DNA from: Thermocrispum agreste DSM 44070
GTDB lineage: Bacteria > Actinomycetota > Actinomycetes > Mycobacteriales > Pseudonocardiaceae
Length of the DNA: 64,000 nt
NCBI RefSeq assembly: GCF_000427905.1
Contig: NZ_ATYX01000009.1
Location: forward strand, 172,532 to 236,531
Reading direction: 5' to 3'
Part shown: positions 1 through 64,000 of the stretch, one piece after another
Layout of the letters: the number at the start of each line of letters is the position of its first letter
How positions within the stretch are numbered: the first letter of the stretch is position 1
The notes under the pieces: generated by a model
Database searches by the model: none
What the model was told of the DNA's origin: nothing
What the model saw: the letters and a program-made list of their open reading frames with translations, nothing else
Translations under genes and position numbers: made by a program

Positions 1-1
1 G

Positions 2-1807
2 CCGGGCCCCGACCTGCCGACCGGTGGTCAGCTGCTCGGGCTGGACGAGGTGCGCAAGGCGTACGAGACCGGCCGTGGCGTGGTGCGGATGCGGGCCAAG
101 GTGCAGATCGGGCCGCTGCCCGGCAGCCGGGGCAGGCAGGCGATCACCATCACCGAGCTGCCGTACGCGGTCGGCCCGGAGAAGATCATCGAGAAGATCA
201 CCGAAGAGGTCACCAAGACCAAGCGGCTGACCGGCATCGCCGACGTGAAGGACCTGACCGACCGGGAGAACGGCACCCGGGTGGTCATCGAGTGCAAGGT
301 CGGGGTGAACCCGCAGGCGCTGCTGGCCGACCTGTACCGGCTGACGCCGATGGAGCAGTCGTTCGGCATCAACAACCTGGTGCTGGTCGACGGCCAGCCC
401 AGGACGCTGGGGCTCAAGCAGCTGCTCGAGGTCTTCCTGCGCCACCGCTACGACGTGGTGACCCGGCGCACCAAGTACCGGCGGCGCAAGCGCGAGGAAC
501 GGCTGCACCTGGTCGAGGGCCTGCTCAAGGCCCTGTTGGACATCGACCGGGTGATCGCGTTGATCCGCGGCAGCGAGAACGCGCAGGCGGCCAAGGAAGC
601 CCTGATGGCCGAGTTCGACCTGACCGAGGTGCAGGCCACCTACATCCTGGACACCCCGCTGCGCAGGCTGACCAAGTACGACAAGCTCGAGCTGGACGCC
701 GAGCACGCCAAGCTGCGGTCCGAGATCGCCGAGCTGAACAAGATCCTCGACGACGAGGCCGAGCTGAAGCGGGTGGTGTCGGAGGAGCTGGCGCAAGTGG
801 CGGAGAAGTTCGCCACGCCCCGGCGGACGTCGCTGATCGACGGCGACCTCAAGGAGGTGCTCGCCGCCCAGCCGAAGGGCCCGCTGGAGGTCAGCGACGA
901 CCCGTGCCAGGTGCTGCTGTCGGCGTCGGGACTGCTGGCCAGGACCGCGGCGGAGTCCGAGGAGGTCCTGGAGAAGCGGCGGCGCAGCGGGCGGGTGAAG
1001 CACGACGCGGTGGCCGCGTTGGTGCACACCACCGCGCGCGGGAGGGTGCTGCTGATCACCAGCCGCGGCCGCGCGTTCAAGACCGACGTGCTGCCCTTGC
1101 CGGTGTTGCCCGAGCAGGTCGGCACCGTGTCGCTGGGCGGCGGCATCCCGGTCACCGAACTGGTGCCGCTGGAAGCGGGTGAGAAGGTGGTCGGCCTGGC
1201 CCCGTTGGGCGAGCAGGCGGCAGGTTCCCCCGGCCTGGCGCTGGGCACGGAGAAGGGCGTGGTCAAGGTGTGCGCCCCGGATTGGCCGGTGCGGGCCGAG
1301 GAATTCGAGGTCATCTCGCTGAAGGAGGGCGACCGGGTGGTCGGCGCCACGTGGCTGACCAGCGGCGACGAGACGCTGGTGTTCGTCACCTCGGCGGCTT
1401 CCCTGCTGCGCTACTCCGCCTCGCTGGTCCGGCCGCAAGGGCTCAGGGGCGGCGGCATGGCGGGCATCAAACTCGGCGGCGACGCCCGGGTGGTGTTCTT
1501 CGGCGCGGTGGCCACCGACGATCCCGACCACGGCGAGCCGATGGTGGTGACCGCGACCCAGCAGACGGTCAAGGTCACCCCGCTGGCAGAGTTCCCGGCG
1601 AAAGGCCGCGCCACCGGCGGTGTGCGGGCGCAGCGCTTCCTCAAGGGGGAGTCGCAGCTGTCGTTGGCGTGGGTCGGGCCGCGGCCCGCGGGTTCGTCCC
1701 GCAAGGGCGAGCCGGTCGACTTGCCGGACGTCGACCACCGGCGGGACGGATCGGGGCAGGCCAGCCGGGTGCCGGACCTGGTGGGCCATCTGGTCGAACG
1801 GGGCTGA
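2..1807 (+). CDS. parC: DNA topoisomerase IV (gyrase-type) subunit A, 3' part
   Basis: The gene enters the window already in frame and its start lies to the left. The visible 601 residues cover the end of the breakage-reunion domain, the coiled-coil tower (around KREERLHLVEGLLKALLDID) and the C-terminal beta-propeller. The enzyme would pass one duplex through another with the ParE/GyrB partner, relaxing or decatenating DNA. The catalytic tyrosine lies upstream of the window. In the propeller the position of the gyrase box reads LRGGGMAGI and no classical GyrA box (QRRGGKG-like) is seen, which favours topoisomerase IV over gyrase. That choice is an inference; family membership is firm. Nothing nearby looks like its partner subunit, which is probably upstream. 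Confidence 0.9.
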   Translation, partial: PGPDLPTGGQLLGLDEVRKAYETGRGVVRMRAKVQIGPLPGSRGRQAITITELPYAVGPEKIIEKITEEVTKTKRLTGIADVKDLTDRENGTRVVIECKVGVNPQALLADLYRLTPMEQSFGINNLVLVDGQPRTLGLKQLLEVFLRHRYDVVTRRTKYRRRKREERLHLVEGLLKALLDIDRVIALIRGSENAQAAKEALMAEFDLTEVQATYILDTPLRRLTKYDKLELDAEHAKLRSEIAELNKILDDEAELKRVVSEELAQVAEKFATPRRTSLIDGDLKEVLAAQPKGPLEVSDDPCQVLLSASGLLARTAAESEEVLEKRRRSGRVKHDAVAALVHTTARGRVLLITSRGRAFKTDVLPLPVLPEQVGTVSLGGGIPVTELVPLEAGEKVVGLAPLGEQAAGSPGLALGTEKGVVKVCAPDWPVRAEEFEVISLKEGDRVVGATWLTSGDETLVFVTSAASLLRYSASLVRPQGLRGGGMAGIKLGGDARVVFFGAVATDDPDHGEPMVVTATQQTVKVTPLAEFPAKGRATGGVRAQRFLKGESQLSLAWVGPRPAGSSRKGEPVDLPDVDHRRDGSGQASRVPDLVGHLVERG

Positions 1808-1906
1808 CGCGTCGTCGTCGGCCGGGGCCGATCGCGGCCTCGCCGGTGTGGCGGGCACGGTACCGCGCGCCGCGGAACTGTCGGTCCTCGGCGGTACAAC
1901 GGGCGC

Positions 1907-2362
1907 ATGGCACTGCACTGGAAGCTGATCGTCGACAGCAAGAACGCCATCGCCATCGCCGATTTCTGGGCGAACGCGCTGGGCTATCAGGTGGAGGACG
2001 CGGGCGCGCTGATCGATCAGCTCGTTGCCGCCGGCCAGCTGCCGGAGGAAGCGGTCGTCGAGCACGGCGGCCGGAAGTACTTCCGCGGCTTCGCCGCGAT
2101 CCGGCATCCGGACGACCCGTACGACCCGGTGTCCGGCATCGGCAAGGGACGGCGGATCCTGTTCCAGGACGTGCCGGAGGAGAAGTCGGTCAAGAACCGG
2201 CTGCACATCGACGTGCACGCGGGCGATGAAGGGCTCGAGGCGCTGGTGAGCAGGCTGGAGTCGCTGGGCGCCAAACGCGTGCAGGAATACGACAAGGTGC
2301 CGGCCGGGCACTGGTGGCTGATGCTCGATCCGGAAGGCAACGAGTTCTGCGCCGCGGGCTGA
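1907..2362 (+). CDS. VOC (glyoxalase/bleomycin resistance) family protein
   Basis: A 151-residue protein with the beta-alpha-beta-beta-beta pattern of a vicinal oxygen chelate fold. It starts MALHWKLIVDSKNA, and RLHIDVHAG and WWLMLDPEGNEFC supply the usual metal-side strand positions. Members bind a metal and act on small molecules or sequester drugs; the substrate here cannot be read. There is no Shine-Dalgarno sequence. TACAAC lies six bases before the ATG, which fits a leaderless transcript, common in actinobacteria. It stands alone after the topoisomerase gene. Confidence 0.8.
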   Translation: MALHWKLIVDSKNAIAIADFWANALGYQVEDAGALIDQLVAAGQLPEEAVVEHGGRKYFRGFAAIRHPDDPYDPVSGIGKGRRILFQDVPEEKSVKNRLHIDVHAGDEGLEALVSRLESLGAKRVQEYDKVPAGHWWLMLDPEGNEFCAAG

Positions 2363-2378
2363 TCGCGACGGCCCGCGG
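2352..2378 (+). terminator. stem-loop at the end of the VOC gene
   Basis: CCGCGGGC and GCCCGCGG form a perfect 8-bp stem spanning the VOC stop codon. No T-run follows, so termination is plausible but not certain. Confidence 0.4.
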
Positions 2379-2738
2379 AATCGGCTCCCGGACGTGCGGG
2401 CTGCGGATCACGGCTCGACAGGTCGGCGACCCCGCAGTGATGTCGATTTCGGCTGGCTCCAGCCCCTGCTCGCCTGCCACTCCCGCCCGCACAGCCAGCC
2501 GGCCAAGGCGGGCCGCTGAAGTCGCTCCGCAGCAGCACTGTACGCGGTGGCCCGTGTCGCGCGCCCCGCTGACAGGCCTGCTCCCCCGGCCCGGCCACCG
2601 CCCCACCGCTCCTCACGGCTCGCGTGCATCCCTCCCCTACGCGGGACATGCACACCGGAACTCGGATCATCCGCCCGCGAACGCCGTCCGGTTCATGAAC
2701 GAGTGCACTGTTCGGTGCTGCGATCCGTAGTCGTTCAT
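2379..2738. other. intergenic, about 360 bases, no gene supported
   Basis: Several open frames cross this stretch on both strands, but their translations are rich in Arg, Pro and Ala with no recognisable motif, and no start has a ribosome site. I see no RNA gene. It must hold the promoter of the FkbM methyltransferase gene, which I could not place. Confidence 0.5.
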
Positions 2739-3695
2739 GTGGCACGGTCATTGCTCAAACGCGCCGGACAGGTGGCCCGGGCTGTGCTGGTGGCACCGCT
2801 TCGCCTGGTTCCGGCCGTGGTCATGCGCAAGGTGCAGGGCGCATACACGTCGGGGCGGATGCGCTGGGTCTCGCGTCCGCTGGTGGCAGTGCTCCGGCAC
2901 CGCCCGTTCGGGCCGATCGAGGCCTGCGCGGTGCCCGGTGCCCCACGCGTCCGCATGGTCACGGCGGAGTCGCGGGCGATTCGGCAGCTGTACTGGTGCG
3001 GCGTGCAGGAGCACGCGGGCGTGGCAGCCGAAATCTGGCGGGATCTGTGCCGGAACGCGGGGACCGTCGTGGAGCTGGGCGCCAACATCGGCTTCTTCAC
3101 CGTCGTCGGTGCGCAGGCGCAGCCTGCTGGCTCCGTCTACACCGCTGTCGAAGCACATCCCGGTTCCGCCCAAGTCCTGCGCCGGAACGTGGAGCTCAAC
3201 GGGTTGTCACACGTCACCGTGATCCATGCGGCTGCGCTCGACGTGGCCGAGCCGGGCCACGCGGAGCTCGCTGTCCCGGACCACGACCGCGATGTCGCAC
3301 CGACCGGCGGTTACGTCGTCGGGCATGCGGAAGGCGTTGCCGGCCGTCCGACAGCGCGCACGATCAGAGTGCCGACGGTCCCGGCAGCAGGCGTACTGGC
3401 CCAAGCCGACCTCGTCACGCTGGACGTCGAGGGGTGCGAGGCCGCGATTCTCGAGGCGGCCGCCGAGAACGTGCTCGCCCGCAGGGCGACCGTCATGGTG
3501 AAGGTGCAGCGCTCCCCCGGCAGGCTGCGGTCACTCCTGCTCAGGTTCCACACGGCCGGCTATGTGGTCTTCGCCGTCGGGAGATCCCGCCTGCATCTGC
3601 TCACCACGAGCCAGCTGTACTCGACCGGCCCGCTGCCGCTCCACGACTCGCGGGACGTGTTGCTCATCCCCGCGGAGTCGGCGGCCAAGCTGTGA
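2739..3695 (+). CDS. FkbM-family methyltransferase
   Basis: A SAM-dependent O-methyltransferase of the FkbM type (about 318 residues from GTG 2739). The SAM-binding motif I is VVELGANIGFFTVVGA, followed by an acidic strand end (TAVEAHPGSAQVLRRN) and LVTLDVEGCEAAIL, the family's motif before the catalytic region. The frame stays open far upstream, but that part is Pro/Arg-rich and unlike the family, so I start at GTG 2739. ATG 2823 is an alternative. Neither has a clear ribosome site. Such enzymes modify sugars or secondary metabolites; no biosynthetic neighbours are present, so the substrate is unknown. Confidence 0.75.
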   Translation: MARSLLKRAGQVARAVLVAPLRLVPAVVMRKVQGAYTSGRMRWVSRPLVAVLRHRPFGPIEACAVPGAPRVRMVTAESRAIRQLYWCGVQEHAGVAAEIWRDLCRNAGTVVELGANIGFFTVVGAQAQPAGSVYTAVEAHPGSAQVLRRNVELNGLSHVTVIHAAALDVAEPGHAELAVPDHDRDVAPTGGYVVGHAEGVAGRPTARTIRVPTVPAAGVLAQADLVTLDVEGCEAAILEAAAENVLARRATVMVKVQRSPGRLRSLLLRFHTAGYVVFAVGRSRLHLLTTSQLYSTGPLPLHDSRDVLLIPAESAAKL

Positions 3696-3864
3696 ACCGA
3701 TGACACACCGCCCGAGCACCGGCACGCTGACGGGAGCTGGCCTGCATCGCGCAGGAACCTCGTCCACGCGCCGCCCCTCCCCCCGCCCGTGGTCGACGAA
3801 CCCGATGGAGCTCGGCCGCGATGCATGTTCAGTGCTGTTCTCGGCGGTGCAGTCGTGCATACGA

Positions 3865-3902
3865 CTGTGCCGCCGCACACCCGAAGGTGCACGGCGGCAC
3901 AG
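3865..3902. terminator. stem-loop between convergent genes
   Basis: CTGTGCCGCCG and CGGCGGCACAG form a perfect 11-bp stem with a 16-base loop. It lies between the ends of the FkbM gene (+) and the SRPBCC gene (-), a natural place for a two-way terminator. There is no strong T-run. Confidence 0.5.
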
Positions 3903-3920
3903 CAAGCTGGTCGGCCGGAC

Positions 3921-4379
3921 TTACTCCGGACGGTTCACGTCGCCGCGCCAAGCGCCGGTGGCGTGCCCCTGATGCTCGATGAACTCCTTGAACCGCTTCA
4001 GGTCGCCCTCCACCCGCTGGCTGAGCAAGCCGGACTTGTCGGCCACGTTCTCCGCGAAGCCCTCCGGGTCGATGTCCATCTGGGCGGTGACCCGTGTCTG
4101 GTCGTCACCGAGCCGGTGGAAAGTGATCACACCCGCGTGCTGCGGACCGTTGTCCGATCTCCAGGCCACGCGCTCTTCCGGGTGCTGCTCGGTGATCGTC
4201 GCGTCGAACTCGCGCCGTACCCCGCCGACCGACACGTCCCAGTGCGTTTTGGTCGGCGTGAGCTGCTGAACACGGTCCACGCCTTCCATGAACTGCGGGA
4301 ACGTCTCGAACTGCGTCCACTGGTCGTACACCGGGGCGATCGGGACGTTCACGTCGACCGAGGCCGTGATCGTGCTCAT
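3921..4379 (-). CDS. SRPBCC family protein (polyketide cyclase/dehydrase-like)
   Basis: A 152-residue START/SRPBCC protein, a helix-grip fold with a hydrophobic pocket that usually binds a lipid or aromatic ligand. The start ATG 4379 is set by AGGAG seven bases upstream. It is clearly a paralogue of the C-terminal half of the gas-vesicle-linked protein at 18122-19078: both read VYDQWTQFE near the start, TITEQ/TVTEQ in the middle and a G-x-W-R-G ending. A SigB-type promoter lies just upstream (4410-4436), so it probably belongs to the same stress regulon. Its exact role is unknown. Confidence 0.8.
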   Translation of the reverse strand: MSTITASVDVNVPIAPVYDQWTQFETFPQFMEGVDRVQQLTPTKTHWDVSVGGVRREFDATITEQHPEERVAWRSDNGPQHAGVITFHRLGDDQTRVTAQMDIDPEGFAENVADKSGLLSQRVEGDLKRFKEFIEHQGHATGAWRGDVNRPE

Positions 4380-4390
4380 GGGCACTCCTC

Positions 4391-6607
4391 TCAATGGGGT
4401 TCCCTTCGGCTACCCGGCCCGGCGAGATCACTACACACCCGGCGGCTGTGTAATGGCCCACGCCGTCCTGGTAGCCGGCAGCGAACATCGCGCATCGGGA
4501 GCACGACTCGTCGCGTGCGCGAACCAGGCCCACGCTCCCGCCGCGACGACGCTCGGCCCGCTCGCTCGGAGATCTCCGGGGAGCGGGCCGAGGTGCCCGG
4601 TGCTACGGCCGCCAGACCGCCGCGAAGCGGTGTCCGGTACCGCTCGCGTATCCGGTCACCTGACGGGTTCGGTACTTCTTGCCCACCCAATGTGTCGTAC
4701 TCGGCCTGGTACTGCGCAGCAGTCAGCCCGTGCCGAGCTTCGAACGGCCCGGGGACGGTGGAGGTGTAGATCGCGGACAGATACGCCTTGCCGCCGTGGT
4801 TGTAAGCGTTCAGGTAGAGCGGTCTCCGGCCGAGGGCCAGCTGCGTTTCGGCGAACTCCTGGTAGTTGGCCTCCGGGATCGCCCATTCGGCGCGGTAGGA
4901 ACCCAGCGACCTCTGCTCGTACACCGCGAAGTACCGAACTAGGTAGTGGTCGGACACCCCGGAGTTGATCACCGGGCGCCATCCGGCGCCGGTCAGCAGG
5001 TTGTACACGGCCTGGTGCGCATAGGACGACAGGCTGTGGGTGACGAACTGCCGCGGTCCACCGTCCTTGACGAAGATCGCGACGTATCGGGGCATCCCGT
5101 TGTACTGGTAGCCGTCGAGGTGCCGGATCCGGTAGCCGAGCTCGCCCCATTCGTCGACCAGCTTGTCCAGCTGGGCAGCGGTGAGCCCGTGCCGGGTGGC
5201 CGACGGCAGCTGGTCCTTCGGCTGGAACACGGCGTTGAAGTACGTGTTGCCACCAACGGTGTAGCCGTCGACCACTGCGGGCTCGTAGCCGGCCGCCGTG
5301 GCGCGGTTCACCACGTCCTGGAAGCACGCCGCGGTGATGCCGTGCCTGGCCCACTCCGACAGGCCGGACGGGATCACGTCGAAACCGCAGCGGTTGGGCA
5401 GCACCAGGGCGTTCCAGCCGATGGCCTGGCCACGCGCGGTCGTCCAGTCGATCGGGCCGGCGTCCGGGTCCACGTCGGCCCGGTCACCCCGGACCAGGGC
5501 GTTCTGGAACAGCACGGGAAGCCCGTTGGGCCGCGGGCTGGCGCCGGGGTTGCCCGGTGGCACTCCGTCGAGCACTTCCAGGTGCAGGTGGGGCGCCGAG
5601 CTGTTGCCGGTGTTGCCCACCCGGCCGATCAGCTGCCCGGCCTTGACCGTCACCGTCTTGCCGTTCATCCCCCACTTCTTCTCCGAGCCCTGCGGGCAGA
5701 CGGAGCTGGGGATGCTGTTCAGCTTCAGGTGGACGTACCCGGCGAACTCGCCTCCGTGGTCGATCCAGACGGAATTGGCCGGGCCGCCGCCGCTGCCCTC
5801 GTGGTCGACCACGTCCTCCCGGCAGTACATCACCTTGCCGTCGGCCATCGCGTACACCGGCTTGTCCCACACCAGGTAGTCCGCGTTCTTCGGGTTGCCC
5901 GGATCGGCACCTTCGCGCAGGCCGGTCCATTCCTTGGCCTTCTTGTCCCACCGCGACACGCCCATGTCGTAGGCGAATCGGTTGCGGTCGGTCCACGTCA
6001 CGCCGGGCGCAGCTCCCATGTGCCGGGTGCGCCAGCTCCAGTACTGGCCTTTGCCGAGGTCGCCGGCCTTCGCGGGGAAGAAGTAGGCGCCGTTGGGCGC
6101 CGGGTTCTTGTGCGCGGCCAGGCTCAGCTTCGTGGTGAGCGGGGCCACGTTCTGGGCGAACTCGACCGTCACCGTCGCGGAATCGGGCACCGGGCCGACC
6201 AGGTCGCGCTTGAACCCGTCGAGCACCTGCACGATCTGGGTCTGGCCGACGCCGATGGTGACGTTCACCGGCTCCTCCCACGCCGACGGGGCGCTCGAGC
6301 CCTGGTAGGTGACCCGCACCTTGTCCGCGTCCAGCACGCCGGAGCCGGTGTTCTCCACGTACAGGTCCAGCTTGAGCACCCAACGGTCCTTCGCCCCGGC
6401 CTTGACCGCGGTCAGCGGGGCGACCAGTGCCTTGCCCCCGGCCATCGGCTGGACCTCGTCGATCTTCGCGGCCAGCGCGGTGCGCGCCAGGGCGTTCGCT
6501 GCTGCGGGCTGGGCATGCGCCACGACGGGCAGGCCCGCACCCAGCGCCAGCTGGACGCTCAGCCCGAGCGCCGCCCAGCAGGCCACCCTCCCTCGCTCGG
6601 TTGCCAT
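4391..6607 (-). CDS. secreted M23-type peptidase with C-terminal BTRD1 repeats, frameshifted near its 3' end
   Basis: A secreted protein: signal peptide about residues 1-32 ending AHA, then a region of beta strands, an M23-like lasso domain (WDKPVYAMADGKVMY, later HLHLEVLDG), and four tandem repeats of the bacterial tandem repeat domain type (RHGLTAAQ...GYRIRHLDGY). ATG 6607 follows AGGGAG. The frame runs open to 4391, but the last 70 or so residues are foreign to the family. At 4681-4690 (TTGGGTGGGC on the minus strand) removing one base restores GKKYRTRQVTGYASGTGHRF and an orderly stop at 4603. This is a +1 frameshift or a sequencing error. The first zinc-ligand motif reads RFAYDMGV, without the usual His, so peptidase activity is uncertain. 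It is divergent from the sigma factor at 6828. Confidence 0.8.
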   Translation of the reverse strand: MATERGRVACWAALGLSVQLALGAGLPVVAHAQPAAANALARTALAAKIDEVQPMAGGKALVAPLTAVKAGAKDRWVLKLDLYVENTGSGVLDADKVRVTYQGSSAPSAWEEPVNVTIGVGQTQIVQVLDGFKRDLVGPVPDSATVTVEFAQNVAPLTTKLSLAAHKNPAPNGAYFFPAKAGDLGKGQYWSWRTRHMGAAPGVTWTDRNRFAYDMGVSRWDKKAKEWTGLREGADPGNPKNADYLVWDKPVYAMADGKVMYCREDVVDHEGSGGGPANSVWIDHGGEFAGYVHLKLNSIPSSVCPQGSEKKWGMNGKTVTVKAGQLIGRVGNTGNSSAPHLHLEVLDGVPPGNPGASPRPNGLPVLFQNALVRGDRADVDPDAGPIDWTTARGQAIGWNALVLPNRCGFDVIPSGLSEWARHGITAACFQDVVNRATAAGYEPAVVDGYTVGGNTYFNAVFQPKDQLPSATRHGLTAAQLDKLVDEWGELGYRIRHLDGYQYNGMPRYVAIFVKDGGPRQFVTHSLSSYAHQAVYNLLTGAGWRPVINSGVSDHYLVRYFAVYEQRSLGSYRAEWAIPEANYQEFAETQLALGRRPLYLNAYNHGGKAYLSAIYTSTVPGPFEARHGLTAAQYQAEYDTLGGQEVPNPSGDRIRERYRTPLRGGLAAVAPGTSARSPEISERAGRASSRRERGPGSRTRRVVLPMRDVRCRLPGRRGPLHSRRVCSDLAGPGSRREPH
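4410..4436 (-). promoter_or_regulatory. putative SigB/SigF-class promoter for the SRPBCC gene
   Basis: Read on the minus strand, GTGT, 17 bases, then GGGTAG. This matches the actinomycete stress-sigma consensus GNNT-N14-16-GGGTA(C/T) except for one extra spacer base. The ATG lies 30 bases downstream with its own ribosome site. Confidence 0.55.
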
Positions 6608-6827
6608 GTCGATCTCCCTGTCGTCGTGGTGTTGACGACGGCATGAGGCACCGGCACCTGCCCCGGTCACAGTTTTTTTCCGGGACATTTCTGTGACCAC
6701 CCGAATGGCGTAGCCCTCTCACCGGCAGTGGCGCTGCGGCGCCGAACCGGACGAAGAGGGTGACAGTGATGCCCCGACCAGGCGGAACAAGAAGATCGCC
6801 GAGGCGGGCAGGCCATAGGCTCCTGCC

Positions 6828-8303
6828 ATGGACGATGTCGCCGTCGCGACGAGAGCGATCGAAGGAGACCAGCAAGCCTGGGCGGAGATCTACGACGCCT
6901 GTGCCGATCGTCTGTACGACTACTGCTACGCGATGGTGCGGAACCGGCAGGAGGCCGCCGACGTCCTGCACGACGCGTTCGTCACGGCGGCGGCCAAGAT
7001 CGGCCAGCTTCGCGATCCCAGCAAGCTCCGCCCCTGGCTGTATGCGATCTGCCGTACCGAGGCGCTGGCCGCGATCCGCAGGCGAGCCCGGGAGGCTTCG
7101 GCCGCCGAGGTGCCGGAGATGACCGACACGTCGTCCGGCAGTGACGCCCACCGGAAGTACACCGAGAGCGAGCTGCGCGAGCTGGTCGTGGCGGCGGCCA
7201 ACGGGCTCGAGGAGCGCGACCGTGCGGTGCTGTTTCTGCACCTGCGCGGCGGGCTCGAGGGCCGGGAGCTCGCCACTGCGCTTGGGGTGAGCGCACACCA
7301 CGCGACGGTGATGCTCAGCCGGGTTCGCGAGCAGGTCCGGCGTTCGCTCACCGCGCTGCTGGTCGGCCGCACCGGGCGCGGTGACTGCGCGGATCTCGAA
7401 GCGCTTCTGCGGGGCTGGGACGGCACGCTGTCCCCGCTGATCCGCAAGCGGGTGGCGCGCCACGTCGACCGGTGCGAGGTGTGCGGCGAGCGTCGCGAGC
7501 GCATGGTCAGCCCGCTGGCATTGCTGTCCGCGGTGCCGCTGGTCCCGGCTCCGGAAGACCTGCGGCAGCGCACGCTGGACGACATCCGCCTGGTGTCCTC
7601 GCACCAGCGGCTCGGTGGCTACCGGCAGACTCGCGGCAGGGCCGCGGCCGCCGCCGCGGCGATCATCGCCGTACTGGCCACCGGGCTCGCGCTGCTGCTG
7701 ACCCCGGACGAGCCGGATCCGACGGAGACCAGGACGGCCGCCGGCGTGCGTGCCGATGCGACGGTGACCCTCACGCCGAGCGTGGTCCCGTCATCCGTGG
7801 CCGCCGGCGGGCCGCCCTCCACCACCCCGTCGACCCCATCGAGTACGTCAAGAGCGCCCGTGACCACTCCGAGACCGTCGGAGCCTGCCGGAATCACCCC
7901 GGCAGCACGATCGACCGACGCGGTACCTGCCCCCTCGCCGACCACCCCGGCCCGCACCGAACCTGCGGGCCCAGCCGACCGCCCACAGCGGCCCACGCCC
8001 CCGGCGATCAGCAACCTGTCGACCGACCGGGCGTCTCTCAGTCCCGGTGGATCTTGCTCCGCGACGTCGGCGACGGCGACGGTGACCGGGAAGGACGTGG
8101 TCCGGGTGGTGCTGGTCTGGCAGCAAGGCTCCGGCGAGCCGCACTCGATGGACATGTCGCCGGCGGGCGGCAACGAGTACGCGGGCCGCATCGGCCCGGT
8201 GACCGGCACCGATCAGGTCAGCTGGCAGGTCACCGCGACCGACGCCGCGGGCAGAACCGCCACCAGCGCGGTCCAGACGCTACCCGTGCGCAGAACGTGC
8301 TGA
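6828..8303 (+). CDS. ECF-type sigma factor fused to a zinc anti-sigma-like domain, membrane span and outer domain
   Basis: A 491-residue protein. Residues 5-90 are sigma region 2 (ACADRLYDYCYAMVRNRQEA), and 115-175 region 4 with its helix-turn-helix (GRELATALGVSAHHATVML). Then comes a zinc anti-sigma-like motif C187...H212-x3-C216-x2-C219, a membrane span at about 272-292, a Ser/Thr/Pro-rich stalk and a C-terminal domain of about 100 residues, probably Ig-like and outside the cell. Sigma factors direct RNA polymerase to chosen promoters. Here the inhibitor-like part and anchor lie on the same chain, so release by proteolysis or a shape change is a reasonable inference. There is no Shine-Dalgarno sequence; TAGGCT six bases before the ATG suggests a leaderless start. 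The M23 peptidase gene is divergent. Confidence 0.85.
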   Translation: MDDVAVATRAIEGDQQAWAEIYDACADRLYDYCYAMVRNRQEAADVLHDAFVTAAAKIGQLRDPSKLRPWLYAICRTEALAAIRRRAREASAAEVPEMTDTSSGSDAHRKYTESELRELVVAAANGLEERDRAVLFLHLRGGLEGRELATALGVSAHHATVMLSRVREQVRRSLTALLVGRTGRGDCADLEALLRGWDGTLSPLIRKRVARHVDRCEVCGERRERMVSPLALLSAVPLVPAPEDLRQRTLDDIRLVSSHQRLGGYRQTRGRAAAAAAAIIAVLATGLALLLTPDEPDPTETRTAAGVRADATVTLTPSVVPSSVAAGGPPSTTPSTPSSTSRAPVTTPRPSEPAGITPAARSTDAVPAPSPTTPARTEPAGPADRPQRPTPPAISNLSTDRASLSPGGSCSATSATATVTGKDVVRVVLVWQQGSGEPHSMDMSPAGGNEYAGRIGPVTGTDQVSWQVTATDAAGRTATSAVQTLPVRRTC

Positions 8304-8353
8304 TCACGCACGCACCGATGCGCATGCGGGTTGCGGGCACGCTGGATCGCCAC

Positions 8354-8379
8354 GATTCGCCGGACGGAGCCACGGGTAG
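8354..8379 (+). promoter_or_regulatory. putative SigB/SigF-class promoter
   Basis: GATT, 16 bases, GGGTAG, ending nine bases before the ATG at 8389. One of eight similar promoters in this region. Confidence 0.6.
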
Positions 8380-8388
8380 TCACCCGCC

Positions 8389-8814
8389 ATGAATCGCGCT
8401 CGAACGATCACCGCGGTGCTCGCGGCGTTCTACCTGCTCGTCGCGATCGCTGCCGTGGTGCTCGCACCCCGATCACTCGCCCACGCATACACCGAGAACA
8501 TGGTCGCCGGTTTCGGCGTCGACGCGATCCTGACCATCGTCCATGCCGTCATCGGCGTGGCCGCGTTGATCGTCACCCTGAAGGCATTTCCCGTGGTCCG
8601 CCGGGTGTTCGGCATGGCGGTCGGGGTGGCGTGCCTGGGCTTGTTCGCCTACGGCATCCCGGCCGCGATCGATCCCAACCCGGACGCGGGGTTCAACATC
8701 GGCTGGGGCAACGTCGTGGTCTACGCGCTGACCATGGTCGCCGGCTTCTACGTCGCCTTCGAGCAGTCCGCGCACGAAGACCGCCCCGTCCTCGCGTCCG
8801 ACAGTGAACGCTGA
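8389..8814 (+). CDS. small four-helix membrane protein (DUF4383-like)
   Basis: 141 residues with four predicted membrane spans (about 7-27, 42-63, 73-93, 103-122). The AILTIVHAVIGVAALI stretch resembles the central motif of the DUF4383 family, though I am not certain of the match. It follows a SigB-type promoter and lies 72 bases before the SDR gene, so the two are probably transcribed together under stress. No function is known for such proteins. Confidence 0.65.
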   Translation: MNRARTITAVLAAFYLLVAIAAVVLAPRSLAHAYTENMVAGFGVDAILTIVHAVIGVAALIVTLKAFPVVRRVFGMAVGVACLGLFAYGIPAAIDPNPDAGFNIGWGNVVVYALTMVAGFYVAFEQSAHEDRPVLASDSER

Positions 8815-8886
8815 CCCGTCACGCCGCCCGCACCCGAGTCCACCTACTTCCGATCACGCGGCAGCGCCGCGGAATGGAGCGCCACC

Positions 8887-9744
8887 ATGTCCGTTTCCGG
8901 AGAGCAACCCCAGCAGCAGCAGACCGCCCCCGGCGAGACCGGCGACATGCAGCCGGAACCGCACGACCGTATGGAGGGCTACCGGGGACGTGGGCTGCTC
9001 GACGGCCGTGCTGCCCTCGTCACCGGTGGCGATTCCGGCATCGGCCGCGCGGTGGCCGTGGCGTTCGCCAAAGAGGGCGCGGACGTGGCGGTGGCCTATC
9101 TGAACGAGCACACCGACGCGCAGCAGACCGCCGACCTGGTGCGCGCGGAAGGCAGGCGCTGCCTGCTGTTGCCCGGTGACCTGGCCGAGCCCGGCCACTG
9201 CCGCGACGTCGTCACCGACACCATCAGCGCGTTCGGCCGGCTGGACGTGCTGGTGAACAACATCGCGACCCAGCAGCCGGTCGATTCACCGGAAGAACTC
9301 ACCGACGAGCAATGGCTGCACACGTTCGCCGTCAACGTGCACAGCTACTTCCGGGTGACCGCAGCGGCCCTGCCCCACCTGCGGGAAGGCGCAGCCATCA
9401 TCAACACGAGCTCGGTCAACGGGCTCCGCGGGAACAAGACGCTGATCGACTACTCGGCCACCAAGGGCGCCATCATCGCGTGGACCCGTTCGATGGCGCA
9501 GGCGCTGGCCGACCGGAAGATCCGGGTCAACTGCGTCGCGCCCGGCCCGGTGTGGACGCCGTTGATCCCGGCGACGTTCCCTCCGGAACGCGTCGGGTCG
9601 TTCGGTGAACAGGCCCCGATGGAGCGAGCCGCGCAGCCGGACGAGCTCGCCCCTTCGTACGTGTTCCTGGCGTCGGAGCGGCTGTCGTCGTACTACAGCG
9701 GTCAGGTCTTCGCCGCGCTCGGCGGTGAGACCACGCCCGCGTGA
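8887..9744 (+). CDS. SDR-family NAD(P)-dependent oxidoreductase (general-stress type)
   Basis: A 285-residue short-chain dehydrogenase. A hydrophilic Gln/Pro-rich N-terminus of about 40 residues precedes the Rossmann motif TGGDSGIGRA. NNIATQQP stands where NNAG is usual, and the catalytic pair is YSATK. The long N-terminal arm plus this NNIA form is typical of the stress-linked subgroup (B. subtilis YhdF/GsiB-neighbour type, E. coli YghA). Substrate unknown. ATG 8887 is preceded by GGAATGGAGCGCC. The gene ends 43 bases from the convergent DUF6766 gene. Confidence 0.85.
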   Translation: MSVSGEQPQQQQTAPGETGDMQPEPHDRMEGYRGRGLLDGRAALVTGGDSGIGRAVAVAFAKEGADVAVAYLNEHTDAQQTADLVRAEGRRCLLLPGDLAEPGHCRDVVTDTISAFGRLDVLVNNIATQQPVDSPEELTDEQWLHTFAVNVHSYFRVTAAALPHLREGAAIINTSSVNGLRGNKTLIDYSATKGAIIAWTRSMAQALADRKIRVNCVAPGPVWTPLIPATFPPERVGSFGEQAPMERAAQPDELAPSYVFLASERLSSYYSGQVFAALGGETTPA

Positions 9745-9787
9745 CCGGCCGGCGAACCGGGTCGTCGCACGCACGACCACGGGCCGG

Positions 9788-10483
9788 CTACCCGCTGACG
9801 TCAGTTTCGTGGTGCGGCGCGCCGACGGGCTTGGATTCCGGTGACCCCCGCTGCCGCAGGTACACGCTGAACACCGCCATCGACCCGATGGCAAGGAACT
9901 CCGACTGCCAGTTCTGCAGGGTGCGGTTCCAGAAGTCGGCGGCCAGCAGGTACTCGCCGAACGACACCGTCGGCGCGTTCTCCGCCAGCTGGTCGGCGTT
10001 GAACGCCACGTGCCCGGCCACGGCCTGGGCCAGCAGGCTGAGCAGGAAGATCACCAGCATGACCAGGCCGAGCGAACGGGAGAACACCACGGCGCGCCAC
10101 CCGCCTGCGCGGGCCCACAGCGGCGAGTCCTCGGTGGTGTGCGGCCCGAGCCGCTGATCGCGCTCCGGCTCGGATCCGATCCGCCGCGCCGGCTTGGATT
10201 CCGGCGACCCGCGCTGGACCAGCCACACCGTGGCGAAGATGTAGAGGAAGAACTGCAGGTACTCCGATTGCCAGTTCTCGGCGACATCGACGGCGAACTC
10301 GGCGGAGGTGACGTATCCGCCGAAGCCGATCGGCTCCTCACCGGTGATCGACTGCTCGTGGTTGAACGCGGCCAGTCCGGCGAACGCCTGTCCGGTCAGC
10401 GCGAGCAGGAACAGCAGGCCGAACGCCAGTCCGATTCCGTTGTCCCGCAGGAACCGCCGCCACCGCCCGGGCTCGGCCGCCAC
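9788..10483 (-). CDS. DUF6766-type membrane protein with an internal duplication
   Basis: About 231 residues from GTG 10483, chosen because GTAGGAG stands five bases upstream. The protein is two copies of one module. Each has a membrane helix, then an AFN(H/A)-rich loop, an NWQSE(Y/F)L motif, another helix and the ending QRGSPESKP. A hydrophilic linker of about 40 residues joins them. The duplicated NWQSE and RGSPESKP signatures mark the DUF6766 family. Function unknown. It is the third gene of a coupled set with a 59-aa and a 28-aa protein, behind a SigB-type promoter. Confidence 0.75.
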   Translation of the reverse strand: MAAEPGRWRRFLRDNGIGLAFGLLFLLALTGQAFAGLAAFNHEQSITGEEPIGFGGYVTSAEFAVDVAENWQSEYLQFFLYIFATVWLVQRGSPESKPARRIGSEPERDQRLGPHTTEDSPLWARAGGWRAVVFSRSLGLVMLVIFLLSLLAQAVAGHVAFNADQLAENAPTVSFGEYLLAADFWNRTLQNWQSEFLAIGSMAVFSVYLRQRGSPESKPVGAPHHETDVSG

Positions 10484-10491
10484 GTGCACTC

Positions 10492-10578
10492 CTACTTCAG
10501 CAGCGAGATGAGCAGGAAGTACAGCAGGCCGCCGAAGACGACGACCAGGTACGCGCCGAACAGCGCCCGCGAAGTCAT
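10492..10578 (-). CDS. 28-residue single-span membrane microprotein
   Basis: ATG 10578 opens a 28-codon frame that begins MTSRALFGAYLVVVFGG, is hydrophobic from residue 5 on, and ends in Lys. Its ATG overlaps the stop of the 59-aa gene (ATGA), so translation is probably coupled, and the DUF6766 gene follows nine bases later. The arrangement and the clean membrane helix make it a likely real gene despite its size. Confidence 0.6.
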   Translation of the reverse strand: MTSRALFGAYLVVVFGGLLYFLLISLLK

Positions 10579-10754
10579 TCGACGAAGTCGTCTTCGTCGA
10601 GGCGCACCACGGTCGCCTGATCGGCCAGGTCACCGTCGGACGCCTCGAACTGGCCGACGGGCTCCACCGCAGGCTCCGGACGGGTCGGTCGCTGCTGGTC
10701 CAGCGAGTCGGCCTCGGGCTTGTCGAACGCGTGATCGCCGTACTCCTCGGTCAT
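10575..10754 (-). CDS. 59-residue acidic protein, first gene of the DUF6766 operon
   Basis: Starts MTEEYGDHAFDKPEAD and is strongly acidic throughout, without a membrane span. ATG 10754 has a near-perfect ribosome site, AGGAGG five bases upstream, which decides it over the GTG one codon earlier. A SigB-type promoter lies at 10786-10811. I do not recognise a family. Position suggests a role with the two membrane proteins that follow. Confidence 0.6.
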   Translation of the reverse strand: MTEEYGDHAFDKPEADSLDQQRPTRPEPAVEPVGQFEASDGDLADQATVVRLDEDDFVE

Positions 10755-10785
10755 CACCGCCTCCTCCCGTCACGCATTCCCCGGT

Positions 10786-10811
10786 GTACCCGCCAGGGTG
10801 TACCGGTACAC
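10786..10811 (-). promoter_or_regulatory. putative SigB/SigF-class promoter of the DUF6766 operon
   Basis: On the minus strand GTGT, 16 bases, GGGTAC. The spacer holds the palindrome GTACCGGTAC. The ATG at 10754 is 32 bases downstream. Confidence 0.6.
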
Positions 10812-11053
10812 CGCCGCTACGTTCACCTATACCCGCTGGATCGACATCCCGCTGGGTCCACGGCCGGACGCCGCGCAATCCGGGGAGCCTTACCCGGCAA
10901 GCGACAAGCCCCGGCGCGCCGCACCCACCACGACCGAAAGCGACGCCCACACCCCCGGATCGATCACGCCGGCCCGGCGCGGCCCACCCGCTGCTTCCCT
11001 CGCAAGGTCACCACCGGTGGCTTTCCGCCCGCGGCACGCCGGCGACGGCGCGT

Positions 11054-11683
11054 TCACCCTCGGACTCGTGCGGCCAGTTCGCGGTCCAGGCTCGCGCGGA
11101 CCAATGCCGCGCTCAGGCGAGCAAGGTCAGCGTCGTCGACCAGTCCGGCGAGCGCCTTCGGCCGGTCCGGCAAACCGACCGCGCGCGCTCCGGCAAGCGC
11201 CTTGGCGTCCACGTACGGCCGCAGCTCCGGCCAGACCTGCTGGGCTTCGCGACAGAAGATGTCGGCGCCGACCGGGCCGAGGCGGGGAAACCGGGTCAGC
11301 CTGCTGCGCAGGTTCGCCAGGTCGCCTGCGGCACGCTCGCGCACCAGGCGGAGATCCCCGCGGTAGTCGTTCAGCAGCAGCTCGGCGCCCTTGCCCAGCG
11401 CGGTCGCCGTGCTTTCGTCGTACCGCACGTAATGGCCGCGACCGAGTGCGTCGACTCGCTGCTGCCAGGTGGCATCGCGCATGGTGCGCGGGGTGCCGAA
11501 CTCCCGCAGCTCTCGGGCGGCGGCGACGGCGATGGACGCCTTGATCCTGGTCGACAGCAGGGTCGCCAGCACCAGCAGCCGATACAGGGGCGCCGGCTTG
11601 TTCCGCAGGGTGATACCCGCTTCCTCCGCATACGTCGTGCCCGCGAGCTCCATCAGCTTCGTGGCAAGCTGCGCTCGGCTCAT
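11054..11683 (-). CDS. endonuclease III-like (HhH-GPD type) protein
   Basis: 209 residues from ATG 11683 (MSRAQLATKLMELAG). LATLLSTRIKASIAV and the later RLTRFPRLGPVGADIFCREAQ fit the helix-hairpin-helix DNA glycosylase fold; the Gly-rich hairpin RLGPVGA is clear. The catalytic Lys and the four-Cys iron-sulfur loop of classical Nth are not evident, so it may be a divergent base-excision protein or may only bind DNA. A SigB-type promoter ends eight bases before the start. Divergent from the alcohol dehydrogenase. Confidence 0.65.
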   Translation of the reverse strand: MSRAQLATKLMELAGTTYAEEAGITLRNKPAPLYRLLVLATLLSTRIKASIAVAAARELREFGTPRTMRDATWQQRVDALGRGHYVRYDESTATALGKGAELLLNDYRGDLRLVRERAAGDLANLRSRLTRFPRLGPVGADIFCREAQQVWPELRPYVDAKALAGARAVGLPDRPKALAGLVDDADLARLSAALVRASLDRELAARVRG

Positions 11684-11691
11684 GCGACGGG

Positions 11692-11717
11692 GTACCCAGC
11701 GCCACCGGCAGCGACGC
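11692..11717 (-). promoter_or_regulatory. putative SigB/SigF-class promoter
   Basis: On the minus strand GCGT, 16 bases, GGGTAC, ending eight bases before the ATG at 11683. It lies back to back with the promoter at 11727. Confidence 0.6.
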
Positions 11718-11726
11718 AGCGGAAGG

Positions 11727-11753
11727 GATTGGCGGGGTGCGCTCTGCGGGTAG
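11727..11753 (+). promoter_or_regulatory. putative SigB/SigF-class promoter
   Basis: GATT, 17 bases, GGGTAG, 43 bases before the alcohol dehydrogenase ATG. GGATTG with the same spacing recurs before the CBS gene. Confidence 0.55.
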
Positions 11754-11796
11754 CCGACAGGAAATCCGCCGAACACTCCCCGCAGGAGGTACCGCG

Positions 11797-12984
11797 ATGA
11801 AGGCCGTCACCTGGCAGGGCAAGCGCGACGTGACAGTCGAAGAAGTGCCCGACCCGCAGCTGCAGGAACCGACCGACGCGATCATCCGGGTCACCAGCAC
11901 CGGGATCTGCGGTTCCGACCTGCATCTGTACGAAGTGCTCGGCGGGTTCCTGGAGCCCGGTGACATCCTCGGGCACGAACCGATGGGCGTGGTGGAAGAA
12001 GTCGGGGACGACGTCAGGAACATCGCACCCGGCGACCGGGTGGTCGTACCGTTCAACATCGCGTGCGGATCGTGCTTCATGTGCTCCCGCGGCCTGACCT
12101 CCCAATGCGAGACGACCCAGGTCCGCAAGTACGACAAGGGCGGGGCGCTGTTCGGCTACACCAAGCTCTACGGGCAGGTCCCGGGTGGACAGGCCGAGTA
12201 CCTGCGGGTGCCGCAAGCCCACTTCGGGCCCATCCCGGTCCCGGACGGGCCGCCGGACGACCGGTTCGTGTACCTGTCGGACGTCGTGCCGACCGCGTGG
12301 CAAGCCGTCGAGTACGCCAACATCCCCGACGGGGGCAGCGTCGCGGTGTTCGGCCTGGGACCGATCGGTCAGATGGCGTGCCGGATCGCCGCATTGCGCG
12401 GCGCGGAGACCGTGATCGGCCTGGACCTGGTGCCGGAACGTCTGCAGCTGGCCAGGGAGTACGGAGCGATCACCGTCGACGTCGGCGAAGCTCGTGGCAA
12501 CGCGGTGGACACGCTGCGCCAGCTCACCGGCGGCCGCGGTCCGGATTCGGTGATCGACGCGGTCGGCATGGAAGCGCACGGCGCCCCCATCGCCCACTTC
12601 GGGCAGATGCTGGTGTCGATGCTGCCCAAGCCGCTCTCGGCGAAACTGACCGAGAAGGCCGCGGTCGACCGGCTGTCAGTGCTGTATGCGGCCATCGACG
12701 CGGTCCGCCGCGGCGGCACGATCTCGTTGTCCGGCGTCTACGGCGGAGCGCTCGACCCCCTGCCCATGCTGGAGCTGTTCGACAAGCAGATCCAGCTGCG
12801 CATGGGCCAGGCCAACGTCAAGACCTGGATCGACCACGTGCTCCCGCTGGTCATGCGGGACGACGACCCGCTCGGCGTGGAATCGCTCGCCACCCATCAT
12901 CTGCCGCTGGACCAGGCGCCCCAGGCCTACCGGGACTTCCAGCGCAAAAGCGACGGCGCGATCAAGATCCTGCTGCGTCCGTGA
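11797..12984 (+). CDS. zinc-dependent alcohol dehydrogenase (formaldehyde dehydrogenase-like)
   Basis: A 395-residue medium-chain dehydrogenase. GICGSDLH gives the catalytic zinc Cys, GHEPMGVVEEVG the second ligand, and CGSCFMCSRGLTSQCE the structural zinc loop. FGLGPIGQMACRIA is the Rossmann motif for NAD(P). The long insertion and KYDKGGALFGYTKLYG place it with the glutathione-independent formaldehyde dehydrogenase-like subgroup, so small aldehydes or alcohols are likely substrates (inference). AGGAGG stands nine bases before ATG 11797. It has its own SigB-type promoter, and the CBS gene follows. Confidence 0.9.
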   Translation: MKAVTWQGKRDVTVEEVPDPQLQEPTDAIIRVTSTGICGSDLHLYEVLGGFLEPGDILGHEPMGVVEEVGDDVRNIAPGDRVVVPFNIACGSCFMCSRGLTSQCETTQVRKYDKGGALFGYTKLYGQVPGGQAEYLRVPQAHFGPIPVPDGPPDDRFVYLSDVVPTAWQAVEYANIPDGGSVAVFGLGPIGQMACRIAALRGAETVIGLDLVPERLQLAREYGAITVDVGEARGNAVDTLRQLTGGRGPDSVIDAVGMEAHGAPIAHFGQMLVSMLPKPLSAKLTEKAAVDRLSVLYAAIDAVRRGGTISLSGVYGGALDPLPMLELFDKQIQLRMGQANVKTWIDHVLPLVMRDDDPLGVESLATHHLPLDQAPQAYRDFQRKSDGAIKILLRP

Positions 12985-12991
12985 CGGGCGG

Positions 12992-13018
12992 GATTGAGCG
13001 ACAACGGGCACCGGGTAG
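12992..13018 (+). promoter_or_regulatory. putative SigB/SigF-class promoter
   Basis: GATT, 17 bases, GGGTAG in the short gap before the CBS gene. The context GGATTG matches the dehydrogenase promoter at 11727. Confidence 0.55.
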
Positions 13019-13052
13019 CCGGATGCCCATCACCCACGAGAAGGGACCAGCC

Positions 13053-13469
13053 ATGAGCACAGCACGGGAAATCATGACACCGGACGCGCAGTGCGCGAAG
13101 ACCAGCGACACCGTCCTCGATGCGGCGAAACGGATGGCCGATCTCGACGTCGGCGCGCTGCCGATCTGCGGCGAGGACAACCGGCTGAAGGGCATGATCA
13201 CCGACCGGGACATCGTGACCAAGGTGCTCGCGCAGGACAAAGATCCCCGCGCGGTGCGGGTCGGCGACCTGGCGGAGGGCAAGCCGGTCACCATCGGGGC
13301 CGACGACGGCGCCGAGGAGATTCTGCAGACGATGGCGCAGCACCAGGTGCGCAGGCTCCCGGTCATCGACGGGCACGACATGGTCGGCATCGTCGCGCAG
13401 GCGGACGTCGCCCGATCGCTGGACCAACCCGAGGTCGGCGACCTGCTGAAGGCGCTGTCAGTGCCATGA
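13053..13469 (+). CDS. CBS-domain protein
   Basis: 138 residues forming one Bateman module: the first CBS motif runs about 8-62 (DVGALPICGEDNRLKGMITDRDI) and the second about 75-130 (RRLPVIDGHDMVGIVAQADV). Such pairs bind adenosine nucleotides and act as energy sensors. In actinobacteria stand-alone copies are common stress-regulon members (the hypoxia-induced Hrp1 of mycobacteria is one). A start ten codons earlier is possible; ATG 13053 is kept because it gives MSTAREIM, the family's usual beginning. Confidence 0.85.
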   Translation: MSTAREIMTPDAQCAKTSDTVLDAAKRMADLDVGALPICGEDNRLKGMITDRDIVTKVLAQDKDPRAVRVGDLAEGKPVTIGADDGAEEILQTMAQHQVRRLPVIDGHDMVGIVAQADVARSLDQPEVGDLLKALSVP

Positions 13470-13558
13470 GCGCCGCAATCACCCGGTGCCAGGGAACCAG
13501 TTGCCCGCGCGCCGACGGCGCCGACGACACCAGTTGATGCGCCGAGCACGCGTGCACC

Positions 13559-13595
13559 GGCGACCCGGGGACTGTCCTGTCGTCCCCGGGTCGCC
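13559..13595. terminator. strong stem-loop between the convergent CBS and DUF488 genes
   Basis: GGCGACCCGGGGAC and GTCCCCGGGTCGCC form a perfect 14-bp stem with a nine-base loop. It lies between two convergent genes, so it can serve both. Confidence 0.7.
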
Positions 13596-13603
13596 GCATG
13601 AGA

Positions 13604-14119
13604 TCACCGCCCGCCGTCCCACACCACACCGTGTCCGCAGACGCGAGCGCCCGACGCAGGCTTGTGGTCCACACGCCTGCCTTCGGGCAGCAGGTGCATC
13701 ACCTCGACTCCGTGCAGCAGCACCGCCACGTCGGCAATGAGCCTGCGGTGACAACGCCACCACACCGCCTCGGCGCACATGATCACGGTGCGATGCACCG
13801 CAGCGTCGTCGAGCAACTCACGCATGGCATCCCGGAAGTCCGGCGTGCGCGTCCATGCCGCGTAGGCCCGGAACTGGGCGACCCGCCACCAGGTGTCGAC
13901 CGCGTCCGGCTCCACCCGCCGCCGCCCGCCGAGCCGCTGGTCCCAGCGGTAGCCGATGCCGTTGCCCGGTAGCCAGCCGGCGAGCGCTTCTCGCCTTGCC
14001 TGAGGATTCGCGCGGCTGTGCGGGTAGCGGCGCACGTCGACCAGCAATTCGACTCCGGCGGCCGCCAGCAGCTCGAGCAGCCCGTCCCGGTCGAGCCTGC
14101 CGTGGCCGACCGTCAGCAG
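13604..14119 (-). pseudogene. DUF488 protein lacking its start codon
   Basis: The frame encodes a near-complete DUF488 protein: LLTVGHGRLDRDGLLELLA, VDVRRYPHSRANPQ, the Trp-rich core and the Cys-containing MCAEAVWWRCHRR. Reading upstream there is no ATG, GTG or TTG before the in-frame stop; the homology ends abruptly at 14119, where the gas vesicle gene gvpO begins on the other strand. The only standard start (TTG 14047) would drop the conserved TVGHG segment. The simplest reading is that a deletion removed the first codons and promoter together with the 5' end of gvpO. A rare CTG start cannot be excluded. Confidence 0.65.
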
Positions 14120-14319
14120 CGGACCCTGAGGCGGTCACCGGTGTGCGGTCCGACGACGACGGCGGCTGGTCCGTGCTGGTCGACGTGGTCGAACTCGAGC
14201 GCATCCCGTCGTCCACCGACGTCCTGGCGACCTACCGGGTGGACATCACCAGCACCGGGGACCTGGCCGGATACGAGCGGCTCCGCCGCTATCACCGAGG
14301 AGCGACTGATCCGACATGA
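14119..14319 (+). pseudogene. gvpO: gas vesicle protein GvpO, 5'-truncated
   Basis: From ADPEAVTGVRSDDDGGW onward the translation is the typical GvpO C-terminal half: DVVELERIPSSTDVLATYRV, then YERLRRYHRG and a stop overlapping the next ATG. The N-terminal half of the family (a charged helical part of about 50 residues) is absent; the frame upstream is only the antisense of the DUF488 gene. GTG 14143 could yield a 58-residue remnant. In Streptomyces gvpO is the first gene of the operon, so this break also removed the operon's original promoter. Confidence 0.7.
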
Positions 14320-14672
14320 CCGTGCAGCCGACCGCTCTGGCGCGCCGCCAGCCGGACACCCTCGCCGACATCCTGGAGCGGGTGCTGGACAAGGGCGTGG
14401 TGATCGCCGGCGACATCGTCGTCAACGTCCTGGACATCGAACTGCTGTCGTTGAAGTTGCGCCTGTTCATCGCCTCCGCGGACACCGCACGCGAGATGGG
14501 CATGGACTGGTGGACCACCGACCCGTTCTTCTCCTCGCAGGCGCCCCGGCAGCAAGTGACCGATGGCGACCGCGCCGCCCTGCCGGAGGGCGGCGACCAC
14601 CAGGCGCTGGTGGAGGAGAACCGGCAGCTCCGGCAGCAGCTGGAACGGATCCAGCGGGAGCGTCGGGAATGA
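14316..14672 (+). CDS. gvpJ: gas vesicle protein GvpJ (GvpA-family minor shell protein)
   Basis: 118 residues. The core LADILERVLDKGVVIAGDI...VNVLDIELLSLKLRLFIAS is the GvpA/J fold of the vesicle wall. AREMGMDWW after it and a charged coiled tail of about 45 residues distinguish GvpJ from the main shell protein GvpA. GvpJ is thought to take part in nucleating or capping the vesicle. Its ATG overlaps the gvpO stop, and its stop overlaps the gvpL start (ATGA). Confidence 0.8.
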   Translation: MTVQPTALARRQPDTLADILERVLDKGVVIAGDIVVNVLDIELLSLKLRLFIASADTAREMGMDWWTTDPFFSSQAPRQQVTDGDRAALPEGGDHQALVEENRQLRQQLERIQRERRE

Positions 14673-15721
14673 ACGACGGTTCCCTGACCCGGCTGGCCCG
14701 CGAGCACGCCCGCGGGCTGCTGACGGAAGCGGCCGAGGAAGCCCGGGAGCTGGCCCGCGCCGACCTGGTGGACCAGCTGCGGCGAGCCATCGTGGCCGAA
14801 GCCCTGCGCGCGGCCGCGGCAGCGCCGGGCGAGCACCCCGCAAACACCGCGCCAGGCGTGGCGGCGGTGGACGACCCCGCCGTCGATCGGACCTCGCAAC
14901 CGGACCGGTCGCCCGGGCACGAACCGGCCCCGGCCAACGGGGCGCGCCCGGCCGCCGGCCTGGAACGCTGCCTGTACGCCTACGCCATCACCGATCGCGC
15001 CGACCTCGACTTCGCCGAGCTCGACGGCACCGGTGACGGGCTGCGTTGCATCGGCTCGGAAGGCCTCGCGCTGGTCGTCTCGGACATGGCGGTGAGCGAC
15101 CTGGCCGACCTGCCCACCGACGAGATCACCGAGGACGGCCCGCTCGCCCGGCTGGCCCGCAAGCACGACGACGTCGTACGGGTCGCCGCCGGCCAGGCGA
15201 CCGTGCTGCCGCTGCGGCTCGGCACCGCGGTGGCCGACGACGACGCCGCCCGCGAGCTGCTGCACAGTCGTGGGGAGAGCGCTCGAGAACAGCTCGCCGA
15301 ACTCCGCGGCCGACGGGAATGGGGCGTGCAGTTCCTTCCCGACGACCAGGCGAAGGGCGTCCCGGACAGTACCCCGACGCCCTCCCCCGCCGCTGCACGA
15401 ACCGGTGGATCGCCATCGGGAACGGCTTACCTGACCCAGCGGCGGGAAGCGCTCGCGGCCGAGGAGCGCCGTCGCCGTGATCGGACGGTCGCGATCGATC
15501 GGGCGCACGACCGTCTGAGCGCCCGGAGCTCGGCGTCGGTGCGCCGATCCGCCAACGCCGGCGTGCTCGCAGACGTCGCATACCTGGTCGCCGCCGACGA
15601 CGAAGCGGCCTTCCAGGCAGAACTCGGCCACCTGGCCCATCCGCTGTCCGCCTCCGGTGTCGCCGTCCGCCTCACCGGGCCGTGGCCGCCGTACAGCTTC
15701 GTGTCCTCCGAGGAAGGCTGA
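14669..15721 (+). CDS. gvpL: gas vesicle protein GvpL/GvpF family with an N-terminal helical extension
   Basis: 350 residues from ATG 14669. The GvpL/F domain begins near residue 93 (LERCLYAYAITD) with the ferredoxin-like first half, VLPLRLGTAV and the helical second half ending in WPPYSFV. The first 85 or so residues are an extra Ala/Glu/Arg-rich helix (REHARGLLTEAAEEARELA) and a linker, not usual for GvpL. GvpL/F proteins are accessory assembly proteins that contact GvpA. The upstream open frame is antisense to other genes and was not used. Confidence 0.8.
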   Translation: MNDGSLTRLAREHARGLLTEAAEEARELARADLVDQLRRAIVAEALRAAAAAPGEHPANTAPGVAAVDDPAVDRTSQPDRSPGHEPAPANGARPAAGLERCLYAYAITDRADLDFAELDGTGDGLRCIGSEGLALVVSDMAVSDLADLPTDEITEDGPLARLARKHDDVVRVAAGQATVLPLRLGTAVADDDAARELLHSRGESAREQLAELRGRREWGVQFLPDDQAKGVPDSTPTPSPAAARTGGSPSGTAYLTQRREALAAEERRRRDRTVAIDRAHDRLSARSSASVRRSANAGVLADVAYLVAADDEAAFQAELGHLAHPLSASGVAVRLTGPWPPYSFVSSEEG

Positions 15722-15724
15722 TCG

Positions 15725-15904
15725 ATGTCGGATGTGATCACCGCCGAAGGCACCAGCCTGGTCGACCTGCTCGACCGGGTGGTGTCCACCGGCGCCGTCG
15801 TCAGCGGCGACATCCTCATCTCGCTGGCGGGCGTCGACCTGATCCGGCTCGATCTGCGGCTGCTGCTGGTGGCCGTCGGTTCGGTCGAGAAGGAACCACG
15901 ATGA
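15725..15904 (+). CDS. gvpS: gas vesicle protein GvpS (small GvpA-family protein)
   Basis: 59 residues, too short for many gene callers. [20 protein letters not shown] and [17 protein letters not shown] give the GvpA fold with little else. Place between gvpL and gvpK fits the Streptomyces order J-L-S-K. ATG 15725 follows the gvpL stop by three bases; the end overlaps gvpK. Confidence 0.75.
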
Positions 15905-16203
15905 CCGCCCCGCGCGGCAGGAAACCGCTACGGCTGGACGCCGATCCGGACGACGTCGGCCGGGGACTCGGCGGGCTCGTCGTGGCCGTGCTGGACCTGG
16001 TGCGCCAGCTGTTGGAACGCCAGGCGCTGCGGCGGGTCGACGCGAGCGGGTTGTCCGCGGACGAGGTGGAGCGGCTCGGCCAGGCGCTGCTCGCCCTGGA
16101 AGAGAGATTCGAGGAGTTGCGGGAGACCTTCGGTGTCGGTTCCGGCCCGACGTTGCCGTTCGACGCCGCCGAGCTTCTCGCCGAGATGGAGAGGAAGCCA
16201 TGA
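15901..16203 (+). CDS. gvpK: gas vesicle protein GvpK
   Basis: 100 residues. [20 protein letters not shown] followed by [16 protein letters not shown] and a coiled C-terminal part ([18 protein letters not shown]) is the GvpK signature. It is needed for vesicle formation in other hosts, with no enzymatic role known. It overlaps gvpS and gvpA by four bases each. Confidence 0.85.
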
Positions 16204-16667
16204 CCGTCGCACACGGAATCAACCGGGCCCCGCGACCGAGCAGTCTTGCCGACGTGCTGGAGGTCATCCTGGACAAGGGCATCGTGATCGACGCCTACAT
16301 CCGGGTGGCCGTGGTCGGCATCGAACTGCTCACCATCGACGCGCGGATCGTCATCGCCAGCGTGGACACGTATCTGCGCTTCGCGGAAGCGGTGAACCGG
16401 CTGGACTTGCAGCCGAACGACCAGGTCGGCGGCCTGCCGGGAATGATGGAGAAGATCACCGAAGGCGGCGCCCAGCACAAGACCAAGGGCGCGCTGGAAG
16501 GCGTGAAGGACTCCGCCAAGGACCTGCTCGGTTCCCTCACCGGCTCGGACGACGAGGACGACGAGAACGACGAGGACGACACCGAGCAGGAAGAGGCATC
16601 GGAGCGGAAGTCGCGCAAGGCGCCCGCAGGCCGCAGCGCTGCGCGCTCCCGGCGAGCGCAACGGTGA
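16200..16667 (+). CDS. gvpA: gas vesicle structural protein GvpA with a long charged tail
   Basis: 155 residues, twice the usual GvpA size. Residues 14-72 are the shell-protein core ([20 protein letters not shown]...[20 protein letters not shown]), the hydrophobic protein that builds the ribbed gas-permeable wall. The tail continues with an acidic block of Asp/Glu (about 118-137) and ends in a basic Arg/Lys/Ala block. Such extended GvpA proteins occur in soil actinobacteria. Here it sits after gvpK, not before gvpF at the operon front as in Streptomyces. Confidence 0.85.
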
Positions 16668-17401
16668 CGCTGGTGACCGTCTACGTCTACGGCGTCGTCC
16701 GCGCGGAGGACACCATGCCCGAAGGGCCGGGCATCGGTGATCCCGCCACGCCGGTACGCGGAATCGTCGACGGTGACATCGCGGCCGTGGTGAGCGACCT
16801 GCCCGACGCCTACGAGCTCACCGAACAAGACGCGGTCGGCCACCTCGACGTGCTCAACGCGCTCGCATCGCAGCAGGTGGTGCTCCCGATGCAGTTCGGC
16901 ACGGTTGCGCCCGACGACGCCGCGGTGCGGCGGGAAGTGCTCACCGCTCCCGGGCTGCGCGCATCCCTGGACGCACTGGAGCCGTTCGTCGAGGTCCGCC
17001 TCGAATTCACCCACGACGAGGAAGCGTTGCTGCGGGAAATCATCGCGGGGGACCCAGGACTTCGCGAGGACGCGCAGACAACGTCGTTCGACGTCCGAGT
17101 CTCACTCGGCCAGCGCATCGCGGAGCGTGTCGAACAGCTCGTGGTGGAACGCGGCGAGAACCTGATGTCCGCTCTCGACGGTATTGCGGAATCGGTCGTG
17201 CGCCTCCCGGTGGACGACGTGCACGAGGACAAGTGGGCGGTGCTCGTGCGACGTACACGGCTGAGCGAGGCCGACGAGGCGGTGCGCGGCATCGGGCAGA
17301 CCGCACCGGAGGTCCGGATCGGCTACTTCGGCCCGATGCCCACGTTCAGCTTCCTGCCCGCGGTGCAGGCGGAGGAACCCCAGTCGCGGTGGGGCTGGTG
17401 A
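16664..17401 (+). CDS. gvpF: gas vesicle protein GvpF (GvpL/GvpF family)
   Basis: 245 residues from GTG 16664, which overlaps the gvpA stop (GTGA); GTG 16673 is an alternative. [22 protein letters not shown], then VRLEFTHDE and the end [15 protein letters not shown] are the full GvpF/L pattern without the extension seen in gvpL. It is expected to bind GvpA and assist assembly on the convex face. Confidence 0.85.
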
Positions 17402-17456
17402 CCGCGAAGCAAATCGGGGGCACGAGCCGGGCGCGAGCCCGGGAAGGAGAGCACCA

Positions 17457-18113
17457 ATGGCCGACACTGTGCGACTCGGCTCGGCGCTGGTGGCCGGGTA
17501 CCTGCTCGGACGGACCAAGAAGGCGAAGAAGGCCATCACCGTGGCGCTGTGGCTGACCGGCAGGAACAAGATGCTGCAGCCGCAGAACCTGGCCCGCATG
17601 GCGCTGACGAAACTGCAGGACTCGCCGGTCGCCGGCGAGCTGATCAGCCAGATCCGCGGACCGCTTGCCTCCGCGGCGGCCAAGGCGGCGCTGGCCACGG
17701 TGGAAAGCCGGGCCGAGGCGTTTGCCGACCGCCTGCACGAGCGCACCGTGGCTCTGCAGCCCGAGCTCGCCGACCCGGACTCCGACGAGGCGGAAGGCGA
17801 ATCCGCGCAGGCCGAACAGGACGAGGAAACGCCGGACGAGAAGGCCTCGGACGAGGAAGAGTCGCAGGAGCCCGCCGAGGATTCCCGCGCCGCACGCTCG
17901 CAACCGTCGAGCAGGACCGCCAAGGGACGGACGAAGCAGACCAAGACAGCACGCTCGACCGGGAGGAAGGCGGGCAGCTCCACCACGGCCAAGACGCGCA
18001 GCACGCGCACGGGGACGACCGGCGGCCGCTCGGGGACCAGCAGCCGGTCCGGATCGTCTTCGCGAGGCAAGTCCACGTCCGGCAAGCGCTCCAGCGCGTC
18101 GGCCAAGCGATAG
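17457..18113 (+). CDS. gas-vesicle-cluster accessory protein with a membrane-like N-terminus and histone-like tail (possible GvpY)
   Basis: 218 residues. The first 40 are a short helix (LGSALVAGYLLGRTKKAKKA) that may sit on a membrane, then an amphipathic part, an acidic block (about 100-140) and a 70-residue tail of Lys, Arg, Ser, Thr and Gly like histone H1. A good ribosome site (GGGAAGGAGAG) precedes ATG 17457. From its place between gvpF and an SRPBCC gene I think it is the counterpart of Streptomyces gvpY, but the sequence alone does not prove that. Confidence 0.65.
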   Translation: MADTVRLGSALVAGYLLGRTKKAKKAITVALWLTGRNKMLQPQNLARMALTKLQDSPVAGELISQIRGPLASAAAKAALATVESRAEAFADRLHERTVALQPELADPDSDEAEGESAQAEQDEETPDEKASDEEESQEPAEDSRAARSQPSSRTAKGRTKQTKTARSTGRKAGSSTTAKTRSTRTGTTGGRSGTSSRSGSSSRGKSTSGKRSSASAKR

Positions 18114-18121
18114 GAGCGGTC

Positions 18122-19078
18122 ATGGCAGACAGCACATCCCCCTTCGGCAAGATCGCCTCCGCGGTCAAGGACAGCCCGGTCGCCGGGAAGATCACCGACG
18201 AGCTCAAGTCGTACGCCAAGGCCAAGTCGTCCAGCGTGATGGGCCGGCTCGGCTCGAACCTGACCGACGTGACCCAGCAGCTCAACGACGCCGCGGAGAA
18301 CGGCGGCCCGCTGGGCAAGGCGGGCAAGGCCGCAGCGGACAAGCTCGCCGACGGCGGCTCTCCCGGCAAGGCGGCGCTCAGCGGCGCGGCCACCGGGGTG
18401 AAGGAGAAGGTGAAGTCGATGTTCGGCGGGGGCGGCGGCAGCAAGAGCACGAAGGCCACGGTGATCGTCGAGGACATCGACATCGGCGCACCGGTCGACG
18501 TCGTCTACGACCAGTGGACGCAGTTCGAGGAGTTCTCCTCGTTCACCAAGGGCGTGGAGAGCGTCGAGCAGAGCGACCAGGTGGAGAGCACCTGGCGGTT
18601 CAAGGTGGCGATGTCCCGTCGGACGGTGCAGGCCACGGTCACCGAGCAGGTCCCGTTCCGCCGCATCGCCTGGACGTCGGACGGCGCCAAGGGGTCGTCC
18701 AAGGGTGTGGTGACGTTCCACCCGCTCGCCGACGACCTGACCAAGGTGCTGCTGGTGCTGGAGTACTTCCCCAGCGGGTTCGTGGAGAAGACCGGCAACA
18801 TCTGGCGGGCGGTCGGCCGCCGGGCCCGGCTGGACCTGAAGCACTTCCGCCGGTTCGTGACCACCAACGGTGAAGCCACCGGTTCGTGGCGGGGGGAGAT
18901 CGCCGACGGCGAAGTGGTACGCGGCCCCGACGACGAGGACGAGACCACCGACACCGGCGACGGCGAGCCGGAGGAGGAGACGGCCGAGGCCGAGGAGACC
19001 GACGAGGTCGGCGAAGAGGCCCCGGAAGAAGCCGAAGAGCAAGAGGAAGACGAAGAGCGCGAGAAGGCGCCCGCCTGA
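18122..19078 (+). CDS. SRPBCC-domain protein of the gas vesicle cluster (possible GvpZ)
   Basis: 318 residues. Residues 1-105 are Ala/Gly/Lys-rich with amphipathic helices (SPFGKIASAVKDSPVAGKI). About 115-260 is an SRPBCC domain beginning VYDQWTQFEEFSSF, close to the stand-alone protein at 3921-4379. The last 60 are almost all Glu, Asp and Thr. ATG 18122 follows GGAGCGGTC. SRPBCC genes do occur in Streptomyces gas vesicle clusters, so a job in vesicle assembly is likely but not shown. Confidence 0.7.
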   Translation: MADSTSPFGKIASAVKDSPVAGKITDELKSYAKAKSSSVMGRLGSNLTDVTQQLNDAAENGGPLGKAGKAAADKLADGGSPGKAALSGAATGVKEKVKSMFGGGGGSKSTKATVIVEDIDIGAPVDVVYDQWTQFEEFSSFTKGVESVEQSDQVESTWRFKVAMSRRTVQATVTEQVPFRRIAWTSDGAKGSSKGVVTFHPLADDLTKVLLVLEYFPSGFVEKTGNIWRAVGRRARLDLKHFRRFVTTNGEATGSWRGEIADGEVVRGPDDEDETTDTGDGEPEEETAEAEETDEVGEEAPEEAEEQEEDEEREKAPA

Positions 19079-19134
19079 CCGGCACAGCATGGACGCGCAC
19101 GACGCGGAGTAGTCACCGCGCATGCCCCTCACTG

Positions 19135-20184
19135 ATGCGGTGGGGCGCGGTGCGGCTGCGGCGTAGTGATCCGTCTCGGCCGGGCATCAACGCGTGCGCC
19201 GCGGGCACGGACACTCCTTCCACAGCGCCGACGGGGCACCGGTGGACGAAGAAAACCGCGACCGGATTCGACGCTCTGGTCATTCCGCTGGCGTGGCGTG
19301 ACGTGTGGATCGCCCGGACGAAAACGGACACCTGCAGGCGATGGGTGTCGATGACGCCAGCCGCGAGCAGTACCTGTACCACGACCAGGGGCATCGCGCG
19401 AAACGCGAGGAAGAGCAAGAGCGCGTCCTGGAGCTCGCCCGGCTGCTGCCTGCCTTCCGCAAGGAGGTCGCCCGGCAGCTGAGTGCGCGCGGGACCGGAC
19501 GCGAGCGCGTGCTCGCTGGGGCGTTACGAATCCTCGGCTTGGGCGTCTTCCGCACTGGCGGCGAAGAGTACGCCCGGAGCAACGTCAGCGTGGCGACGTT
19601 GCAGCGCGACCACGTGTGGTTGTGCCGCGAGCAAATCCGGTTCCGTCATGTGGCCAGAGGTGGCGCGCTCCGTGAGGTGGTCATCGCCGATGCCGCCCTG
19701 GCTGCGCTGGTGCGGTCGCTGCGCCGGGCACGGCCGGGCACCGAGCGCCTACTCGCCTACCGCACCGGCTCGGGGTGGCGCGAGGTCCGGTCCGAGAACG
19801 TCGACGAGCGCTACCGAGAACTGACCGGCGCGAGAACTGACCGGCGGCGATGACTTCACCGCCAAGGATCTGCGCACGTGGAACGCCACGGTGCTGGCCG
19901 CCGCAGCGTTCGCCGAGCACAAGACCCCACGAGGTCGGCGAGCGCGGCAACGCGTGCGTGCAGCGGTGATGCGCGAGGTCGCCGACGAGCTCGGCAACAC
20001 TCCCGCCGTTGCCCGCGGTTCCTACGTCGACCCTCGGGTCGTTCAGCAGTTCGAGGCCGAGCGCAGCATCCGTCCGGCGCTCCGTCGGCTGGGCCGCGGG
20101 CTGCAGGACGCAAGCGAACGGGATGCGATCGAGCGGGCGGTCGTCCGCCTCTCGGTGGCTGAACCGCGGACCCGGGTGCCGCCT
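19135..20184 (+). pseudogene. decayed eukaryote-type DNA topoisomerase IB
   Basis: Pieces of one topoisomerase IB lie in order but in changing frames: VRLRRSDPSRPGI at the start, RRGHGHSFHSADGAPVDEE, ALVIPLAWRDVWI, then DENGHLQAMGVDDASREQYL to RYRELTG, and finally GGDDFTAKDLRTWNATVL to GSYVDPRVV. At least four frame changes occur, near 19189, 19272, 19312 and 19831. The last is caused by a 16-bp tandem duplication. The active-site Tyr context is still present in the last piece. The original stop is lost, and the frame runs into the opposing DUF4235 gene. The protein cannot be made intact. Confidence 0.8.
19815..19846 (+). repeat. 16-bp perfect tandem duplication inside the topoisomerase IB remnant
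   Basis: CGAGAACTGACCGGCG occurs twice in a row (19815-19830 and 19831-19846). Removing one copy restores RYRELTGGDDFTAKD in a single frame, so the duplication is a direct inactivating event. Confidence 0.9.
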
Positions 20185-20464
20185 ACTTCTTGCCGTTCTT
20201 CTTGCTCTTCTTCGGCCACGTTCCGGTGGCCTTCTGGAATCCGGTCGCCGCTCCGCGGTCCACCAGCGCCTTCACCCCGCCGAAGATCGCGCCGTGCACC
20301 GCCGCCGCGGTGATGACCTCCGACCACGACCGGTCGGGGTCGGCGGCGTCCGGTGCGTCCTTCTCGCCGGTGGTCGCCTTCCACAGCCGGTGGAAGGCGA
20401 GCGAAGCGATGATCCCGCCCAGCACGCTCGCCACCAGGCTCAACGGTTGGTAGAGGATCCTCAT
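20183..20464 (-). CDS. DUF4235 membrane protein
   Basis: 93 residues from ATG 20464. MRILYQPLSLVASVLGGIIA and VHGAIFGGVKALVDRGAA give the DUF4235 pattern: two membrane or membrane-dipping helices and a Lys-rich C-terminus. Its ATG overlaps the stop of the DUF3618 gene, so it is the third gene of a coupled operon. Function is unknown in any organism that I know of. Confidence 0.8.
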   Translation of the reverse strand: MRILYQPLSLVASVLGGIIASLAFHRLWKATTGEKDAPDAADPDRSWSEVITAAAVHGAIFGGVKALVDRGAATGFQKATGTWPKKSKKNGKK

Positions 20465-20829
20465 TCGTCCGCCGCCTTCCGCTTGGCCACCCGACGCAGC
20501 ATGACCCACAGGGTCAGCAGCATGCCGAGGACGACCGCCATCTGCTTGGGATTGCTGCGGGCGGCCGCCACGGCGTGCTCGGCCTTCTCGCGAGCCGGGG
20601 GCGGCAGCTTCGCCATGGCCTGCTCGGTCATCTGCGACGTGCGCTGCTTGACCGTTGCGGACGTCGCCCGGGCGCGGTCCTTCATCCGCGACGGGATGTC
20701 GGCCTTGTAGGCCAGTGCCTCGACCGTGTCGGCCAGGTCCGCGCGGGTGCGTTCGATGTCTTCCTTCAGCTCGGCCGTCGTCGGCTTGGCCGCCGCGGCA
20801 CCATCCGGCTTGCGGTGAGCTCCGTTCAT
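20461..20829 (-). CDS. DUF3618 protein
   Basis: 122 residues. The defining DUF3618 stretch is ELKEDIERTRADLADTVEAL (about 20-39), followed by a helical linker and a C-terminal membrane span (MAVVLGMLLTLWVML). It overlaps both neighbours by ATGA. DUF3618 genes often travel with phage-holin-superfamily and DUF4235 genes in actinobacteria, as here. Confidence 0.85.
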   Translation of the reverse strand: MNGAHRKPDGAAAAKPTTAELKEDIERTRADLADTVEALAYKADIPSRMKDRARATSATVKQRTSQMTEQAMAKLPPPAREKAEHAVAAARSNPKQMAVVLGMLLTLWVMLRRVAKRKAADE

Positions 20830-21269
20830 CGGTGCAGTCCTTCCTTCACCGCGTCGATGTCCGCGCGGACGTTGCCCACCGTGTCCTGGGGGACGACGGG
20901 GGTGGCTGACTTCAGTTGCTTGCGACCCAGCAGGGCCATCACGGCGGCCGCGATGAGCACGACGACCGCGACGATCAGCGCGGCCGCCCATGCCGGCAAC
21001 ACCAGCGCCAGTGCCAGCACGGCGGTGGCCAGCAGGGTCGCCACCCCGAACAACGCCGTGACGCCTGCGGCGCCGAGCAAGCCGGCACCCATGCCCCCGT
21101 GCTTGCCCTTGTCCCGCAGCTCCGCGACGGCGAGCTGGATCTCGTCGCGCACCAGACGGGACAGCTGCGCCGAGGCGTCCCCCACCAGTTGACCGATCGG
21201 GCGGTCCGCCGCGGGTGGCGCGGCCGCCTGGCTCGATGTGTCGACCATGCCTCTCGATGTGTCGACCAT
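20826..21269 (-). CDS. phage-holin-superfamily III (Actinobacteria) membrane protein
   Basis: 147 residues from ATG 21269, chosen because AGAAGG lies eight bases upstream. A second in-frame ATG (21248) comes from a 21-bp tandem duplication. IGQLVGDASAQLSRLVRDEI is the family's N-terminal helix; two adjacent membrane spans follow (about 62-85 and 88-112). Despite the name, this family is cellular and widespread, with no lysis role shown. First gene of a coupled holin/DUF3618/DUF4235 operon with a SigB-type promoter. Confidence 0.8.
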   Translation of the reverse strand: MVDTSRGMVDTSSQAAAPPAADRPIGQLVGDASAQLSRLVRDEIQLAVAELRDKGKHGGMGAGLLGAAGVTALFGVATLLATAVLALALVLPAWAAALIVAVVVLIAAAVMALLGRKQLKSATPVVPQDTVGNVRADIDAVKEGLHR

Positions 21270-21273
21270 GCCT
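21232..21273 (-). repeat. 21-bp perfect tandem duplication covering a start codon
   Basis: The 21-bp unit occurs twice (21232-21252 and 21253-21273) and each copy holds an ATG, so the holin-family protein begins MVDTSRGMVDTSS. Being a multiple of three, the duplication keeps the frame. Confidence 0.9.
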
Positions 21274-21305
21274 ATCGCCTTCTTTCTGGGTGTGGTGACT
21301 GCCGG

Positions 21306-21332
21306 GTACCCCGCGTGCGCACCGAGCCATGC
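21306..21332 (-). promoter_or_regulatory. putative SigB/SigF-class promoter of the holin/DUF3618/DUF4235 operon
   Basis: On the minus strand GCAT, 17 bases, GGGTAC. It is back to back with the promoter at 21372 for the FAD-Rieske gene. Confidence 0.5.
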
Positions 21333-21371
21333 ACCGAGCGCTCTGCCCGGGCGGATGCCCCGGCCGCCGGT

Positions 21372-21397
21372 GTGTGGCCGGTCACGGTTGCGGGTAG
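21372..21397 (+). promoter_or_regulatory. putative SigB/SigF-class promoter
   Basis: GTGT, 16 bases, GGGTAG, nine bases before the ATG at 21407. The same -35 and spacing occur at the DUF6766 operon. Confidence 0.6.
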
Positions 21398-21406
21398 TCC
21401 CGGCGC

Positions 21407-22912
21407 ATGCGGCATCACAGCGTCTGGACCGCCACGGCCGACCTCCCCTCGTTCCCCGCACTCGACGACGACATCGGGGCCGACCTGGTCGTGGTGGGTG
21501 GCGGCATCGTCGGGTTGACCACCGCCCTGCTGGCCACGCAAGCCGGCTTGAGCCGCGTCGTCGTCCTGGAAGCGCGCACACTCGGGTCGGGCACGACCGG
21601 CTCGACCACCGGGAAGGTGAGCACCCAGCACGGCCTGACCTACGCGAGCCTGCGCCGGCGGTTGGGCGACGAAGCAGCCACCTGGTACGCCGCGGCGAAC
21701 CAGGCGGGCATGGACAAGGTCGTCGACCTGGTCGAGGAGTTCGGCATCGAATGCGATCTCACCCGGGCGCCGTCCTACCTGTACACGCAGGAGTCGAGCA
21801 GGCGGAAGGACCTCGTCGCCGAGGCGGAGGCCGCCAACCAGGCCGGCCTGGCCGCCGAAGTGGTGACCGAGACCGATCTGCCGTACGCGGTGGCCTCCGC
21901 GGTCCGCTTCCCCGACCAGGTGCATTTCCATCCCGCGAAGTACCTGGCGGGGCTGGCCAACGCGTTCGTCGCAGCAGGTGGCCTGATCTACGAGAACTCC
22001 CGCGTCGTGCGCTACCACGAGCGCAGCGGGCGGGTGCACGTGCGAACGGCTCGCGGCACGATCCGGGCCCAGAACGCGCTGCTGGCCACGCTGCTGCCGC
22101 CCGGGCTGACCGGCGGCTTCTTCGCCAGGGCAAAGCCGGTCCGCTCGTATGCGTTCGCCGTGCGGTTGCGTGAGCAGGCTCCGGTGAGCATGTCGCTGTC
22201 GATCGACCAGCCGACCCGGTCCATCCGCCCGTGGCTGGCGCCGGACGGCGGCAACGGACTGATCATCGGGGGCAACGGGCATCAGACCGGCGACAGCACC
22301 GACTACGCCGCGGCGTACGAGGATCTACAGCGGTGGGCGGAGAACACCTTCGACGTGGACTCGTGCGAGTTCCGGTGGTCGGCGCAGGACTACCAGACCT
22401 TCGACCAGGTCCCCTACGTCGGGCGAGTCCCGCTGCACAAGTCTCTGTACGTGGCGACCGGTTTCCGCAAGTGGGGCCTGTCCAACGGGACCGCCGCCGC
22501 GCTCATGGTGCTCGACGAGATGCTGGGGCGATCGAACCCGTGGCAGAAGGTGTTCGACACCGGCCGCATCGGTGACACCCGCGCGGTGGTGCAGGCGGCC
22601 GAGCACAACCTGAAGTCGGGGGTCGAGCTCACCGGTGGTCACCTGATGCGCGCACTGCGCTCACCGGACCCCGAGCTGAAGCCGGGCGAGGGCGGCATCG
22701 TCAAGCTCAAGGGCGACACGGTCGGCGCCTACCGGGATCCCGACGGCCGGCTGCACGTGGTCAAGCCGACCTGCACCCACCTCGGCTGCCCGCTGACCTG
22801 GAACGGTGCGGAGACCAGCTGGGACTGCTCATGTCACGGCTCGCGGTTCACCGCCGACGGCGACATCCTGGAGGGCCCGGCCAAGACACCGCTGTCGCGC
22901 CCGCATGACTAG
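21407..22912 (+). CDS. FAD-dependent oxidoreductase with C-terminal Rieske domain
   Basis: 501 residues. An N-terminal DAO-type FAD domain (DLVVVGGGIVGLTTALLA, then GSGTTGSTTGKVSTQHG) is followed from about 400 by a Rieske [2Fe-2S] domain: C456-x-H458 with C461, and C474-x2-H477 with C476, so both ligand pairs and the extra disulfide pair are present. Such fusions pass electrons from an unknown organic substrate through FAD to the cluster. They are common near stress genes in actinobacteria. SigB-type promoter upstream. Confidence 0.9.
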   Translation: MRHHSVWTATADLPSFPALDDDIGADLVVVGGGIVGLTTALLATQAGLSRVVVLEARTLGSGTTGSTTGKVSTQHGLTYASLRRRLGDEAATWYAAANQAGMDKVVDLVEEFGIECDLTRAPSYLYTQESSRRKDLVAEAEAANQAGLAAEVVTETDLPYAVASAVRFPDQVHFHPAKYLAGLANAFVAAGGLIYENSRVVRYHERSGRVHVRTARGTIRAQNALLATLLPPGLTGGFFARAKPVRSYAFAVRLREQAPVSMSLSIDQPTRSIRPWLAPDGGNGLIIGGNGHQTGDSTDYAAAYEDLQRWAENTFDVDSCEFRWSAQDYQTFDQVPYVGRVPLHKSLYVATGFRKWGLSNGTAAALMVLDEMLGRSNPWQKVFDTGRIGDTRAVVQAAEHNLKSGVELTGGHLMRALRSPDPELKPGEGGIVKLKGDTVGAYRDPDGRLHVVKPTCTHLGCPLTWNGAETSWDCSCHGSRFTADGDILEGPAKTPLSRPHD

Positions 22913-23087
22913 CCGGTACGCCTCGGTTCGAGCAACGCGCAGATGGCTCACGATCGCGCACTGCACCGAACTCCGTCGATCAGCCACGTGATCCCGCACC
23001 GGACCGGCCGGGATACGCGGAAACGTGCCGTGAAGCCACGCTGCGCAGACGTCGGCGGCCGGACAATCACCAGGTCGTACCGGCGTT

Positions 23088-23585
23088 TCAGTTCTGCATG
23101 CCGTACGAGCGCTGACAGGGGTAGCCGTCGTTGGTCGCGGACCAATTGGGCGGGTAGCCGTGCTGCGCCCAGGCCGCGAACGCCTGCGGATACGAGTAGC
23201 CGTTGGCGTGCAGCCACTGGCACGGTGTCTGTCCAGTGCCCGGGGTGATGTCGATCCACGGCTGCGACTGGATCCACTCCGGCTGTGCGTACCACCGTTC
23301 GGATGCCGGGATGCGTGCCGATCCGGGCTGCGGGACGTAGACCGTGTGCGTGCGCGGGGGCTGCACATACACCGTTTTCGTCTTCGCCGGCCGCCGCTTC
23401 TTGGCCGAGGTGCGCGGCTGCGGTTGCGCGGTCGTGGTCGTGCTTGTTTCCTGCGCAGTGGTGCCCGACACCGGAACGGCCTGATTCCCGGCGACTTCAC
23501 ACGATGTCAGGGCGGCCGCAACCATGGCGACAAGGACGGCGGCACCGCGGGCACGCGGGCGCAGCCGATCGGCACTTCGCTGCAC
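23088..23585 (-). CDS. secreted lipoprotein with an Excalibur-like C-terminus
   Basis: 165 residues. Basic N-region, hydrophobic stretch and a lipobox-like LTSC (Cys 29) mark a lipoprotein signal. A Thr/Pro/Lys-rich linker contains two YV-rich repeats (TVYVQPPRTHTVYVPQP). The C-terminal 45 residues (CQWLHANGYSYPQAFAAW to NDGYPCQRSYG) resemble Excalibur-like calcium-binding ends with an N-D-G-x-P-C motif. GTG 23585 follows GGGAGGAATCC. Role unknown, outside the membrane. Confidence 0.7.
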   Translation of the reverse strand: MQRSADRLRPRARGAAVLVAMVAAALTSCEVAGNQAVPVSGTTAQETSTTTTAQPQPRTSAKKRRPAKTKTVYVQPPRTHTVYVPQPGSARIPASERWYAQPEWIQSQPWIDITPGTGQTPCQWLHANGYSYPQAFAAWAQHGYPPNWSATNDGYPCQRSYGMQN

Positions 23586-24059
23586 GGATTCCTCCCAGGT
23601 CTACGCCGCTGTTGACGCGAGCGGCTTGCCGGGGTTGTCGAGCTGTCCGCACCGTTCGTGAGCAAGAAACCGAGCGCGTTGCCGTCCCGTGACCGAGAAG
23701 CCGACCAAGGTCCCGCCGCGCCGAGCACGAGGACCCGGCCGGAAGCCCCCGCGGGCACCGAGCCGTGGCAGGCAACCGCCACGCTGGCACGCCTGCTCCA
23801 CAGAAACCCCCGCGAGCACCCCCGCGAGCACCGAGCCGTACGAGAGCCCACCCAGGAGACGTCAACAGTCCGAACAACCCCCACCGGCACCAACCGTGCG
23901 TGGCCGTGCCCTGAATGAGCGCAACTCGTCGTTTGCCCGCGGACGCCGGGCCCGTTCGTTCTCCTCCCCCACGTCCACGGTTGCTGTGCGCAGTGTTTGA
24001 AGGTGCACCTCTGCCGGGGAGCCACTGGACAACCAGCGACTACGGGAAAGAGGTCAGCC
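23586..24059. other. intergenic, about 470 bases, no gene supported
   Basis: Open frames exist on both strands but give low-complexity Arg/Pro/Thr translations with no motif. A short direct repeat of CCCCGCGAGCAC occurs twice near 23808. Near its right end GTTT (about 23995) followed by GGGGAG resembles a degenerate stress promoter for the NDH-2 gene, but the -10 lacks the TA. Confidence 0.5.
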
Positions 24060-25415
24060 ATGGCACGACGGCGCGTCGTGGTGGTCGGGAGTGGCTTCGC
24101 GGGGTATCACGCGGCCAAGGCGCTCTCGGCGCAGGTGTCGCCTGACCACGTCGAGATCGTGCTGGTCAATCCCACCGACTACTTCCTGTATCTGCCGCTG
24201 CTGCCGGAAGTCGCCGCCGGCATCGTCGATCCTCGTGCCATCGCGATTCCCGTACCGGGTCGTCTCCGCAACGTACGGCTGGTACTCGGCGACGTGCGAG
24301 ACATCGACCACCAGGCACACGAGCTGACCTACGTCGATCCGGAGAACACCAAACGTTCGCTGGCCTACGACCGTCTGGTGCTGTCGGTCGGCAGTGTCAA
24401 CAAGCTGCTGCCGGTTCCTGGGCTGGCCGAGCACGGCCGTGGGTTCCGCGGCATTCCCGAGGCGCTGTACCTGCGGGACCACATGACCCGGCAGATCGAA
24501 CTGGCCGCCGCCACCGACGACCAGGCCGAGCGGGACGCCCGCTGCACGTTCGTCGTGGTCGGGGCCGGGTACACCGGCACCGAGGTGGTCGCGCAAGGTC
24601 AGCTGTTCACCGCGTTGCTGGCCAGGAAGCGTCCCGAGCTGGCCGGCCAGCCGATCAGGTGGCTGCTGCTGGACACCGCCCCGCGGGTGCTGCCCGGCCT
24701 GGACGAGAAGATGTCCCAGGCCGCGGACGCCGTGCTGCGCCGACGTGGCGTCGAAGTCATGACGGAGATGTCGATCCGCGAGGCCACCGCGGACGGCGTC
24801 GTCCTGCAGGACGGCACGGAAGTGGCCACCCGGACCTTGCTGTGGTGCGTCGGCGTGCGGCCGGACCCGTTGGTCGAGTCGACCGGCATGGAGACCGTGC
24901 AGGGTCGCCTTGTGGTCGACGAAGAACTGCGCGTGCCCGGCTACCCGGACATCTTCGCGTGCGGGGACGCTGCCGCCGTGCCGAAACCGGGCGATCCGGG
25001 GCAGCTGTGTCCCATGACGGCGCAACACGCCGTGCGTCAGGGCAAGCTGGCCGGCCGCAACGTCGCGGCCTCTCTCGGCTACGGCACACCGCGCCGCTAT
25101 CGCTATCGCGACCTGGGCTTCGTCGTCGACCTCGGCGGCAAGGACGCGGCCGCGGACCCGCTGCACATCCCGATGTCCGGTTTGCCGGCGAAGGTGATCA
25201 CGCGCGGCTATCACCTGCTGGCGATGCCGGGCAACCGCGTTCGCGTGGCATTGGACTGGCTGACGGATGCTCTGTTGTCGCGTCAGCGGGTACAGCTGGG
25301 CCTGGTCCGTTCCGGCATCGTTCCGTTGGACACCGCGGCTCCCGAGTACCCGAAGCTGTTGCCCGAGTCGGCCGACCCGATGCCGACCGCCCGCGGCGGA
25401 GAACACGGACACTAG
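24060..25415 (+). CDS. type II NADH dehydrogenase-like NAD(P)/FAD oxidoreductase
   Basis: 451 residues. Two dinucleotide-binding motifs are visible: VVVVGSGFAGYHAAKAL (FAD) at the start and TFVVVGAGYTGTEVVAQ (NADH) near 160. FACGDAAAV closes the FAD site. NDH-2 enzymes pass electrons from NADH to quinone without pumping protons; the C-terminal part is expected to touch the membrane. ATG 24060 has AGAGG upstream. The glycerate kinase gene follows 68 bases later. Confidence 0.85.
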   Translation: MARRRVVVVGSGFAGYHAAKALSAQVSPDHVEIVLVNPTDYFLYLPLLPEVAAGIVDPRAIAIPVPGRLRNVRLVLGDVRDIDHQAHELTYVDPENTKRSLAYDRLVLSVGSVNKLLPVPGLAEHGRGFRGIPEALYLRDHMTRQIELAAATDDQAERDARCTFVVVGAGYTGTEVVAQGQLFTALLARKRPELAGQPIRWLLLDTAPRVLPGLDEKMSQAADAVLRRRGVEVMTEMSIREATADGVVLQDGTEVATRTLLWCVGVRPDPLVESTGMETVQGRLVVDEELRVPGYPDIFACGDAAAVPKPGDPGQLCPMTAQHAVRQGKLAGRNVAASLGYGTPRRYRYRDLGFVVDLGGKDAAADPLHIPMSGLPAKVITRGYHLLAMPGNRVRVALDWLTDALLSRQRVQLGLVRSGIVPLDTAAPEYPKLLPESADPMPTARGGEHGH

Positions 25416-25483
25416 CCACCGCCGAGGCTGACGTCGCCGCAGCCGCGTCCCTTCCCGGACAATCGAGCCGAGGAGGTTGCGCT

Positions 25484-26617
25484 GTGGCCGACATCCACCG
25501 GCGACGCGTCGTGCTGGCGCCGGACAAGTTCAAGGGAACACTGACGGCACGGGAAGTCGCGGAGGCGATGCTGCGCGGGGTCCCCGCCGACATCGAGGCC
25601 GACGTGGTTCCCGTCGCCGATGGCGGCGACGGCAGCGTCTACGCCGCGATCACGGCAGGCTGGCAGCCGGGAACCCTCCCCACCGTCGACGCGTGGGGAG
25701 ACCGACAGGAGACCCCCGTGGCGGTGTCCGGTCGAGCTGCGATCGCCGAAGTGGCGTCGATTTGCGGGCTGGGAGCCCGCAAACCCACAGCGCAAGACGC
25801 AGCGCGTGCCTCTTCCTACGGCGTCGGCATGGTGCTGCACGGCCTCGTCACACGCGGCTTCAACGAGATCACGCTGGGCTTGGGGGGCTCAGCCACCACC
25901 GATGCCGGCACCGGCATGCTGCGCGCCCTGGGTGTGCGGCTCCTCGACGCACACGGACGGGACGTGTTCGGTGACTCCCGCGCCCTGACGTCGGTGACCG
26001 GCGTCGACGGTCTCGAGCAGGCAACTCGCCTCTTGGACGGCGTCCAGCTCACGCTGGCATGCGACGTCGACACGCCCATGGTCGGCTCCGACGGGTCCGC
26101 GGAGATGTTCGCCGCGCAAAAAGGAGCCGATGAGCCGACGATTCACCAGCTCAGCGAGGCGTTGCGGCATGTCGCCGACGTCCTCGAACCGGCATTCGGT
26201 GTGCGCGGGGTGTGCCGGGAACCCGGATCCGGTGCCGCCGGTGGCCTCGGGTGGGCGGGCATGCTGCTCGGGGGAAAGGTCACGTCGGGAGCGCGCACGT
26301 TCCTCGAGTTGCTGGGCGCGGCGGACAAGATCGCCCATGCCGACGTGGTTGTGACCGGTGAAGGCCGCCTCGATCGGCAAACCTTGCGGGGCAAGGCACC
26401 GTATGTCGTAGCGGAACATGCGCGCAACCACGGTGTGCCGTGTGTCGCGGTCGTCGGCCACTCGAGCCTGCCTGGCTCCGCACCCGGCCCGTTCGACGAG
26501 GTCGTCGCGATCGACCGGGCCGACCCGAAGTGCATCGACGACCTGGACTTGGCCCGGAAACTGATCGCGGACGCCACCGGAAGCTTGCTCTCCCGTCACC
26601 TTTCGAGCTCACGGTGA
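25484..26617 (+). CDS. glycerate kinase
   Basis: 377 residues from GTG 25484 (AGGAGG eight bases upstream). RRVVLAPDKFKGTLTAREVA is the family's first motif. ADGGDGS, LGLGGSATTDAGTGML and EPGSGAAGGLGWAGMLL follow, all glycine loops of the glycerate kinase type-1 fold. The enzyme phosphorylates D-glycerate with ATP, feeding glyoxylate or glucarate breakdown into glycolysis. No pathway partners stand next to it. Confidence 0.9.
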   Translation: MADIHRRRVVLAPDKFKGTLTAREVAEAMLRGVPADIEADVVPVADGGDGSVYAAITAGWQPGTLPTVDAWGDRQETPVAVSGRAAIAEVASICGLGARKPTAQDAARASSYGVGMVLHGLVTRGFNEITLGLGGSATTDAGTGMLRALGVRLLDAHGRDVFGDSRALTSVTGVDGLEQATRLLDGVQLTLACDVDTPMVGSDGSAEMFAAQKGADEPTIHQLSEALRHVADVLEPAFGVRGVCREPGSGAAGGLGWAGMLLGGKVTSGARTFLELLGAADKIAHADVVVTGEGRLDRQTLRGKAPYVVAEHARNHGVPCVAVVGHSSLPGSAPGPFDEVVAIDRADPKCIDDLDLARKLIADATGSLLSRHLSSSR

Positions 26618-26694
26618 GGCACTGCTGACGCAGCCGGCTGCAAGCTGGCTCTTTGCCACAGCCAATGCGCGGGCCACCTGCGTACGCTGGCCGA

Positions 26695-27150
26695 GTGGGT
26701 GGTCTGGAATCCGCGTACGCGACGCCACGTGTCGCCGCAGGCGTGCTGTTCCATCAAGGCAAGTCGCGCGTATTGATGCTGCGCACCACGTACAAGGACT
26801 ATTGGGAAATTCCCGGTGGGTACGTGCAGCCGGGCGAGTCACCCCGCCAAGCGGCGCACCGGGAAGTCGCCGAAGAACTCGGCATCGATGTCCCCGTCGG
26901 GCGGCTGCTGGTCGTCGACTGGGCACCGTCGGAGCAGGAAGGCGACAAGCTGAACTTCGTCTTCGACGGTGGTGAGCTGCCGGCAGGCACGGAATTCACC
27001 TTCGCCGACGGCGAGATCTCCCTCGCCCGCTACGTCGATCTGGACGAGGTGGACGAGTACACCGTTCCCCGGCTCGCCCGCCGGATTCACTGCGCCGCGC
27101 ACGCCGACCAGGTGCGCTACCTCGAGCACGGAGTCCCGGCCGGCTCCTGA
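26695..27150 (+). CDS. NUDIX hydrolase
   Basis: 151 residues from GTG 26695; TACGCT seven bases before it suggests a leaderless message. The Nudix box is GGYVQPGESPRQAAHREVAE followed by ELGIDV, with the Glu residues that bind magnesium. Members cleave nucleoside diphosphates linked to another moiety; the substrate is not predictable here. Confidence 0.85.
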   Translation: MGGLESAYATPRVAAGVLFHQGKSRVLMLRTTYKDYWEIPGGYVQPGESPRQAAHREVAEELGIDVPVGRLLVVDWAPSEQEGDKLNFVFDGGELPAGTEFTFADGEISLARYVDLDEVDEYTVPRLARRIHCAAHADQVRYLEHGVPAGS

Positions 27151-27288
27151 CGTGCTCGCGCCTTGCTCGCAGCGTCCTGGTGTCCGCGCCGATGGCCGGT
27201 CGCTGCCACGGGCCGCTCAGCAGCCGGATTCGTCCGTAGCATCGCCTGATGCCGCTGACCGGCAGACAGGGAAGGACCTGAACAGCGC

Positions 27289-27762
27289 ATGGCCATCGAA
27301 CTACGCACGCGACTGCGCCGCGCCGGTGCCGGGGCACTCGCGGCTGCCGCACTCACCCTCACGATGTCGCCGGCCGATGCCGCCGCGACACCGACCGCAC
27401 CGGCCACCGAGGCGACGGCGAGCGCGAGCCTGCAAACCGTCTCCACATGCTGGAGCGGCGGGAAACGGCTCAAGCACTTCGCGGTCAAGGCCGGTAGCCG
27501 CACCGTCGGCTACGTGAACGTCTACCGCTACAGCGGGAAGAGCAAGTGCGCGCAATTCATCCACGCCGGGGCGGCCAAGGGCAAGGCCCGGTACACCACG
27601 ATCCGCGTGGTCGCCGGCAGCCTCTCGCTCTACAACGGCGGAACGACCACCCAGAAGTCGGTCGGCATCAAGGCCCTCGGCTACACCTGCATCACCGCGC
27701 GCGGAACCATCAACTGGTCGGGCAAGACGCGTTCGCGGAGCGTGCGCGCCTGCAGCAGCTGA
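27289..27762 (+). CDS. small secreted basic protein
   Basis: 157 residues. A signal peptide (about 1-31, RRAGAGALAAAALTLTMSPADA) is followed by a Thr/Ala-rich spacer and a basic Cys-containing domain (CWSGGKRLKHFAVKAGSR, YTCITARGTINWSG) of beta-strand pattern. No family recognised. AAGGA upstream of ATG 27289; a strong terminator follows. Confidence 0.7.
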   Translation: MAIELRTRLRRAGAGALAAAALTLTMSPADAAATPTAPATEATASASLQTVSTCWSGGKRLKHFAVKAGSRTVGYVNVYRYSGKSKCAQFIHAGAAKGKARYTTIRVVAGSLSLYNGGTTTQKSVGIKALGYTCITARGTINWSGKTRSRSVRACSS

Positions 27763-27780
27763 CCAGCCGGCCACCGAGCC

Positions 27781-27812
27781 ACGAGGCGCCCGGGTCGTCC
27801 CGGGCGCCTCGT
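27781..27812 (+). terminator. strong terminator after the secreted-protein gene
   Basis: ACGAGGCGCCCGGG and CCCGGGCGCCTCGT form a perfect 14-bp stem around TCGT, followed by TCGTTTCG. Confidence 0.8.
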
Positions 27813-28480
27813 TCGTTTCGCTCCAAGATGTCGCGGGCGTCACGCATACTGCCCAGGGCGTGCTGACCCGGCATCGTCCTCCTCGCCTGCGCCCGCCGTG
27901 CCCGGCCACGCGTCGGTCGGCAAGGCCGGACACGCAGTGGTGAAGTGATCGCTGATGGAATCAGTCACCTGCCGTGATGAAGCCGTCGAGGCCAAGTCAT
28001 GATCAAATTCGGCAGCACACCACCCAATTCTGAAATTCGTCCGATTTCCTTCCCTCACTCAGGTATTTCTGCCGTCGCAGGCGGGACGACCACCTGATCG
28101 GCAGATTCCCGTTTCCGGCGGATCTGGCACCGTGGTATCCCGCAGGTCTTCAGCAAGCGGTGCAGCGTTCGAGTTCCGGAGGCAAAGCCCAGGTGGCCGC
28201 GGTTGATCACAGAAAAGCACACCCAGCGACGACGAGTACACCGTCATGCAGGATTGATGCACTCGGGCGGCGCAACCCGTCGACACGGTCGATGAACGAC
28301 AATCCGCGTCTTCCCACGTAATGGGAGCATCTTGCCGCCACGCACGAAACCATTCGAGCGCTGACGTCCACGTGACCGTGGCAGCCCAGTGAACGGCGAC
28401 CGATCGTGCCGCCCGAACGGCCGCGCGATCGACTGTGATCTTGCTACCAGCTGGCCGATCGGCCGGAAACGGAGAATCCC
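27813..28480. other. intergenic, about 670 bases, more AT-rich than its surroundings, no gene supported
   Basis: The middle (about 27950-28330) holds runs such as GAAATTCGTCCGATTTCC and is visibly less GC-rich than neighbouring coding DNA. The longest open frame (minus strand, 28059-28502) has poor codon use and no motif. It probably carries the promoter of the two-gene membrane cassette at 28481 and may mark the edge of transferred DNA. Confidence 0.5.
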
Positions 28481-28870
28481 GTGTCGTCCTCACCCACACC
28501 ACACCATCCGGGCCAACCCGTCACGAACATCTCCTACGGCGGTCAAGCCGTGCAAGGCGTCGACGTCAAGGGCAACATCGCCATCCAGGCCGCGGCCCCG
28601 GCGACGTCCCCGACCGACATCGCCGCGGAACTGGAGGCGCTGCGGCACCAGCTGGACCGCGCAGCCACCGAGGGGCGCATCGACGCCGACACGGTCGAGG
28701 CCGCGCACGACGAGCTCGCCCAAGCCCGCTCCGCCCTCCGCCAGAAGACGCCACACAGCGAAAAACGGGTGGTCATGGCGTTGAAACGGCTACGAGGGCT
28801 GGTCGCTGACGCCGCCGACATCGCCGCCAAGGTAGCCGTCGTGCTGACCGCGCTGGGGGTGCAGTCATGA
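28481..28870 (+). CDS. small protein of a two-gene conflict-type membrane cassette
   Basis: 129 residues from GTG 28481, overlapping the next gene by four bases. Residues 14-36 (VTNISYGGQAVQGVDVKGN then IAIQ) are a glycine/asparagine beta motif like the G-x-VVQ-x-x-x-I-x-G-D-V motif at the start of many actinobacterial conflict-type proteins. Residues 45-85 are a charged helical pair, and about 98-128 a helical end (RLRGLVADAADIAAKVAVVL) that may pack on a membrane. I do not recognise a named family. Its coupling to the 680-residue partner, which has a similar N-terminal motif, suggests that the two proteins meet. Confidence 0.65.
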   Translation: MSSSPTPHHPGQPVTNISYGGQAVQGVDVKGNIAIQAAAPATSPTDIAAELEALRHQLDRAATEGRIDADTVEAAHDELAQARSALRQKTPHSEKRVVMALKRLRGLVADAADIAAKVAVVLTALGVQS

Positions 28871-30909
28871 CCGAGTCGCCGCAACCGGTCGGCAACCTGG
28901 CAGGAGGAAACGCCAAAGGCGTCTTCCAGGGCCACACCGTCGAGGACAACATCGCGATCGACGGTGACGACAACGTCGCGATCATCGACTCCACGCTGTA
29001 TCTGGGCTCCGACGAGCTGTCCGCCAAGGAGAAATTCGAACGCGGCCTGCGCTGCCTGGACCACGGCGTGCCGAGCAAGGCTCGCGAGTACCTGAAGGAC
29101 GCGCTGGCAGCGGGAATGACCAACCCGGAGGTCTGCTTCCACCTGGTGCTCGCGGTGTTCAGCAAGCGCTCTCGCCGCGAATTGACCGCGGAGGATCACC
29201 ACCTGCTGGACGACATCGCGGGCAAGATCGCCCGGTGGTCGAAAGGCCGGTGGACCACCGCACTCCAGGCAATCTTCCAGCTGATCGGTCAATCCGAGAA
29301 AAATGCCGACGACGAAACGGCCGGCTGGCGAATTTTCGCCGGATTGCCACCGGACATCCGCGAGAAGATCACCCGACATCTGGAACTGGTGCTGTCCAGC
29401 AGCGTCACCGACGCGTTGTGGGAATCCACCAAAGAATCCGCAAGGAAAGCCCAGCTCGGCAACAACCGGACACAACGGGCTTGGATATTCTTCCAGCCCA
29501 GACCTGCCGGGCCGCGGGCGCGGCAACCGATTCAGCCACAGGTGTTCGACCACACCCGGACGATCGTCTACTCGGTGCTCGGCGGGCTGGCCATTCTGTT
29601 TCTCGGCTGGCTGGTGGTCAGCGAACCCGCGCTGGCCCCGATCGCCGCTTACCTGATCAGCATCCCGGCGGCGTACCTCGGCGGTCGCGCGGCGTTCGAC
29701 TGGAAGTACCGAGCCGGCAGGCTGGCCGAGCTGGATCGCATTCGCCAGGGGCTGGTTTGGGTGAACCACGCCCCGCAGGACGGTTTCACCGACCGGGTAC
29801 GCCAGTCGTTCGAGCACTACTTCGGCAAGATCCGGCCCCCGGGAGTGTCCGCAGAGCGCTGGCTGGAGGAAACCGAAGGAGTCCGGCACCAGCTCAGCGA
29901 CGAGCTGGCCGAGATCTACCGGGAACAGCGGGTCACCGTCGGTCAGATCAACTGGCTGATCCGGTTCCTGGCCCAGGACGTCCGCGACCGGTACACCAGC
30001 GGGCAGTGGCAAGCCGAGCGGGATGCGGTGCGCGTCTCCGCCAACACCCAGCTGACGTGTGTGGGTTCTCTCGGTGTCGCCGCCGTTGCGGCCCTTGTGG
30101 CGCTCTATCACGCGGTGATGAACGCACCCGTGCAGGCAGTCATCGCGATCGTGGTCGCGGCTGCGGCCGGTCGCGTCGCAGTGCCGGGCTGGTGGACCTA
30201 CGTGTCAGAACGCCGCCGCTACGCGGACGACCTGCACGAGTACACCAAAGCCAAGACGGCACGAGAGATCGCGTACCAGGAGTGGGCGCGTTTCCTGCGA
30301 GAGAACCGCCCGTCGGAAGCGGAGATGGAAGCCTGGCTGAACGCGGACCGGGCCGTGCTCCTGGACCGCGCGCTCAACGTCTACAAGCTCCGCAAGAGCG
30401 ACGTCGTCGAGTACAGCTTCCTGCTCACTCCGGCTCGTCCGTGCCAGTCCGCTCGGGCGCGCGGCGGCCCGGCCCGCTACTCCCGCTACAACGTGCTGCT
30501 GGTCCTGGTGTCCCGCGACGGGGTCCGGGAGTTCGGCACCGAACTGCAGTTCACCAAGGCGACCTTCGTCGGCGAGGAGCGCAGGAACTATCGCTTCGAC
30601 GCCATCTCGTCGGTCGATGTGACCAGGCGCCCCGACCAAGGTCATTCCTTGTCGCTCACGCTGACCAACGGTCCGACACGCACCGTGGAAATCCCTCCCC
30701 CGCGATCCGGCGACGACGCCGGTGACCTGCCCCCGATCGGCTTGTCGCCGGAGGAGCTGGACAAGCAGGTGGCGAGCATCGACCTGGACATGGCCGGCTT
30801 CCAGCACACACTGCACCTGCTCGAAGGCATCGCCGCCGAAGGCAGGCGGTGGCTGGACCGCACCCTCACCGAGGCCCGTCGGGACCGCTGGCGCGACGAC
30901 GCCGCCTAG
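28867..30909 (+). CDS. large membrane protein with a conflict-type N-terminal motif, four spans and a C-terminal soluble domain
   Basis: 680 residues. Residues 8-45 hold a glycine/isoleucine beta motif (GGNAKGVFQGHTVEDNIAID) related to the partner's N-terminus. About 50-140 is helical and TPR-like (KFERGLRCLDHGVPSKAREY). Two membrane spans lie at about 233-252 and 257-273, then a 115-residue soluble helical part, then two more spans at about 395-414 and 421-440. About 515-612 is beta-rich (RYNVLLVLVSRDGVREFG). The end is an amphipathic helix. No enzyme motif is visible. The build suggests a sensor or effector at the membrane. Known parts and the pairing with a small partner fit a defence or stress module, but that is inference. 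Confidence 0.65.
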   Translation: MTESPQPVGNLAGGNAKGVFQGHTVEDNIAIDGDDNVAIIDSTLYLGSDELSAKEKFERGLRCLDHGVPSKAREYLKDALAAGMTNPEVCFHLVLAVFSKRSRRELTAEDHHLLDDIAGKIARWSKGRWTTALQAIFQLIGQSEKNADDETAGWRIFAGLPPDIREKITRHLELVLSSSVTDALWESTKESARKAQLGNNRTQRAWIFFQPRPAGPRARQPIQPQVFDHTRTIVYSVLGGLAILFLGWLVVSEPALAPIAAYLISIPAAYLGGRAAFDWKYRAGRLAELDRIRQGLVWVNHAPQDGFTDRVRQSFEHYFGKIRPPGVSAERWLEETEGVRHQLSDELAEIYREQRVTVGQINWLIRFLAQDVRDRYTSGQWQAERDAVRVSANTQLTCVGSLGVAAVAALVALYHAVMNAPVQAVIAIVVAAAAGRVAVPGWWTYVSERRRYADDLHEYTKAKTAREIAYQEWARFLRENRPSEAEMEAWLNADRAVLLDRALNVYKLRKSDVVEYSFLLTPARPCQSARARGGPARYSRYNVLLVLVSRDGVREFGTELQFTKATFVGEERRNYRFDAISSVDVTRRPDQGHSLSLTLTNGPTRTVEIPPPRSGDDAGDLPPIGLSPEELDKQVASIDLDMAGFQHTLHLLEGIAAEGRRWLDRTLTEARRDRWRDDAA

Positions 30910-30945
30910 TCGCCGCAGCCCCCTCGCCCAGCGGACCGGCGTTCC

Positions 30946-31027
30946 GGGAAGGTCGCGGTAGCCGCCGAGCCGAGCCCTCCTCCATCACCTGCCTCCCCGG
31001 CTCGGCAAGCCGCACCGCGACCTTCCC
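30946..31027. repeat. long composite hairpin between convergent genes
   Basis: GGGAAGGTCGCGGT and ACCGCGACCTTCCC form a perfect 14-bp outer stem. Inside it GCCGAGCCG and CGGCTCGGC form a 9-bp inner stem. It sits between the ends of the membrane cassette (+) and the MFS gene (-). It may be a two-way terminator; its size is unusual. Confidence 0.65.
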
Positions 31028-31089
31028 TTCTAGCGCCAATGACTTCGATGACGCAGCACGGCACCGATTCCGTGCCCGGATTCCACCGG

Positions 31090-32454
31090 TCAGCCGATCG
31101 CCGTCTGCGGATCGGCCATGGGCCGGGCGTCGACCCGAGCCGCTTCACCCAGCGTGCGTCCTTTGGTTTCCGGAGCCCAGGCGATGCACACCAGCAGGCC
31201 GGCGGCGGTGATGACGGCGCCGAGCATCATGGTGGTGCCCAGTCCCAGGTGCGTCAGGCTGTAGGGCAGCAGGTAGGTGCCGATCGCGGCGCCGATCCGG
31301 CTGGCCGAAGTCGCGATGCCAACCGCGGTGCCCCGGATCTCCGTAGGGAACAGCTCGGTCGGATACGCCCACTCCAGGATGTTCGGACCGCCGGAGAACA
31401 GCGCGTACGCGCAGAAAGCCACCACCACGACCCACGGGGCCGCGTCAGGCACGACACCGAGGACGGCCAGCGGCACGGTCATCAGCGCGAACGAGTAGAT
31501 GATCAGTCGGCGGCGTCCGATGCGGTCGATGAGCCAGATGGCAGGGAACAGGCCCACCAAGAACACGACGCTGATCAGGACCTGGCCGAGCAGGGATTGC
31601 TCGGAGATCTTGAAGGCAGCGAGGATGGTGGGCCCGTACGTGTAGAGCGCAAACAGCGGGATGATCTGGAAGGTCCAGAACAGGGACACGAACAGCGTCC
31701 GCTTGAGGTACCCGCTCTTGAAAGCGCTCCAGAAGGTCATGCCGCTCGGCGACTCGTCGGAGATGAGCGCGTCCAACTCGGCGTCGGTGCACTCGTGCCC
31801 GAGCGAGGTGCTGATGACCTCGCGCGCCTTGTCCCGCTCACCGTTGGCCACCAGCCACCGCGGCGATTCCGGGGCATGCCGCCGCGCGATCATGATGACC
31901 ACGGTCGGCACGGCGGCACTCGCCAGCACCCACCGCCACGAGTCGTCGCCGAGCAGCTCGACCATGCCGTAGCCGACCACCGTCGCGGCACAGGCGCCGG
32001 TGAACCACCACGCCATCAACTGCCCCATTGCGCGCCCACGTTCCTTGCGGGGCAGCCATTCAGACAAGATCGCCGTGGCGATCGGATAGTCGGCGCCGAT
32101 GGCGATGCCGAGCACCAAGCGCAAGACGATCAGCTGCCAGCCCTCCTGCACGAACAGGCACAGCGCAGAACCGATCGCCAGCGCCGCCAGATCCACCGTG
32201 TACATCAGCTTGCGGCCGATGATGTCGGTGACCCGGCCGAACGCCAGACCGCCGACGAACAGGCCGACCAGCGCCGCAGCGCCGACCAGGCCCAACTCGG
32301 TCTCGTCCAGACGCAGCTGCTGCTGAATGAGCGCACTGACCACGCCGATGTTGGTCAGCACGTAGCCGTCCACGAACGGCCCACCGGCGCTGAGCAGAAC
32401 CATTCTCCGGTGGAACGAACCATATGGTGCTTCGTCGATCACTGACTGAGCCAT
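31090..32454 (-). CDS. MFS transporter, sugar-porter type
   Basis: 454 residues, twelve predicted spans. Family marks: GRVTDIIGRKLMY after span 2, the R-x-G-R-R signal IDRIGRRRL in the second half and PESPRWLV after span 6. ATG 32454 has GGAG seven bases upstream. It is the last gene of a run of catabolic genes on this strand and is probably the importer of their substrate. Despite the family name many such porters carry organic acids or betaine-like amino acids. Confidence 0.85.
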   Translation of the reverse strand: MAQSVIDEAPYGSFHRRMVLLSAGGPFVDGYVLTNIGVVSALIQQQLRLDETELGLVGAAALVGLFVGGLAFGRVTDIIGRKLMYTVDLAALAIGSALCLFVQEGWQLIVLRLVLGIAIGADYPIATAILSEWLPRKERGRAMGQLMAWWFTGACAATVVGYGMVELLGDDSWRWVLASAAVPTVVIMIARRHAPESPRWLVANGERDKAREVISTSLGHECTDAELDALISDESPSGMTFWSAFKSGYLKRTLFVSLFWTFQIIPLFALYTYGPTILAAFKISEQSLLGQVLISVVFLVGLFPAIWLIDRIGRRRLIIYSFALMTVPLAVLGVVPDAAPWVVVVAFCAYALFSGGPNILEWAYPTELFPTEIRGTAVGIATSASRIGAAIGTYLLPYSLTHLGLGTTMMLGAVITAAGLLVCIAWAPETKGRTLGEAARVDARPMADPQTAIG

Positions 32455-32542
32455 GGCATTCTCCGAAGGTGCCGAAACAGGAAACCGACAACGGGAAGCT
32501 GCGCGAGGACTCTCGGCAGGCATGACGTCACGGCGAGCGGCC

Positions 32543-33304
32543 TCACCTCGCCGGGGTCCACGGATTACGGGTGCCGACCGTCCATCCACCGTCCACGACG
32601 ATCTCCGCTCCGCTGCAGTAGGAGCTGTCGTCGGAGGCGAGGAACGCCGCGACCGCGGCGATTTCCGCGGGCTGTCCGATACGGCCGAGCGGTGCCTTGG
32701 CGTACTCCTCTGGCACCACGCCGCCCGGCGCGCCCATCTCGGTGGACACGCCGCCGGGATGGATCATGTTGACCCGGATTCCGAGCGGACCGAACTCACC
32801 GACCGCGGCCTTGGACATGGCCAGCAGGGCCGACTTGGTCGAGGCGTATGCGGCGGTGTAGTCCAGCGGCGCATACGCCGAAATCGACACGATGTTGACG
32901 ATGGAGCCGTGACCGATCTCCGCCATGTGCGGGGCCAGGGTCTGCATGCCCAGGAAGACCCCGATCTGATTGACGTCGATCAGTTTCCGGTACGTCTGCA
33001 GTGGCGTTTCGGTGATCGGCCCCTGGTGGTAGATCCCGGCGTTGTTGATCAGCACGTCCACGTACCCGAAGGCCGATTTCGCGGTGGCCAATGCGGCTGA
33101 CCACTGATCCGGGTCACTGACGTCCAGGTGCACCGAGATCGCTCGATCGGCGCCGAGGTCGGCCGCGACCTTGTTCGCTTCGACATCCCGGACATCGGCG
33201 ATCACGACCTTCGCTCCGCGTTCGACGAACAGGCGTGCTTCGGCCTCGCCTTGTCCACGGGCCGCGCCGGTGATCAGGGCAACCTTGCCGGTGAGTTCGG
33301 CCAT
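32543..33304 (-). CDS. SDR-family oxidoreductase
   Basis: 253 residues: TGAARGQGEA cofactor motif, NNAGIYHQ, catalytic Ser in VSISAYAPLD and YASTK, and the end CSGAEIVVDGGWTVG. Close in form to the 3-alpha/20-beta-hydroxysteroid dehydrogenase type, but the catabolic neighbours make a hydroxyl group on an amino-acid-like compound an equally good guess. Lies 18 bases after the amine oxidase. Confidence 0.85.
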   Translation of the reverse strand: MAELTGKVALITGAARGQGEAEARLFVERGAKVVIADVRDVEANKVAADLGADRAISVHLDVSDPDQWSAALATAKSAFGYVDVLINNAGIYHQGPITETPLQTYRKLIDVNQIGVFLGMQTLAPHMAEIGHGSIVNIVSISAYAPLDYTAAYASTKSALLAMSKAAVGEFGPLGIRVNMIHPGGVSTEMGAPGGVVPEEYAKAPLGRIGQPAEIAAVAAFLASDDSSYCSGAEIVVDGGWTVGTRNPWTPAR

Positions 33305-33322
33305 GGCTGTCTCCGCTCGGAA

Positions 33323-34684
33323 TCACGAGGCGATCGACGTCGCGGGGACCGCGAGAGCGCTGAGGATGTCCTGGGCGGCGGCGAATCCCGATTGCACGGC
33401 CGTCTCGGTGTACCAGGTGCCGAGATAGTCCCCGGCGAGCATGATGCGGCTGGAACGCCGGGTGAGCGTTGGCTGGAGTTCGCCGCGCCGCGGGAAGCAA
33501 TAGGCCAGGCCCTGCGGCCATCGCTGTACATGCGCCTCTTCCACCAGGGACGGAAAGCCCGGGAAGATGTCGTCGAGATCCCGGTAGTAGACGTCGAGAA
33601 TCTCGTCGTCGCTTTTGTCCAGCAGCGCCCGGGCCAATTGGGCGGGCGAGAACACCATGATGCTGCTGCCCCGGCCACGCGACCGTTCGATCGCCCGGAT
33701 GGTGTTGGACATGTTGAAGAACACGTTGAAGGCCCGCTTCGGTGTCGCGATCGCATAGGCGTCGTCCCACACCTGGGGCGTGGACTCGTTGGTCAAAATG
33801 GCGACCGAGACGTACGGGCCGTACACGATCTTGCTCAACGCCGCACGGACGTCGGCTTCCAGATCCGGGGCGATCCGGTGCGCGATCGGAGCGGGAATGG
33901 CCAGCACGGCGTACCGGGCCTTGATCTCGTGCTCCTTGCCCGCGTGCTGGTAGCGCACGACGACGTGGTCCTTGGCGTGCACGACCTCGTGCGCTTCCGC
34001 CTGGAGTTTCGCGGCAGGTCCGAGGCTGGCGCCGAGCGTCTCGGTCAGCGTCGACGGCCCGCCGACGATGTTCCGGGAGAGTCCGCCGGTACGGCTCCAC
34101 ACCAGCTGGAAGTAGCCGACTCCGGCACCGGCCGAGATCTGCTCCGGATCACCCGCCGATCGGCTGACAGTAGGCCGGAACAACGCGTCGGCGTCGGCCG
34201 GGAGCTGCCCGACGAAGTCGGTGAAGGTGCGATCTCCGAGGAAGTCGTAGATGCGCTGCTGCCGGACGCGGTAGTCCTCACCGTCTCGCGGCGCGCAGAC
34301 CTTGCTGTACCTCATCACGGCGAGGCGGACCTTGATGCCCGCCCTGACCACGGCGGCCCGATCTCGCCAGGACATCGGCACCCGGAACGGATAGCTGGCG
34401 ACCGGTCCGGACGTGATCACCTTCCCGTTCATGGCCAGGCCGGTGAGGGTGCCGGGCACCGGTACCGAGTCGATGCCGATGGCGTCCGTCAGGGCCCCGG
34501 TGGCGGAGCCTGGCCCGTTGTAGACGTGCGCTCCCCAGTTCAACCAGTAGGGGCCGCGGCGTTCGGACCGGATACGACCGCCGAAGCGGGTGCCCTTTTC
34601 GAGCAGGAGGATGTCGCGGTGACGCAAGCGGTGCGCCGCAGCCAGGCCGGCGAGGCCACCTCCGATGACAACTGCGTCGTACAC
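33323..34684 (-). CDS. FAD-dependent amine oxidase-like protein
   Basis: 453 residues from GTG 34684 (AAGGAA six bases upstream). VVIGGGLAGLAAAHRL binds FAD and LLLEKGTRFGGRIRSE is the following GR motif of the flavin monoamine oxidase family; the end IMLAGDYLGTWYTETAVQSG closes the FAD site. Such enzymes oxidise C-N or C-C bonds of amines. Twenty bases separate it from the TMADH-type enzyme upstream, so both belong to one operon. Confidence 0.8.
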   Translation of the reverse strand: MYDAVVIGGGLAGLAAAHRLRHRDILLLEKGTRFGGRIRSERRGPYWLNWGAHVYNGPGSATGALTDAIGIDSVPVPGTLTGLAMNGKVITSGPVASYPFRVPMSWRDRAAVVRAGIKVRLAVMRYSKVCAPRDGEDYRVRQQRIYDFLGDRTFTDFVGQLPADADALFRPTVSRSAGDPEQISAGAGVGYFQLVWSRTGGLSRNIVGGPSTLTETLGASLGPAAKLQAEAHEVVHAKDHVVVRYQHAGKEHEIKARYAVLAIPAPIAHRIAPDLEADVRAALSKIVYGPYVSVAILTNESTPQVWDDAYAIATPKRAFNVFFNMSNTIRAIERSRGRGSSIMVFSPAQLARALLDKSDDEILDVYYRDLDDIFPGFPSLVEEAHVQRWPQGLAYCFPRRGELQPTLTRRSSRIMLAGDYLGTWYTETAVQSGFAAAQDILSALAVPATSIAS

Positions 34685-34704
34685 TTCGGTTCCTTTCGAC
34701 CGGG

Positions 34705-36744
34705 TCAGATCGCCCAGCACAGGCGGTAGGCGTCCAAGATCGCCGCGTGAATGTTGCGGCTGGTCACGGCGTCGCCGATGCGGAAGAGCTGGAAGGAACC
34801 GGACTCGTTCCGCACGATGCGTTGCGGCGACAGGCTGATCAGCGCCGGGTAATCGACGGCTCCGTGATTCACCGACAGGTCCTTGAGGTCGAAGTAGAGG
34901 TTGTCCACCGGCACGGTGCCGTGCTCGACCACGACCTGGTCGACGATGCGCGTCTCGGTGGCTTGCGAGTACTCGTTCACCAGCGTCGCTTTGATGCGCC
35001 GGTCGCTGGTTCGCTCCACGGCCACCACGCGCGTGTTGAGCGTCGTGGTCACCGAGTGGTCGGCGAACACTGTCAGGTATGCGGGATAGTTGGTGCTGCC
35101 GACCAGCGGGGCGACGGTGCGTTCGGGAGTGACGATCTCGAGATCCGCGCCGGAGGTGGCGATCATCTCGGCCGCGCTCATCCCGGGGTGATCGCCGTTG
35201 TCGTCGTACAGCAGGACCGACTGCTTCGGCTTCGCCTCCCCGGTCAGGATCTGCCAGCTGTCCGTCACCAGATCCGCGGGCCCGTCCACACCACCGGTGT
35301 TCGGGATTCCACCGGTGGCAACGATGACGACGTCGGGATCCTCCGCCAGCACGTCGTCCGACTCGGCGACGGTGTTGTAGTGGATCTTCACCCCGAGGCG
35401 TTCGCATTCCTGCACGCGCCAGTCGACGATGCCGATCAGGTCACGCCGCCGGGGAAGACGGGCGGCGACTGCAACCTGTCCACCCGGCTGGCTGTTGGCC
35501 TCGAACACGGTCACCGAGTGGCCGCGCTCGGCCAGCACCCTGGCTGCCTCCAGGCCGGCGGGGCCCGCACCCACGACGACCGCGGTCTTCGGGCTGCTGC
35601 TCGGCTCGATGGTGTGGGGCAGCTGGAACTCCCGTCCGGTCGCCGCATTGTGCACGCAGAGGGCGTCCGCCCCCTCGTACACCCGGTCGATGCAGTAGCC
35701 GGCACCCACGCACGGCCGAATACGGTCTTCCTCCTTGGCAGCGACCCGCCGCATCACATGCGGATCGGCCATGTGCGCCCGGGTCATGCCGACCATGTCG
35801 AGCAGACCTTCTGCGATGGCGTACCGGGCCGTCGCCAGGTCGTTGATCCGCCCGGCATGCATGACCGGAACGTCCAGCGCCCGTTTCACCTCTCCGGCGA
35901 ACGCGAGATGGGCCGCGGCCGGGGTGCCCATCGGGGCGATGACCCTGGACAGGTTGTTGTCGGTGTCCAAACTGCCCCGGATCACGCTGAGAAAGTCGAT
36001 CCCCTCCGCGACCAGGCGGCGCGCGATCTCGATTCCGTCGCCGGCGGTGAGGCCGCCGGGTCGCGCTTCGTCGACGGCCATGCGCAGCCCGACGACGAAT
36101 TCGTTGCCCACGCGGCGCCGGATGGCTCGGATCACCTCGATCGGAAACCGCAGGCGACGCTCGAAGTCCCCGCCCCATTCGTCGTCGCGATGGTTGGTCG
36201 CCGGGGACCAGAACTGATCGAGCAGATGCCCGTTGGCCATGAGCTCGATGCCATCCATTCCGCCCGCCCGGCAGCGCTCGGCGGCGTCCGCGTAGGCGGC
36301 GACGATCCGCTCGATGTCCCAGTCCTCGGCGACTTTCGGGAAGGCCCGGTGCTGGGGTTCTCGGTCGCCCGATGCCGAGACGACCGGCAGCCAGTCGCCC
36401 GCGTAGTTGCTGGTGCGGCGGCCCGCATGGGTCACCTGACACATGACCAGCGCACCGTGCTGGTGCACCGCGTCCGCGATCGCAGCCAGATACGGGACCA
36501 CCTCGTCGCGATACAGCGCGATGTTGTTGACGAAGGCGGGTGAATCGGGGGCGACGCACGCCGCGCCACCCATCATGGTCAGCGCAAGACCGCCTTTGGC
36601 CTTCTCCTCGTGGTACCGGAGATACCGCTCCTTCGGCATCCCGTCCTCGGCGTACGCGGGTTCGTGCGACGTGCTGACCACCCGGTTCCTCAGCCGCAGG
36701 TGCTTGAGCCGGAACGGATCGAGCAGCGGATCGGTCGTTGCCAT
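34705..36744 (-). CDS. TMADH/old-yellow-enzyme-family demethylase (N-methylproline demethylase-like)
   Basis: 679 residues. About 1-340 is an FMN barrel of the old yellow enzyme type (MCQVTHAGRRTSN, ELMANGHLLDQFWSP). About 345-363 is the iron-sulfur segment C345-VGA-GY-C351 to C363, and from 388 a dinucleotide domain (VVVGAGPAGLEAARVLAERG). The family oxidatively removes N-methyl groups (trimethylamine, dimethylamine, N-methylproline) or reduces dienoyl-CoA. Spacing of the cysteines matches trimethylamine dehydrogenase, but the second cysteine (position 348) is Ala, so the 4Fe-4S cluster lacks one usual ligand. With PruA next door, N-methylproline or a related imino acid is my preferred substrate. 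Confidence 0.8.
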   Translation of the reverse strand: MATTDPLLDPFRLKHLRLRNRVVSTSHEPAYAEDGMPKERYLRYHEEKAKGGLALTMMGGAACVAPDSPAFVNNIALYRDEVVPYLAAIADAVHQHGALVMCQVTHAGRRTSNYAGDWLPVVSASGDREPQHRAFPKVAEDWDIERIVAAYADAAERCRAGGMDGIELMANGHLLDQFWSPATNHRDDEWGGDFERRLRFPIEVIRAIRRRVGNEFVVGLRMAVDEARPGGLTAGDGIEIARRLVAEGIDFLSVIRGSLDTDNNLSRVIAPMGTPAAAHLAFAGEVKRALDVPVMHAGRINDLATARYAIAEGLLDMVGMTRAHMADPHVMRRVAAKEEDRIRPCVGAGYCIDRVYEGADALCVHNAATGREFQLPHTIEPSSSPKTAVVVGAGPAGLEAARVLAERGHSVTVFEANSQPGGQVAVAARLPRRRDLIGIVDWRVQECERLGVKIHYNTVAESDDVLAEDPDVVIVATGGIPNTGGVDGPADLVTDSWQILTGEAKPKQSVLLYDDNGDHPGMSAAEMIATSGADLEIVTPERTVAPLVGSTNYPAYLTVFADHSVTTTLNTRVVAVERTSDRRIKATLVNEYSQATETRIVDQVVVEHGTVPVDNLYFDLKDLSVNHGAVDYPALISLSPQRIVRNESGSFQLFRIGDAVTSRNIHAAILDAYRLCWAI

Positions 36745-36771
36745 GGGTCTACTCCGTTGCGCGGGTAGGCG

Positions 36772-38418
36772 TCAGACGCCCATGTACGGGTATCGGTAGT
36801 CGGTGTCGGGCGCGAGGTTCTCCTTGATGAACCGACCGCTCACCCACCGCTGCAGGGCCAACGGTGAGCCGATCTTGTCGTTGGTGCCGGACGCCCGGGC
36901 ACCCGCGAACTGCTGCCTGCCGATCAGCATCCCGGCGCACTTGTCGTTGATCGCCAGATAGCCAGCGGCGTCCCGCAACACGTCCAGTGCCTCGTTGATC
37001 GCCTTGCGGTCGGTGGCGTAGACGGATGCGGTCAGACCGTAGGGGCTGGTCCGGTCGGCCAGCTTCAAGGTGTCCAGCCAGTCCCGGTCCTCGTAGACGT
37101 ACACCGTGAGCAGCGGCCCGAAGAACTCCGTGGTCATGGTGAAGGCCATCGGGTCGGTGGTCTCGAAAATGGTCGGGCGCACGAAGTACCCGACTTCCTT
37201 CGACGTGGTCCCACCGGCCACCACCGTGTGGGTTCCGGACGAGTTCGCCCGCGCGATGGCGTCGGCCAGGCGGTCGTGCGCGGCCTCGTCAATCACCGCG
37301 CCGAGGAACGTGCGGTGGTCAGCGACGTCACCTACCACGAGCGATTCGGTCTGCTCGGCGAGCCGGTCCTTCAACCGCTTCCAGATGCTGCGCGGGATGT
37401 AGGCGCGCGACGCGGCCGAGCATTTCTGTCCTTGGAATTCGAACGCGCCCCTGGTCAGACCGGTGAGCAGGGCCTGCAGATCGGCCGACGGGTGGGCGAC
37501 CACCGCGTTCTTGCCACCGGTCTCCCCCACCAGCCGCGGGTAGTTGCGGTAGATGTCGATGTTCTTGGCGACCTTCTTCCACAGCTCGCGGAACACCTGG
37601 GTGGAGCCGACGAAGGCCAATCCGGCGAAGTTCGGGTCGGCCATGGCGACGTCGGTGACGAGCTTGCCATCGCCGTGCACGGTGTTGATGACGCCGGGCG
37701 GCAACCCTGCTTCCTCGAAGACCCGCCGGACGACGTCCGAGCTCAACGCGGACTTCTCCGACGGCTTCCACACCACGGTGTTGCCCATCATCGCCGCCAT
37801 GGCGGGCAGATTGCCGGCGATGTTGGTGAAGTTGAACGGGCTGACGGCGAGCACGAAGCCTTCCAGCCCCCGCTGGTCCAGGTAGTTGTTCTCGCCTTGC
37901 ACCGAACGGGGCTGCCGGGTGTAGATCTCTTCGGCGTAGTAGGCGTTGTACCGCAGCAGGTCGGCCAGCTCGCACACGCCGTCGATCTCGGCCTGGTGGA
38001 ACGTCTTGGACTGATTCAGCATGGTGGCGGCGTTGACCTCGTCGCGGTACTTGCCGGTCAACAGCTCGGCCGCGCGCAGGAACACAGAGATGCGTTCCCA
38101 CCACGGCAGGCGGGACCATTCGTGCCGTGCTTCCAACGCGGCCGTGATCGCGTCGCGGACGTGCTGCTCGTCGGCCAGGCTGAGCCTGCCGATCACTCGG
38201 CGATGTTCGTGGGGCACCACGACCGGCATGGACCGCTCAGTTTCGAAGACCTTGTCGCCGATGGCCAGCGGGATCGGCTGGGTGAGCTCGGAAAGCCGCT
38301 TGATCTCCGCCTTCAGCGACTCGGCCTCGGGCGAACCCGGCCGGTATTCCCGGACCGGCTCGTTCTGTGGAGCCGGTACGCGGAAGTTTCCTTGCACGGG
38401 ATGGTTGACACCAATCAC
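36772..38418 (-). CDS. pruA: L-glutamate gamma-semialdehyde dehydrogenase (1-pyrroline-5-carboxylate dehydrogenase)
   Basis: 548 residues from GTG 38418 (GGAG eight bases upstream), the length of the single-domain actinobacterial enzyme. AVSPFNFTNIAGNLPA, ETGGKNAVVAHPSADL (general base Glu) and the catalytic Cys in FEFQGQKCSAASRAY are all present. It oxidises glutamate semialdehyde to glutamate with NAD, the last step of proline breakdown. No proline dehydrogenase is next to it; instead flavin oxidases surround it, which points to an unusual proline-like substrate. Confidence 0.92.
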   Translation of the reverse strand: MIGVNHPVQGNFRVPAPQNEPVREYRPGSPEAESLKAEIKRLSELTQPIPLAIGDKVFETERSMPVVVPHEHRRVIGRLSLADEQHVRDAITAALEARHEWSRLPWWERISVFLRAAELLTGKYRDEVNAATMLNQSKTFHQAEIDGVCELADLLRYNAYYAEEIYTRQPRSVQGENNYLDQRGLEGFVLAVSPFNFTNIAGNLPAMAAMMGNTVVWKPSEKSALSSDVVRRVFEEAGLPPGVINTVHGDGKLVTDVAMADPNFAGLAFVGSTQVFRELWKKVAKNIDIYRNYPRLVGETGGKNAVVAHPSADLQALLTGLTRGAFEFQGQKCSAASRAYIPRSIWKRLKDRLAEQTESLVVGDVADHRTFLGAVIDEAAHDRLADAIARANSSGTHTVVAGGTTSKEVGYFVRPTIFETTDPMAFTMTTEFFGPLLTVYVYEDRDWLDTLKLADRTSPYGLTASVYATDRKAINEALDVLRDAAGYLAINDKCAGMLIGRQQFAGARASGTNDKIGSPLALQRWVSGRFIKENLAPDTDYRYPYMGV

Positions 38419-38431
38419 GGGGCTGCTCCAA

Positions 38432-39703
38432 TCACACGAGCTCGGGGGTTCGGATACGCACGCCGAAACGGTCGAGACGGAACGGTGTGAGCAGGGCATG
38501 CTCGGTTCGCTGGGCGATCTCGCGGGCGGCCAAGGCCCCGGTCACCGGCCCGAGCGTCACGCCGAGCGTGCCGTGCCCGGTGGCGAGGTAGAGGCCTTCG
38601 TGGGTGGGCACGGGCCCGATCACCGGCAGGTCGTCCGCGGTCGTCGGGCGGTGACCAACCCACTCGACGTCGATCTCGGTGGGCCGCCAGGTCTTCAGGT
38701 AGGACAGTCCTTCGCGGACGACCGTGTCCAAGCGTTTGCGGTCGAGTTCGAAGTCACGGCGTCCGATGTCGAACGTGCCGGACAGCCGGACCGCACCACC
38801 GAACGGCGAGCACGCGACCATGCTTTCGTAGAGCTTGAGCGGATGAGAGGGCGCCGTTCCCCGGCCGTAGGCCGTCATGCTGGTGCCCTTCGCAGCTTCC
38901 AGCGGAACCGGCACGCCCAGTGGTTTCAGCAGGGCGCGCGATGCGTATCCCGCGGCGACCACGACCTGGTCGGCTTCGAGCTGCCGGCCCTCCGAGGTGT
39001 CGACGGTCCATTTCCCACCGGGTCGCGATTGGAGCCGGACGGCCGCATCGTGCTCGATGACCGCGCCGCCGTTGGCTGCCAGGGCTTTCGCCAACCCGGC
39101 AGTCAGCGTCTCCGGGCGTACATGCCGCTCTGAGACCAGGTGGACGACTCCCGCCAGGTCCGGGCGGAGGGCAGGATCGAAGGCGACGATGTCCTGGCCG
39201 CGGTGGACTTCGATCTCGCCGACGTAGCCCAGCGAGCGCATCCGATCGGTCAGCCGCCGGAACTGCTGAAGATTCGCGGCGCGCTTGAACACCACGGCGA
39301 GCCCTTCGGTGTGGTGCTCGAAGGTGACGCCGCGCTCGAGGAGCGAGTCGACGTGCTCATGGGCGTGACGGGCGAGGGCCTGGAGGGCGGCCGTTGCCCG
39401 GCTGCTTCGCCTCTTGGAGCAGGCCCGCAGGAACCTCATGACCCAGGAGGCGAAATCCCACTCCAGATGCGGGCGCAGACGTGCCGGGGCTGCAGAGCTG
39501 AAGAGGCTACGCACCGCGTCCCGCACCGCGCCTGGCGCGGCCCGGGGGACTGACAAAAACGGCGTGATCCACCCGGCATTGCCAGCCGAAGCTCCTGCGC
39601 CCACCGCGCCCGCGTCGAGCACGGTCACCTCGAGACCGAGATCGGACAGCTCGTAGGCACATGCCAGTCCGATGACGCCCGCGCCGATGACCACGATCGT
39701 CAT
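38432..39703 (-). CDS. DadA-like FAD-dependent amino acid oxidase/dehydrogenase
   Basis: 423 residues from ATG 39703 (GGGAG seven bases upstream). IVVIGAGVIGLACAYELSD binds FAD, GAGASAGNAGWITPF follows as in D-amino acid dehydrogenase and D-hydroxyproline dehydrogenase, and LYLATGHGTLGVTLGP ends the domain. It probably oxidises a secondary or D-amino acid to an imine. First gene of the catabolic run, divergent from the GntR regulator. A ten-codon frame overlaps its start. Confidence 0.85.
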   Translation of the reverse strand: MTIVVIGAGVIGLACAYELSDLGLEVTVLDAGAVGAGASAGNAGWITPFLSVPRAAPGAVRDAVRSLFSSAAPARLRPHLEWDFASWVMRFLRACSKRRSSRATAALQALARHAHEHVDSLLERGVTFEHHTEGLAVVFKRAANLQQFRRLTDRMRSLGYVGEIEVHRGQDIVAFDPALRPDLAGVVHLVSERHVRPETLTAGLAKALAANGGAVIEHDAAVRLQSRPGGKWTVDTSEGRQLEADQVVVAAGYASRALLKPLGVPVPLEAAKGTSMTAYGRGTAPSHPLKLYESMVACSPFGGAVRLSGTFDIGRRDFELDRKRLDTVVREGLSYLKTWRPTEIDVEWVGHRPTTADDLPVIGPVPTHEGLYLATGHGTLGVTLGPVTGALAAREIAQRTEHALLTPFRLDRFGVRIRTPELV

Positions 39704-39732
39704 CGGGCGGCTCCCGCCAGCTCGCCAGTCAC
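39700..39732 (-). CDS. possible 10-residue leader peptide coupled to the DadA-like gene
   Basis: GTG 39732, with AAGGGAG six bases upstream, opens a frame reading MTGELAGAAR and stopping in an ATGA overlap with the dadA-like ATG. The strong ribosome site suits this mini-frame better than any alternative start of the main gene. It may couple or tune translation; no attenuator is evident. Confidence 0.35.
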   Translation of the reverse strand: MTGELAGAAR

Positions 39733-40168
39733 GTAGTACTCCCTTCACATCGGCGCCCGTCGCTCGCGCGGATCAGGCGGCACGTCCTGCACTCCCTAGC
39801 GGGCCGGGACATCCGGGGTTCCCCGTCGGCAGTGCTCCGGTCACCGAAACCGAGTCCAAAACACCGCACCTCGGTGCACCCGAATCCCAGGTCCACCCGG
39901 CGCTTGCGGGTGCCCCCGAACTCTGGTCACCCGAACTGTCGTTCGGTGCACCCGCACGCCCGTCACCCGATGCGCGGTCCGGACGACCGGGCGCCGGGTG
40001 CCATCGACCCGGACTGCCTGTGCTCGGTTCGCCGGTGCCTCGGCCGCCCGAGTCACGGTCGGTTTGCCGGAACGTCGGCAGCCCGGGCCGTGGTCGGGAT
40101 CCGCCGACCGCGTCCCGAACCGTGGCCCGATCACCCGAACCGGGGTTCGTCACACGGACGACGGTAAA
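39733..40168. repeat. intergenic stretch with degenerate CACCCGAA repeats
   Basis: About 435 bases between divergent catabolic operon and regulator. From 39840 to 40145 variants of GTCACCCGAAC / GTGCACCCGAA / GTGCCCCCGAAC recur roughly every 20-30 bases, at least eight times. Open frames across it are low-complexity and not genes. It might bind a regulator at many sites or be a slipped-repeat remnant. Confidence 0.5.
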
Positions 40169-40206
40169 TGTGATCACACATCACAGTCAACCCGATGTGA
40201 TAACAG
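40169..40206 (+). promoter_or_regulatory. probable GntR operator
   Basis: TGTGATCACA (40169-40178) is a perfect palindrome, followed by ATCACA and then TGTGATAAC as a spaced inverted pair. Inverted TGTGAT/ATCACA half-sites of this kind are usual for FadR-type regulators. TAGGAT at 40218-40223 is the likely -10 of the regulator gene. Confidence 0.6.
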
Positions 40207-40229
40207 ATCTCGCGCGGTAGGATCGTCTT

Positions 40230-40946
40230 GTGGCTTACCTACGCGATCCCGGACAGGCGGACCCGGCGGCACCCGTCGTCGCCGCTCCCCTTGCCGATCA
40301 GGTTTTCGCGCTGCTCCGCGGATGGATCATCAACGGAGAACTGCTTCCGGGCGACCGACTGCGCATCCGCGATCTGGCCGACCGCGTCGGCACAAGCGTG
40401 ATGCCGGTGCGCGAGGCGGTACGCAGACTGGTGGAATCCGGCCTCGCCGTGCACGAGCCCTACAAAGGCGCCACCGTGCGCGAACTCGACGTCACCGAGC
40501 TCGAACACGCCTACGACGTGCGCATCCTGCTGGAAGGCGAATGCGCTCGGCTCGGCACACGGGCGGCGCCGCTCGTGGTGGCCGACCGTATGCAGGAACA
40601 CTGGGAGCTGCTCGAGCAGGCTGCCCGGAACGATGACGTCACCGAGGCCCTGCACCAGGACGAACTCCTGCTCGGCGCGCTGTACGAAGCCTCGGGCAAT
40701 ACTGTCCTCGTCGACCTCATCCGGGGCCTGTGGGACAGGTGTCGCCCGTACAAGGTCGTCTGGGCGAGCAAGGCCAGCGAGAAGGGCAACGTCAGCCTGT
40801 GGCACTACAAGCCGGACCTCATCGAAGCAGTACGGAATCGGGACAGCGACGCTGCCGCTGACATCGTGCGGACTTCGTACCAGAAGGCCAAGACCGCCAT
40901 CCGCGAGGCATTGGCGCGCACCAAGTCCAGCGTCGGCCGCGTGTGA
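40230..40946 (+). CDS. GntR-family regulator (FadR/FCD subfamily)
   Basis: 238 residues. N-terminal winged helix (LLPGDRLRIRDLADRVGTSVMPVREAVRRL is the recognition region) and an all-helical FCD ligand domain from about 95. GTG 40230 lies six bases after a -10 box, so the message is probably leaderless. FadR-type regulators respond to acids or amino acids. It is divergent from the catabolic operon at 31-39.7 kb and most likely represses it until the substrate appears. Confidence 0.85.
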   Translation: MAYLRDPGQADPAAPVVAAPLADQVFALLRGWIINGELLPGDRLRIRDLADRVGTSVMPVREAVRRLVESGLAVHEPYKGATVRELDVTELEHAYDVRILLEGECARLGTRAAPLVVADRMQEHWELLEQAARNDDVTEALHQDELLLGALYEASGNTVLVDLIRGLWDRCRPYKVVWASKASEKGNVSLWHYKPDLIEAVRNRDSDAAADIVRTSYQKAKTAIREALARTKSSVGRV

Positions 40947-40979
40947 TCGCCCACCGCCACGCGACGTCGAAGGGTGTGA

Positions 40980-41687
40980 TCACGATCGGTCACTGTCGTC
41001 GCGGCTCCCAGATCGGCACCGACCGCCGGACGATCGCATCGCTATTCCGTCCAGAATGACCTCGGCGCCCAGCCTGAACTGCTCGTCGAAATCGTCGAGT
41101 TCGACCGGAGCATGCTGGGCGAGCAGCGGAGCGTGAGCCGCAAGATGTTCCGCGACCGCCGAACGGATCTGCTTGTCACCTTCGGGTGTGCGCACCGTGG
41201 CCCACCAGGAGCTTTCCGCCGCCGCGAACCCGATCGCGTAGTTGGTGAGTGCGCCGACCGCCGCGACCAGAGTGGCGCCCGTCAGCCCCGCTTCGATCAA
41301 CGAGGCGTGAAACCGCTCCGAACGACGCAGCGCGTTCGGGCCGATGAGCGGCCGCGTCGACATCAGCGTGGGCATCCAGCGGTGCCTGAGCATGACCTCG
41401 CGCATCCGGCACAGCTGTTCCAGCACAGCGTCCCGCCACGGCATACCGTCCGCGGCCGGCTCGATCTCCCCGATCACCGCGTCGAGGGCAAAGTCCAAGA
41501 CGTCCTCCCGACCCGACACGTACTCGTACACCGACATCGGCGCCACGCCGAGCCGCCGGGCCAACGCACGCATCGAGAAGCCGTCCAGCCCGCTCACGTC
41601 GAGCAGGCCGACGGCGGCTTGCACGATGCGTTTCCGGGAGAGCCGGGGCCGGTGAGCGGGTTCCGTTCGGAACCAAACCGAGTCCAT
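40980..41687 (-). CDS. TetR-family regulator
   Basis: 235 residues from ATG 41687. Helix-turn-helix: KRIVQAAVGLLDVSGLDGFS, then MRALARRLGVAPMSVYEYV. The C-terminal ligand part has the layout of the TetR_C class (long helices, FAAAESSWWAT). Only 49 bases separate its start from the divergent DUF885-like gene, and that gap holds an 18-bp palindrome. It probably controls both genes. Confidence 0.85.
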   Translation of the reverse strand: MDSVWFRTEPAHRPRLSRKRIVQAAVGLLDVSGLDGFSMRALARRLGVAPMSVYEYVSGREDVLDFALDAVIGEIEPAADGMPWRDAVLEQLCRMREVMLRHRWMPTLMSTRPLIGPNALRRSERFHASLIEAGLTGATLVAAVGALTNYAIGFAAAESSWWATVRTPEGDKQIRSAVAEHLAAHAPLLAQHAPVELDDFDEQFRLGAEVILDGIAMRSSGGRCRSGSRDDSDRS

Positions 41688-41702
41688 GGTTCCACCGTAC
41701 AC

Positions 41703-41720
41703 CGTACGGAATTCCGTACG
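41703..41720. promoter_or_regulatory. 18-bp perfect palindrome, likely TetR operator
   Basis: CGTACGGAATTCCGTACG lies in the gap between the divergent TetR and DUF885-like genes. Perfect palindromes of this length are usual for TetR dimers. Confidence 0.7.
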
Positions 41721-41736
41721 ACTACTTTCCAGGTGC

Positions 41737-42897
41737 ATGAGCGACGATCAGGACTGGCAGCGCCGCTACTGCTTCCTCGCGTTACGACTGAATCGCCTGC
41801 TGCATGGCAGCGCCCTGCTCTACTACGGTCCGGCAGAGTGGCAATCACAGGTGGCGGCAGAAGAGCCCACTGCGGCGGAATTGCTGATCGACGAGGCAGA
41901 CGAGCTCTTGGCTGACGCAGACTCGCCGCACCTCGTCGCCCATCTCGACGCAATGAAGGCAGTCGCGCGATTCACGACCGGGCAGCCGATGCCCTTCGGC
42001 GACCTGGTGGACGCGATCGTCGGCCTGCCGGCGGAGTGGATTCCCGAGACCATCTTCGAACACGCCCACGAACTGCTCGACCGAGCGCTGCCGCCCCGGC
42101 ACGGGTCCCTGGCGGAGCGCTACCAGGCGTGGCAGCGGCACTACTCGGTCACCGATCTTCGGTTGATGGAACGTCTCGTCCTCAAGACAGATCACGAGTG
42201 CCGAGTGCGTACTCGCCGAATCCTCGGCATCGAGCCCGACGACGCCGTCGACTGTCAGGTCGTGCCTGACGCTCATTTCCACTTCGCCGGCCTGTACCGG
42301 CCGACCGCGCCGTCGACGATCTTCGTCAACGCCGGCAGACCCTTCAACGTCGCCGATCTGATCTACAACGTGGCCCACGAAAGCCACCCGGGCCACATCG
42401 CCGAGACACGCACCAAGATCCGTCGAGCCACCCGCCTCGACCAGCGAATTCGTTTCCTCTTCTCACCGTCTCTCGCGCTCGGCGAAGGCATCGGGCTGGC
42501 CGCCGAGTCCGTCATCTTCCCCGGCACCGAAGCGACGGAATGGCTTCGCCACACAGTGCTTCCGGACACCGGGATCGAGTACGACGGAAGCGATGTCGCC
42601 GACATCCACCTGGCCAAGAACATGCTGTGGGGTGTGTGGGCCAACACTGCCCTGATGGCCGCCGAGGGCCGGGCGAACGACGACATCGCCGACTATTTGG
42701 CGCAGTGGGCGCTCTACGACGACGACGAGATCACCGCCGTGGTTCCCGCCATGAAACCCTCACCGATGTCCGCCTACTACCTGAGCTACTTCCACACCTG
42801 GAACCTGGTGCGGCATCTTGCGGCCGACGCCGGAGCCATGTTCAAGCTCCTGACCGAGCACTGGCTTCCTCGGGACGTCACGCGCCTGGTGCGGTGA
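41737..42897 (+). CDS. DUF885-like putative metallo-hydrolase
   Basis: 386 residues from ATG 41737 (MSDDQDWQRRY). All helical in outlook. The motif VAHESHPGHIAETR matches the H-E-A-x-P-G-H-H pattern of the DUF885/gluzincin-like peptidases, and a downstream Glu (LGEGIGLAAES) could be the third metal ligand. No signal peptide, so it works in the cytosol. Substrate unknown; the divergent TetR suggests induction by a small molecule. Its end overlaps the convergent lysE end by 20 bases. Confidence 0.6.
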   Translation: MSDDQDWQRRYCFLALRLNRLLHGSALLYYGPAEWQSQVAAEEPTAAELLIDEADELLADADSPHLVAHLDAMKAVARFTTGQPMPFGDLVDAIVGLPAEWIPETIFEHAHELLDRALPPRHGSLAERYQAWQRHYSVTDLRLMERLVLKTDHECRVRTRRILGIEPDDAVDCQVVPDAHFHFAGLYRPTAPSTIFVNAGRPFNVADLIYNVAHESHPGHIAETRTKIRRATRLDQRIRFLFSPSLALGEGIGLAAESVIFPGTEATEWLRHTVLPDTGIEYDGSDVADIHLAKNMLWGVWANTALMAAEGRANDDIADYLAQWALYDDDEITAVVPAMKPSPMSAYYLSYFHTWNLVRHLAADAGAMFKLLTEHWLPRDVTRLVR

Positions 42898-43522
42898 CCC
42901 GGGCGAGGACAAGCTTGGCCGCGACCAGGAGCATCGTGGCGGCGACGACGATCTCGAGTAGCTGCCATGCGCGCGGGCGGGCCAGTAGCGGTGCGAGCTT
43001 GCGTGCCCCGAACCCGAGGCTGGTGAACCACACGACGCTGGCCGTTGCCGCGCCCGCGGCGAACAACCACCGACCGTCGAGCGCACCGTGGGCAGCGTCG
43101 TACGTGGCAGCGATCGAGCCGATCAGCAGCACGGTGTCCAAGTAAACGTGCGGATTGAGCCAGGTCAACGCAACGGTCCGGGCGATGACGCGGCCACGGG
43201 ACTCCCCCACCGGCCTCCCGTCGGTGGCGATCAACGCGCCCGGAGAGAACGCCCGGCGGAGCGAACTCGCCGCGTACCACAACAGGAACGCGACGCCGAA
43301 CCAGGTGACGGCGTCGATGAGCCAGTGAGCGTGGGCGACGGCTGTCCCGACACCGGCGACACCGGCAGTGATCAGAACGATGTCGGACACCACGCACACG
43401 GCGATCACTGCGGCGGTGTGGCTTCGCGTCATCCCCTGGCGCAGCACGTACGCGTTCTGAGCTCCGATGGCGACGATCAGGGATCCCCCGGTCAGGAACC
43501 CGGCACCGAAAGGAACGAGCAC
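42878..43522 (-). CDS. lysE: LysE/ArgO-type amino acid exporter
   Basis: About 214 residues from GTG 43522 (GTG 43531 also possible). FLTGGSLIVAIGAQNAYVLRQG is the LysE signature with the first span; TWLNPHVYLDTVLLIG is the second conserved stretch. Six predicted spans. LysE exports lysine and arginine when pools rise. The divergent LysG-type regulator supports this assignment. Confidence 0.85.
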   Translation of the reverse strand: MLVPFGAGFLTGGSLIVAIGAQNAYVLRQGMTRSHTAAVIAVCVVSDIVLITAGVAGVGTAVAHAHWLIDAVTWFGVAFLLWYAASSLRRAFSPGALIATDGRPVGESRGRVIARTVALTWLNPHVYLDTVLLIGSIAATYDAAHGALDGRWLFAAGAATASVVWFTSLGFGARKLAPLLARPRAWQLLEIVVAATMLLVAAKLVLARVTAPGA

Positions 43523-43567
43523 GCATTCCACGCTAAGGCGCGATCGGGAACAGTTCAGCGAAAGATT

Positions 43568-43582
43568 CTTCAGTATTTGAAG
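43568..43582. promoter_or_regulatory. LysR-type operator between lysE and lysG
   Basis: CTTCA-GTATT-TGAAG, a perfect inverted repeat of the T-N11-A kind, sits in the divergent promoter region. Confidence 0.65.
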
Positions 43583-43600
43583 CTGTGCTTCACTGAGCTC

Positions 43601-44488
43601 GTGCGCTTCCACCCCGCCCAGCTCGAAACGCTGCTCGCGATCGCCGAGGACGGATCGTTCGAGGCCGCAGCCCGCAGGCTGCACCTCACCCCCAGCGCGG
43701 TCAGCCAGCGCATCCGCGCGCTGGAATCAGCCGCAGGCCAGGTGCTTGTCCGGAGGACGACTCCCGCCGAGATCACCGACGCCGGCGCGCCACTTCTCCG
43801 GCTCGCCCAGCAGCTGCGGATGCTGACGGCCGAGGCCGGTGCGGAACTGGGGCACGACGACGTCGTGGAGCTGCGGGTGGCAGTCAACGCCGACTCACTG
43901 GCGACGTGGTTCCGGCCGGTGCTGTCCGCCATCGGCCGGCTCCGCAACACTGCACTCCAGCTCGCCGTCGAGGACGAGGGGCATTCCCACGAGCTGCTTC
44001 GCCGAGGCGAAGTCCTCGCCGCGGTCACCAAGGAGCCAAGGCCGGTGCAGGGATGCAACGTCGAATTTCTCGGCTCGCTGCGCTACCGGGCTGCAGCATC
44101 CCCGGAACTGCTCGCCGAGCATCAGCACGGTGCGGACGTGGACTGGTCCGCCATGCCGATGCTCGTGTTCAACGAGAAAGACCGGCTCCAGGACACCGTC
44201 CTCGCCGCCCACCAAGCGTCACGGCCCCGCGTGATCCATCGGGTTCCCAGCTCGGCCGACTTCTTCGAGGCCGTCCGTGCCGGCCTCGGCTGGGGCCTGA
44301 TTCCTGTCCCCCAGCTCGTCCCCGCTTTGCAGCACGGCGATCTGGTGTGCATTCCTGGCACCGGGCCGGTCGACGTCGATCTGTTCTGGCAGCGGTGGCG
44401 TCTGCGCAGCCCGGCACTCGACACGCTGACCGACATGGTCAAGGCGGCCGCTCGATCCGAGATGCACCGGCAGGAAGACAGCGCTTGA
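43601..44488 (+). CDS. lysG: LysG/ArgP-type LysR regulator
   Basis: 295 residues from GTG 43601. FHPAQLETLLAIAEDGSFEAA is the typical LysG/ArgP opening; RRLHLTPSAVSQRIRALE is the recognition helix. The rest is the substrate-binding fold. In Corynebacterium LysG turns on lysE with lysine, arginine or histidine as co-inducer. Arrangement and operator here are the same. Confidence 0.85.
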   Translation: MRFHPAQLETLLAIAEDGSFEAAARRLHLTPSAVSQRIRALESAAGQVLVRRTTPAEITDAGAPLLRLAQQLRMLTAEAGAELGHDDVVELRVAVNADSLATWFRPVLSAIGRLRNTALQLAVEDEGHSHELLRRGEVLAAVTKEPRPVQGCNVEFLGSLRYRAAASPELLAEHQHGADVDWSAMPMLVFNEKDRLQDTVLAAHQASRPRVIHRVPSSADFFEAVRAGLGWGLIPVPQLVPALQHGDLVCIPGTGPVDVDLFWQRWRLRSPALDTLTDMVKAAARSEMHRQEDSA

Positions 44489-44720
44489 ACGCCACCCCCT
44501 GCTGCCACAAGTGGCCACTTGGGCCGGCCGGAGGGCTCCCCCGTGACCAAGGCTCTGTCCGGTGTGACTGCCCAGTCACCGTCTCCCTTCTGCCGTGAGC
44601 GAGACGACCTCGACGCTGTTCTCGCTTGCCCGACATGACCGAGATCAATCTGCGTATCGTCTCGGTCGTGTTCGCACGCCCGGGTGTGCCTGCGGCTCTT
44701 GCAGCCTCCGGAGAGCACGA

Positions 44721-44755
44721 AACCCCCGAACCTACGACCCGTAGATCCAGGGGTT
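44721..44755 (-). terminator. imperfect terminator after tRNA-Pro (copy 1)
   Basis: AACCCCCGAACCTAC and GTAGATCCAGGGGTT pair with a few mismatches. The first arm is nearly the same as that of the perfect terminator after the second tRNA copy. The 290 bases left of it, after lysG, hold no gene; they include the palindrome CAAGTGGCCACTTG at 44508. Confidence 0.55.
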
Positions 44756-44777
44756 CCGATGTCCTGAGGCGTCTCGA

Positions 44778-44855
<78 letters not shown>

Positions 44856-44961
44856 CCGCACCCCGCGTCCTGGAGTGCGCGCTCCACGATAGCGCACCGG
44901 CCGTCGTCGCCGCTGACGCGGGCATCCCTGCGTCGCGCGTCCGCAGCGGCAGCGGAAACGG

Positions 44962-46533
44962 TCAGCGCGCCGAAGCCGGAACGGACTCGGCCCTTGCCAC
45001 TTCCTTCGCCGGCGTGGACTCGATGTCCAACGTGGTGCGCAGCCTGATCGGCTTGAGCAGCAGCGCGGCGATCACGCCGACCACCGCGACCGCGGCCGAG
45101 ATGAGGAAGATGTGCGCGGTCGCGTCCCCGTAGACCGACTGCACCACCTCGCGAACCTGCGGCGGCAACGCCTCGAGGTTCAGCGCGCTGGGCCCGCCCG
45201 AACCGCCGAGCGACGCACCGGTCCCGCCGAAGGCCGCGGACAGATCGGCAGTGACCCGGTTGGCCAGCACCGCACCGAGCACCGACACGCCGACGGTGCC
45301 GCCGAGCGACCGGAAGAACGTGATGGCGCCGGTGGCCGCACCCACGTCGGACAGCGGAACCGCGTTCTGCACCGCCAGCACCAGGTTCTGCATCGTCATG
45401 CCGACGCCGATGCCGACGACGACCATGGCACCGCCGACCTCCCACAGCGGGGTGGCGTGGTCCATCAGGCCGAGCCCCACGAACCCCAGCACCAGGATCG
45501 CCGTCCCGGCGATCACGTACGGCTTGATCTTGCCCGTCCGGCTGATCAACCGGCCCGACACGGTGGACGACACCAGCATCCCGGCCATCATCGGGATCGT
45601 GAGCAGCCCGGCCTCGGTGGGCGAATAGCCGCGGCCCACCTGGAAGTACTGCCCGAGGAACACCGCGCCGCCGAACATCGCCATGCCCACCGCCATGCTG
45701 GCCAGGATGGCCAGTGCGGGCGTCCGTCTGGTCACGATGCGCAGCGGCACGACCGGCTCGGCCACCCGCGCCTCGACCAACACGGCCACCACCAGCAGCG
45801 CCACTGCCCCACCTGCCATGGCCGCGGTCTGCCACGACAGCCAGGCGAACGAGTTGCCGACGAAGGACACCCAGATCAGCAGCAGGCTGACACCGGCGGC
45901 GATGAGCGACGCCCCCAGGTAGTCGACCGTGGTGTCCGGGCGCCGCACGGTGGGCAGCTGCAGCGTCTTCTGCAGAACGACGAATGCGATCACGGCGATG
46001 GGCACGCCGACGAAGAAGCACCACCGCCAGCCGAGCCACGACACGTCCACGATCAGCCCGCCGAGCAGTGGCCCACCGACCGTCGCCAGCGCCATCACGG
46101 CGCCCAGGTAGCCGTTGTACTTGCCGCGTTCCCGGGGCGGGATGATCGCCGCGATCACCACCTGGACCAGCGACTGCAACGCGCCGACGCCGAGACCCTG
46201 GAACGCGCGGGCCGCGATCAGCTGGCCGACGTTCTGGGACAGCCCGGCGAACAGTGAGCCGAGCACGAAGATGGCGATGCCGATCTGCAGCAGCAGCTTC
46301 TTGCTGAACAGGTCGGCCAGCTTGCCCCAGATCGGCGTGCTCGCGGTCATCGCCAGCAGCGTCGCGGTGACCACCCAGGTGTACTGGGTCTGCGAGCCGT
46401 TGAGCGAGCCGATGATGCGCGGCAGGGCGATGGACACCACCGTCGAGCTGATCATCGCGACGAACAGGACAAGCAGCAGCCCGCTCAACGACTCGAGCAC
46501 CTGCCGTCGCCCCATCACCTCTGGTGTGTCCAA
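44962..46533 (-). CDS. DHA2-family (14-span) MFS drug exporter
   Basis: 523 residues. TTG 46533 is taken as start because GGAAGGAG stands six bases before it; ATG 46515 lacks a site. Motifs: STVVSIALPRIIGSL in span 1, WGKLADLFSKK after span 2, GLGVGALQSLVQVVIAA and ATVGGPLLGGLIVD (the antiporter motif C). Proton-driven export of drugs or lipids is the family's work. A TetR gene is divergent, the standard arrangement for an inducible exporter. Confidence 0.88.
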   Translation of the reverse strand: MDTPEVMGRRQVLESLSGLLLVLFVAMISSTVVSIALPRIIGSLNGSQTQYTWVVTATLLAMTASTPIWGKLADLFSKKLLLQIGIAIFVLGSLFAGLSQNVGQLIAARAFQGLGVGALQSLVQVVIAAIIPPRERGKYNGYLGAVMALATVGGPLLGGLIVDVSWLGWRWCFFVGVPIAVIAFVVLQKTLQLPTVRRPDTTVDYLGASLIAAGVSLLLIWVSFVGNSFAWLSWQTAAMAGGAVALLVVAVLVEARVAEPVVPLRIVTRRTPALAILASMAVGMAMFGGAVFLGQYFQVGRGYSPTEAGLLTIPMMAGMLVSSTVSGRLISRTGKIKPYVIAGTAILVLGFVGLGLMDHATPLWEVGGAMVVVGIGVGMTMQNLVLAVQNAVPLSDVGAATGAITFFRSLGGTVGVSVLGAVLANRVTADLSAAFGGTGASLGGSGGPSALNLEALPPQVREVVQSVYGDATAHIFLISAAVAVVGVIAALLLKPIRLRTTLDIESTPAKEVARAESVPASAR

Positions 46534-46657
46534 ATCCGGCTCCTTCCCATCGACGCGGCTGTTCCCCCGTGATGCACAACGCCGCCGGGCGGGCGAACGT
46601 TTCCCACTGAGCAAACTTTCGCAGAGTGAAATAAGCCATATCGAATAAGGTGCTCTC

Positions 46658-47239
46658 ATGGCGACCGCAGAGTCCCTCCGCGATCGGAAGAAGGCGGCGA
46701 CCCGGCAGGCGTTGCACGAGGTCGCATTGCAGCTCGCGCTTCGCGAGGGGCTGGACAACGTCACCGTGGAGCAGATCGCCGACGAGGTCGGTGTCTCCCG
46801 GCGCACGTTCTCCAACTACTTCGCCAACAAGGAAGAGGCCATCCTGCACGCGGAGCGGGAACGCACCAGGAAACTGCTCGACCTACTGCGCGGCCGGCCT
46901 CCGGGGGAGAAGGCGTGGCTCGCCCTTCGGCGCAGCGCGCTCCAGCTCTACGGTGAGAAGAGCACACCCGATCTTGCCCGCATCGAGCAGTTCCGGCTGC
47001 TCATGCGGCATCCGTCCCTGATGGCCAGGCAGGCAGCCGACCACTTCGCACTCGCCCGGGAGATCGCCGCCGTCCTCCAGGAGCGCGAGCCCGGCATGAC
47101 CCACGAAGTCGCCAGGCTCACCGCCACGACGTTCATGACGGTGCTGCGCACCGCCGGGACGCTGTGGTTCGAGCAGGGCGGCAAGGAACCCCTGGTCGAC
47201 GTGATCAATCGGGCACTTGATCGCGTGCACATCGCTTGA
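46658..47239 (+). CDS. TetR-family regulator of the DHA2 exporter
   Basis: 193 residues. RKKAATRQALHEVALQLALR, then VTVEQIADEVGVSRRTFSNYFANKEE is the DNA-binding part, and the ligand part follows. The gap to the exporter (46534-46657) is AT-richer, with ACTTTC and GTGAAA half-sites that could be the operator. It probably represses the exporter and itself. Confidence 0.88.
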   Translation: MATAESLRDRKKAATRQALHEVALQLALREGLDNVTVEQIADEVGVSRRTFSNYFANKEEAILHAERERTRKLLDLLRGRPPGEKAWLALRRSALQLYGEKSTPDLARIEQFRLLMRHPSLMARQAADHFALAREIAAVLQEREPGMTHEVARLTATTFMTVLRTAGTLWFEQGGKEPLVDVINRALDRVHIA

Positions 47240-47318
47240 GCATTCGTTGCACCCGGTACTGCCGACATCACACGGAACGGCTCTCCTGCGGGAGCCGCGC
47301 GCGACCCGGGCAGAGCGG

Positions 47319-47735
47319 CTATACGTCGATGATGGCCGCCGCGCACCACCGACCGTCGCGATGGTCCATGCTCAGCCCGGACAGTGCCACGGCCTTGGGC
47401 ACCGCGCCGATGATCTCCACGCCCTCCAGATCCGCGACCGGCATGACCACTCGCAGCATCCGTGACCCGATGTCCACCGTCAGGCCGGCCGCGACGGCGT
47501 TCTCCGTGTCCAGCACGTAGATCACCTGGTCGAGCACAGCGACCAGGCGGTCGTCGTCGGTGTCCGCGGCAAGCTCTGCGGACACCGATCGTTCCGGCTG
47601 CGCGCGGATGTCGGCGAAGCTGCCGACCATCGCGGCCACCGCCTCGGCGAGGCACGCCTCACGCGTCGGCGCCCACGCTTCGATCCGGATGTCCGCGGTG
47701 TGCGGCACGATGCGGTGTCCGCGCTCGCTCGTCAT
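47319..47735 (-). CDS. archease, RtcB-activating protein
   Basis: 138 residues. [19 protein letters not shown] is the archease opening with the catalytic-site Asp, and the end has the [15 protein letters not shown] strand pair. Archease speeds guanylylation of RtcB and widens its nucleotide use. Its ATG overlaps the rtcB stop (ATGA), so the two are translated together. Confidence 0.9.
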
Positions 47736-49153
47736 CCCTTGACCACACCCAGCGGGACCAGCTTCGCGACGATCCGGCACAGGCCGGCTCGTTCGGCGAC
47801 CGACACCACCTCGGACACGTCCTTGTACGCTTCCGGCGCCTCCTCCGCCAGACCACGGCGAGAGGCACCACGCACCGCGATCCCGTGCCGCCGCTCGAGC
47901 TGATCGAGCATCTTCGTGACGTCGACCGACTTCACCGCCTGGGTGCGGCTGAGCACCCTCCCAGCGCCGTGACACGTCGAATGGAACGCCCCGCCGTCGG
48001 GCACACCGGCCAGCACGTACGAGCCGGTGCCCATCGAGCCCGGGATCAGCACCGGCTGGCCCACTTCGCTCAGATCCGGCGGCAAGTCCGGATGCCGCGG
48101 CGGCAATGCGCGGGTGGCACCTTTGCGGTGCACGCACAGCTCCCGCCGCTCGCCGCCGACCTGGTGCCATTCCAGCTTGGCCAGGTTGTGCGAGATGTCG
48201 TAGATCAACGCCAGGCCGCGTCCGGTGATGGTGCGGAACACCTCGGCCGCGGCCAGCCCCAGCAGGTGCCGGTTCGCCCTGGCGTAGTTCGCCGCGGCCG
48301 CCATCGCCCCGAGGTAGGCACGGCCTTCCGCGGACTCGACCGGCACGCAGGCCAGCTGCCGATCCGGCACCCGGATGCCGTGCTTGGGCATCGCCCGTTC
48401 CATGCCACGCACGTGGTCGGTGCAGACCTGGTGGCCGAGTCCGCGCGAGCCGCAGTGGATCATCACGCACACCTGGCCCTCGCGCAGCCCGAAAGCGGCC
48501 GCGATCTTCTCGTCGTGGACCTGCTCGACCGCCTGCACCTCGAGGAAGTGATTCCCCGAGCCGAGGCTGCCCAGCTGGGCCAGCCCACGCTCGACCGCGC
48601 GGTCGCTGACCTGGCCCGGATCGGCGTCGGAGACCGCCCCGAACTCCTCGCATCGATCCAGATCCCGCTGACTGCCCTTGCCCTGCTCCACCACGTACCG
48701 CGCGCCGCCGGTGAGCACCCGCTCCAGTTCGCGACGGCTCTTCATGGGCCAGATCGCGCCTTTGCCGGCCCCGCGCGGCGTCTTCCTGGCCAGTGCGTCC
48801 ATCAGCTTGTCGCGGACCTCCGCGAACTCCGCACGGCTGAGGTCTGCACCGAGCAGTCGGACACCGCACGAGATGTCGAAGCCGACACCGCCGGGCGAGA
48901 CCACTCCCCCGGCACGGACGTCCGTAGCCGCCACACCACCGATCGGGAAGCCATATCCCCAATGGATGTCCGGCATGGCATAGGAGGCGCCGACGATCCC
49001 CGGCAGCGTCGCGACGTTGGCCACCTGCTGCAGCGACTGATCCCCGGCAGCCTCGGGCAGCAGCCGCTTCGACGCGAAGACCACGCCCGGCACGCGCATG
49101 TCGCCGGACGGGTCGATCCGGAACCGGTAAGGCGTCTCCTCGATCAGCTTCAT
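47732..49153 (-). CDS. rtcB: RtcB RNA ligase
   Basis: 473 residues. Metal and GMP site motifs are complete: [58 protein letters not shown] and GSMGTGSYV, with the guanylylated His region [10 protein letters not shown]. It joins 2',3'-cyclic phosphate or 3'-phosphate RNA ends to 5'-OH ends and repairs cleaved tRNA or other RNA. It forms an operon with archease and lies between two identical tRNA-Pro genes. Confidence 0.93.
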
Positions 49154-49299
49154 CCTGGACACTCCGTCGTGACGCAAACCCCGAGAACCGAGCGCTCGAC
49201 GAGTCCACTCATCCGTTGCGGACGGTTCAGCCTCACGGTAACCGCTGTGCTCGCACACGCCCGCCAGGTGCTGGCAAGCGAACCGAAGGTCGTTGTCAC

Positions 49300-49620
49300 T
49301 CACCGTTTCGTCAGCTCGTCCAGGCGGGCCCAGTCGATCTGGCCGCCACCGAATCTGGCGGCGCGCAAGTCACCGGAGCGGGCATGCCCTTCGAACCGCT
49401 CCACCCTGGACAGCCGACCGCAGATCTCGCCAAGCTGGGCCGAACTCATCTTGTCCCGCACTTCTTGATACGTCACAGTCTTCAGGAACTTCCCCACCCA
49501 CAGGCCGCCGGTGTAGCGGGCAGCGCCCCGGGTCGGCAGGACGTGGTTGGTGCCGATCACCTTGTCGCCGTACGGCACACAGGTGCGGTCACCGAGAAAG
49601 AGGGCCCCGTAGTCGCGCAT
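49300..49620 (-). pseudogene. C-terminal fragment of a histidinol-dehydrogenase-family enzyme (HpsN-like)
   Basis: 106 residues that match only the last quarter of the family: [40 protein letters not shown] and the end. The wording around [13 protein letters not shown] is closer to sulfopropanediol dehydrogenase than to HisD of histidine synthesis. The cofactor and first metal-site parts are absent. Upstream it joins directly, out of frame, to a LacI gene start at about 49621, so a deletion has fused the two. Confidence 0.75.
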
Positions 49621-49922
49621 CGCAACGTCAACGCGACTTCCGCCAGCTCCCCCACTTCGGAGATACCTTTGAGCAGCTCGGTCGTCGCCGGATCGTCGAA
49701 CGCGTACGGCAGCGAATCGGTGATCATCAGGCCGAGCGCGCCGACCTGCCCGGTACGCAAACTCCGTCCCGCCGGGTTCGGCCCCGCGTAGCCGAGCTTC
49801 TCGGCCACTGCGAGGATGTGCGCGCGTCGGGCCTCCGAGAGTTTGTGCGGCCGGTTGTACGCGTACGACACCGCGGCCTGCGACACCCCCGCCGCTTTCG
49901 CGACGTCATGCATCGTGGGCAT
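49621..49922 (-). pseudogene. LacI-family regulator, N-terminal fragment
   Basis: ATG 49922 opens [20 protein letters not shown], a perfect LacI helix-turn-helix, then the hinge ([19 protein letters not shown]) and about 40 residues of the sugar-binding half. Homology stops near 49621. The frame then reads 21 foreign codons through the HisD-like fragment to 49557. Most of the ligand domain is gone, so a normal inducible repressor cannot be made. Confidence 0.75.
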
Positions 49923-50402
49923 CGTCGCGGCGATCCTTTCGGCTCATCGACATGCCTGCGCGGTGTCCGGCTGGCCTCCGCCTGGACGATTTCGGTGCAC
50001 GCGTGGTCGTGCGCTGCAGCCAGAAATCCGTCACAGCGCCATACTACCGGCGTCATTCCAGCCCCTGCTGGGCAGTTTCGAATGCCCGACCTCAGGTCGC
50101 GGACAACCATTGCGAAATCCCGCGAGCAGAATTGTCGCGATGCGCTCGAACTTCCTGGCAGCACTCGACCGTTGGACCCGAGTGCCCTACTTGACCTGCG
50201 CAGACAGCATGCTGACGGAAAGCAAGTGACATACTGAGATGAACGCACCCTGGCTGGCCGAAGCCGCACCGGCGCAACGAAACCGCCGGACGTCGATGAA
50301 CCATTTGACGGACATGAACCGATGGTTCGCCGTCGCAGGCATTACCGCACCGGAGACCTAGCCACCGCCGAACCCGGTTGCGGCCGAACAGGAACGCAAA
50401 AA
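49923..50402. other. intergenic, about 480 bases, no gene supported
   Basis: Upstream of the broken LacI gene. It holds a near-perfect inverted pair TCGCGGACAA / TTGTCGCGA (about 50097-50145) and GAACCAT / ATGGTTC near 50298, but no frame with a motif and no RNA gene beyond the tRNA that follows. Confidence 0.45.
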
Positions 50403-50430
50403 CCCCGAACCTACGGCGGTAGGTTCGGGG
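50403..50430 (-). terminator. rho-independent terminator after tRNA-Pro (copy 2)
   Basis: CCCCGAACCTAC and GTAGGTTCGGGG form a perfect 12-bp stem around GGCG, followed on the minus strand by TTTTT. A textbook terminator for the tRNA. Confidence 0.88.
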
Positions 50431-50455
50431 CCTGATGCCTCGGGCATCTCCGCGG

Positions 50456-50530
<75 letters not shown>

Positions 50531-50776
50531 TCCACTGCACAGCCTAGCGCGGACCCACAACGGCCGGAGTGGCGGCCCCGGCATCGTGCGGCGAGCGCCG
50601 GACAGCGCGGCACGTTGCGCGACGATCACCGGCACGTCTCGGCTCGCCTTCGAAACCCGCCACGGTCACCCACTCGGCTAACGACGGAACTGTGCCGAGC
50701 GACACAACGTCACACAGGCAAGTCACACAGGCAAGTCACGCGGGCGCTGACCAATGGGGATCGTGGAGGTGCGGCG

Positions 50777-51061
50777 ATGACCGGGGGCGGTGCGGAACCG
50801 GGCGAACAACTGAATCACCGGGAACGGGCGACACTGCGGGCGGTGGCCCGTGGCGGTGCCGAGATCACCCTGAGCGCGGAGCCGGACCTGTTCATCGACG
50901 GGCTCGCCTGCTGCGACCAGATCACCGTGCGCCGGCTGGCCCACCGCGGGCTGATCGCCCCGGGCAGGCCGGGCGCCGCGGGCGAACGCGTCCCCGCCGA
51001 GATCACCCCCGCGGGCCGGGCGGCGCTCGGCCCTATACCGCATTCGGGCCGCGCGGCGTGA
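50777..51061 (+). CDS. small conserved protein, first of two tandem paralogues
   Basis: 94 residues from ATG 50777 (GGAGG upstream). LNHRERATLRAVARGGAEIT, then DLFIDGLACCDQITVRRLAHRGLI and ITPAGRAALG look like a winged-helix unit: the last motif is the usual wing ending of PadR/MarR-like proteins. The 86-residue protein at 51170 is a clear paralogue. The family has no name that I know. DNA binding is a guess from the fold pattern. Confidence 0.7.
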   Translation: MTGGGAEPGEQLNHRERATLRAVARGGAEITLSAEPDLFIDGLACCDQITVRRLAHRGLIAPGRPGAAGERVPAEITPAGRAALGPIPHSGRAA

Positions 51062-51093
51062 CCTCTTTGTGTCGTCGGCCACATTGCGCCAGT

Positions 51094-51109
51094 GTGATTT
51101 AGCTATCAC
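51094..51109. promoter_or_regulatory. inverted repeat between the tandem paralogues
   Basis: GTGAT-TTAGCT-ATCAC in the AT-richer gap between the two genes, upstream of the second. It could be an operator for one of these small winged-helix-like proteins. Confidence 0.45.
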
Positions 51110-51169
51110 GAGGTTTAATAGTGACCAACGTCCCGGCGACAGGCCGGGAAGCAGGAAGGGAGCGCGACC

Positions 51170-51430
51170 GTGTCTGGGCCGGTCGTCGAGTTGAACCATC
51201 GAGAGCGGGCCACCCTGCGCGCGGTGGCCCAAAACACGGCCGAACTCACCTGCAGCCGCGTACCGGACCTCTTCATCGACGGCCTGGCGTTCTGCGACCA
51301 GGCCACCGCCCGTGAACTGGTCCGTCGCGGCTTGATCGCCGCGGTGCGGAAGGGACGCGCCGGCGAGCGCGTACCCGCCGTACTGACCGAAGCGGGCAAG
51401 GCAGCGCTCAACCTCGAGTCCGTCGCCTGA
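51170..51430 (+). CDS. small conserved protein, second of two tandem paralogues
   Basis: 86 residues from GTG 51170 (AAGGGAG upstream). It shares LNHRERATLRAVA, PDLFIDGLA, CDQ, RRGLIA and the T-x-AG-x-AAL ending with the upstream copy; the middle differs. Conservation of both copies speaks for real, possibly diverged roles. Confidence 0.7.
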   Translation: MSGPVVELNHRERATLRAVAQNTAELTCSRVPDLFIDGLAFCDQATARELVRRGLIAAVRKGRAGERVPAVLTEAGKAALNLESVA

Positions 51431-51456
51431 CTTACCCCGCTCGGCGAGACGTGCCG

Positions 51457-51498
51457 CTTCGTCGGGGCGTCTGGCCAGCCGGCGATGCCCCGACGAAG
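51457..51498. terminator. two-way terminator before der
   Basis: CTTCGTCGGGGC and GCCCCGACGAAG form a perfect 12-bp stem with an 18-base loop between the convergent small gene and der. Confidence 0.7.
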
Positions 51499-51509
51499 CC
51501 GGCAAGTTC

Positions 51510-52985
51510 TCACCGCCGCTTGGCTGACTTGCGCGCCTTCTTCTCACGCACCCGGATGTTGAAGCGGATCGGGCTGCCGGTGAACCCGAACTGCTCACGC
51601 AGCTTCCGTTCCAGGAAACGCCGGTAGCCCGCTTCCAGAAACCCGGTGGTGAACAGCACGACCGTGGGCGGGCGCGTGGCCGCCTGAGTGGCGAAGAGGA
51701 TCTTGGTCTGTTTGCCGCCCCGGACCGGTGGCGGCGTGGCGGCGACGATGTCGGACAGCCACGCGTTCAGCTGCCCGGTCGGTATCCGCTGATCCCACGA
51801 CGCCAGCGCCCTGCGCATGGCCGGGGCGAGCTTGTGCACCGCGCGCCCGGTCAACGCCGAGATGTTCACCCGCTCCGCCCACGGGATCCGGACCAGGCCA
51901 CGATCCAGCTCCTTCTCCAGCTGGTACCGCCGTTCCTCGTCGACCAGGTCCCACTTGTTCAGCGCCAGCACGCAGGCACGCCCTGATTCGACCACCATGG
52001 TGAGCACCCGCAGGTCCTGCTCGGCGATCGGCTCGCTCGCGTCCAGCAGCACCACGGCCACTTCCGCCGCGTCGATCGCGGCCTTGGTGCGCAGCGACGC
52101 GTAGTACTCGGTCCCCCGGGCCGTCTTCACCCGCTTGCGCAGGCCCGCGGTGTCCACGAACCGCCACTTCTCGCCGTCCAGTTCGACGAGCGAATCCACC
52201 GGGTCGACCGTGGTACCCGCGACCTCGTGCACCACGCTGCGGTCTTCCCCGGTCAGCTTGTTGAGCAGGCTCGACTTCCCCACGTTCGGTTTGCCGACCA
52301 GAGCGACCCGGCGCGGACCGCCGGTGATCACACGCTCGGGCGGCGCATCGGGCAGTGCCGCCACCACCGCGTCCAGCAGATCACCGGAGTTGCGGCCGTG
52401 CAGCGCGCTGACCGGATACGGCTCGCCCAGCCCCAGATTCCACAGCGCCGCCACCTCCGGCAGCAGGCGCTCGTCGTCCACCTTGTTCGCCGCCAGCACC
52501 ACCGGACGTTTCGACCGTCGCAGCGTCTTCGCCACCGCTTCGTCGGTCGCCGTGGCCCCCACCGTGGCGTCGACCACCAGCACGACCACGTCGGCCGTCG
52601 TCATCGCCAGCTCGGCCTGCGCGGTCACCGCCGCTTGCAGCCCCTTGGCCTTCGGCTCCCAGCCACCGGTGTCCACCAGGGTGAACCGGCGTCCCGCCCA
52701 CGACGCGTCGTAGGCGACCCTGTCCCTGGTGACCCCCGGGGTGTCCTGCACGACCGCTTCCCGCCTGCCGAGGATGCGATTCACCAGCGTCGACTTGCCC
52801 ACGTTCGGCCTGCCCACCACGGCGACCACCGGCTGGGCCTGCACGACCTGCTGGTCTGCCCCGTCCGAGGCCTCGCCCGCGGCGTCGGCCTCGGCGAAGT
52901 CCGATTCCGACTCCCAGGTACCGCCGTCGTCACCGAGCACGTCCGGCAGCTCGCCGACGGCGTAGGTCTCGGTCTCCTCGCTCAT
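51510..52985 (-). CDS. der: ribosome-associated GTPase Der (EngA)
   Basis: 491 residues. Two G domains in tandem: [15 protein letters not shown] near 57 and [14 protein letters not shown] near 235, each with DTGG/DTAG and NK-x-D; a KH-like C-terminal domain ends in a Lys/Arg tail. Der helps assemble the 50S ribosomal subunit. An acidic N-terminal arm of about 50 residues is usual in actinobacteria. Its ATG overlaps the plsC stop. Confidence 0.95.
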
Positions 52986-53668
52986 CGCGCCTCACTCCTG
53001 CCCGGGGCGGCACCGCCTGCCCCGGCACGCCATTCGTCCAGCTCGGCCACGGTCGCCGCGAGCCGGGTTCGCACGGTCTCGGTTCCGCTCCGCAATCCGT
53101 CCCGCCCGCGCGGGACGTCGAGCGTGAACGGTTCACCGAACAGCAGGTCCACGGTCGGCCGGAAGCGTCGCCGCCCTCCCGGCGGCCGCGCCGTCCCGCG
53201 GGCGGCCACCGGCACCACGCGTGCCCCCGAGGCGCGCACCAGCCAGGCCGCACCGTGTTCAGCCTTCTCGACATTACCGGAACCGCGCGTACCCTCGGGA
53301 AACACCGCGACCAAGCCGCCGGAGCGGAGCAGCCGGACGGCGTCCAGCAGCGGCGTGCGATCCGGCTCGCCCCGGCGCACCGGAAGCTGGCCGAGCTTGC
53401 GCAGCAGCACGCCGGTGACCCCGCCCAGGGTGTCGAACAGTTCCTGCTTGACCAGGAACACCGGGCGCCGCGGCACGAACCCGAAAATGAGCTGCGGCTC
53501 GATCAGCGACATGTGGTTGGCCACCAGCAGCACCGGCCCGCTCGGCGGCACCCGGTCCGCGTGGTGCACCCGGATGCGATACGCCGGACGGTACAGATGC
53601 CGGGCGATCACCCTGGCCACGTCGTGCAGCAGCGGGCTGGCCCCGGCCGGTAATCCGGTGTCGCTCAC
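52982..53668 (-). CDS. lysophospholipid acyltransferase (PlsC-like)
   Basis: 228 residues. [15 protein letters not shown] holds the acyltransferase motif I but as H-x4-E, not the usual H-x4-[16 protein letters not shown] and FPEGTRGSG are motifs II and III. It likely makes phosphatidic acid or acylates a similar acceptor at the membrane. Linked to cmk and der by four-base overlaps, a fixed actinobacterial order. Confidence 0.88.
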
Positions 53669-54381
53669 CGTGGCGCCCCGGTGTGCAGCAGGTCGCGCTG
53701 CGCCACCAGTTCCAGCAGCGCGGTGACCACTTGCTCGATGTCGAGCTCGCTGGTGTCCAGGTGCACCGCATCGTCGGCCGGGCGCATCGGGTTGGTCGCC
53801 CGGGTGGCGTCCAGCCGGTCTCGGCGTTCGACCGCGGCCAGCACGGACTCCTGCTCCACCCGGCGGCCCGCGGCGCTGTCCTGGGCGGCCCGCCGCGCGG
53901 CACGCACCTGCGGGTCAGCCGTCAGGAACACCTTCAGCCCGGCGTCCGGCGCCACGACGGTGCCGATGTCCCGGCCTTCCACCACCATGCCGCCCGCCGC
54001 CTTCAGCCCCTCGGCGACCAGCGCACGCTGCATGGCGACCAAGTGCTCCCGCACGGCCGGCACCGCGGCGACCGCGGACACCGCGGACGTGACCTGCTCG
54101 CCACGGATCTCCGCGCTGACGTCCTCCTCCCCCAGCTTGACGAACGGCGCGCCCGGATCGGTGCCGACGACGACCTCGGCCTGCTCGGCCACCTTGGCCA
54201 CCGCATCCGCGTCGCCCACGTCCGTCCCGGAGCGCAGCACGGCGAGCGTGACGGCCCGGTACATCGCACCGGTGTCCAGGTATCCGGCGCCGAGTCGCTG
54301 CGCCAGCCGCCTGGCCACCGTGGTCTTCCCGGTGCCGGACGGGCCGTCCAACGCGACCACGCCGCGCAGCACTGCAGTCAC
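53665..54381 (-). CDS. cmk: cytidylate kinase
   Basis: 238 residues from GTG 54381 (GGAG upstream). ALDGPSGTGKTTVARRLA is the P-loop, YLDTGAMYRAVTLA and GRDIGTVVAPDAGLKVFLTA the CMP site, RRAAQD the lid. It phosphorylates CMP and dCMP. First gene of cmk-plsC-der. Confidence 0.95.
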   Translation of the reverse strand: MTAVLRGVVALDGPSGTGKTTVARRLAQRLGAGYLDTGAMYRAVTLAVLRSGTDVGDADAVAKVAEQAEVVVGTDPGAPFVKLGEEDVSAEIRGEQVTSAVSAVAAVPAVREHLVAMQRALVAEGLKAAGGMVVEGRDIGTVVAPDAGLKVFLTADPQVRAARRAAQDSAAGRRVEQESVLAAVERRDRLDATRATNPMRPADDAVHLDTSELDIEQVVTALLELVAQRDLLHTGAPR

Positions 54382-54468
54382 GGCCACTCCCTCACTCCTC
54401 GGCTGAACACCCGGTCGCTCATTCTGCCTGCTGCTGAGCTTGTCACGCGGCTGGGATACGTTAGGCGC

Positions 54469-54951
54469 GTGAACGTAGAAGTAACCCCGCTTCCCGGCAT
54501 CGGTGTGCGCAAGGACTTCGCGATCCGGGCAGGCAAACGCATCGGCGTGATCAACCATCGGGACGGCGACGTCGAGTTGATCGTGTCCCGCACCGACGAC
54601 CCGGATGCGTGCATCGCCTCGGTGCCGCTGACCACCGACGAGGCGGCGACGCTCGGCAACCTGCTCGGCGCCCCGCAGCTGGTGGCACAGCTCACCGAGG
54701 AGCATCGCGACGTTCCCGGCATCATGACCAAGCAGCTGCCGATTCCGGAGGGTTCACCCTTCGACGGACGCACACTGGGGGACACCGAAATGCGAACGCG
54801 AACCAAAGTGTCGATCGTCGCCGTCATGCGCGCCGGGCAGGTCCTGCCGTCACCCGGTCCCGAGCTCACCTTCACCGCAGGTGACCTGCTGGTCTGCGTG
54901 GGCACCGCCGAGGGCCTGGCCGCCGCTGCGAAGCTGTTGCAGAAGGGCTGA
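54469..54951 (+). CDS. regulatory subunit of a cation/proton antiporter (KhtT-like, TrkA-C domain)
   Basis: 160 residues from GTG 54469. The N-terminal half is a small beta domain (VTPLPGIGVRKDF), and the C-terminal half a TrkA-C/RCK-C domain (LGDTEMRTRTKVSIVAVMRA to GDLLVCVGTAEGLAAA). In Bacillus the like-named KhtT controls KhtU and senses c-di-AMP; ligand binding here is an inference. TACGTT six bases before the start suggests a leaderless message. The antiporter follows after three bases. Confidence 0.85.
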   Translation: MNVEVTPLPGIGVRKDFAIRAGKRIGVINHRDGDVELIVSRTDDPDACIASVPLTTDEAATLGNLLGAPQLVAQLTEEHRDVPGIMTKQLPIPEGSPFDGRTLGDTEMRTRTKVSIVAVMRAGQVLPSPGPELTFTAGDLLVCVGTAEGLAAAAKLLQKG

Positions 54952-54954
54952 TCC

Positions 54955-56133
54955 GTGGCGAGCACCGCACTTGAGTTGATCCAGCTCGGTGCCGTCTTCT
55001 TCGGATTGGGATTGCTGGGGAGGCTGGCGCAGCGCATCGGGATGTCGCCCATCCCGCTCTACCTGGTCGGTGGCCTGTTCTTCGGGCACGGCGGCGTCGT
55101 CGAACTGCACATCGATTCGTTCGCCGAACTCGCGGCGGAGATCGGCGTCGTCCTGCTGCTGCTCATGCTCGGCCTGGAGTACACCGCGGCCGAACTGGTC
55201 ACCGGCCTGAAGCGGTCGTGGGTGGCAGGCTCGATCGATCTGGTGCTCAACGCATTGCCCGGCGCCCTGGTCGCGCTCATGCTGGGCTGGGGCCCGGTCG
55301 GCGCGCTGGTCATGGCGGGCGTCACCTACATCTCCTCGTCGGGCATCATCGCCAAGATCCTCAGCGACCTGGGCCGCATGGGTAACCGGGAAACACCGGT
55401 GGTGCTGGCCATCCTGGTGCTCGAGGACCTGGTCATGGCCCTGTACCTGCCGATCCTCACCGCCGTGCTCGGCGGCGTCAGCCTGATCGCCGGGCTGACC
55501 ACCGTCGGCATTTCGCTGCTGGTGGTCTCCGCGGTGCTGCTGGTGGCGGTGAAGTTCGGCCGCGTCGTCTCGGCCGTGCTCTACTCCGAGGACCGCGAGA
55601 TCTTCCTGCTCAAGCTGCTGGGGTCGGCGCTGCTGGTCGCCGGTATCGCGGCCGCGCTGCAGGTGTCCGCCGCGGTCGGCGCCTTCCTGTTGGGCATCGC
55701 GGTCGCAGGCCCGGCCGCGCACAGCGCCACGCGCATCCTCGAGCCGCTGCGCGACCTGTTCGCGGCGCTCTTCTTCGTCGCGTTCGGGCTGAACACCGAC
55801 CCGGCCGACATCCCGCCGGTGCTGGTCTACGGGCTCATCCTGGCGGTGGTGACCACGGGCACCAAGGTGGCGACCGGGTGGTTCGCCGGCGCCAGGAGCG
55901 GCATCGGACGCAAAGGCCGGATCCGTGCCGGGGCCGCACTCGTCGCTCGTGGTGAGTTCTCCATCGTCATCGGGGGCCTGGCGGTCTCCTCCGGCGCGGC
56001 GCCTCCGCAGCTGGCCGCGCTGGCCACGACCTACGTGCTGTTGATGGCGATCCTGGGACCGATCATGGCGCGGGTCGCCGAGCCGGTGGCGGACCGGGTA
56101 ACGCGGGTGAAGACCGCCCCGTCGGCGGCATAG
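54955..56133 (+). CDS. CPA2-family cation/proton antiporter (KhtU-like)
   Basis: 392 residues, about twelve spans. GMSPIPLYLVGGLFFG, LLLLMLGLEYTAAEL and VTYISSSGIIAKILSDLG are CPA2 marks; LILEDLVMAL-like ILVLEDLVMALYLP carries the usual Glu-Asp. It would exchange potassium for protons. No RCK-N domain is attached; the regulatory part is the separate gene just upstream. Confidence 0.88.
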   Translation: MASTALELIQLGAVFFGLGLLGRLAQRIGMSPIPLYLVGGLFFGHGGVVELHIDSFAELAAEIGVVLLLLMLGLEYTAAELVTGLKRSWVAGSIDLVLNALPGALVALMLGWGPVGALVMAGVTYISSSGIIAKILSDLGRMGNRETPVVLAILVLEDLVMALYLPILTAVLGGVSLIAGLTTVGISLLVVSAVLLVAVKFGRVVSAVLYSEDREIFLLKLLGSALLVAGIAAALQVSAAVGAFLLGIAVAGPAAHSATRILEPLRDLFAALFFVAFGLNTDPADIPPVLVYGLILAVVTTGTKVATGWFAGARSGIGRKGRIRAGAALVARGEFSIVIGGLAVSSGAAPPQLAALATTYVLLMAILGPIMARVAEPVADRVTRVKTAPSAA

Positions 56134-56217
56134 CGCACCGCCTGCCGCACCGCCCGGTTCCGGACGCAGTCGCCCGGTTACGCACGCAGTCCGACGCGCC
56201 GTTCGGCGGGCGGGCCG

Positions 56218-56961
56218 TCACTGCTCCAGCACGGTGTGCAGGGAGGAGATCTCCTGCGGAGTCAGCTCGCGCATCGTGCCCGGCTTGAGGTCACCGAGCC
56301 GGATGTCGGCGATGGCGGTGCGCACCAGCCTGCGCACCGGGTGCCCGACCGCGGCGAACATCCGGCGGACGATCCGGTTGCGGCCCTCGTGCAGCACGAC
56401 CTCCACGAGGGTCCGCCCGGGCAGCTTCTGGATCTCCTTGTAGCCGTCGACGGCGACCGGGCCGTCGTCCAGCTCGATCCCGGCGCGCAACCTCTTGCCG
56501 AGGCTGCGCGGCACCGCGCCGTCGACCTCCGCCAGGTAGGTCTTGAGCACGTGGAACGACGGGTGCATCAGCCGGTGCGCCAGCTCGCCGTCGTTGGTCA
56601 GCAGCAGCAGGCCCTCGGTGTCGGCGTCCAGCCTGCCGACATGGAACAGCCGCTCGGGCCGGTCCCGCACGAAGTCACCGACGCACTTCCTGCCGCGCTG
56701 GTCCCGCATGGTGGTGTGCACGCCCACCGGCTTGTTCAACGCCAGGTAGACCATGCCCGAGCGCACTTCGATGCGCCGCCCGTCGACCTTGATCACCGCC
56801 CGTTCCGGATCTACACGGCGGCCTTGCTCGCGCACGACCTCGCCGTCCACGCTGACCCGGCCCTGCGCGATGAGTTCCTCGGCTCCCCGGCGGGAAGCGA
56901 CTCCGGCGCGTGCGAGCACCTTCTGCAAGCGGACACCCTCGACGTTCTGCTTGTCGGACAT
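56218..56961 (-). CDS. rluB: 23S rRNA pseudouridine synthase RluB-type
   Basis: 247 residues from ATG 56961. An S4 RNA-binding domain (RLQKVLARAGVASRRGAEEL) and the RsuA/RluB catalytic domain with the Asp in GRLDADTEGLLLLTNDG. It makes a pseudouridine in the large ribosomal RNA (E. coli RluB position 2605). It follows scpB as in most actinobacteria. Confidence 0.92.
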   Translation of the reverse strand: MSDKQNVEGVRLQKVLARAGVASRRGAEELIAQGRVSVDGEVVREQGRRVDPERAVIKVDGRRIEVRSGMVYLALNKPVGVHTTMRDQRGRKCVGDFVRDRPERLFHVGRLDADTEGLLLLTNDGELAHRLMHPSFHVLKTYLAEVDGAVPRSLGKRLRAGIELDDGPVAVDGYKEIQKLPGRTLVEVVLHEGRNRIVRRMFAAVGHPVRRLVRTAIADIRLGDLKPGTMRELTPQEISSLHTVLEQ

Positions 56962-57067
56962 GCTCGCTCTCAGTGACCTCTGCGCTTCGGTGACTCGACG
57001 TCCCCGGCTCGGCACCCCCGCGCGCGGCGACGGCTCGAGCCAGGACTTGCTGGGACCGTCTCCGACG

Positions 57068-57928
57068 TTACAGCCGGTCCAGATCGTCGATGGAATCGAC
57101 CTCGGGCAGCAGTGGCGCGATCGGCGGCAGGTCGTCGAGCGAACTCAACCCGAGGCGTTCCAGGAACAGCTCCGTGGTCTCGTACAGCGTCCCACCGGTC
57201 TCCGGGTCGGTACCTGCTTCCGCGATCAGGCCGCGGGCGAGCAGCGTCCGGATCACCCCGTCGACGTTCACGCCGCGCACCGCAGCGACCCGTGCCCTGG
57301 TCACCGGCTGCCGGTAGGCGATGACGGCCAGCGTCTCCAAAGCCGCCCGGGTGAGTTTCGACCGCTGCCCGTCCAGCAGCAGCTTCTCCACGTACGGCGC
57401 GTAGATGTCCCGGGTGTACATGCGCCAGCCCTCGCCGACCCGGCGGAGATCGATGCCGCTGCGGCGGTCCTGCAGGTCGTTGGCCATGGTGCGCAGCGCT
57501 TCGGTCACCCGGTCCACCGGCTGCTCCACCGCGGCCGCGAGCGTCTGCTCGCTGACCGGTGCGTCCACCACCAGCAGCAGGGCCTCCAGGGCGGCCATCA
57601 ACGCCTCGTCGGAACTCAGGTCCGGCAGCGCGTCCTTGTTCGCCATCGCCACCGGATCGGGCTGTTCGCCGCCGGTACCTGCGGACTCGGAATCCGTCTC
57701 GGCCTGCTCACCCCGGGGGTCGTGCGCTGCCGCAACTTCGGCCTGGCCGTCGGCCGCCTCCGGCGTGCTCCCCGCCCGCGGCTCCGTGCCCGCAGCGCTC
57801 GCGACAGGCTCCGCCTGCTGCGTGGAGTGCTCCCGAGCCTCCTGGCCGGCCACCGCCGCCGGCCCGGACCTTCCCAGCCGGAAGTCCGCGCCGGACTCGT
57901 ACGGCCCGCCGGCCGCGGTCCCGCTCAC
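57068..57928 (-). CDS. scpB: segregation and condensation protein B
   Basis: 286 residues from GTG 57928, which overlaps the scpA stop (GTGA). The first 90 are a low-complexity Ala/Glu/Gly arm; the ScpB double winged helix starts near LSSDEALMAALEALLLV and includes LAVIAYRQPVTRARVAAVRG. ScpB binds ScpA and SMC in the condensin complex. The arm could be non-coding if ATG 57646 is used, but the overlap argues for the longer form. Confidence 0.9.
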   Translation of the reverse strand: MSGTAAGGPYESGADFRLGRSGPAAVAGQEAREHSTQQAEPVASAAGTEPRAGSTPEAADGQAEVAAAHDPRGEQAETDSESAGTGGEQPDPVAMANKDALPDLSSDEALMAALEALLLVVDAPVSEQTLAAAVEQPVDRVTEALRTMANDLQDRRSGIDLRRVGEGWRMYTRDIYAPYVEKLLLDGQRSKLTRAALETLAVIAYRQPVTRARVAAVRGVNVDGVIRTLLARGLIAEAGTDPETGGTLYETTELFLERLGLSSLDDLPPIAPLLPEVDSIDDLDRL

Positions 57929-58800
57929 CCGTAGTCCTCCTCTTCGGTACTGGCCAGATCCGCTTCGGACGCCGCCTTGGCCTCGTCCACCGTGCCGCCG
58001 GTCCACCGCACCCGCAACTCACCGAGCGGCTCGGGCTGGTCGAACTTCACCACCGTCTCCCGGTACAGCTCCAGCAGGGCCAGAAACCGCCCGACCACCA
58101 GCATGGTGTTCTCGCAGTCGGCGACCAGTTCGGCGAACGTGGCTTCCTTCCGCTCGGCCAGCCGCACCCGCAGCACCGCCGCCTGCTCCCGCACCGACAC
58201 CCTCGTGGTGTGCAGGTGGTCCAGCGACACCGTGGGCGGCGGCTTCGGCCGGAAGACCGCGGCGGCGATCTCCGCGAACGCCTTGGCGTCCACCCCGAGC
58301 ATCACCTCGGGCAGCAGGTCGTTGTACCGCTCCTCCAGCGACACCGACCGCGGATAGCGCCGCAACGCCCCCGCCTCCAGCTCGGCGAAGAGTGCGGCGA
58401 CCTGCTTGTACGCCCGATACTGCAGTACCCGGGCGAACAACAGGTCACGGGCCTCCAGCAGGGCCAGGTCCTCCTCGTCCTCCACCTCGCCGGACGGCAG
58501 CAGGCGGGCGGCTTTGAGGTCCAGCAGCGTCGCGGCGACGACCAGGAACTGGGTGGTCTCGTCCAGGTCCCAGGCCGGCCCGAGCTGGCGGATGTGCGCG
58601 ATGAAGTCGTCGGTCACCTGGCTCAGCGCGACCTCGGTGACGTCCAGTTCGTGCTGCGAGATCAGCTGCAGCAGCAGGTCGAACGGCCCCTCGAAGTTGT
58701 CGAGGCGCACCCGGAACCTCGGCCGCCCCTCCGGCTGGTCGCCGGGCCGGTCCGCGGTGTCCGACGCCGGGCCGGAGGTGTCGTCGGCGGCCACGATCAC
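57925..58800 (-). CDS. scpA: segregation and condensation protein A
   Basis: 291 residues from GTG 58800. RVRLDNFEGPFDLLLQLISQ is the ScpA opening; ATLLDLKAARLLP and the C-terminal winged helix (FAELVADCENTMLVVGRFLA) follow. It is the kleisin bridging the SMC dimer. Overlaps on both sides indicate one operon parA-58797 gene-scpA-scpB. Confidence 0.93.
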   Translation of the reverse strand: MIVAADDTSGPASDTADRPGDQPEGRPRFRVRLDNFEGPFDLLLQLISQHELDVTEVALSQVTDDFIAHIRQLGPAWDLDETTQFLVVAATLLDLKAARLLPSGEVEDEEDLALLEARDLLFARVLQYRAYKQVAALFAELEAGALRRYPRSVSLEERYNDLLPEVMLGVDAKAFAEIAAAVFRPKPPPTVSLDHLHTTRVSVREQAAVLRVRLAERKEATFAELVADCENTMLVVGRFLALLELYRETVVKFDQPEPLGELRVRWTGGTVDEAKAASEADLASTEEEDYG

Positions 58801-59186
58801 GCCACCGTCTCCTTGGTGCCGCCTTCCTCGGCCCGGCGGGCCGCCTCGGCCTCCTCCTCGCCGTCACTGCGCAGCCTGCGCACCAGCACCGAGTCGCGCC
58901 CGGCCACCTCGAGGTCGGCCAGCATCACCGCGACCGCCTCGCGCACCAGACGTCCGCGGTCGACCCGCAGGTCGTGCTCGGCACGCAAGGTCAGCCGGGC
59001 CTGCTCGAGCGCGAGCAGTTCCTGCTGCGACAGGTACACCGTGATCTTGGTGTCGTGCTTGACCCGGGGTGACCCTCGCCGCGGCACACGTGGCTTGGAC
59101 CCGCTGCTGCCGTCGGTGCCGGCGATGTCGGTCGTTTTGCGGAAGAAGAGCTCGGACGCTCCGGGCAGCCGTGCCCGACGACTCAC
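58797..59186 (-). CDS. conserved actinobacterial protein between parA and scpA
   Basis: 129 residues from GTG 59186. Basic N-terminus, then KITVYLSQQELLALEQARLTL and RLVREAVAVMLADLE, a pattern like a ribbon-helix-helix protein with a longer second helix, and an acidic tail. GTGA overlaps join it to parA and scpA. Its constant place suggests work in chromosome segregation, perhaps as a DNA-binding partner of the ParA-like ATPase; no function is proven to my knowledge. Confidence 0.75.
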   Translation of the reverse strand: MSRRARLPGASELFFRKTTDIAGTDGSSGSKPRVPRRGSPRVKHDTKITVYLSQQELLALEQARLTLRAEHDLRVDRGRLVREAVAVMLADLEVAGRDSVLVRRLRSDGEEEAEAARRAEEGGTKETVA

Positions 59187-60106
59187 CGCGCGATCACCTC
59201 GCGAGCCAGCTGCCGGTACGCCTCCGCCCCCGCGGACTTCGGCGCCCAGCTGGTGATCGGTTCGCCTGCCACGGTCGTCTCCGGGAAGCGGACGGTGCGG
59301 TTGATCACCGTGTCGAAGACCTTGTCGCCGAACGCCTCGACCACGCGCGCCATCACTTCCTTGGAGTGCAGCGTGCGCGGGTCGAACATGGTGGCCAGAA
59401 TCCCGGTGATCTCCAGCTGCGGGTTCAGCCGCTCACGCACCTTCTCGATGGTGTCCATCAGCAGCGCGACCCCGCGCAGGCTGAAGAACTCGCACTCCAG
59501 CGGGATGATGATGCCGTGCGCCGCGGTCAGCGCGTTCACCGTCAGCAACCCCAGCGACGGCTGGCAGTCGATGAGGATGTAGTCGTAGTCGGCGAGCACC
59601 GGCTTGAGCACCCGCAGCAGGCTGTGCTCCCTGCCCACCTCGGCGACCAGCTGCACCTCGGCCGCCGACAGGTCGATGTTGCTGGGCAGCAGGTCGCAGT
59701 TCTCCACGCCGGTCGGCCGCAGCACGTCGCGAACGTCGCAGGAGTCCTCCATGATCGCGTTGTAGATGGTCCGCTCGAGCTCGTGCGGCTGCACACCCAA
59801 GCCGACCGACAGTGCACCCTGCGGGTCGAAGTCGACCAGCAGCACCTTGCGCCCGTACTCGGCCAGTGATGCGCCGAGGTTGATCGTCGAGGTCGTCTTG
59901 CCGACGCCGCCCTTCTGGTTGCACATCGCCAGCACGCGTGCCGGCCCGTGTTCCTTCACCGGTGGCGGGACCGGGATCTCCCGCACCGGACGCCCGGTTG
60001 GGCCCACGCGTGACTCCGTTCCGTTCGTGTTCGTGTCGACGTCGTCGATCTCGTCGGCGCCTGGACTCTTGGTCGCCGGAATCGTCAGTGGCTCGAATGT
60101 CGACAT
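59183..60106 (-). CDS. ParA/Soj-family ATPase
   Basis: 307 residues from ATG 60106. Walker A MCNQKGGVGKTTSTINLGAS with the deviant Lys, Walker A' VLLVDFDPQGALSVGLG, and ILIDCQPSLGLLTVNAL. A 60-residue hydrophilic N-terminus precedes. This is the second ParA-type ATPase common in actinobacteria next to scpAB, not the parAB pair at the origin; it has no parB beside it. Confidence 0.9.
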   Translation of the reverse strand: MSTFEPLTIPATKSPGADEIDDVDTNTNGTESRVGPTGRPVREIPVPPPVKEHGPARVLAMCNQKGGVGKTTSTINLGASLAEYGRKVLLVDFDPQGALSVGLGVQPHELERTIYNAIMEDSCDVRDVLRPTGVENCDLLPSNIDLSAAEVQLVAEVGREHSLLRVLKPVLADYDYILIDCQPSLGLLTVNALTAAHGIIIPLECEFFSLRGVALLMDTIEKVRERLNPQLEITGILATMFDPRTLHSKEVMARVVEAFGDKVFDTVINRTVRFPETTVAGEPITSWAPKSAGAEAYRQLAREVIAR

Positions 60107-60228
60107 AGCGAGAAGACTCCTTGGCGAGGCTGCTGTCGGAAGACTAAGCACCCGGCACGGCAGCCGACAAAGCGGCTCGCCGGAGTCGGCCACGATTCCT
60201 CGCCGAATCCCCGCGCTTTCCGTCCCGT

Positions 60229-60762
60229 TCACCGGAAGCGGCGGCGTATCACCAGCACGGCCGAATCCACCTGGGGCGGCGGACGGAACGCCTTCCGCGG
60301 CACCGTCCTGCCGATCTCCGTCCGCCAACGCGGCGGGACACGCGCCGGATCGGAGAACCGGCGCGCCGCCGCGCGTTGCAGCACCAGATCCGCGGCGACC
60401 ATGCCCGACGGAGTCTTGAGCAGTTTGCGCACCAGGTCGCTGGTGATCGAATACGGCGGGTTCGCCACGACACGGAACGGCCGGCGCGGCAGCACCAGCT
60501 CACGGGCGTCGATCCGCAGCACGGTCACCGGCTGGCCGGCGAAGCGCTCCTGGAGTACGTCGGCCCGCCCAGGATGGGGTTCGATCGCCAGCACGCGGGC
60601 CCCGGCAGCGACCAGGTGCCTGGTCAGGGCACCGGTACCAGCCCCGATGTCCAGCACGTACTGCCCGGGGCGCACGTTCGCGTCAGCGACGACCTTCGCT
60701 GCCCATTCGTCGACAAGCGGATGCCAGCCCCACGCCCGGCGCGATCGCCGAGCGCCGGACAC
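60229..60762 (-). CDS. Erm(37)-like 23S rRNA adenine N6-methyltransferase
   Basis: 177 residues. RRSRRAWGWHPLVDEWAAKV, LDIGAGTGALTRHLVAAGAR (SAM motif I) and RVVANPPYSITSDLV (catalytic NPPY) match the short Erm of mycobacteria, which likewise lacks the C-terminal helical domain of longer Erm proteins. Such enzymes methylate A2058 or its neighbours and lower binding of macrolides, lincosamides and streptogramins. GTG 60762 is forced by an in-frame stop just upstream. A WhiB7-style promoter lies at 60795-60832. Confidence 0.82.
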   Translation of the reverse strand: MSGARRSRRAWGWHPLVDEWAAKVVADANVRPGQYVLDIGAGTGALTRHLVAAGARVLAIEPHPGRADVLQERFAGQPVTVLRIDARELVLPRRPFRVVANPPYSITSDLVRKLLKTPSGMVAADLVLQRAAARRFSDPARVPPRWRTEIGRTVPRKAFRPPPQVDSAVLVIRRRFR

Positions 60763-60794
60763 GGCGCACCATCACCAAGTACGGCATGGCCCAG

Positions 60795-60832
60795 ACGTTA
60801 TTGATCACCGCCGCCGGAGTCCAATGATTTTT
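60795..60832 (-). promoter_or_regulatory. WhiB7-style promoter of the erm-like gene
   Basis: On the minus strand AAAAATCA, directly followed by TTGGAC, 18 bases, then TAACGT. An AT-rich block set against the -35 box is the known mark of WhiB7-controlled resistance genes. Confidence 0.5.
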
Positions 60833-60948
60833 CCGGCGGTGCTGAGCCGCAGTGGACAGGTGCGGCCGATCCGGCTGTCGTCGGCAGCAGACAGTCGCCG
60901 GGGCGGCGTTCGGATCACGGGCCGGCATTCGGCTCACGGGGGGCCGGG

Positions 60949-61959
60949 TCATTCGTCGGCGGCGTAGCGGACCCCTACCTGCGCGCGGGCGTCGTCCATC
61001 AGCCGCATGATCGCCAGCGTGTCGTCCAGCGGCACCAGCGGGCTTTCCGTCAGCCCCTGCCGCAGGCAGCGCTCGACCTCGGCGATCTCCGGCCCGTAGC
61101 CGTTGCCGACGATCGGCTGCAGGATCTCCTCGCTGGTGATGGTCCGGCCCTCGGCCTGTTCGAGGATCAGCCGCTCGGGACGGTAGAACGGGCGCTCGAG
61201 GGTCACCGAGCCCTTGGTGCCGACCACCACGCCACGCTGCGGTGTCGCCGCGACGGTGGTGCAGGAGACGTGGGCGAACCGGTCGTCGTCGTACTCCCAC
61301 TGCATCGCCATCGTCTGATCCGCACCGGTCGGGGACAACGTCCCGGTCGCCCGGACCCGGGCGGGCTCGCCGAGGAAGATCCAGGCGAACGTCACCGCGT
61401 AGACGCCCAGGTCCAGCAGGGCGCCGCCGCCGAGGTGCAGGTCGTATAGCCGGTGTGCCGGGTCAAACGGGAACAGCAGGCCGTTGTCCACCGTGACGCT
61501 GCGCAACTCGCCGATGCGGCCGTCGGCCACCAGCTGCACCGCGGTGCGGACCAGGCCGTTGGTGCGCATCCACATGGCTTCCATGCAGAACAAGCCCCGG
61601 CTGCGGGCCGCATCGATCACCTCGGCGGCCTGCCGGGCGTTGAGCGTGAAGGCCTTCTCCACCAGCGCCGGTTTGCCGGCGGCGAAGGTCTGCAGCGCCT
61701 GCTCGTAGTGCTGGCCGTGGGTCGTGGCGATGTAGACGACGTCGACGTCGTCGTCCGCCAGCAGATCGGCGTACGAACCGTATGAGCGGCTCGCGCCGTA
61801 TGCGGCGGCGAAGTCACGCGCCCGGTCGGCGTCTCGCGCGGCAACCGCCACCAGCTCGTTGCCCTTGGTCACACGCAGATCCGTGGCGAACTTCCCGGCC
61901 ATGCGGCCTGCACCGAGAATCCCCCAGCGGACCGGGCGGTCAGGATCGATTGCACTCAC
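60949..61959 (-). CDS. Gfo/Idh/MocA-family oxidoreductase
   Basis: 336 residues. WGILGAGRMAGKFATDLRV is the NAD(P) motif and EKAFTLNARQA holds the usual E-K-P-like pair with Ala for Pro. The C-terminal half is the substrate sheet (LYDLHLGGGALLDLGVYAV). The layout is that of dihydrodiol/xylose dehydrogenase-like members; substrate unknown. It separates erm and xerD and is probably a local insertion in the core order. Confidence 0.88.
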   Translation of the reverse strand: MSAIDPDRPVRWGILGAGRMAGKFATDLRVTKGNELVAVAARDADRARDFAAAYGASRSYGSYADLLADDDVDVVYIATTHGQHYEQALQTFAAGKPALVEKAFTLNARQAAEVIDAARSRGLFCMEAMWMRTNGLVRTAVQLVADGRIGELRSVTVDNGLLFPFDPAHRLYDLHLGGGALLDLGVYAVTFAWIFLGEPARVRATGTLSPTGADQTMAMQWEYDDDRFAHVSCTTVAATPQRGVVVGTKGSVTLERPFYRPERLILEQAEGRTITSEEILQPIVGNGYGPEIAEVERCLRQGLTESPLVPLDDTLAIMRLMDDARAQVGVRYAADE

Positions 61960-61977
61960 CTGTCGAACTATGCCGCA

Positions 61978-62913
61978 CTATGCCCTGGCGCGCGGGTGAG
62001 CCGTGGCATACACCTCGCGCAGCGTGTTGACCGTCACTAGCGTGTAGACCTGCGTGGTGGTGACCGACGCGTGACCGAGCAGTTCCTGGACCACCCGCAC
62101 GTCCGCGCCTCCTTCGAGCAGATGAGTGGCGAACGAATGCCGCAGCGTGTGCGGGGAGACGCCGCCGGTGATGCCCGCTCGTTCGGCGGCGCCCTTGAGC
62201 ACGTGCCACGCCCCCTGCCGGGACAGGCGGCCACCGCGGGTGTTGAGGAACAGAGCCGGGGTCGCCGACGCGCGTTTCGTCCGGGCGATCAGCGCCGGGC
62301 GGGCCCGCACCAGGTACGCGTCGATCGCCGCCAGAGCGGGCCTGCCGACGGGCACCAGACGCTGTCTGCCGCCCTTGCCGTCGAGCAGCACCGTCCGCTG
62401 TTCGATGTCGACGTCGTCGACATCGAGCCCGACGGCCTCGGAGATCCGCGCCCCCGTGGAGTACAGCAGCTCCAGCAGCGCACGATCGCGCAGCGCCAGC
62501 GCGTCGCCGTCGCCCGGGACCTCCAGCAACCGCAGCACGTCGTCCACCGGCAACGCCTTGGGCAGCCGTCGTGGTGGTGCGGGCGGCTTCACCTCCCGCG
62601 CCACGTCACGCGGCACCAGGCCTTCCCGAACCGCGAACCGGTGCAGGCCACGGACGGCCACCAACGCCCGCCCCGCCGACGAAGCCGCGAGCGGGGGAAA
62701 ATCTTCCGTGCCTTCCCGCAAGGCGACCAGGAACGCGGTGATGTCCTCGGCGTCGACCTCGGCAAGATCGGTCCGGCCGCGCGCCTGCAGATGAGCGTGG
62801 TACCGGCGCAGATCCCTGGCGTAGCTGTCCACCGTGTTGCGGGCCATCCCGCGTTCCACCACCAGGTGATCCACGAACGCCCGGATGACCCGGTCCGGCC
62901 GGGTGCCGCTCAT
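61978..62913 (-). CDS. xerD: site-specific tyrosine recombinase XerD
   Basis: 311 residues from ATG 62913. N-terminal SAM-like domain ([20 protein letters not shown]); catalytic set R in [11 protein letters not shown] in [11 protein letters not shown]-x2-R in [16 protein letters not shown] in [14 protein letters not shown] with the nucleophile Tyr. With XerC it resolves chromosome dimers at dif. Its core location argues against a mobile integrase. Confidence 0.93.
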
Positions 62914-62992
62914 GGCCTTGCACGATAGCCGGACGGCCGGACGATCCCGGGCAGGCACGCCCCGGGCGCCTGGGCGAACGCGGGTCGATCGG

Positions 62993-63658
62993 TCAGCGGC
63001 GCTTGCGTGCGGCCAGCGCCTGCGGCTTGTCCGGCCACGGGGCATCCGCCGGCCGGGCAGGCACGCCGTGGTTGAGCACCGCGTCGGCGGCCAGCACACC
63101 GCTGACCGTGGCGCCGTTGATCAGCTCACCGGACAGGCAACGCCGGACGGCTTCCCGCAGCGGCATCCGATGCAGCACGATGTCGCGCTCTTCGTCGTCG
63201 TCCTCCAGCACCTTGCGGCCGACCTCGGTGAGGTCGCGCGCCAGGTAGACCCGGACCACCTCGTCGGTGAACCCGGCCGAGGCCGCCACGTCGACCAGGG
63301 TGTCCCACCGGCCTGCCACCAGCCCCGCTTCCTCCTCCAGCTCGCGTTGCGCGGTCCGCAGCGGGTCCTCCCCCGCCACGTCCAGCAGGCCGGCGGGCAG
63401 CTCGAGCAGGCGGCGCCCGATCGGATGCCGGTATTGGTGCACCAGCGTCACGTTCTGCTCGTCGTCGACCGCGGCGATGGCCACGGCGCCGAGATGCTCG
63501 ACCACCTCCCGGCGGGCCGTCCCGCCGCCGGGCATGGCCACCTCGTCGATGCGCAGCGCGACCACCCGGCCGATGTGCACGTCGGTGCTGGACACCACGG
63601 TGAACTCGTGCTCCCCGGGTCGCGGGGAGCCACGTCCGGCCGGCCGGGTCTCGGTCAC
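62993..63658 (-). CDS. ADP-ribose pyrophosphatase-type NUDIX hydrolase
   Basis: 221 residues. Nudix box [20 protein letters not shown] then [10 protein letters not shown], preceded by [18 protein letters not shown] as in ADP-ribose pyrophosphatases. It probably hydrolyses ADP-ribose to AMP and ribose 5-phosphate. GTG 63658 overlaps the pyrG stop, the usual actinobacterial pair. Confidence 0.9.
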
Positions 63659-64000
63659 GGCAGCGGCAGCCGTTCCGCGGCCTGGTACTTCACGGCCGCC
63701 TCGATGAACGCGTCGAACAACGGGTGCGGCCGGGTCGGCCTGCTCTTGAACTCCGGGTGCGCCTGGGTGCCCACGAAGAACGGGTGCACGTCCGGCGGCA
63801 GCTCGACGAACTCCACCAGCTTGCCGTCCGGCGACGTACCGGAGATGACCAGCCCGGCGTCGGTCAGCCGCTTGCGGTAGGCGTTGTTGACCTCGTACCG
63901 GTGCCGATGCCGCTCGGACACCTCGGTGGTGCCGTAGGCCTTGGCGACCAGGGTGCCGTCCACCAGCTTCGCCGGGTAGGCGCCCAGCCGCATGGTGCCG
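63655..64000 (-). CDS. pyrG: CTP synthase, C-terminal part
   Basis: The frame leaves the window on the right; 115 residues are visible. [24 protein letters not shown] and [19 protein letters not shown] belong to the class I glutamine amidotransferase domain, with the catalytic His-Pro-Glu. The enzyme makes CTP from UTP and glutamine. Confidence 0.93.

Follow-up and report, generated by a model that had tools for sequence, protein, structure and literature searches.

Does an intrinsic macrolide-resistance gene that sits behind a WhiB7-style promoter answer to that promoter only, or does it also sense the drug while it is translated? Erm(37)-type genes have been described as controlled by WhiB7, a regulator that responds to ribosome stress in general (PMC4128351, PMC10727445; here and below, papers are cited for what their accessible portions state). 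The question is raised by an erm gene in the window (the whole 64,000-nucleotide stretch of Thermocrispum agreste DSM 44070 DNA that was analysed). We consider it fairly probable, from comparison of sequences, that this intrinsic Erm(37)-type gene stands under two locks, a WhiB7 promoter and a drug-sensing leader that overlaps the erm start. The second lock would lie in a tiny out-of-frame gene, which looks like a built-in antibiotic sensor kept by relatives across many soil bacteria.

The erm gene and its promoter

The gene is read on the minus strand from a GTG start codon (60760–60762) to a stop at 60229, and its product of 177 aa is a predicted Erm(37)-type 23S rRNA adenine methyltransferase, as judged from Pfam, NCBIfam and a tree (60229–60762). 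The preliminary description had called the protein short and Erm(37)-like, and this is borne out by the top NCBIfam models, Erm37 with 212 bits and Erm41 with 206 bits, although both scores stay under the curated cut-offs of 350 each; we read the protein as a relative of Erm(37) and Erm(41), not as either named allele. The broad NCBIfam Erm model is not reached (122 bits vs a cut-off of 212), and the ksgA model gives 97 bits vs a cut-off of 171. Pfam RrnaAD (PF00398) matches with 92.9 bits, and since the alignment is confined to model positions 19–191 of 263, the window Erm is without a C-terminal domain, as are the short Erms of about 175–200 aa. In a tree of 45 proteins, for which 4 of the 11 long-form loci requested passed the motif filter, 29 short Erms fall into one clade (100/99) and six KsgA are separated off by a branch (100/100), with the named ErmX, Erm50 and Erm51 closer to the KsgA branch than the short Erms are. 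The protein thus carries the RrnaAD domain and is nearer to Erm than to KsgA, which supports an Erm 23S rRNA methyltransferase, predicted to methylate A2058. A KsgA-like enzyme, one of the outcomes that the preliminary description had named as refuting it, was rejected on the ksgA score below cut-off and on the position of KsgA apart from the short Erms in the tree; the KsgA of the source genome is a separate gene on contig 1.

On one side, erm is flanked by a gene for a Gfo/Idh-type oxidoreductase, beside which an XerD-like recombinase was recognised by reading only, and on the other by ParA-like, ScpA-like and ScpB genes, in agreement with the earlier placement of erm inside a run of chromosome-segregation genes. 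Thermocrispum municipale has the identical gene order around erm, with about 0.8 kb extra between oxidoreductase and erm that contains a 128-codon ORF. Plasmid records held no close relative of the window Erm, all 248 matches being below 60% identity. A single-sequence search of genome contigs returned nine loci, five of which (L010–L014) are RrnaAD-type matches of 29–34% identity in archaeal MAGs, either KsgA or other methyltransferases.

Upstream of erm, an AT block had been reported to abut TTGGAC, with TAACGT 18 bases on, and the three lie exactly there on the minus strand: AAAAATCA (60832–60825) adjoins TTGGAC (60824–60819), which is followed after an 18-base gap by TAACGT (60800–60795). 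WblC/WhiB7 promoters have the layout GAAAWY, 3 nt, TKGMNN, 16–19 nt, TANNNT (PMC7157823). The erm promoter follows this published layout in its box, 3-nt gap, -35 element, spacer length and TANNNT, the best register being AAAAAT-CAT-TGGACT-17-TAACGT, with the first G of GAAAWY replaced by A and a -35 element one base off the earlier TTGGAC. In this register, the WhiB7 box AAAAAT (60827–60832, minus strand) stands 3 nt upstream of the -35 element TGGACT (60818–60823, minus strand), which fits TKGMNN, and the -10 element TAACGT (60795–60800, minus strand) ends 7 nt before the ATG of a mini-ORF. The box was placed by pattern search and by the AT block in related promoters, and the -10 element by the sequence and a survey of -10 elements.

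The loose WhiB7 pattern AAAAATNNNTNGNNNN{16,19}TANNNT has a single match in the window and is absent from all of 100 shuffles. It has two matches in the 4.19-Mb genome of the organism itself, namely the erm promoter and a site upstream of whiB7, and the pattern read backwards has none; as the search pattern was composed after both sites had been seen, it is the rarity that counts as evidence, not the match itself. Furthermore, an AT block at the matching distance from the -10 element is found in 50 of 59 related promoters (19 of 26 representatives, with 7 lacking it) and in 0 to 3 of 59 in each of ten control windows; the -10 element of one locus, L101 (CACGGT), was set by hand. A chance promoter was rejected on the shuffles, the whole-genome rarity and the AT block in related promoters.

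The source genome encodes five WhiB proteins, one of which (L005) ends in RGRPRK-KHPVAA, an AT-hook, and we take the RGRP motif to be the mark of WhiB7. A WhiB7 with an AT-hook, the absence of which would have refuted the preliminary description, is thus found in the genome, and the promoter pattern of erm recurs at the gene that encodes it. Altogether, it is well supported by these sequence data that erm is a member of the WhiB7/WblC regulon with a WhiB7-activated promoter. Ahead of whiB7 itself (minus strand of L005; L126) lies a long 5' leader containing a strong inverted repeat, GAAGGCCGCGG...CCGCGGCCTTC, an arrangement that attenuation would lead one to expect.

A mini-ORF across the erm start codon

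In WblC/WhiB7 promoters, most transcripts start 7 or 8 bp past the -10 element (PMC7157823). The predicted transcript start of erm lies at the promoter that the preliminary description had proposed, but it falls at a mini-ORF that this description had overlooked and that overlaps the erm start. A start site elsewhere, the remaining outcome named there as refuting, is thereby half borne out. The mini-ORF (MPYLVMVRRVRRSAIAPGVGLASACRRMGSEGRR, 34 codons, 60683–60787, minus strand, +1 frame relative to erm; supported by the survey and the codon tests below) begins with MPYLVMVRRVRR..., opens at an ATG at 60787, 7 bases past the -10 element, and crosses the erm GTG out of frame. Its transcript is probably leaderless. 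As in ErmDL-type leaders, a +X+ motif (R/K-x-R/K) lies early in the ORF, here Arg9-Val10-Arg11 (60755–60763, minus strand), and the Val10 codon (60760–60758) begins on the final base of the erm start codon. Located at the predicted transcript start, the mini-ORF probably adds a second, translational control.

Because a matching arrangement was seen in the first relatives read, genomes were surveyed for short Erms. These occur at E ≤ 1e-33 in 46 of 284 genomes of one order, 35 of the 46 being from one genus; a short Erm was also found in 1 of 396 genomes of a genus taken for Mycobacterium on weak marks. The resulting set comprises 63 loci, 59 picked by similarity to the window protein and 4 added on sight. 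The former are L007–L009 from the contig search, then L006, L015, L017, L045, L059 and L062–L067 at 125 bits or more, and 45 of the 46 genomes at E ≤ 1e-33, the 46th being L065, already included; the latter are L018, L019, L058 and L073 (88–119 bits), added because the overlap or a short frame was seen. L016, a duplicate of L006, was dropped, and L022 and L058 represent a single gene. As the erm start we took the in-frame start lying furthest upstream (set by hand in L018), and 30 representatives were defined as less than 85% identical over 144 nt.

The mini-ORF is present in all 63 loci (30 once near-copies are removed). By the rule used, the erm start is GTG in 63 of 63, and the leader starts with ATG in 61 and with GTG in 2. 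A TANNNT box ends 6–8 nt before the mini-ORF in 58 of 63 loci, and erm starts 22–31 nt into the leader in 60 of 63. All 63 leaders carry the +X+ motif, which in 62 is an Arg-x-Arg straddling the erm start, with Ala (39), Val (21) or Gly (3) as X and with X at the junction as codon 7–15, most commonly 11; L009 has no R-x-R at the junction and an RLR two codons further on. Three of the five loci without the box (L018, L019 and L119) have a Shine-Dalgarno-like 4-mer before the mini-ORF, and the other two, L067 and L101, have neither a rule-based -10 element nor such a 4-mer. The 257-aa Erms of L018 and L019 have the overlap although they fall outside the short-Erm clade.

Some loci depart from the common arrangement. 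At L022/L058 (genome G031) the short erm is split over two frames with the leader intact, and may be broken or misread. In family f56 (L120, L121, L123 and L125), the WGWH of the short Erm begins at about residue 18–35 instead of about 11, so that more erm codons would lie beneath the leader. Outside the 63, L029 has an overlapping leader, MPMIMRFRG, with the erm start 22 nt inside, Arg-Phe-Arg just before the GTG and AAGG before the leader.

Rival readings of the mini-ORF

The whole-genome promoter test above and the codon, Shine-Dalgarno, joint and separate-leader tests that follow were framed after the pattern had been seen. Classical attenuation, in which the leader ends before erm and a stall unmasks a Shine-Dalgarno sequence, does not describe this arrangement, since the leader overlaps erm, no Shine-Dalgarno 4-mer (GGAG, GAGG, AGGA or AAGG) precedes erm in any of the 63 loci, and folding is not unusual. 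A weak pairing to the 16S tail does exist before erm (median -5.4 vs -3.1 kcal/mol at random positions). A conserved 5' hairpin was not found for the overlapping type (mean z -0.39, plain shuffles, 110 nt); dinucleotide shuffles over 140 nt gave a mean z of -0.48 for 30 loci, with one of the 30 below -2, at -4.0. The pairing probability of the erm GTG is 0.77 on average, a value that comes without a baseline and is given no weight here.

With no usual Shine-Dalgarno sequence and a start inside the leader, erm could be kept low by a drug-independent brake, the leader diverting ribosomes and macrolides not acting through it at all. We regard such a brake as unlikely, as it leaves unexplained why the ErmDL motif Arg-x-Arg is kept near the beginning of the leader at all 63 loci and why +X+ leaders recur, as separate ORFs, at other erm-like loci. 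Indeed, 32 of 48 such loci, mostly long-form, have a separate, putatively leaderless +X+ mini-ORF (near-copies retained; L044 and L071 left out), whereas control windows of seven kinds, placed further upstream, within the gene, downstream or antisense, gave 0 of 48 each, 0 of 336 in total. The separate leaders lie 139–388 nt before the matched stretch (e.g. MGTLLQSCVAFARLRRA, MCASIRLRRA) and carry motifs of the RLR, RPR or RIR type behind WhiB7-like promoters, for example at L046, L037, L040 and L060. Folding of 22 of the 32 loci (140 nt before the match) gave a mean z of -1.1, with 6 below -2. A short frame alone does not go with overlap, since a separate leader is found at L068 and L074, where the open frames are only 204 and 213 aa long. 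Taken together, actinobacterial erm genes seem to have +X+ leaders at WhiB7-like promoters as a general feature, of which the Erm(37) clade shows the compact, overlapping form.

The mini-ORF might also have no function of its own, erm being an ordinary WhiB7 target and the overlapping ORF a by-product of coding constraints on the Erm N-terminus. The WhiB7 promoter is present, and erm(37) has been treated as an exception to leader control on account of its place in the WhiB7 regulon (PMC4128351). We nevertheless hold this reading to be highly improbable: as far as its first two Arg, the conserved portion of the mini-ORF sits upstream of erm; its start lies near the predicted transcript start in 58 of 63 loci; and its frame shows synonymous-type change. 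Among the differing codons of the 30 representatives, the synonymous share is 0.24 in the leader frame (362 of 1,510), against 0.072 in the erm frame (108 of 1,506) and 0.075 in the third frame (110 of 1,473). Between leader start and GTG, the erm frame is closed by a stop in 27 of 30, and the leader and third frames are both open in 30 of 30 each; as the third frame is equally open over this short stretch, openness alone is uninformative on the leader. A joint test for box, open leader and Arg-x-Arg is passed by 57 of the 63 erm starts, or by 24 of the 30 when representatives are counted, but by none of 4,543 background GTGs taken from the DNA of these representatives.

Overlapping frames would also allow a stalled ribosome to slip +1 into the erm frame and make a leader-Erm fusion, and telithromycin-provoked shifting on the ermC leader is known (PMC5009743). 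We give this little credence in view of the codons at the junction. No common slippery codon is found there, because X varies, and the GTG looks like a real, selected start codon, since its middle T is free in the leader frame (CGN = Arg) and yet occurs in 30 of 30 representatives; the equivalent position of the preceding leader codon has C in 12, T in 16, A in 1 and G in 1. Invariant in 30 of 30 are each of the start G, T and G as well as C at +5 and G at +6. The latter two fit double coding, being needed by the leader Arg codon after X, and residue 2 of Erm varies (Ser, Pro, Ala, Val, Arg) despite them. Highly improbable, too, is that a stall near the 5' end mainly slows mRNA decay and so raises Erm output with no special start step: ermC mRNA is stabilised by a ribosome stalled close to its 5' end, and the putative stall sites at the junction are no more than 50 nt from where the mini-ORF starts, but the overlap of stall site and start codon, with erm starting 22–31 nt into the leader in 60 of 63 loci, would have no explanation.

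A proposed mechanism and its relation to known systems

Under the two locks that we favour, ribosome stress would act through WhiB7 to activate the erm promoter. The mRNA would have its 5' end at or beside the ATG of the out-of-frame leader, where ribosomes would load and, with no drug present, translate past the erm GTG in a frame that is not its own. A macrolide or ketolide in the tunnel would make them halt at Arg-x-Arg, with a P-site codon that shares a base with the erm GTG. On ErmDL, telithromycin and erythromycin both stall the ribosome with the P site at X of Arg-x-Arg and the A site at the Arg that follows (PMC8298421); here, the P site would hold leader codon 10, two bases beyond the first base of the GTG. 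Unmasking of a downstream start cannot work, since the stalled ribosome would cover the erm start. We thus hypothesize that the short peptidyl-tRNA is lost, by drop-off or splitting, and that the same ribosome or its small subunit starts Erm at the GTG. Methylated ribosomes would stop stalling, and the switch would close itself. For this second lock, conservation establishes the mini-ORF, whereas how it may act is our inference.

Direct precedent for the release step was not found in the literature searched. The ribosome splitter HflX is under WhiB7 control (PMC10727445, PMC13393426), which would fit the proposed release and restart. On ErmDL, the need for +X+ is weaker when erythromycin causes the stall than when telithromycin does (PMC8298421). 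Methylation by Erm is costly without drug in other species (PMC13393426), which offers a reason for a drug-specific second lock; if true, such a lock would explain how the cost of ribosome methylation is avoided when the stress is not a macrolide.

We tentatively go one step further, with an idea that we would place somewhat short of probable, namely a translational AND gate of WhiB7 and macrolide, in which the stall site of a leaderless leader ORF is the start region of the resistance gene and only a drug-stopped, peptide-shedding ribosome starts Erm. The gate would span the Erm(37) clade throughout the Actinomycetes, perhaps with the tuberculosis bacillus among them, and is undescribed in the accessible portions of the literature searched. 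If true, it would be a start mechanism with stalling and initiation on one codon. The element is short and conserved, and its confirmation would alter the gene models of many actinomycete erm genes, perhaps also of mycobacterial ones, together with the control presumed for them.

In their products, Erm(37) (M. tuberculosis Rv1988) and Erm(41) (M. abscessus) resemble the window protein, being short Erms whose models match it best; they come from another genus, and the comparison is one of protein models and regulon, not of leaders. erm41 is a direct WhiB7 ChIP target (PMC10727445), and M. tuberculosis erm(37) belongs to the WhiB7 regulon (PMC4128351). The latter paper, of 2014, singles out M. 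tuberculosis erm(37) as notably exempt from the uORF control that governs erm genes, whereas the data from its relatives, including L059 of the genus taken for Mycobacterium on weak marks, argue the reverse. A leader overlapping an Erm(37)-type start was not found described in the accessible portions of the literature searched, a scope outside which most subscription papers fall.

Several known leaders share part of the arrangement. ErmDL-type (+X+) leaders likewise have Arg-x-Arg early in a short ORF before erm (PMC8298421), but the window leader is probably leaderless, overlaps the erm start out of frame and has no special fold (mean z -0.48). Leaderless leader peptides have been described in S. 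lividans for amino-acid genes (PMC8079986). The whiB7/wblC leader also contains an actinobacterial uORF that senses ribosome-targeting drugs (PMC10727445), yet this uORF acts on transcription termination in a long leader and not on the start codon of its target. In ermC attenuation, too, erm translation is under the control of a drug-sensing leader ORF (PMC13410324, PMC10219788, the latter showing ermC only, as far as its accessible portion goes). There, stalling frees a masked start further on, whereas the start of the window erm would lie beneath the stalled ribosome itself.
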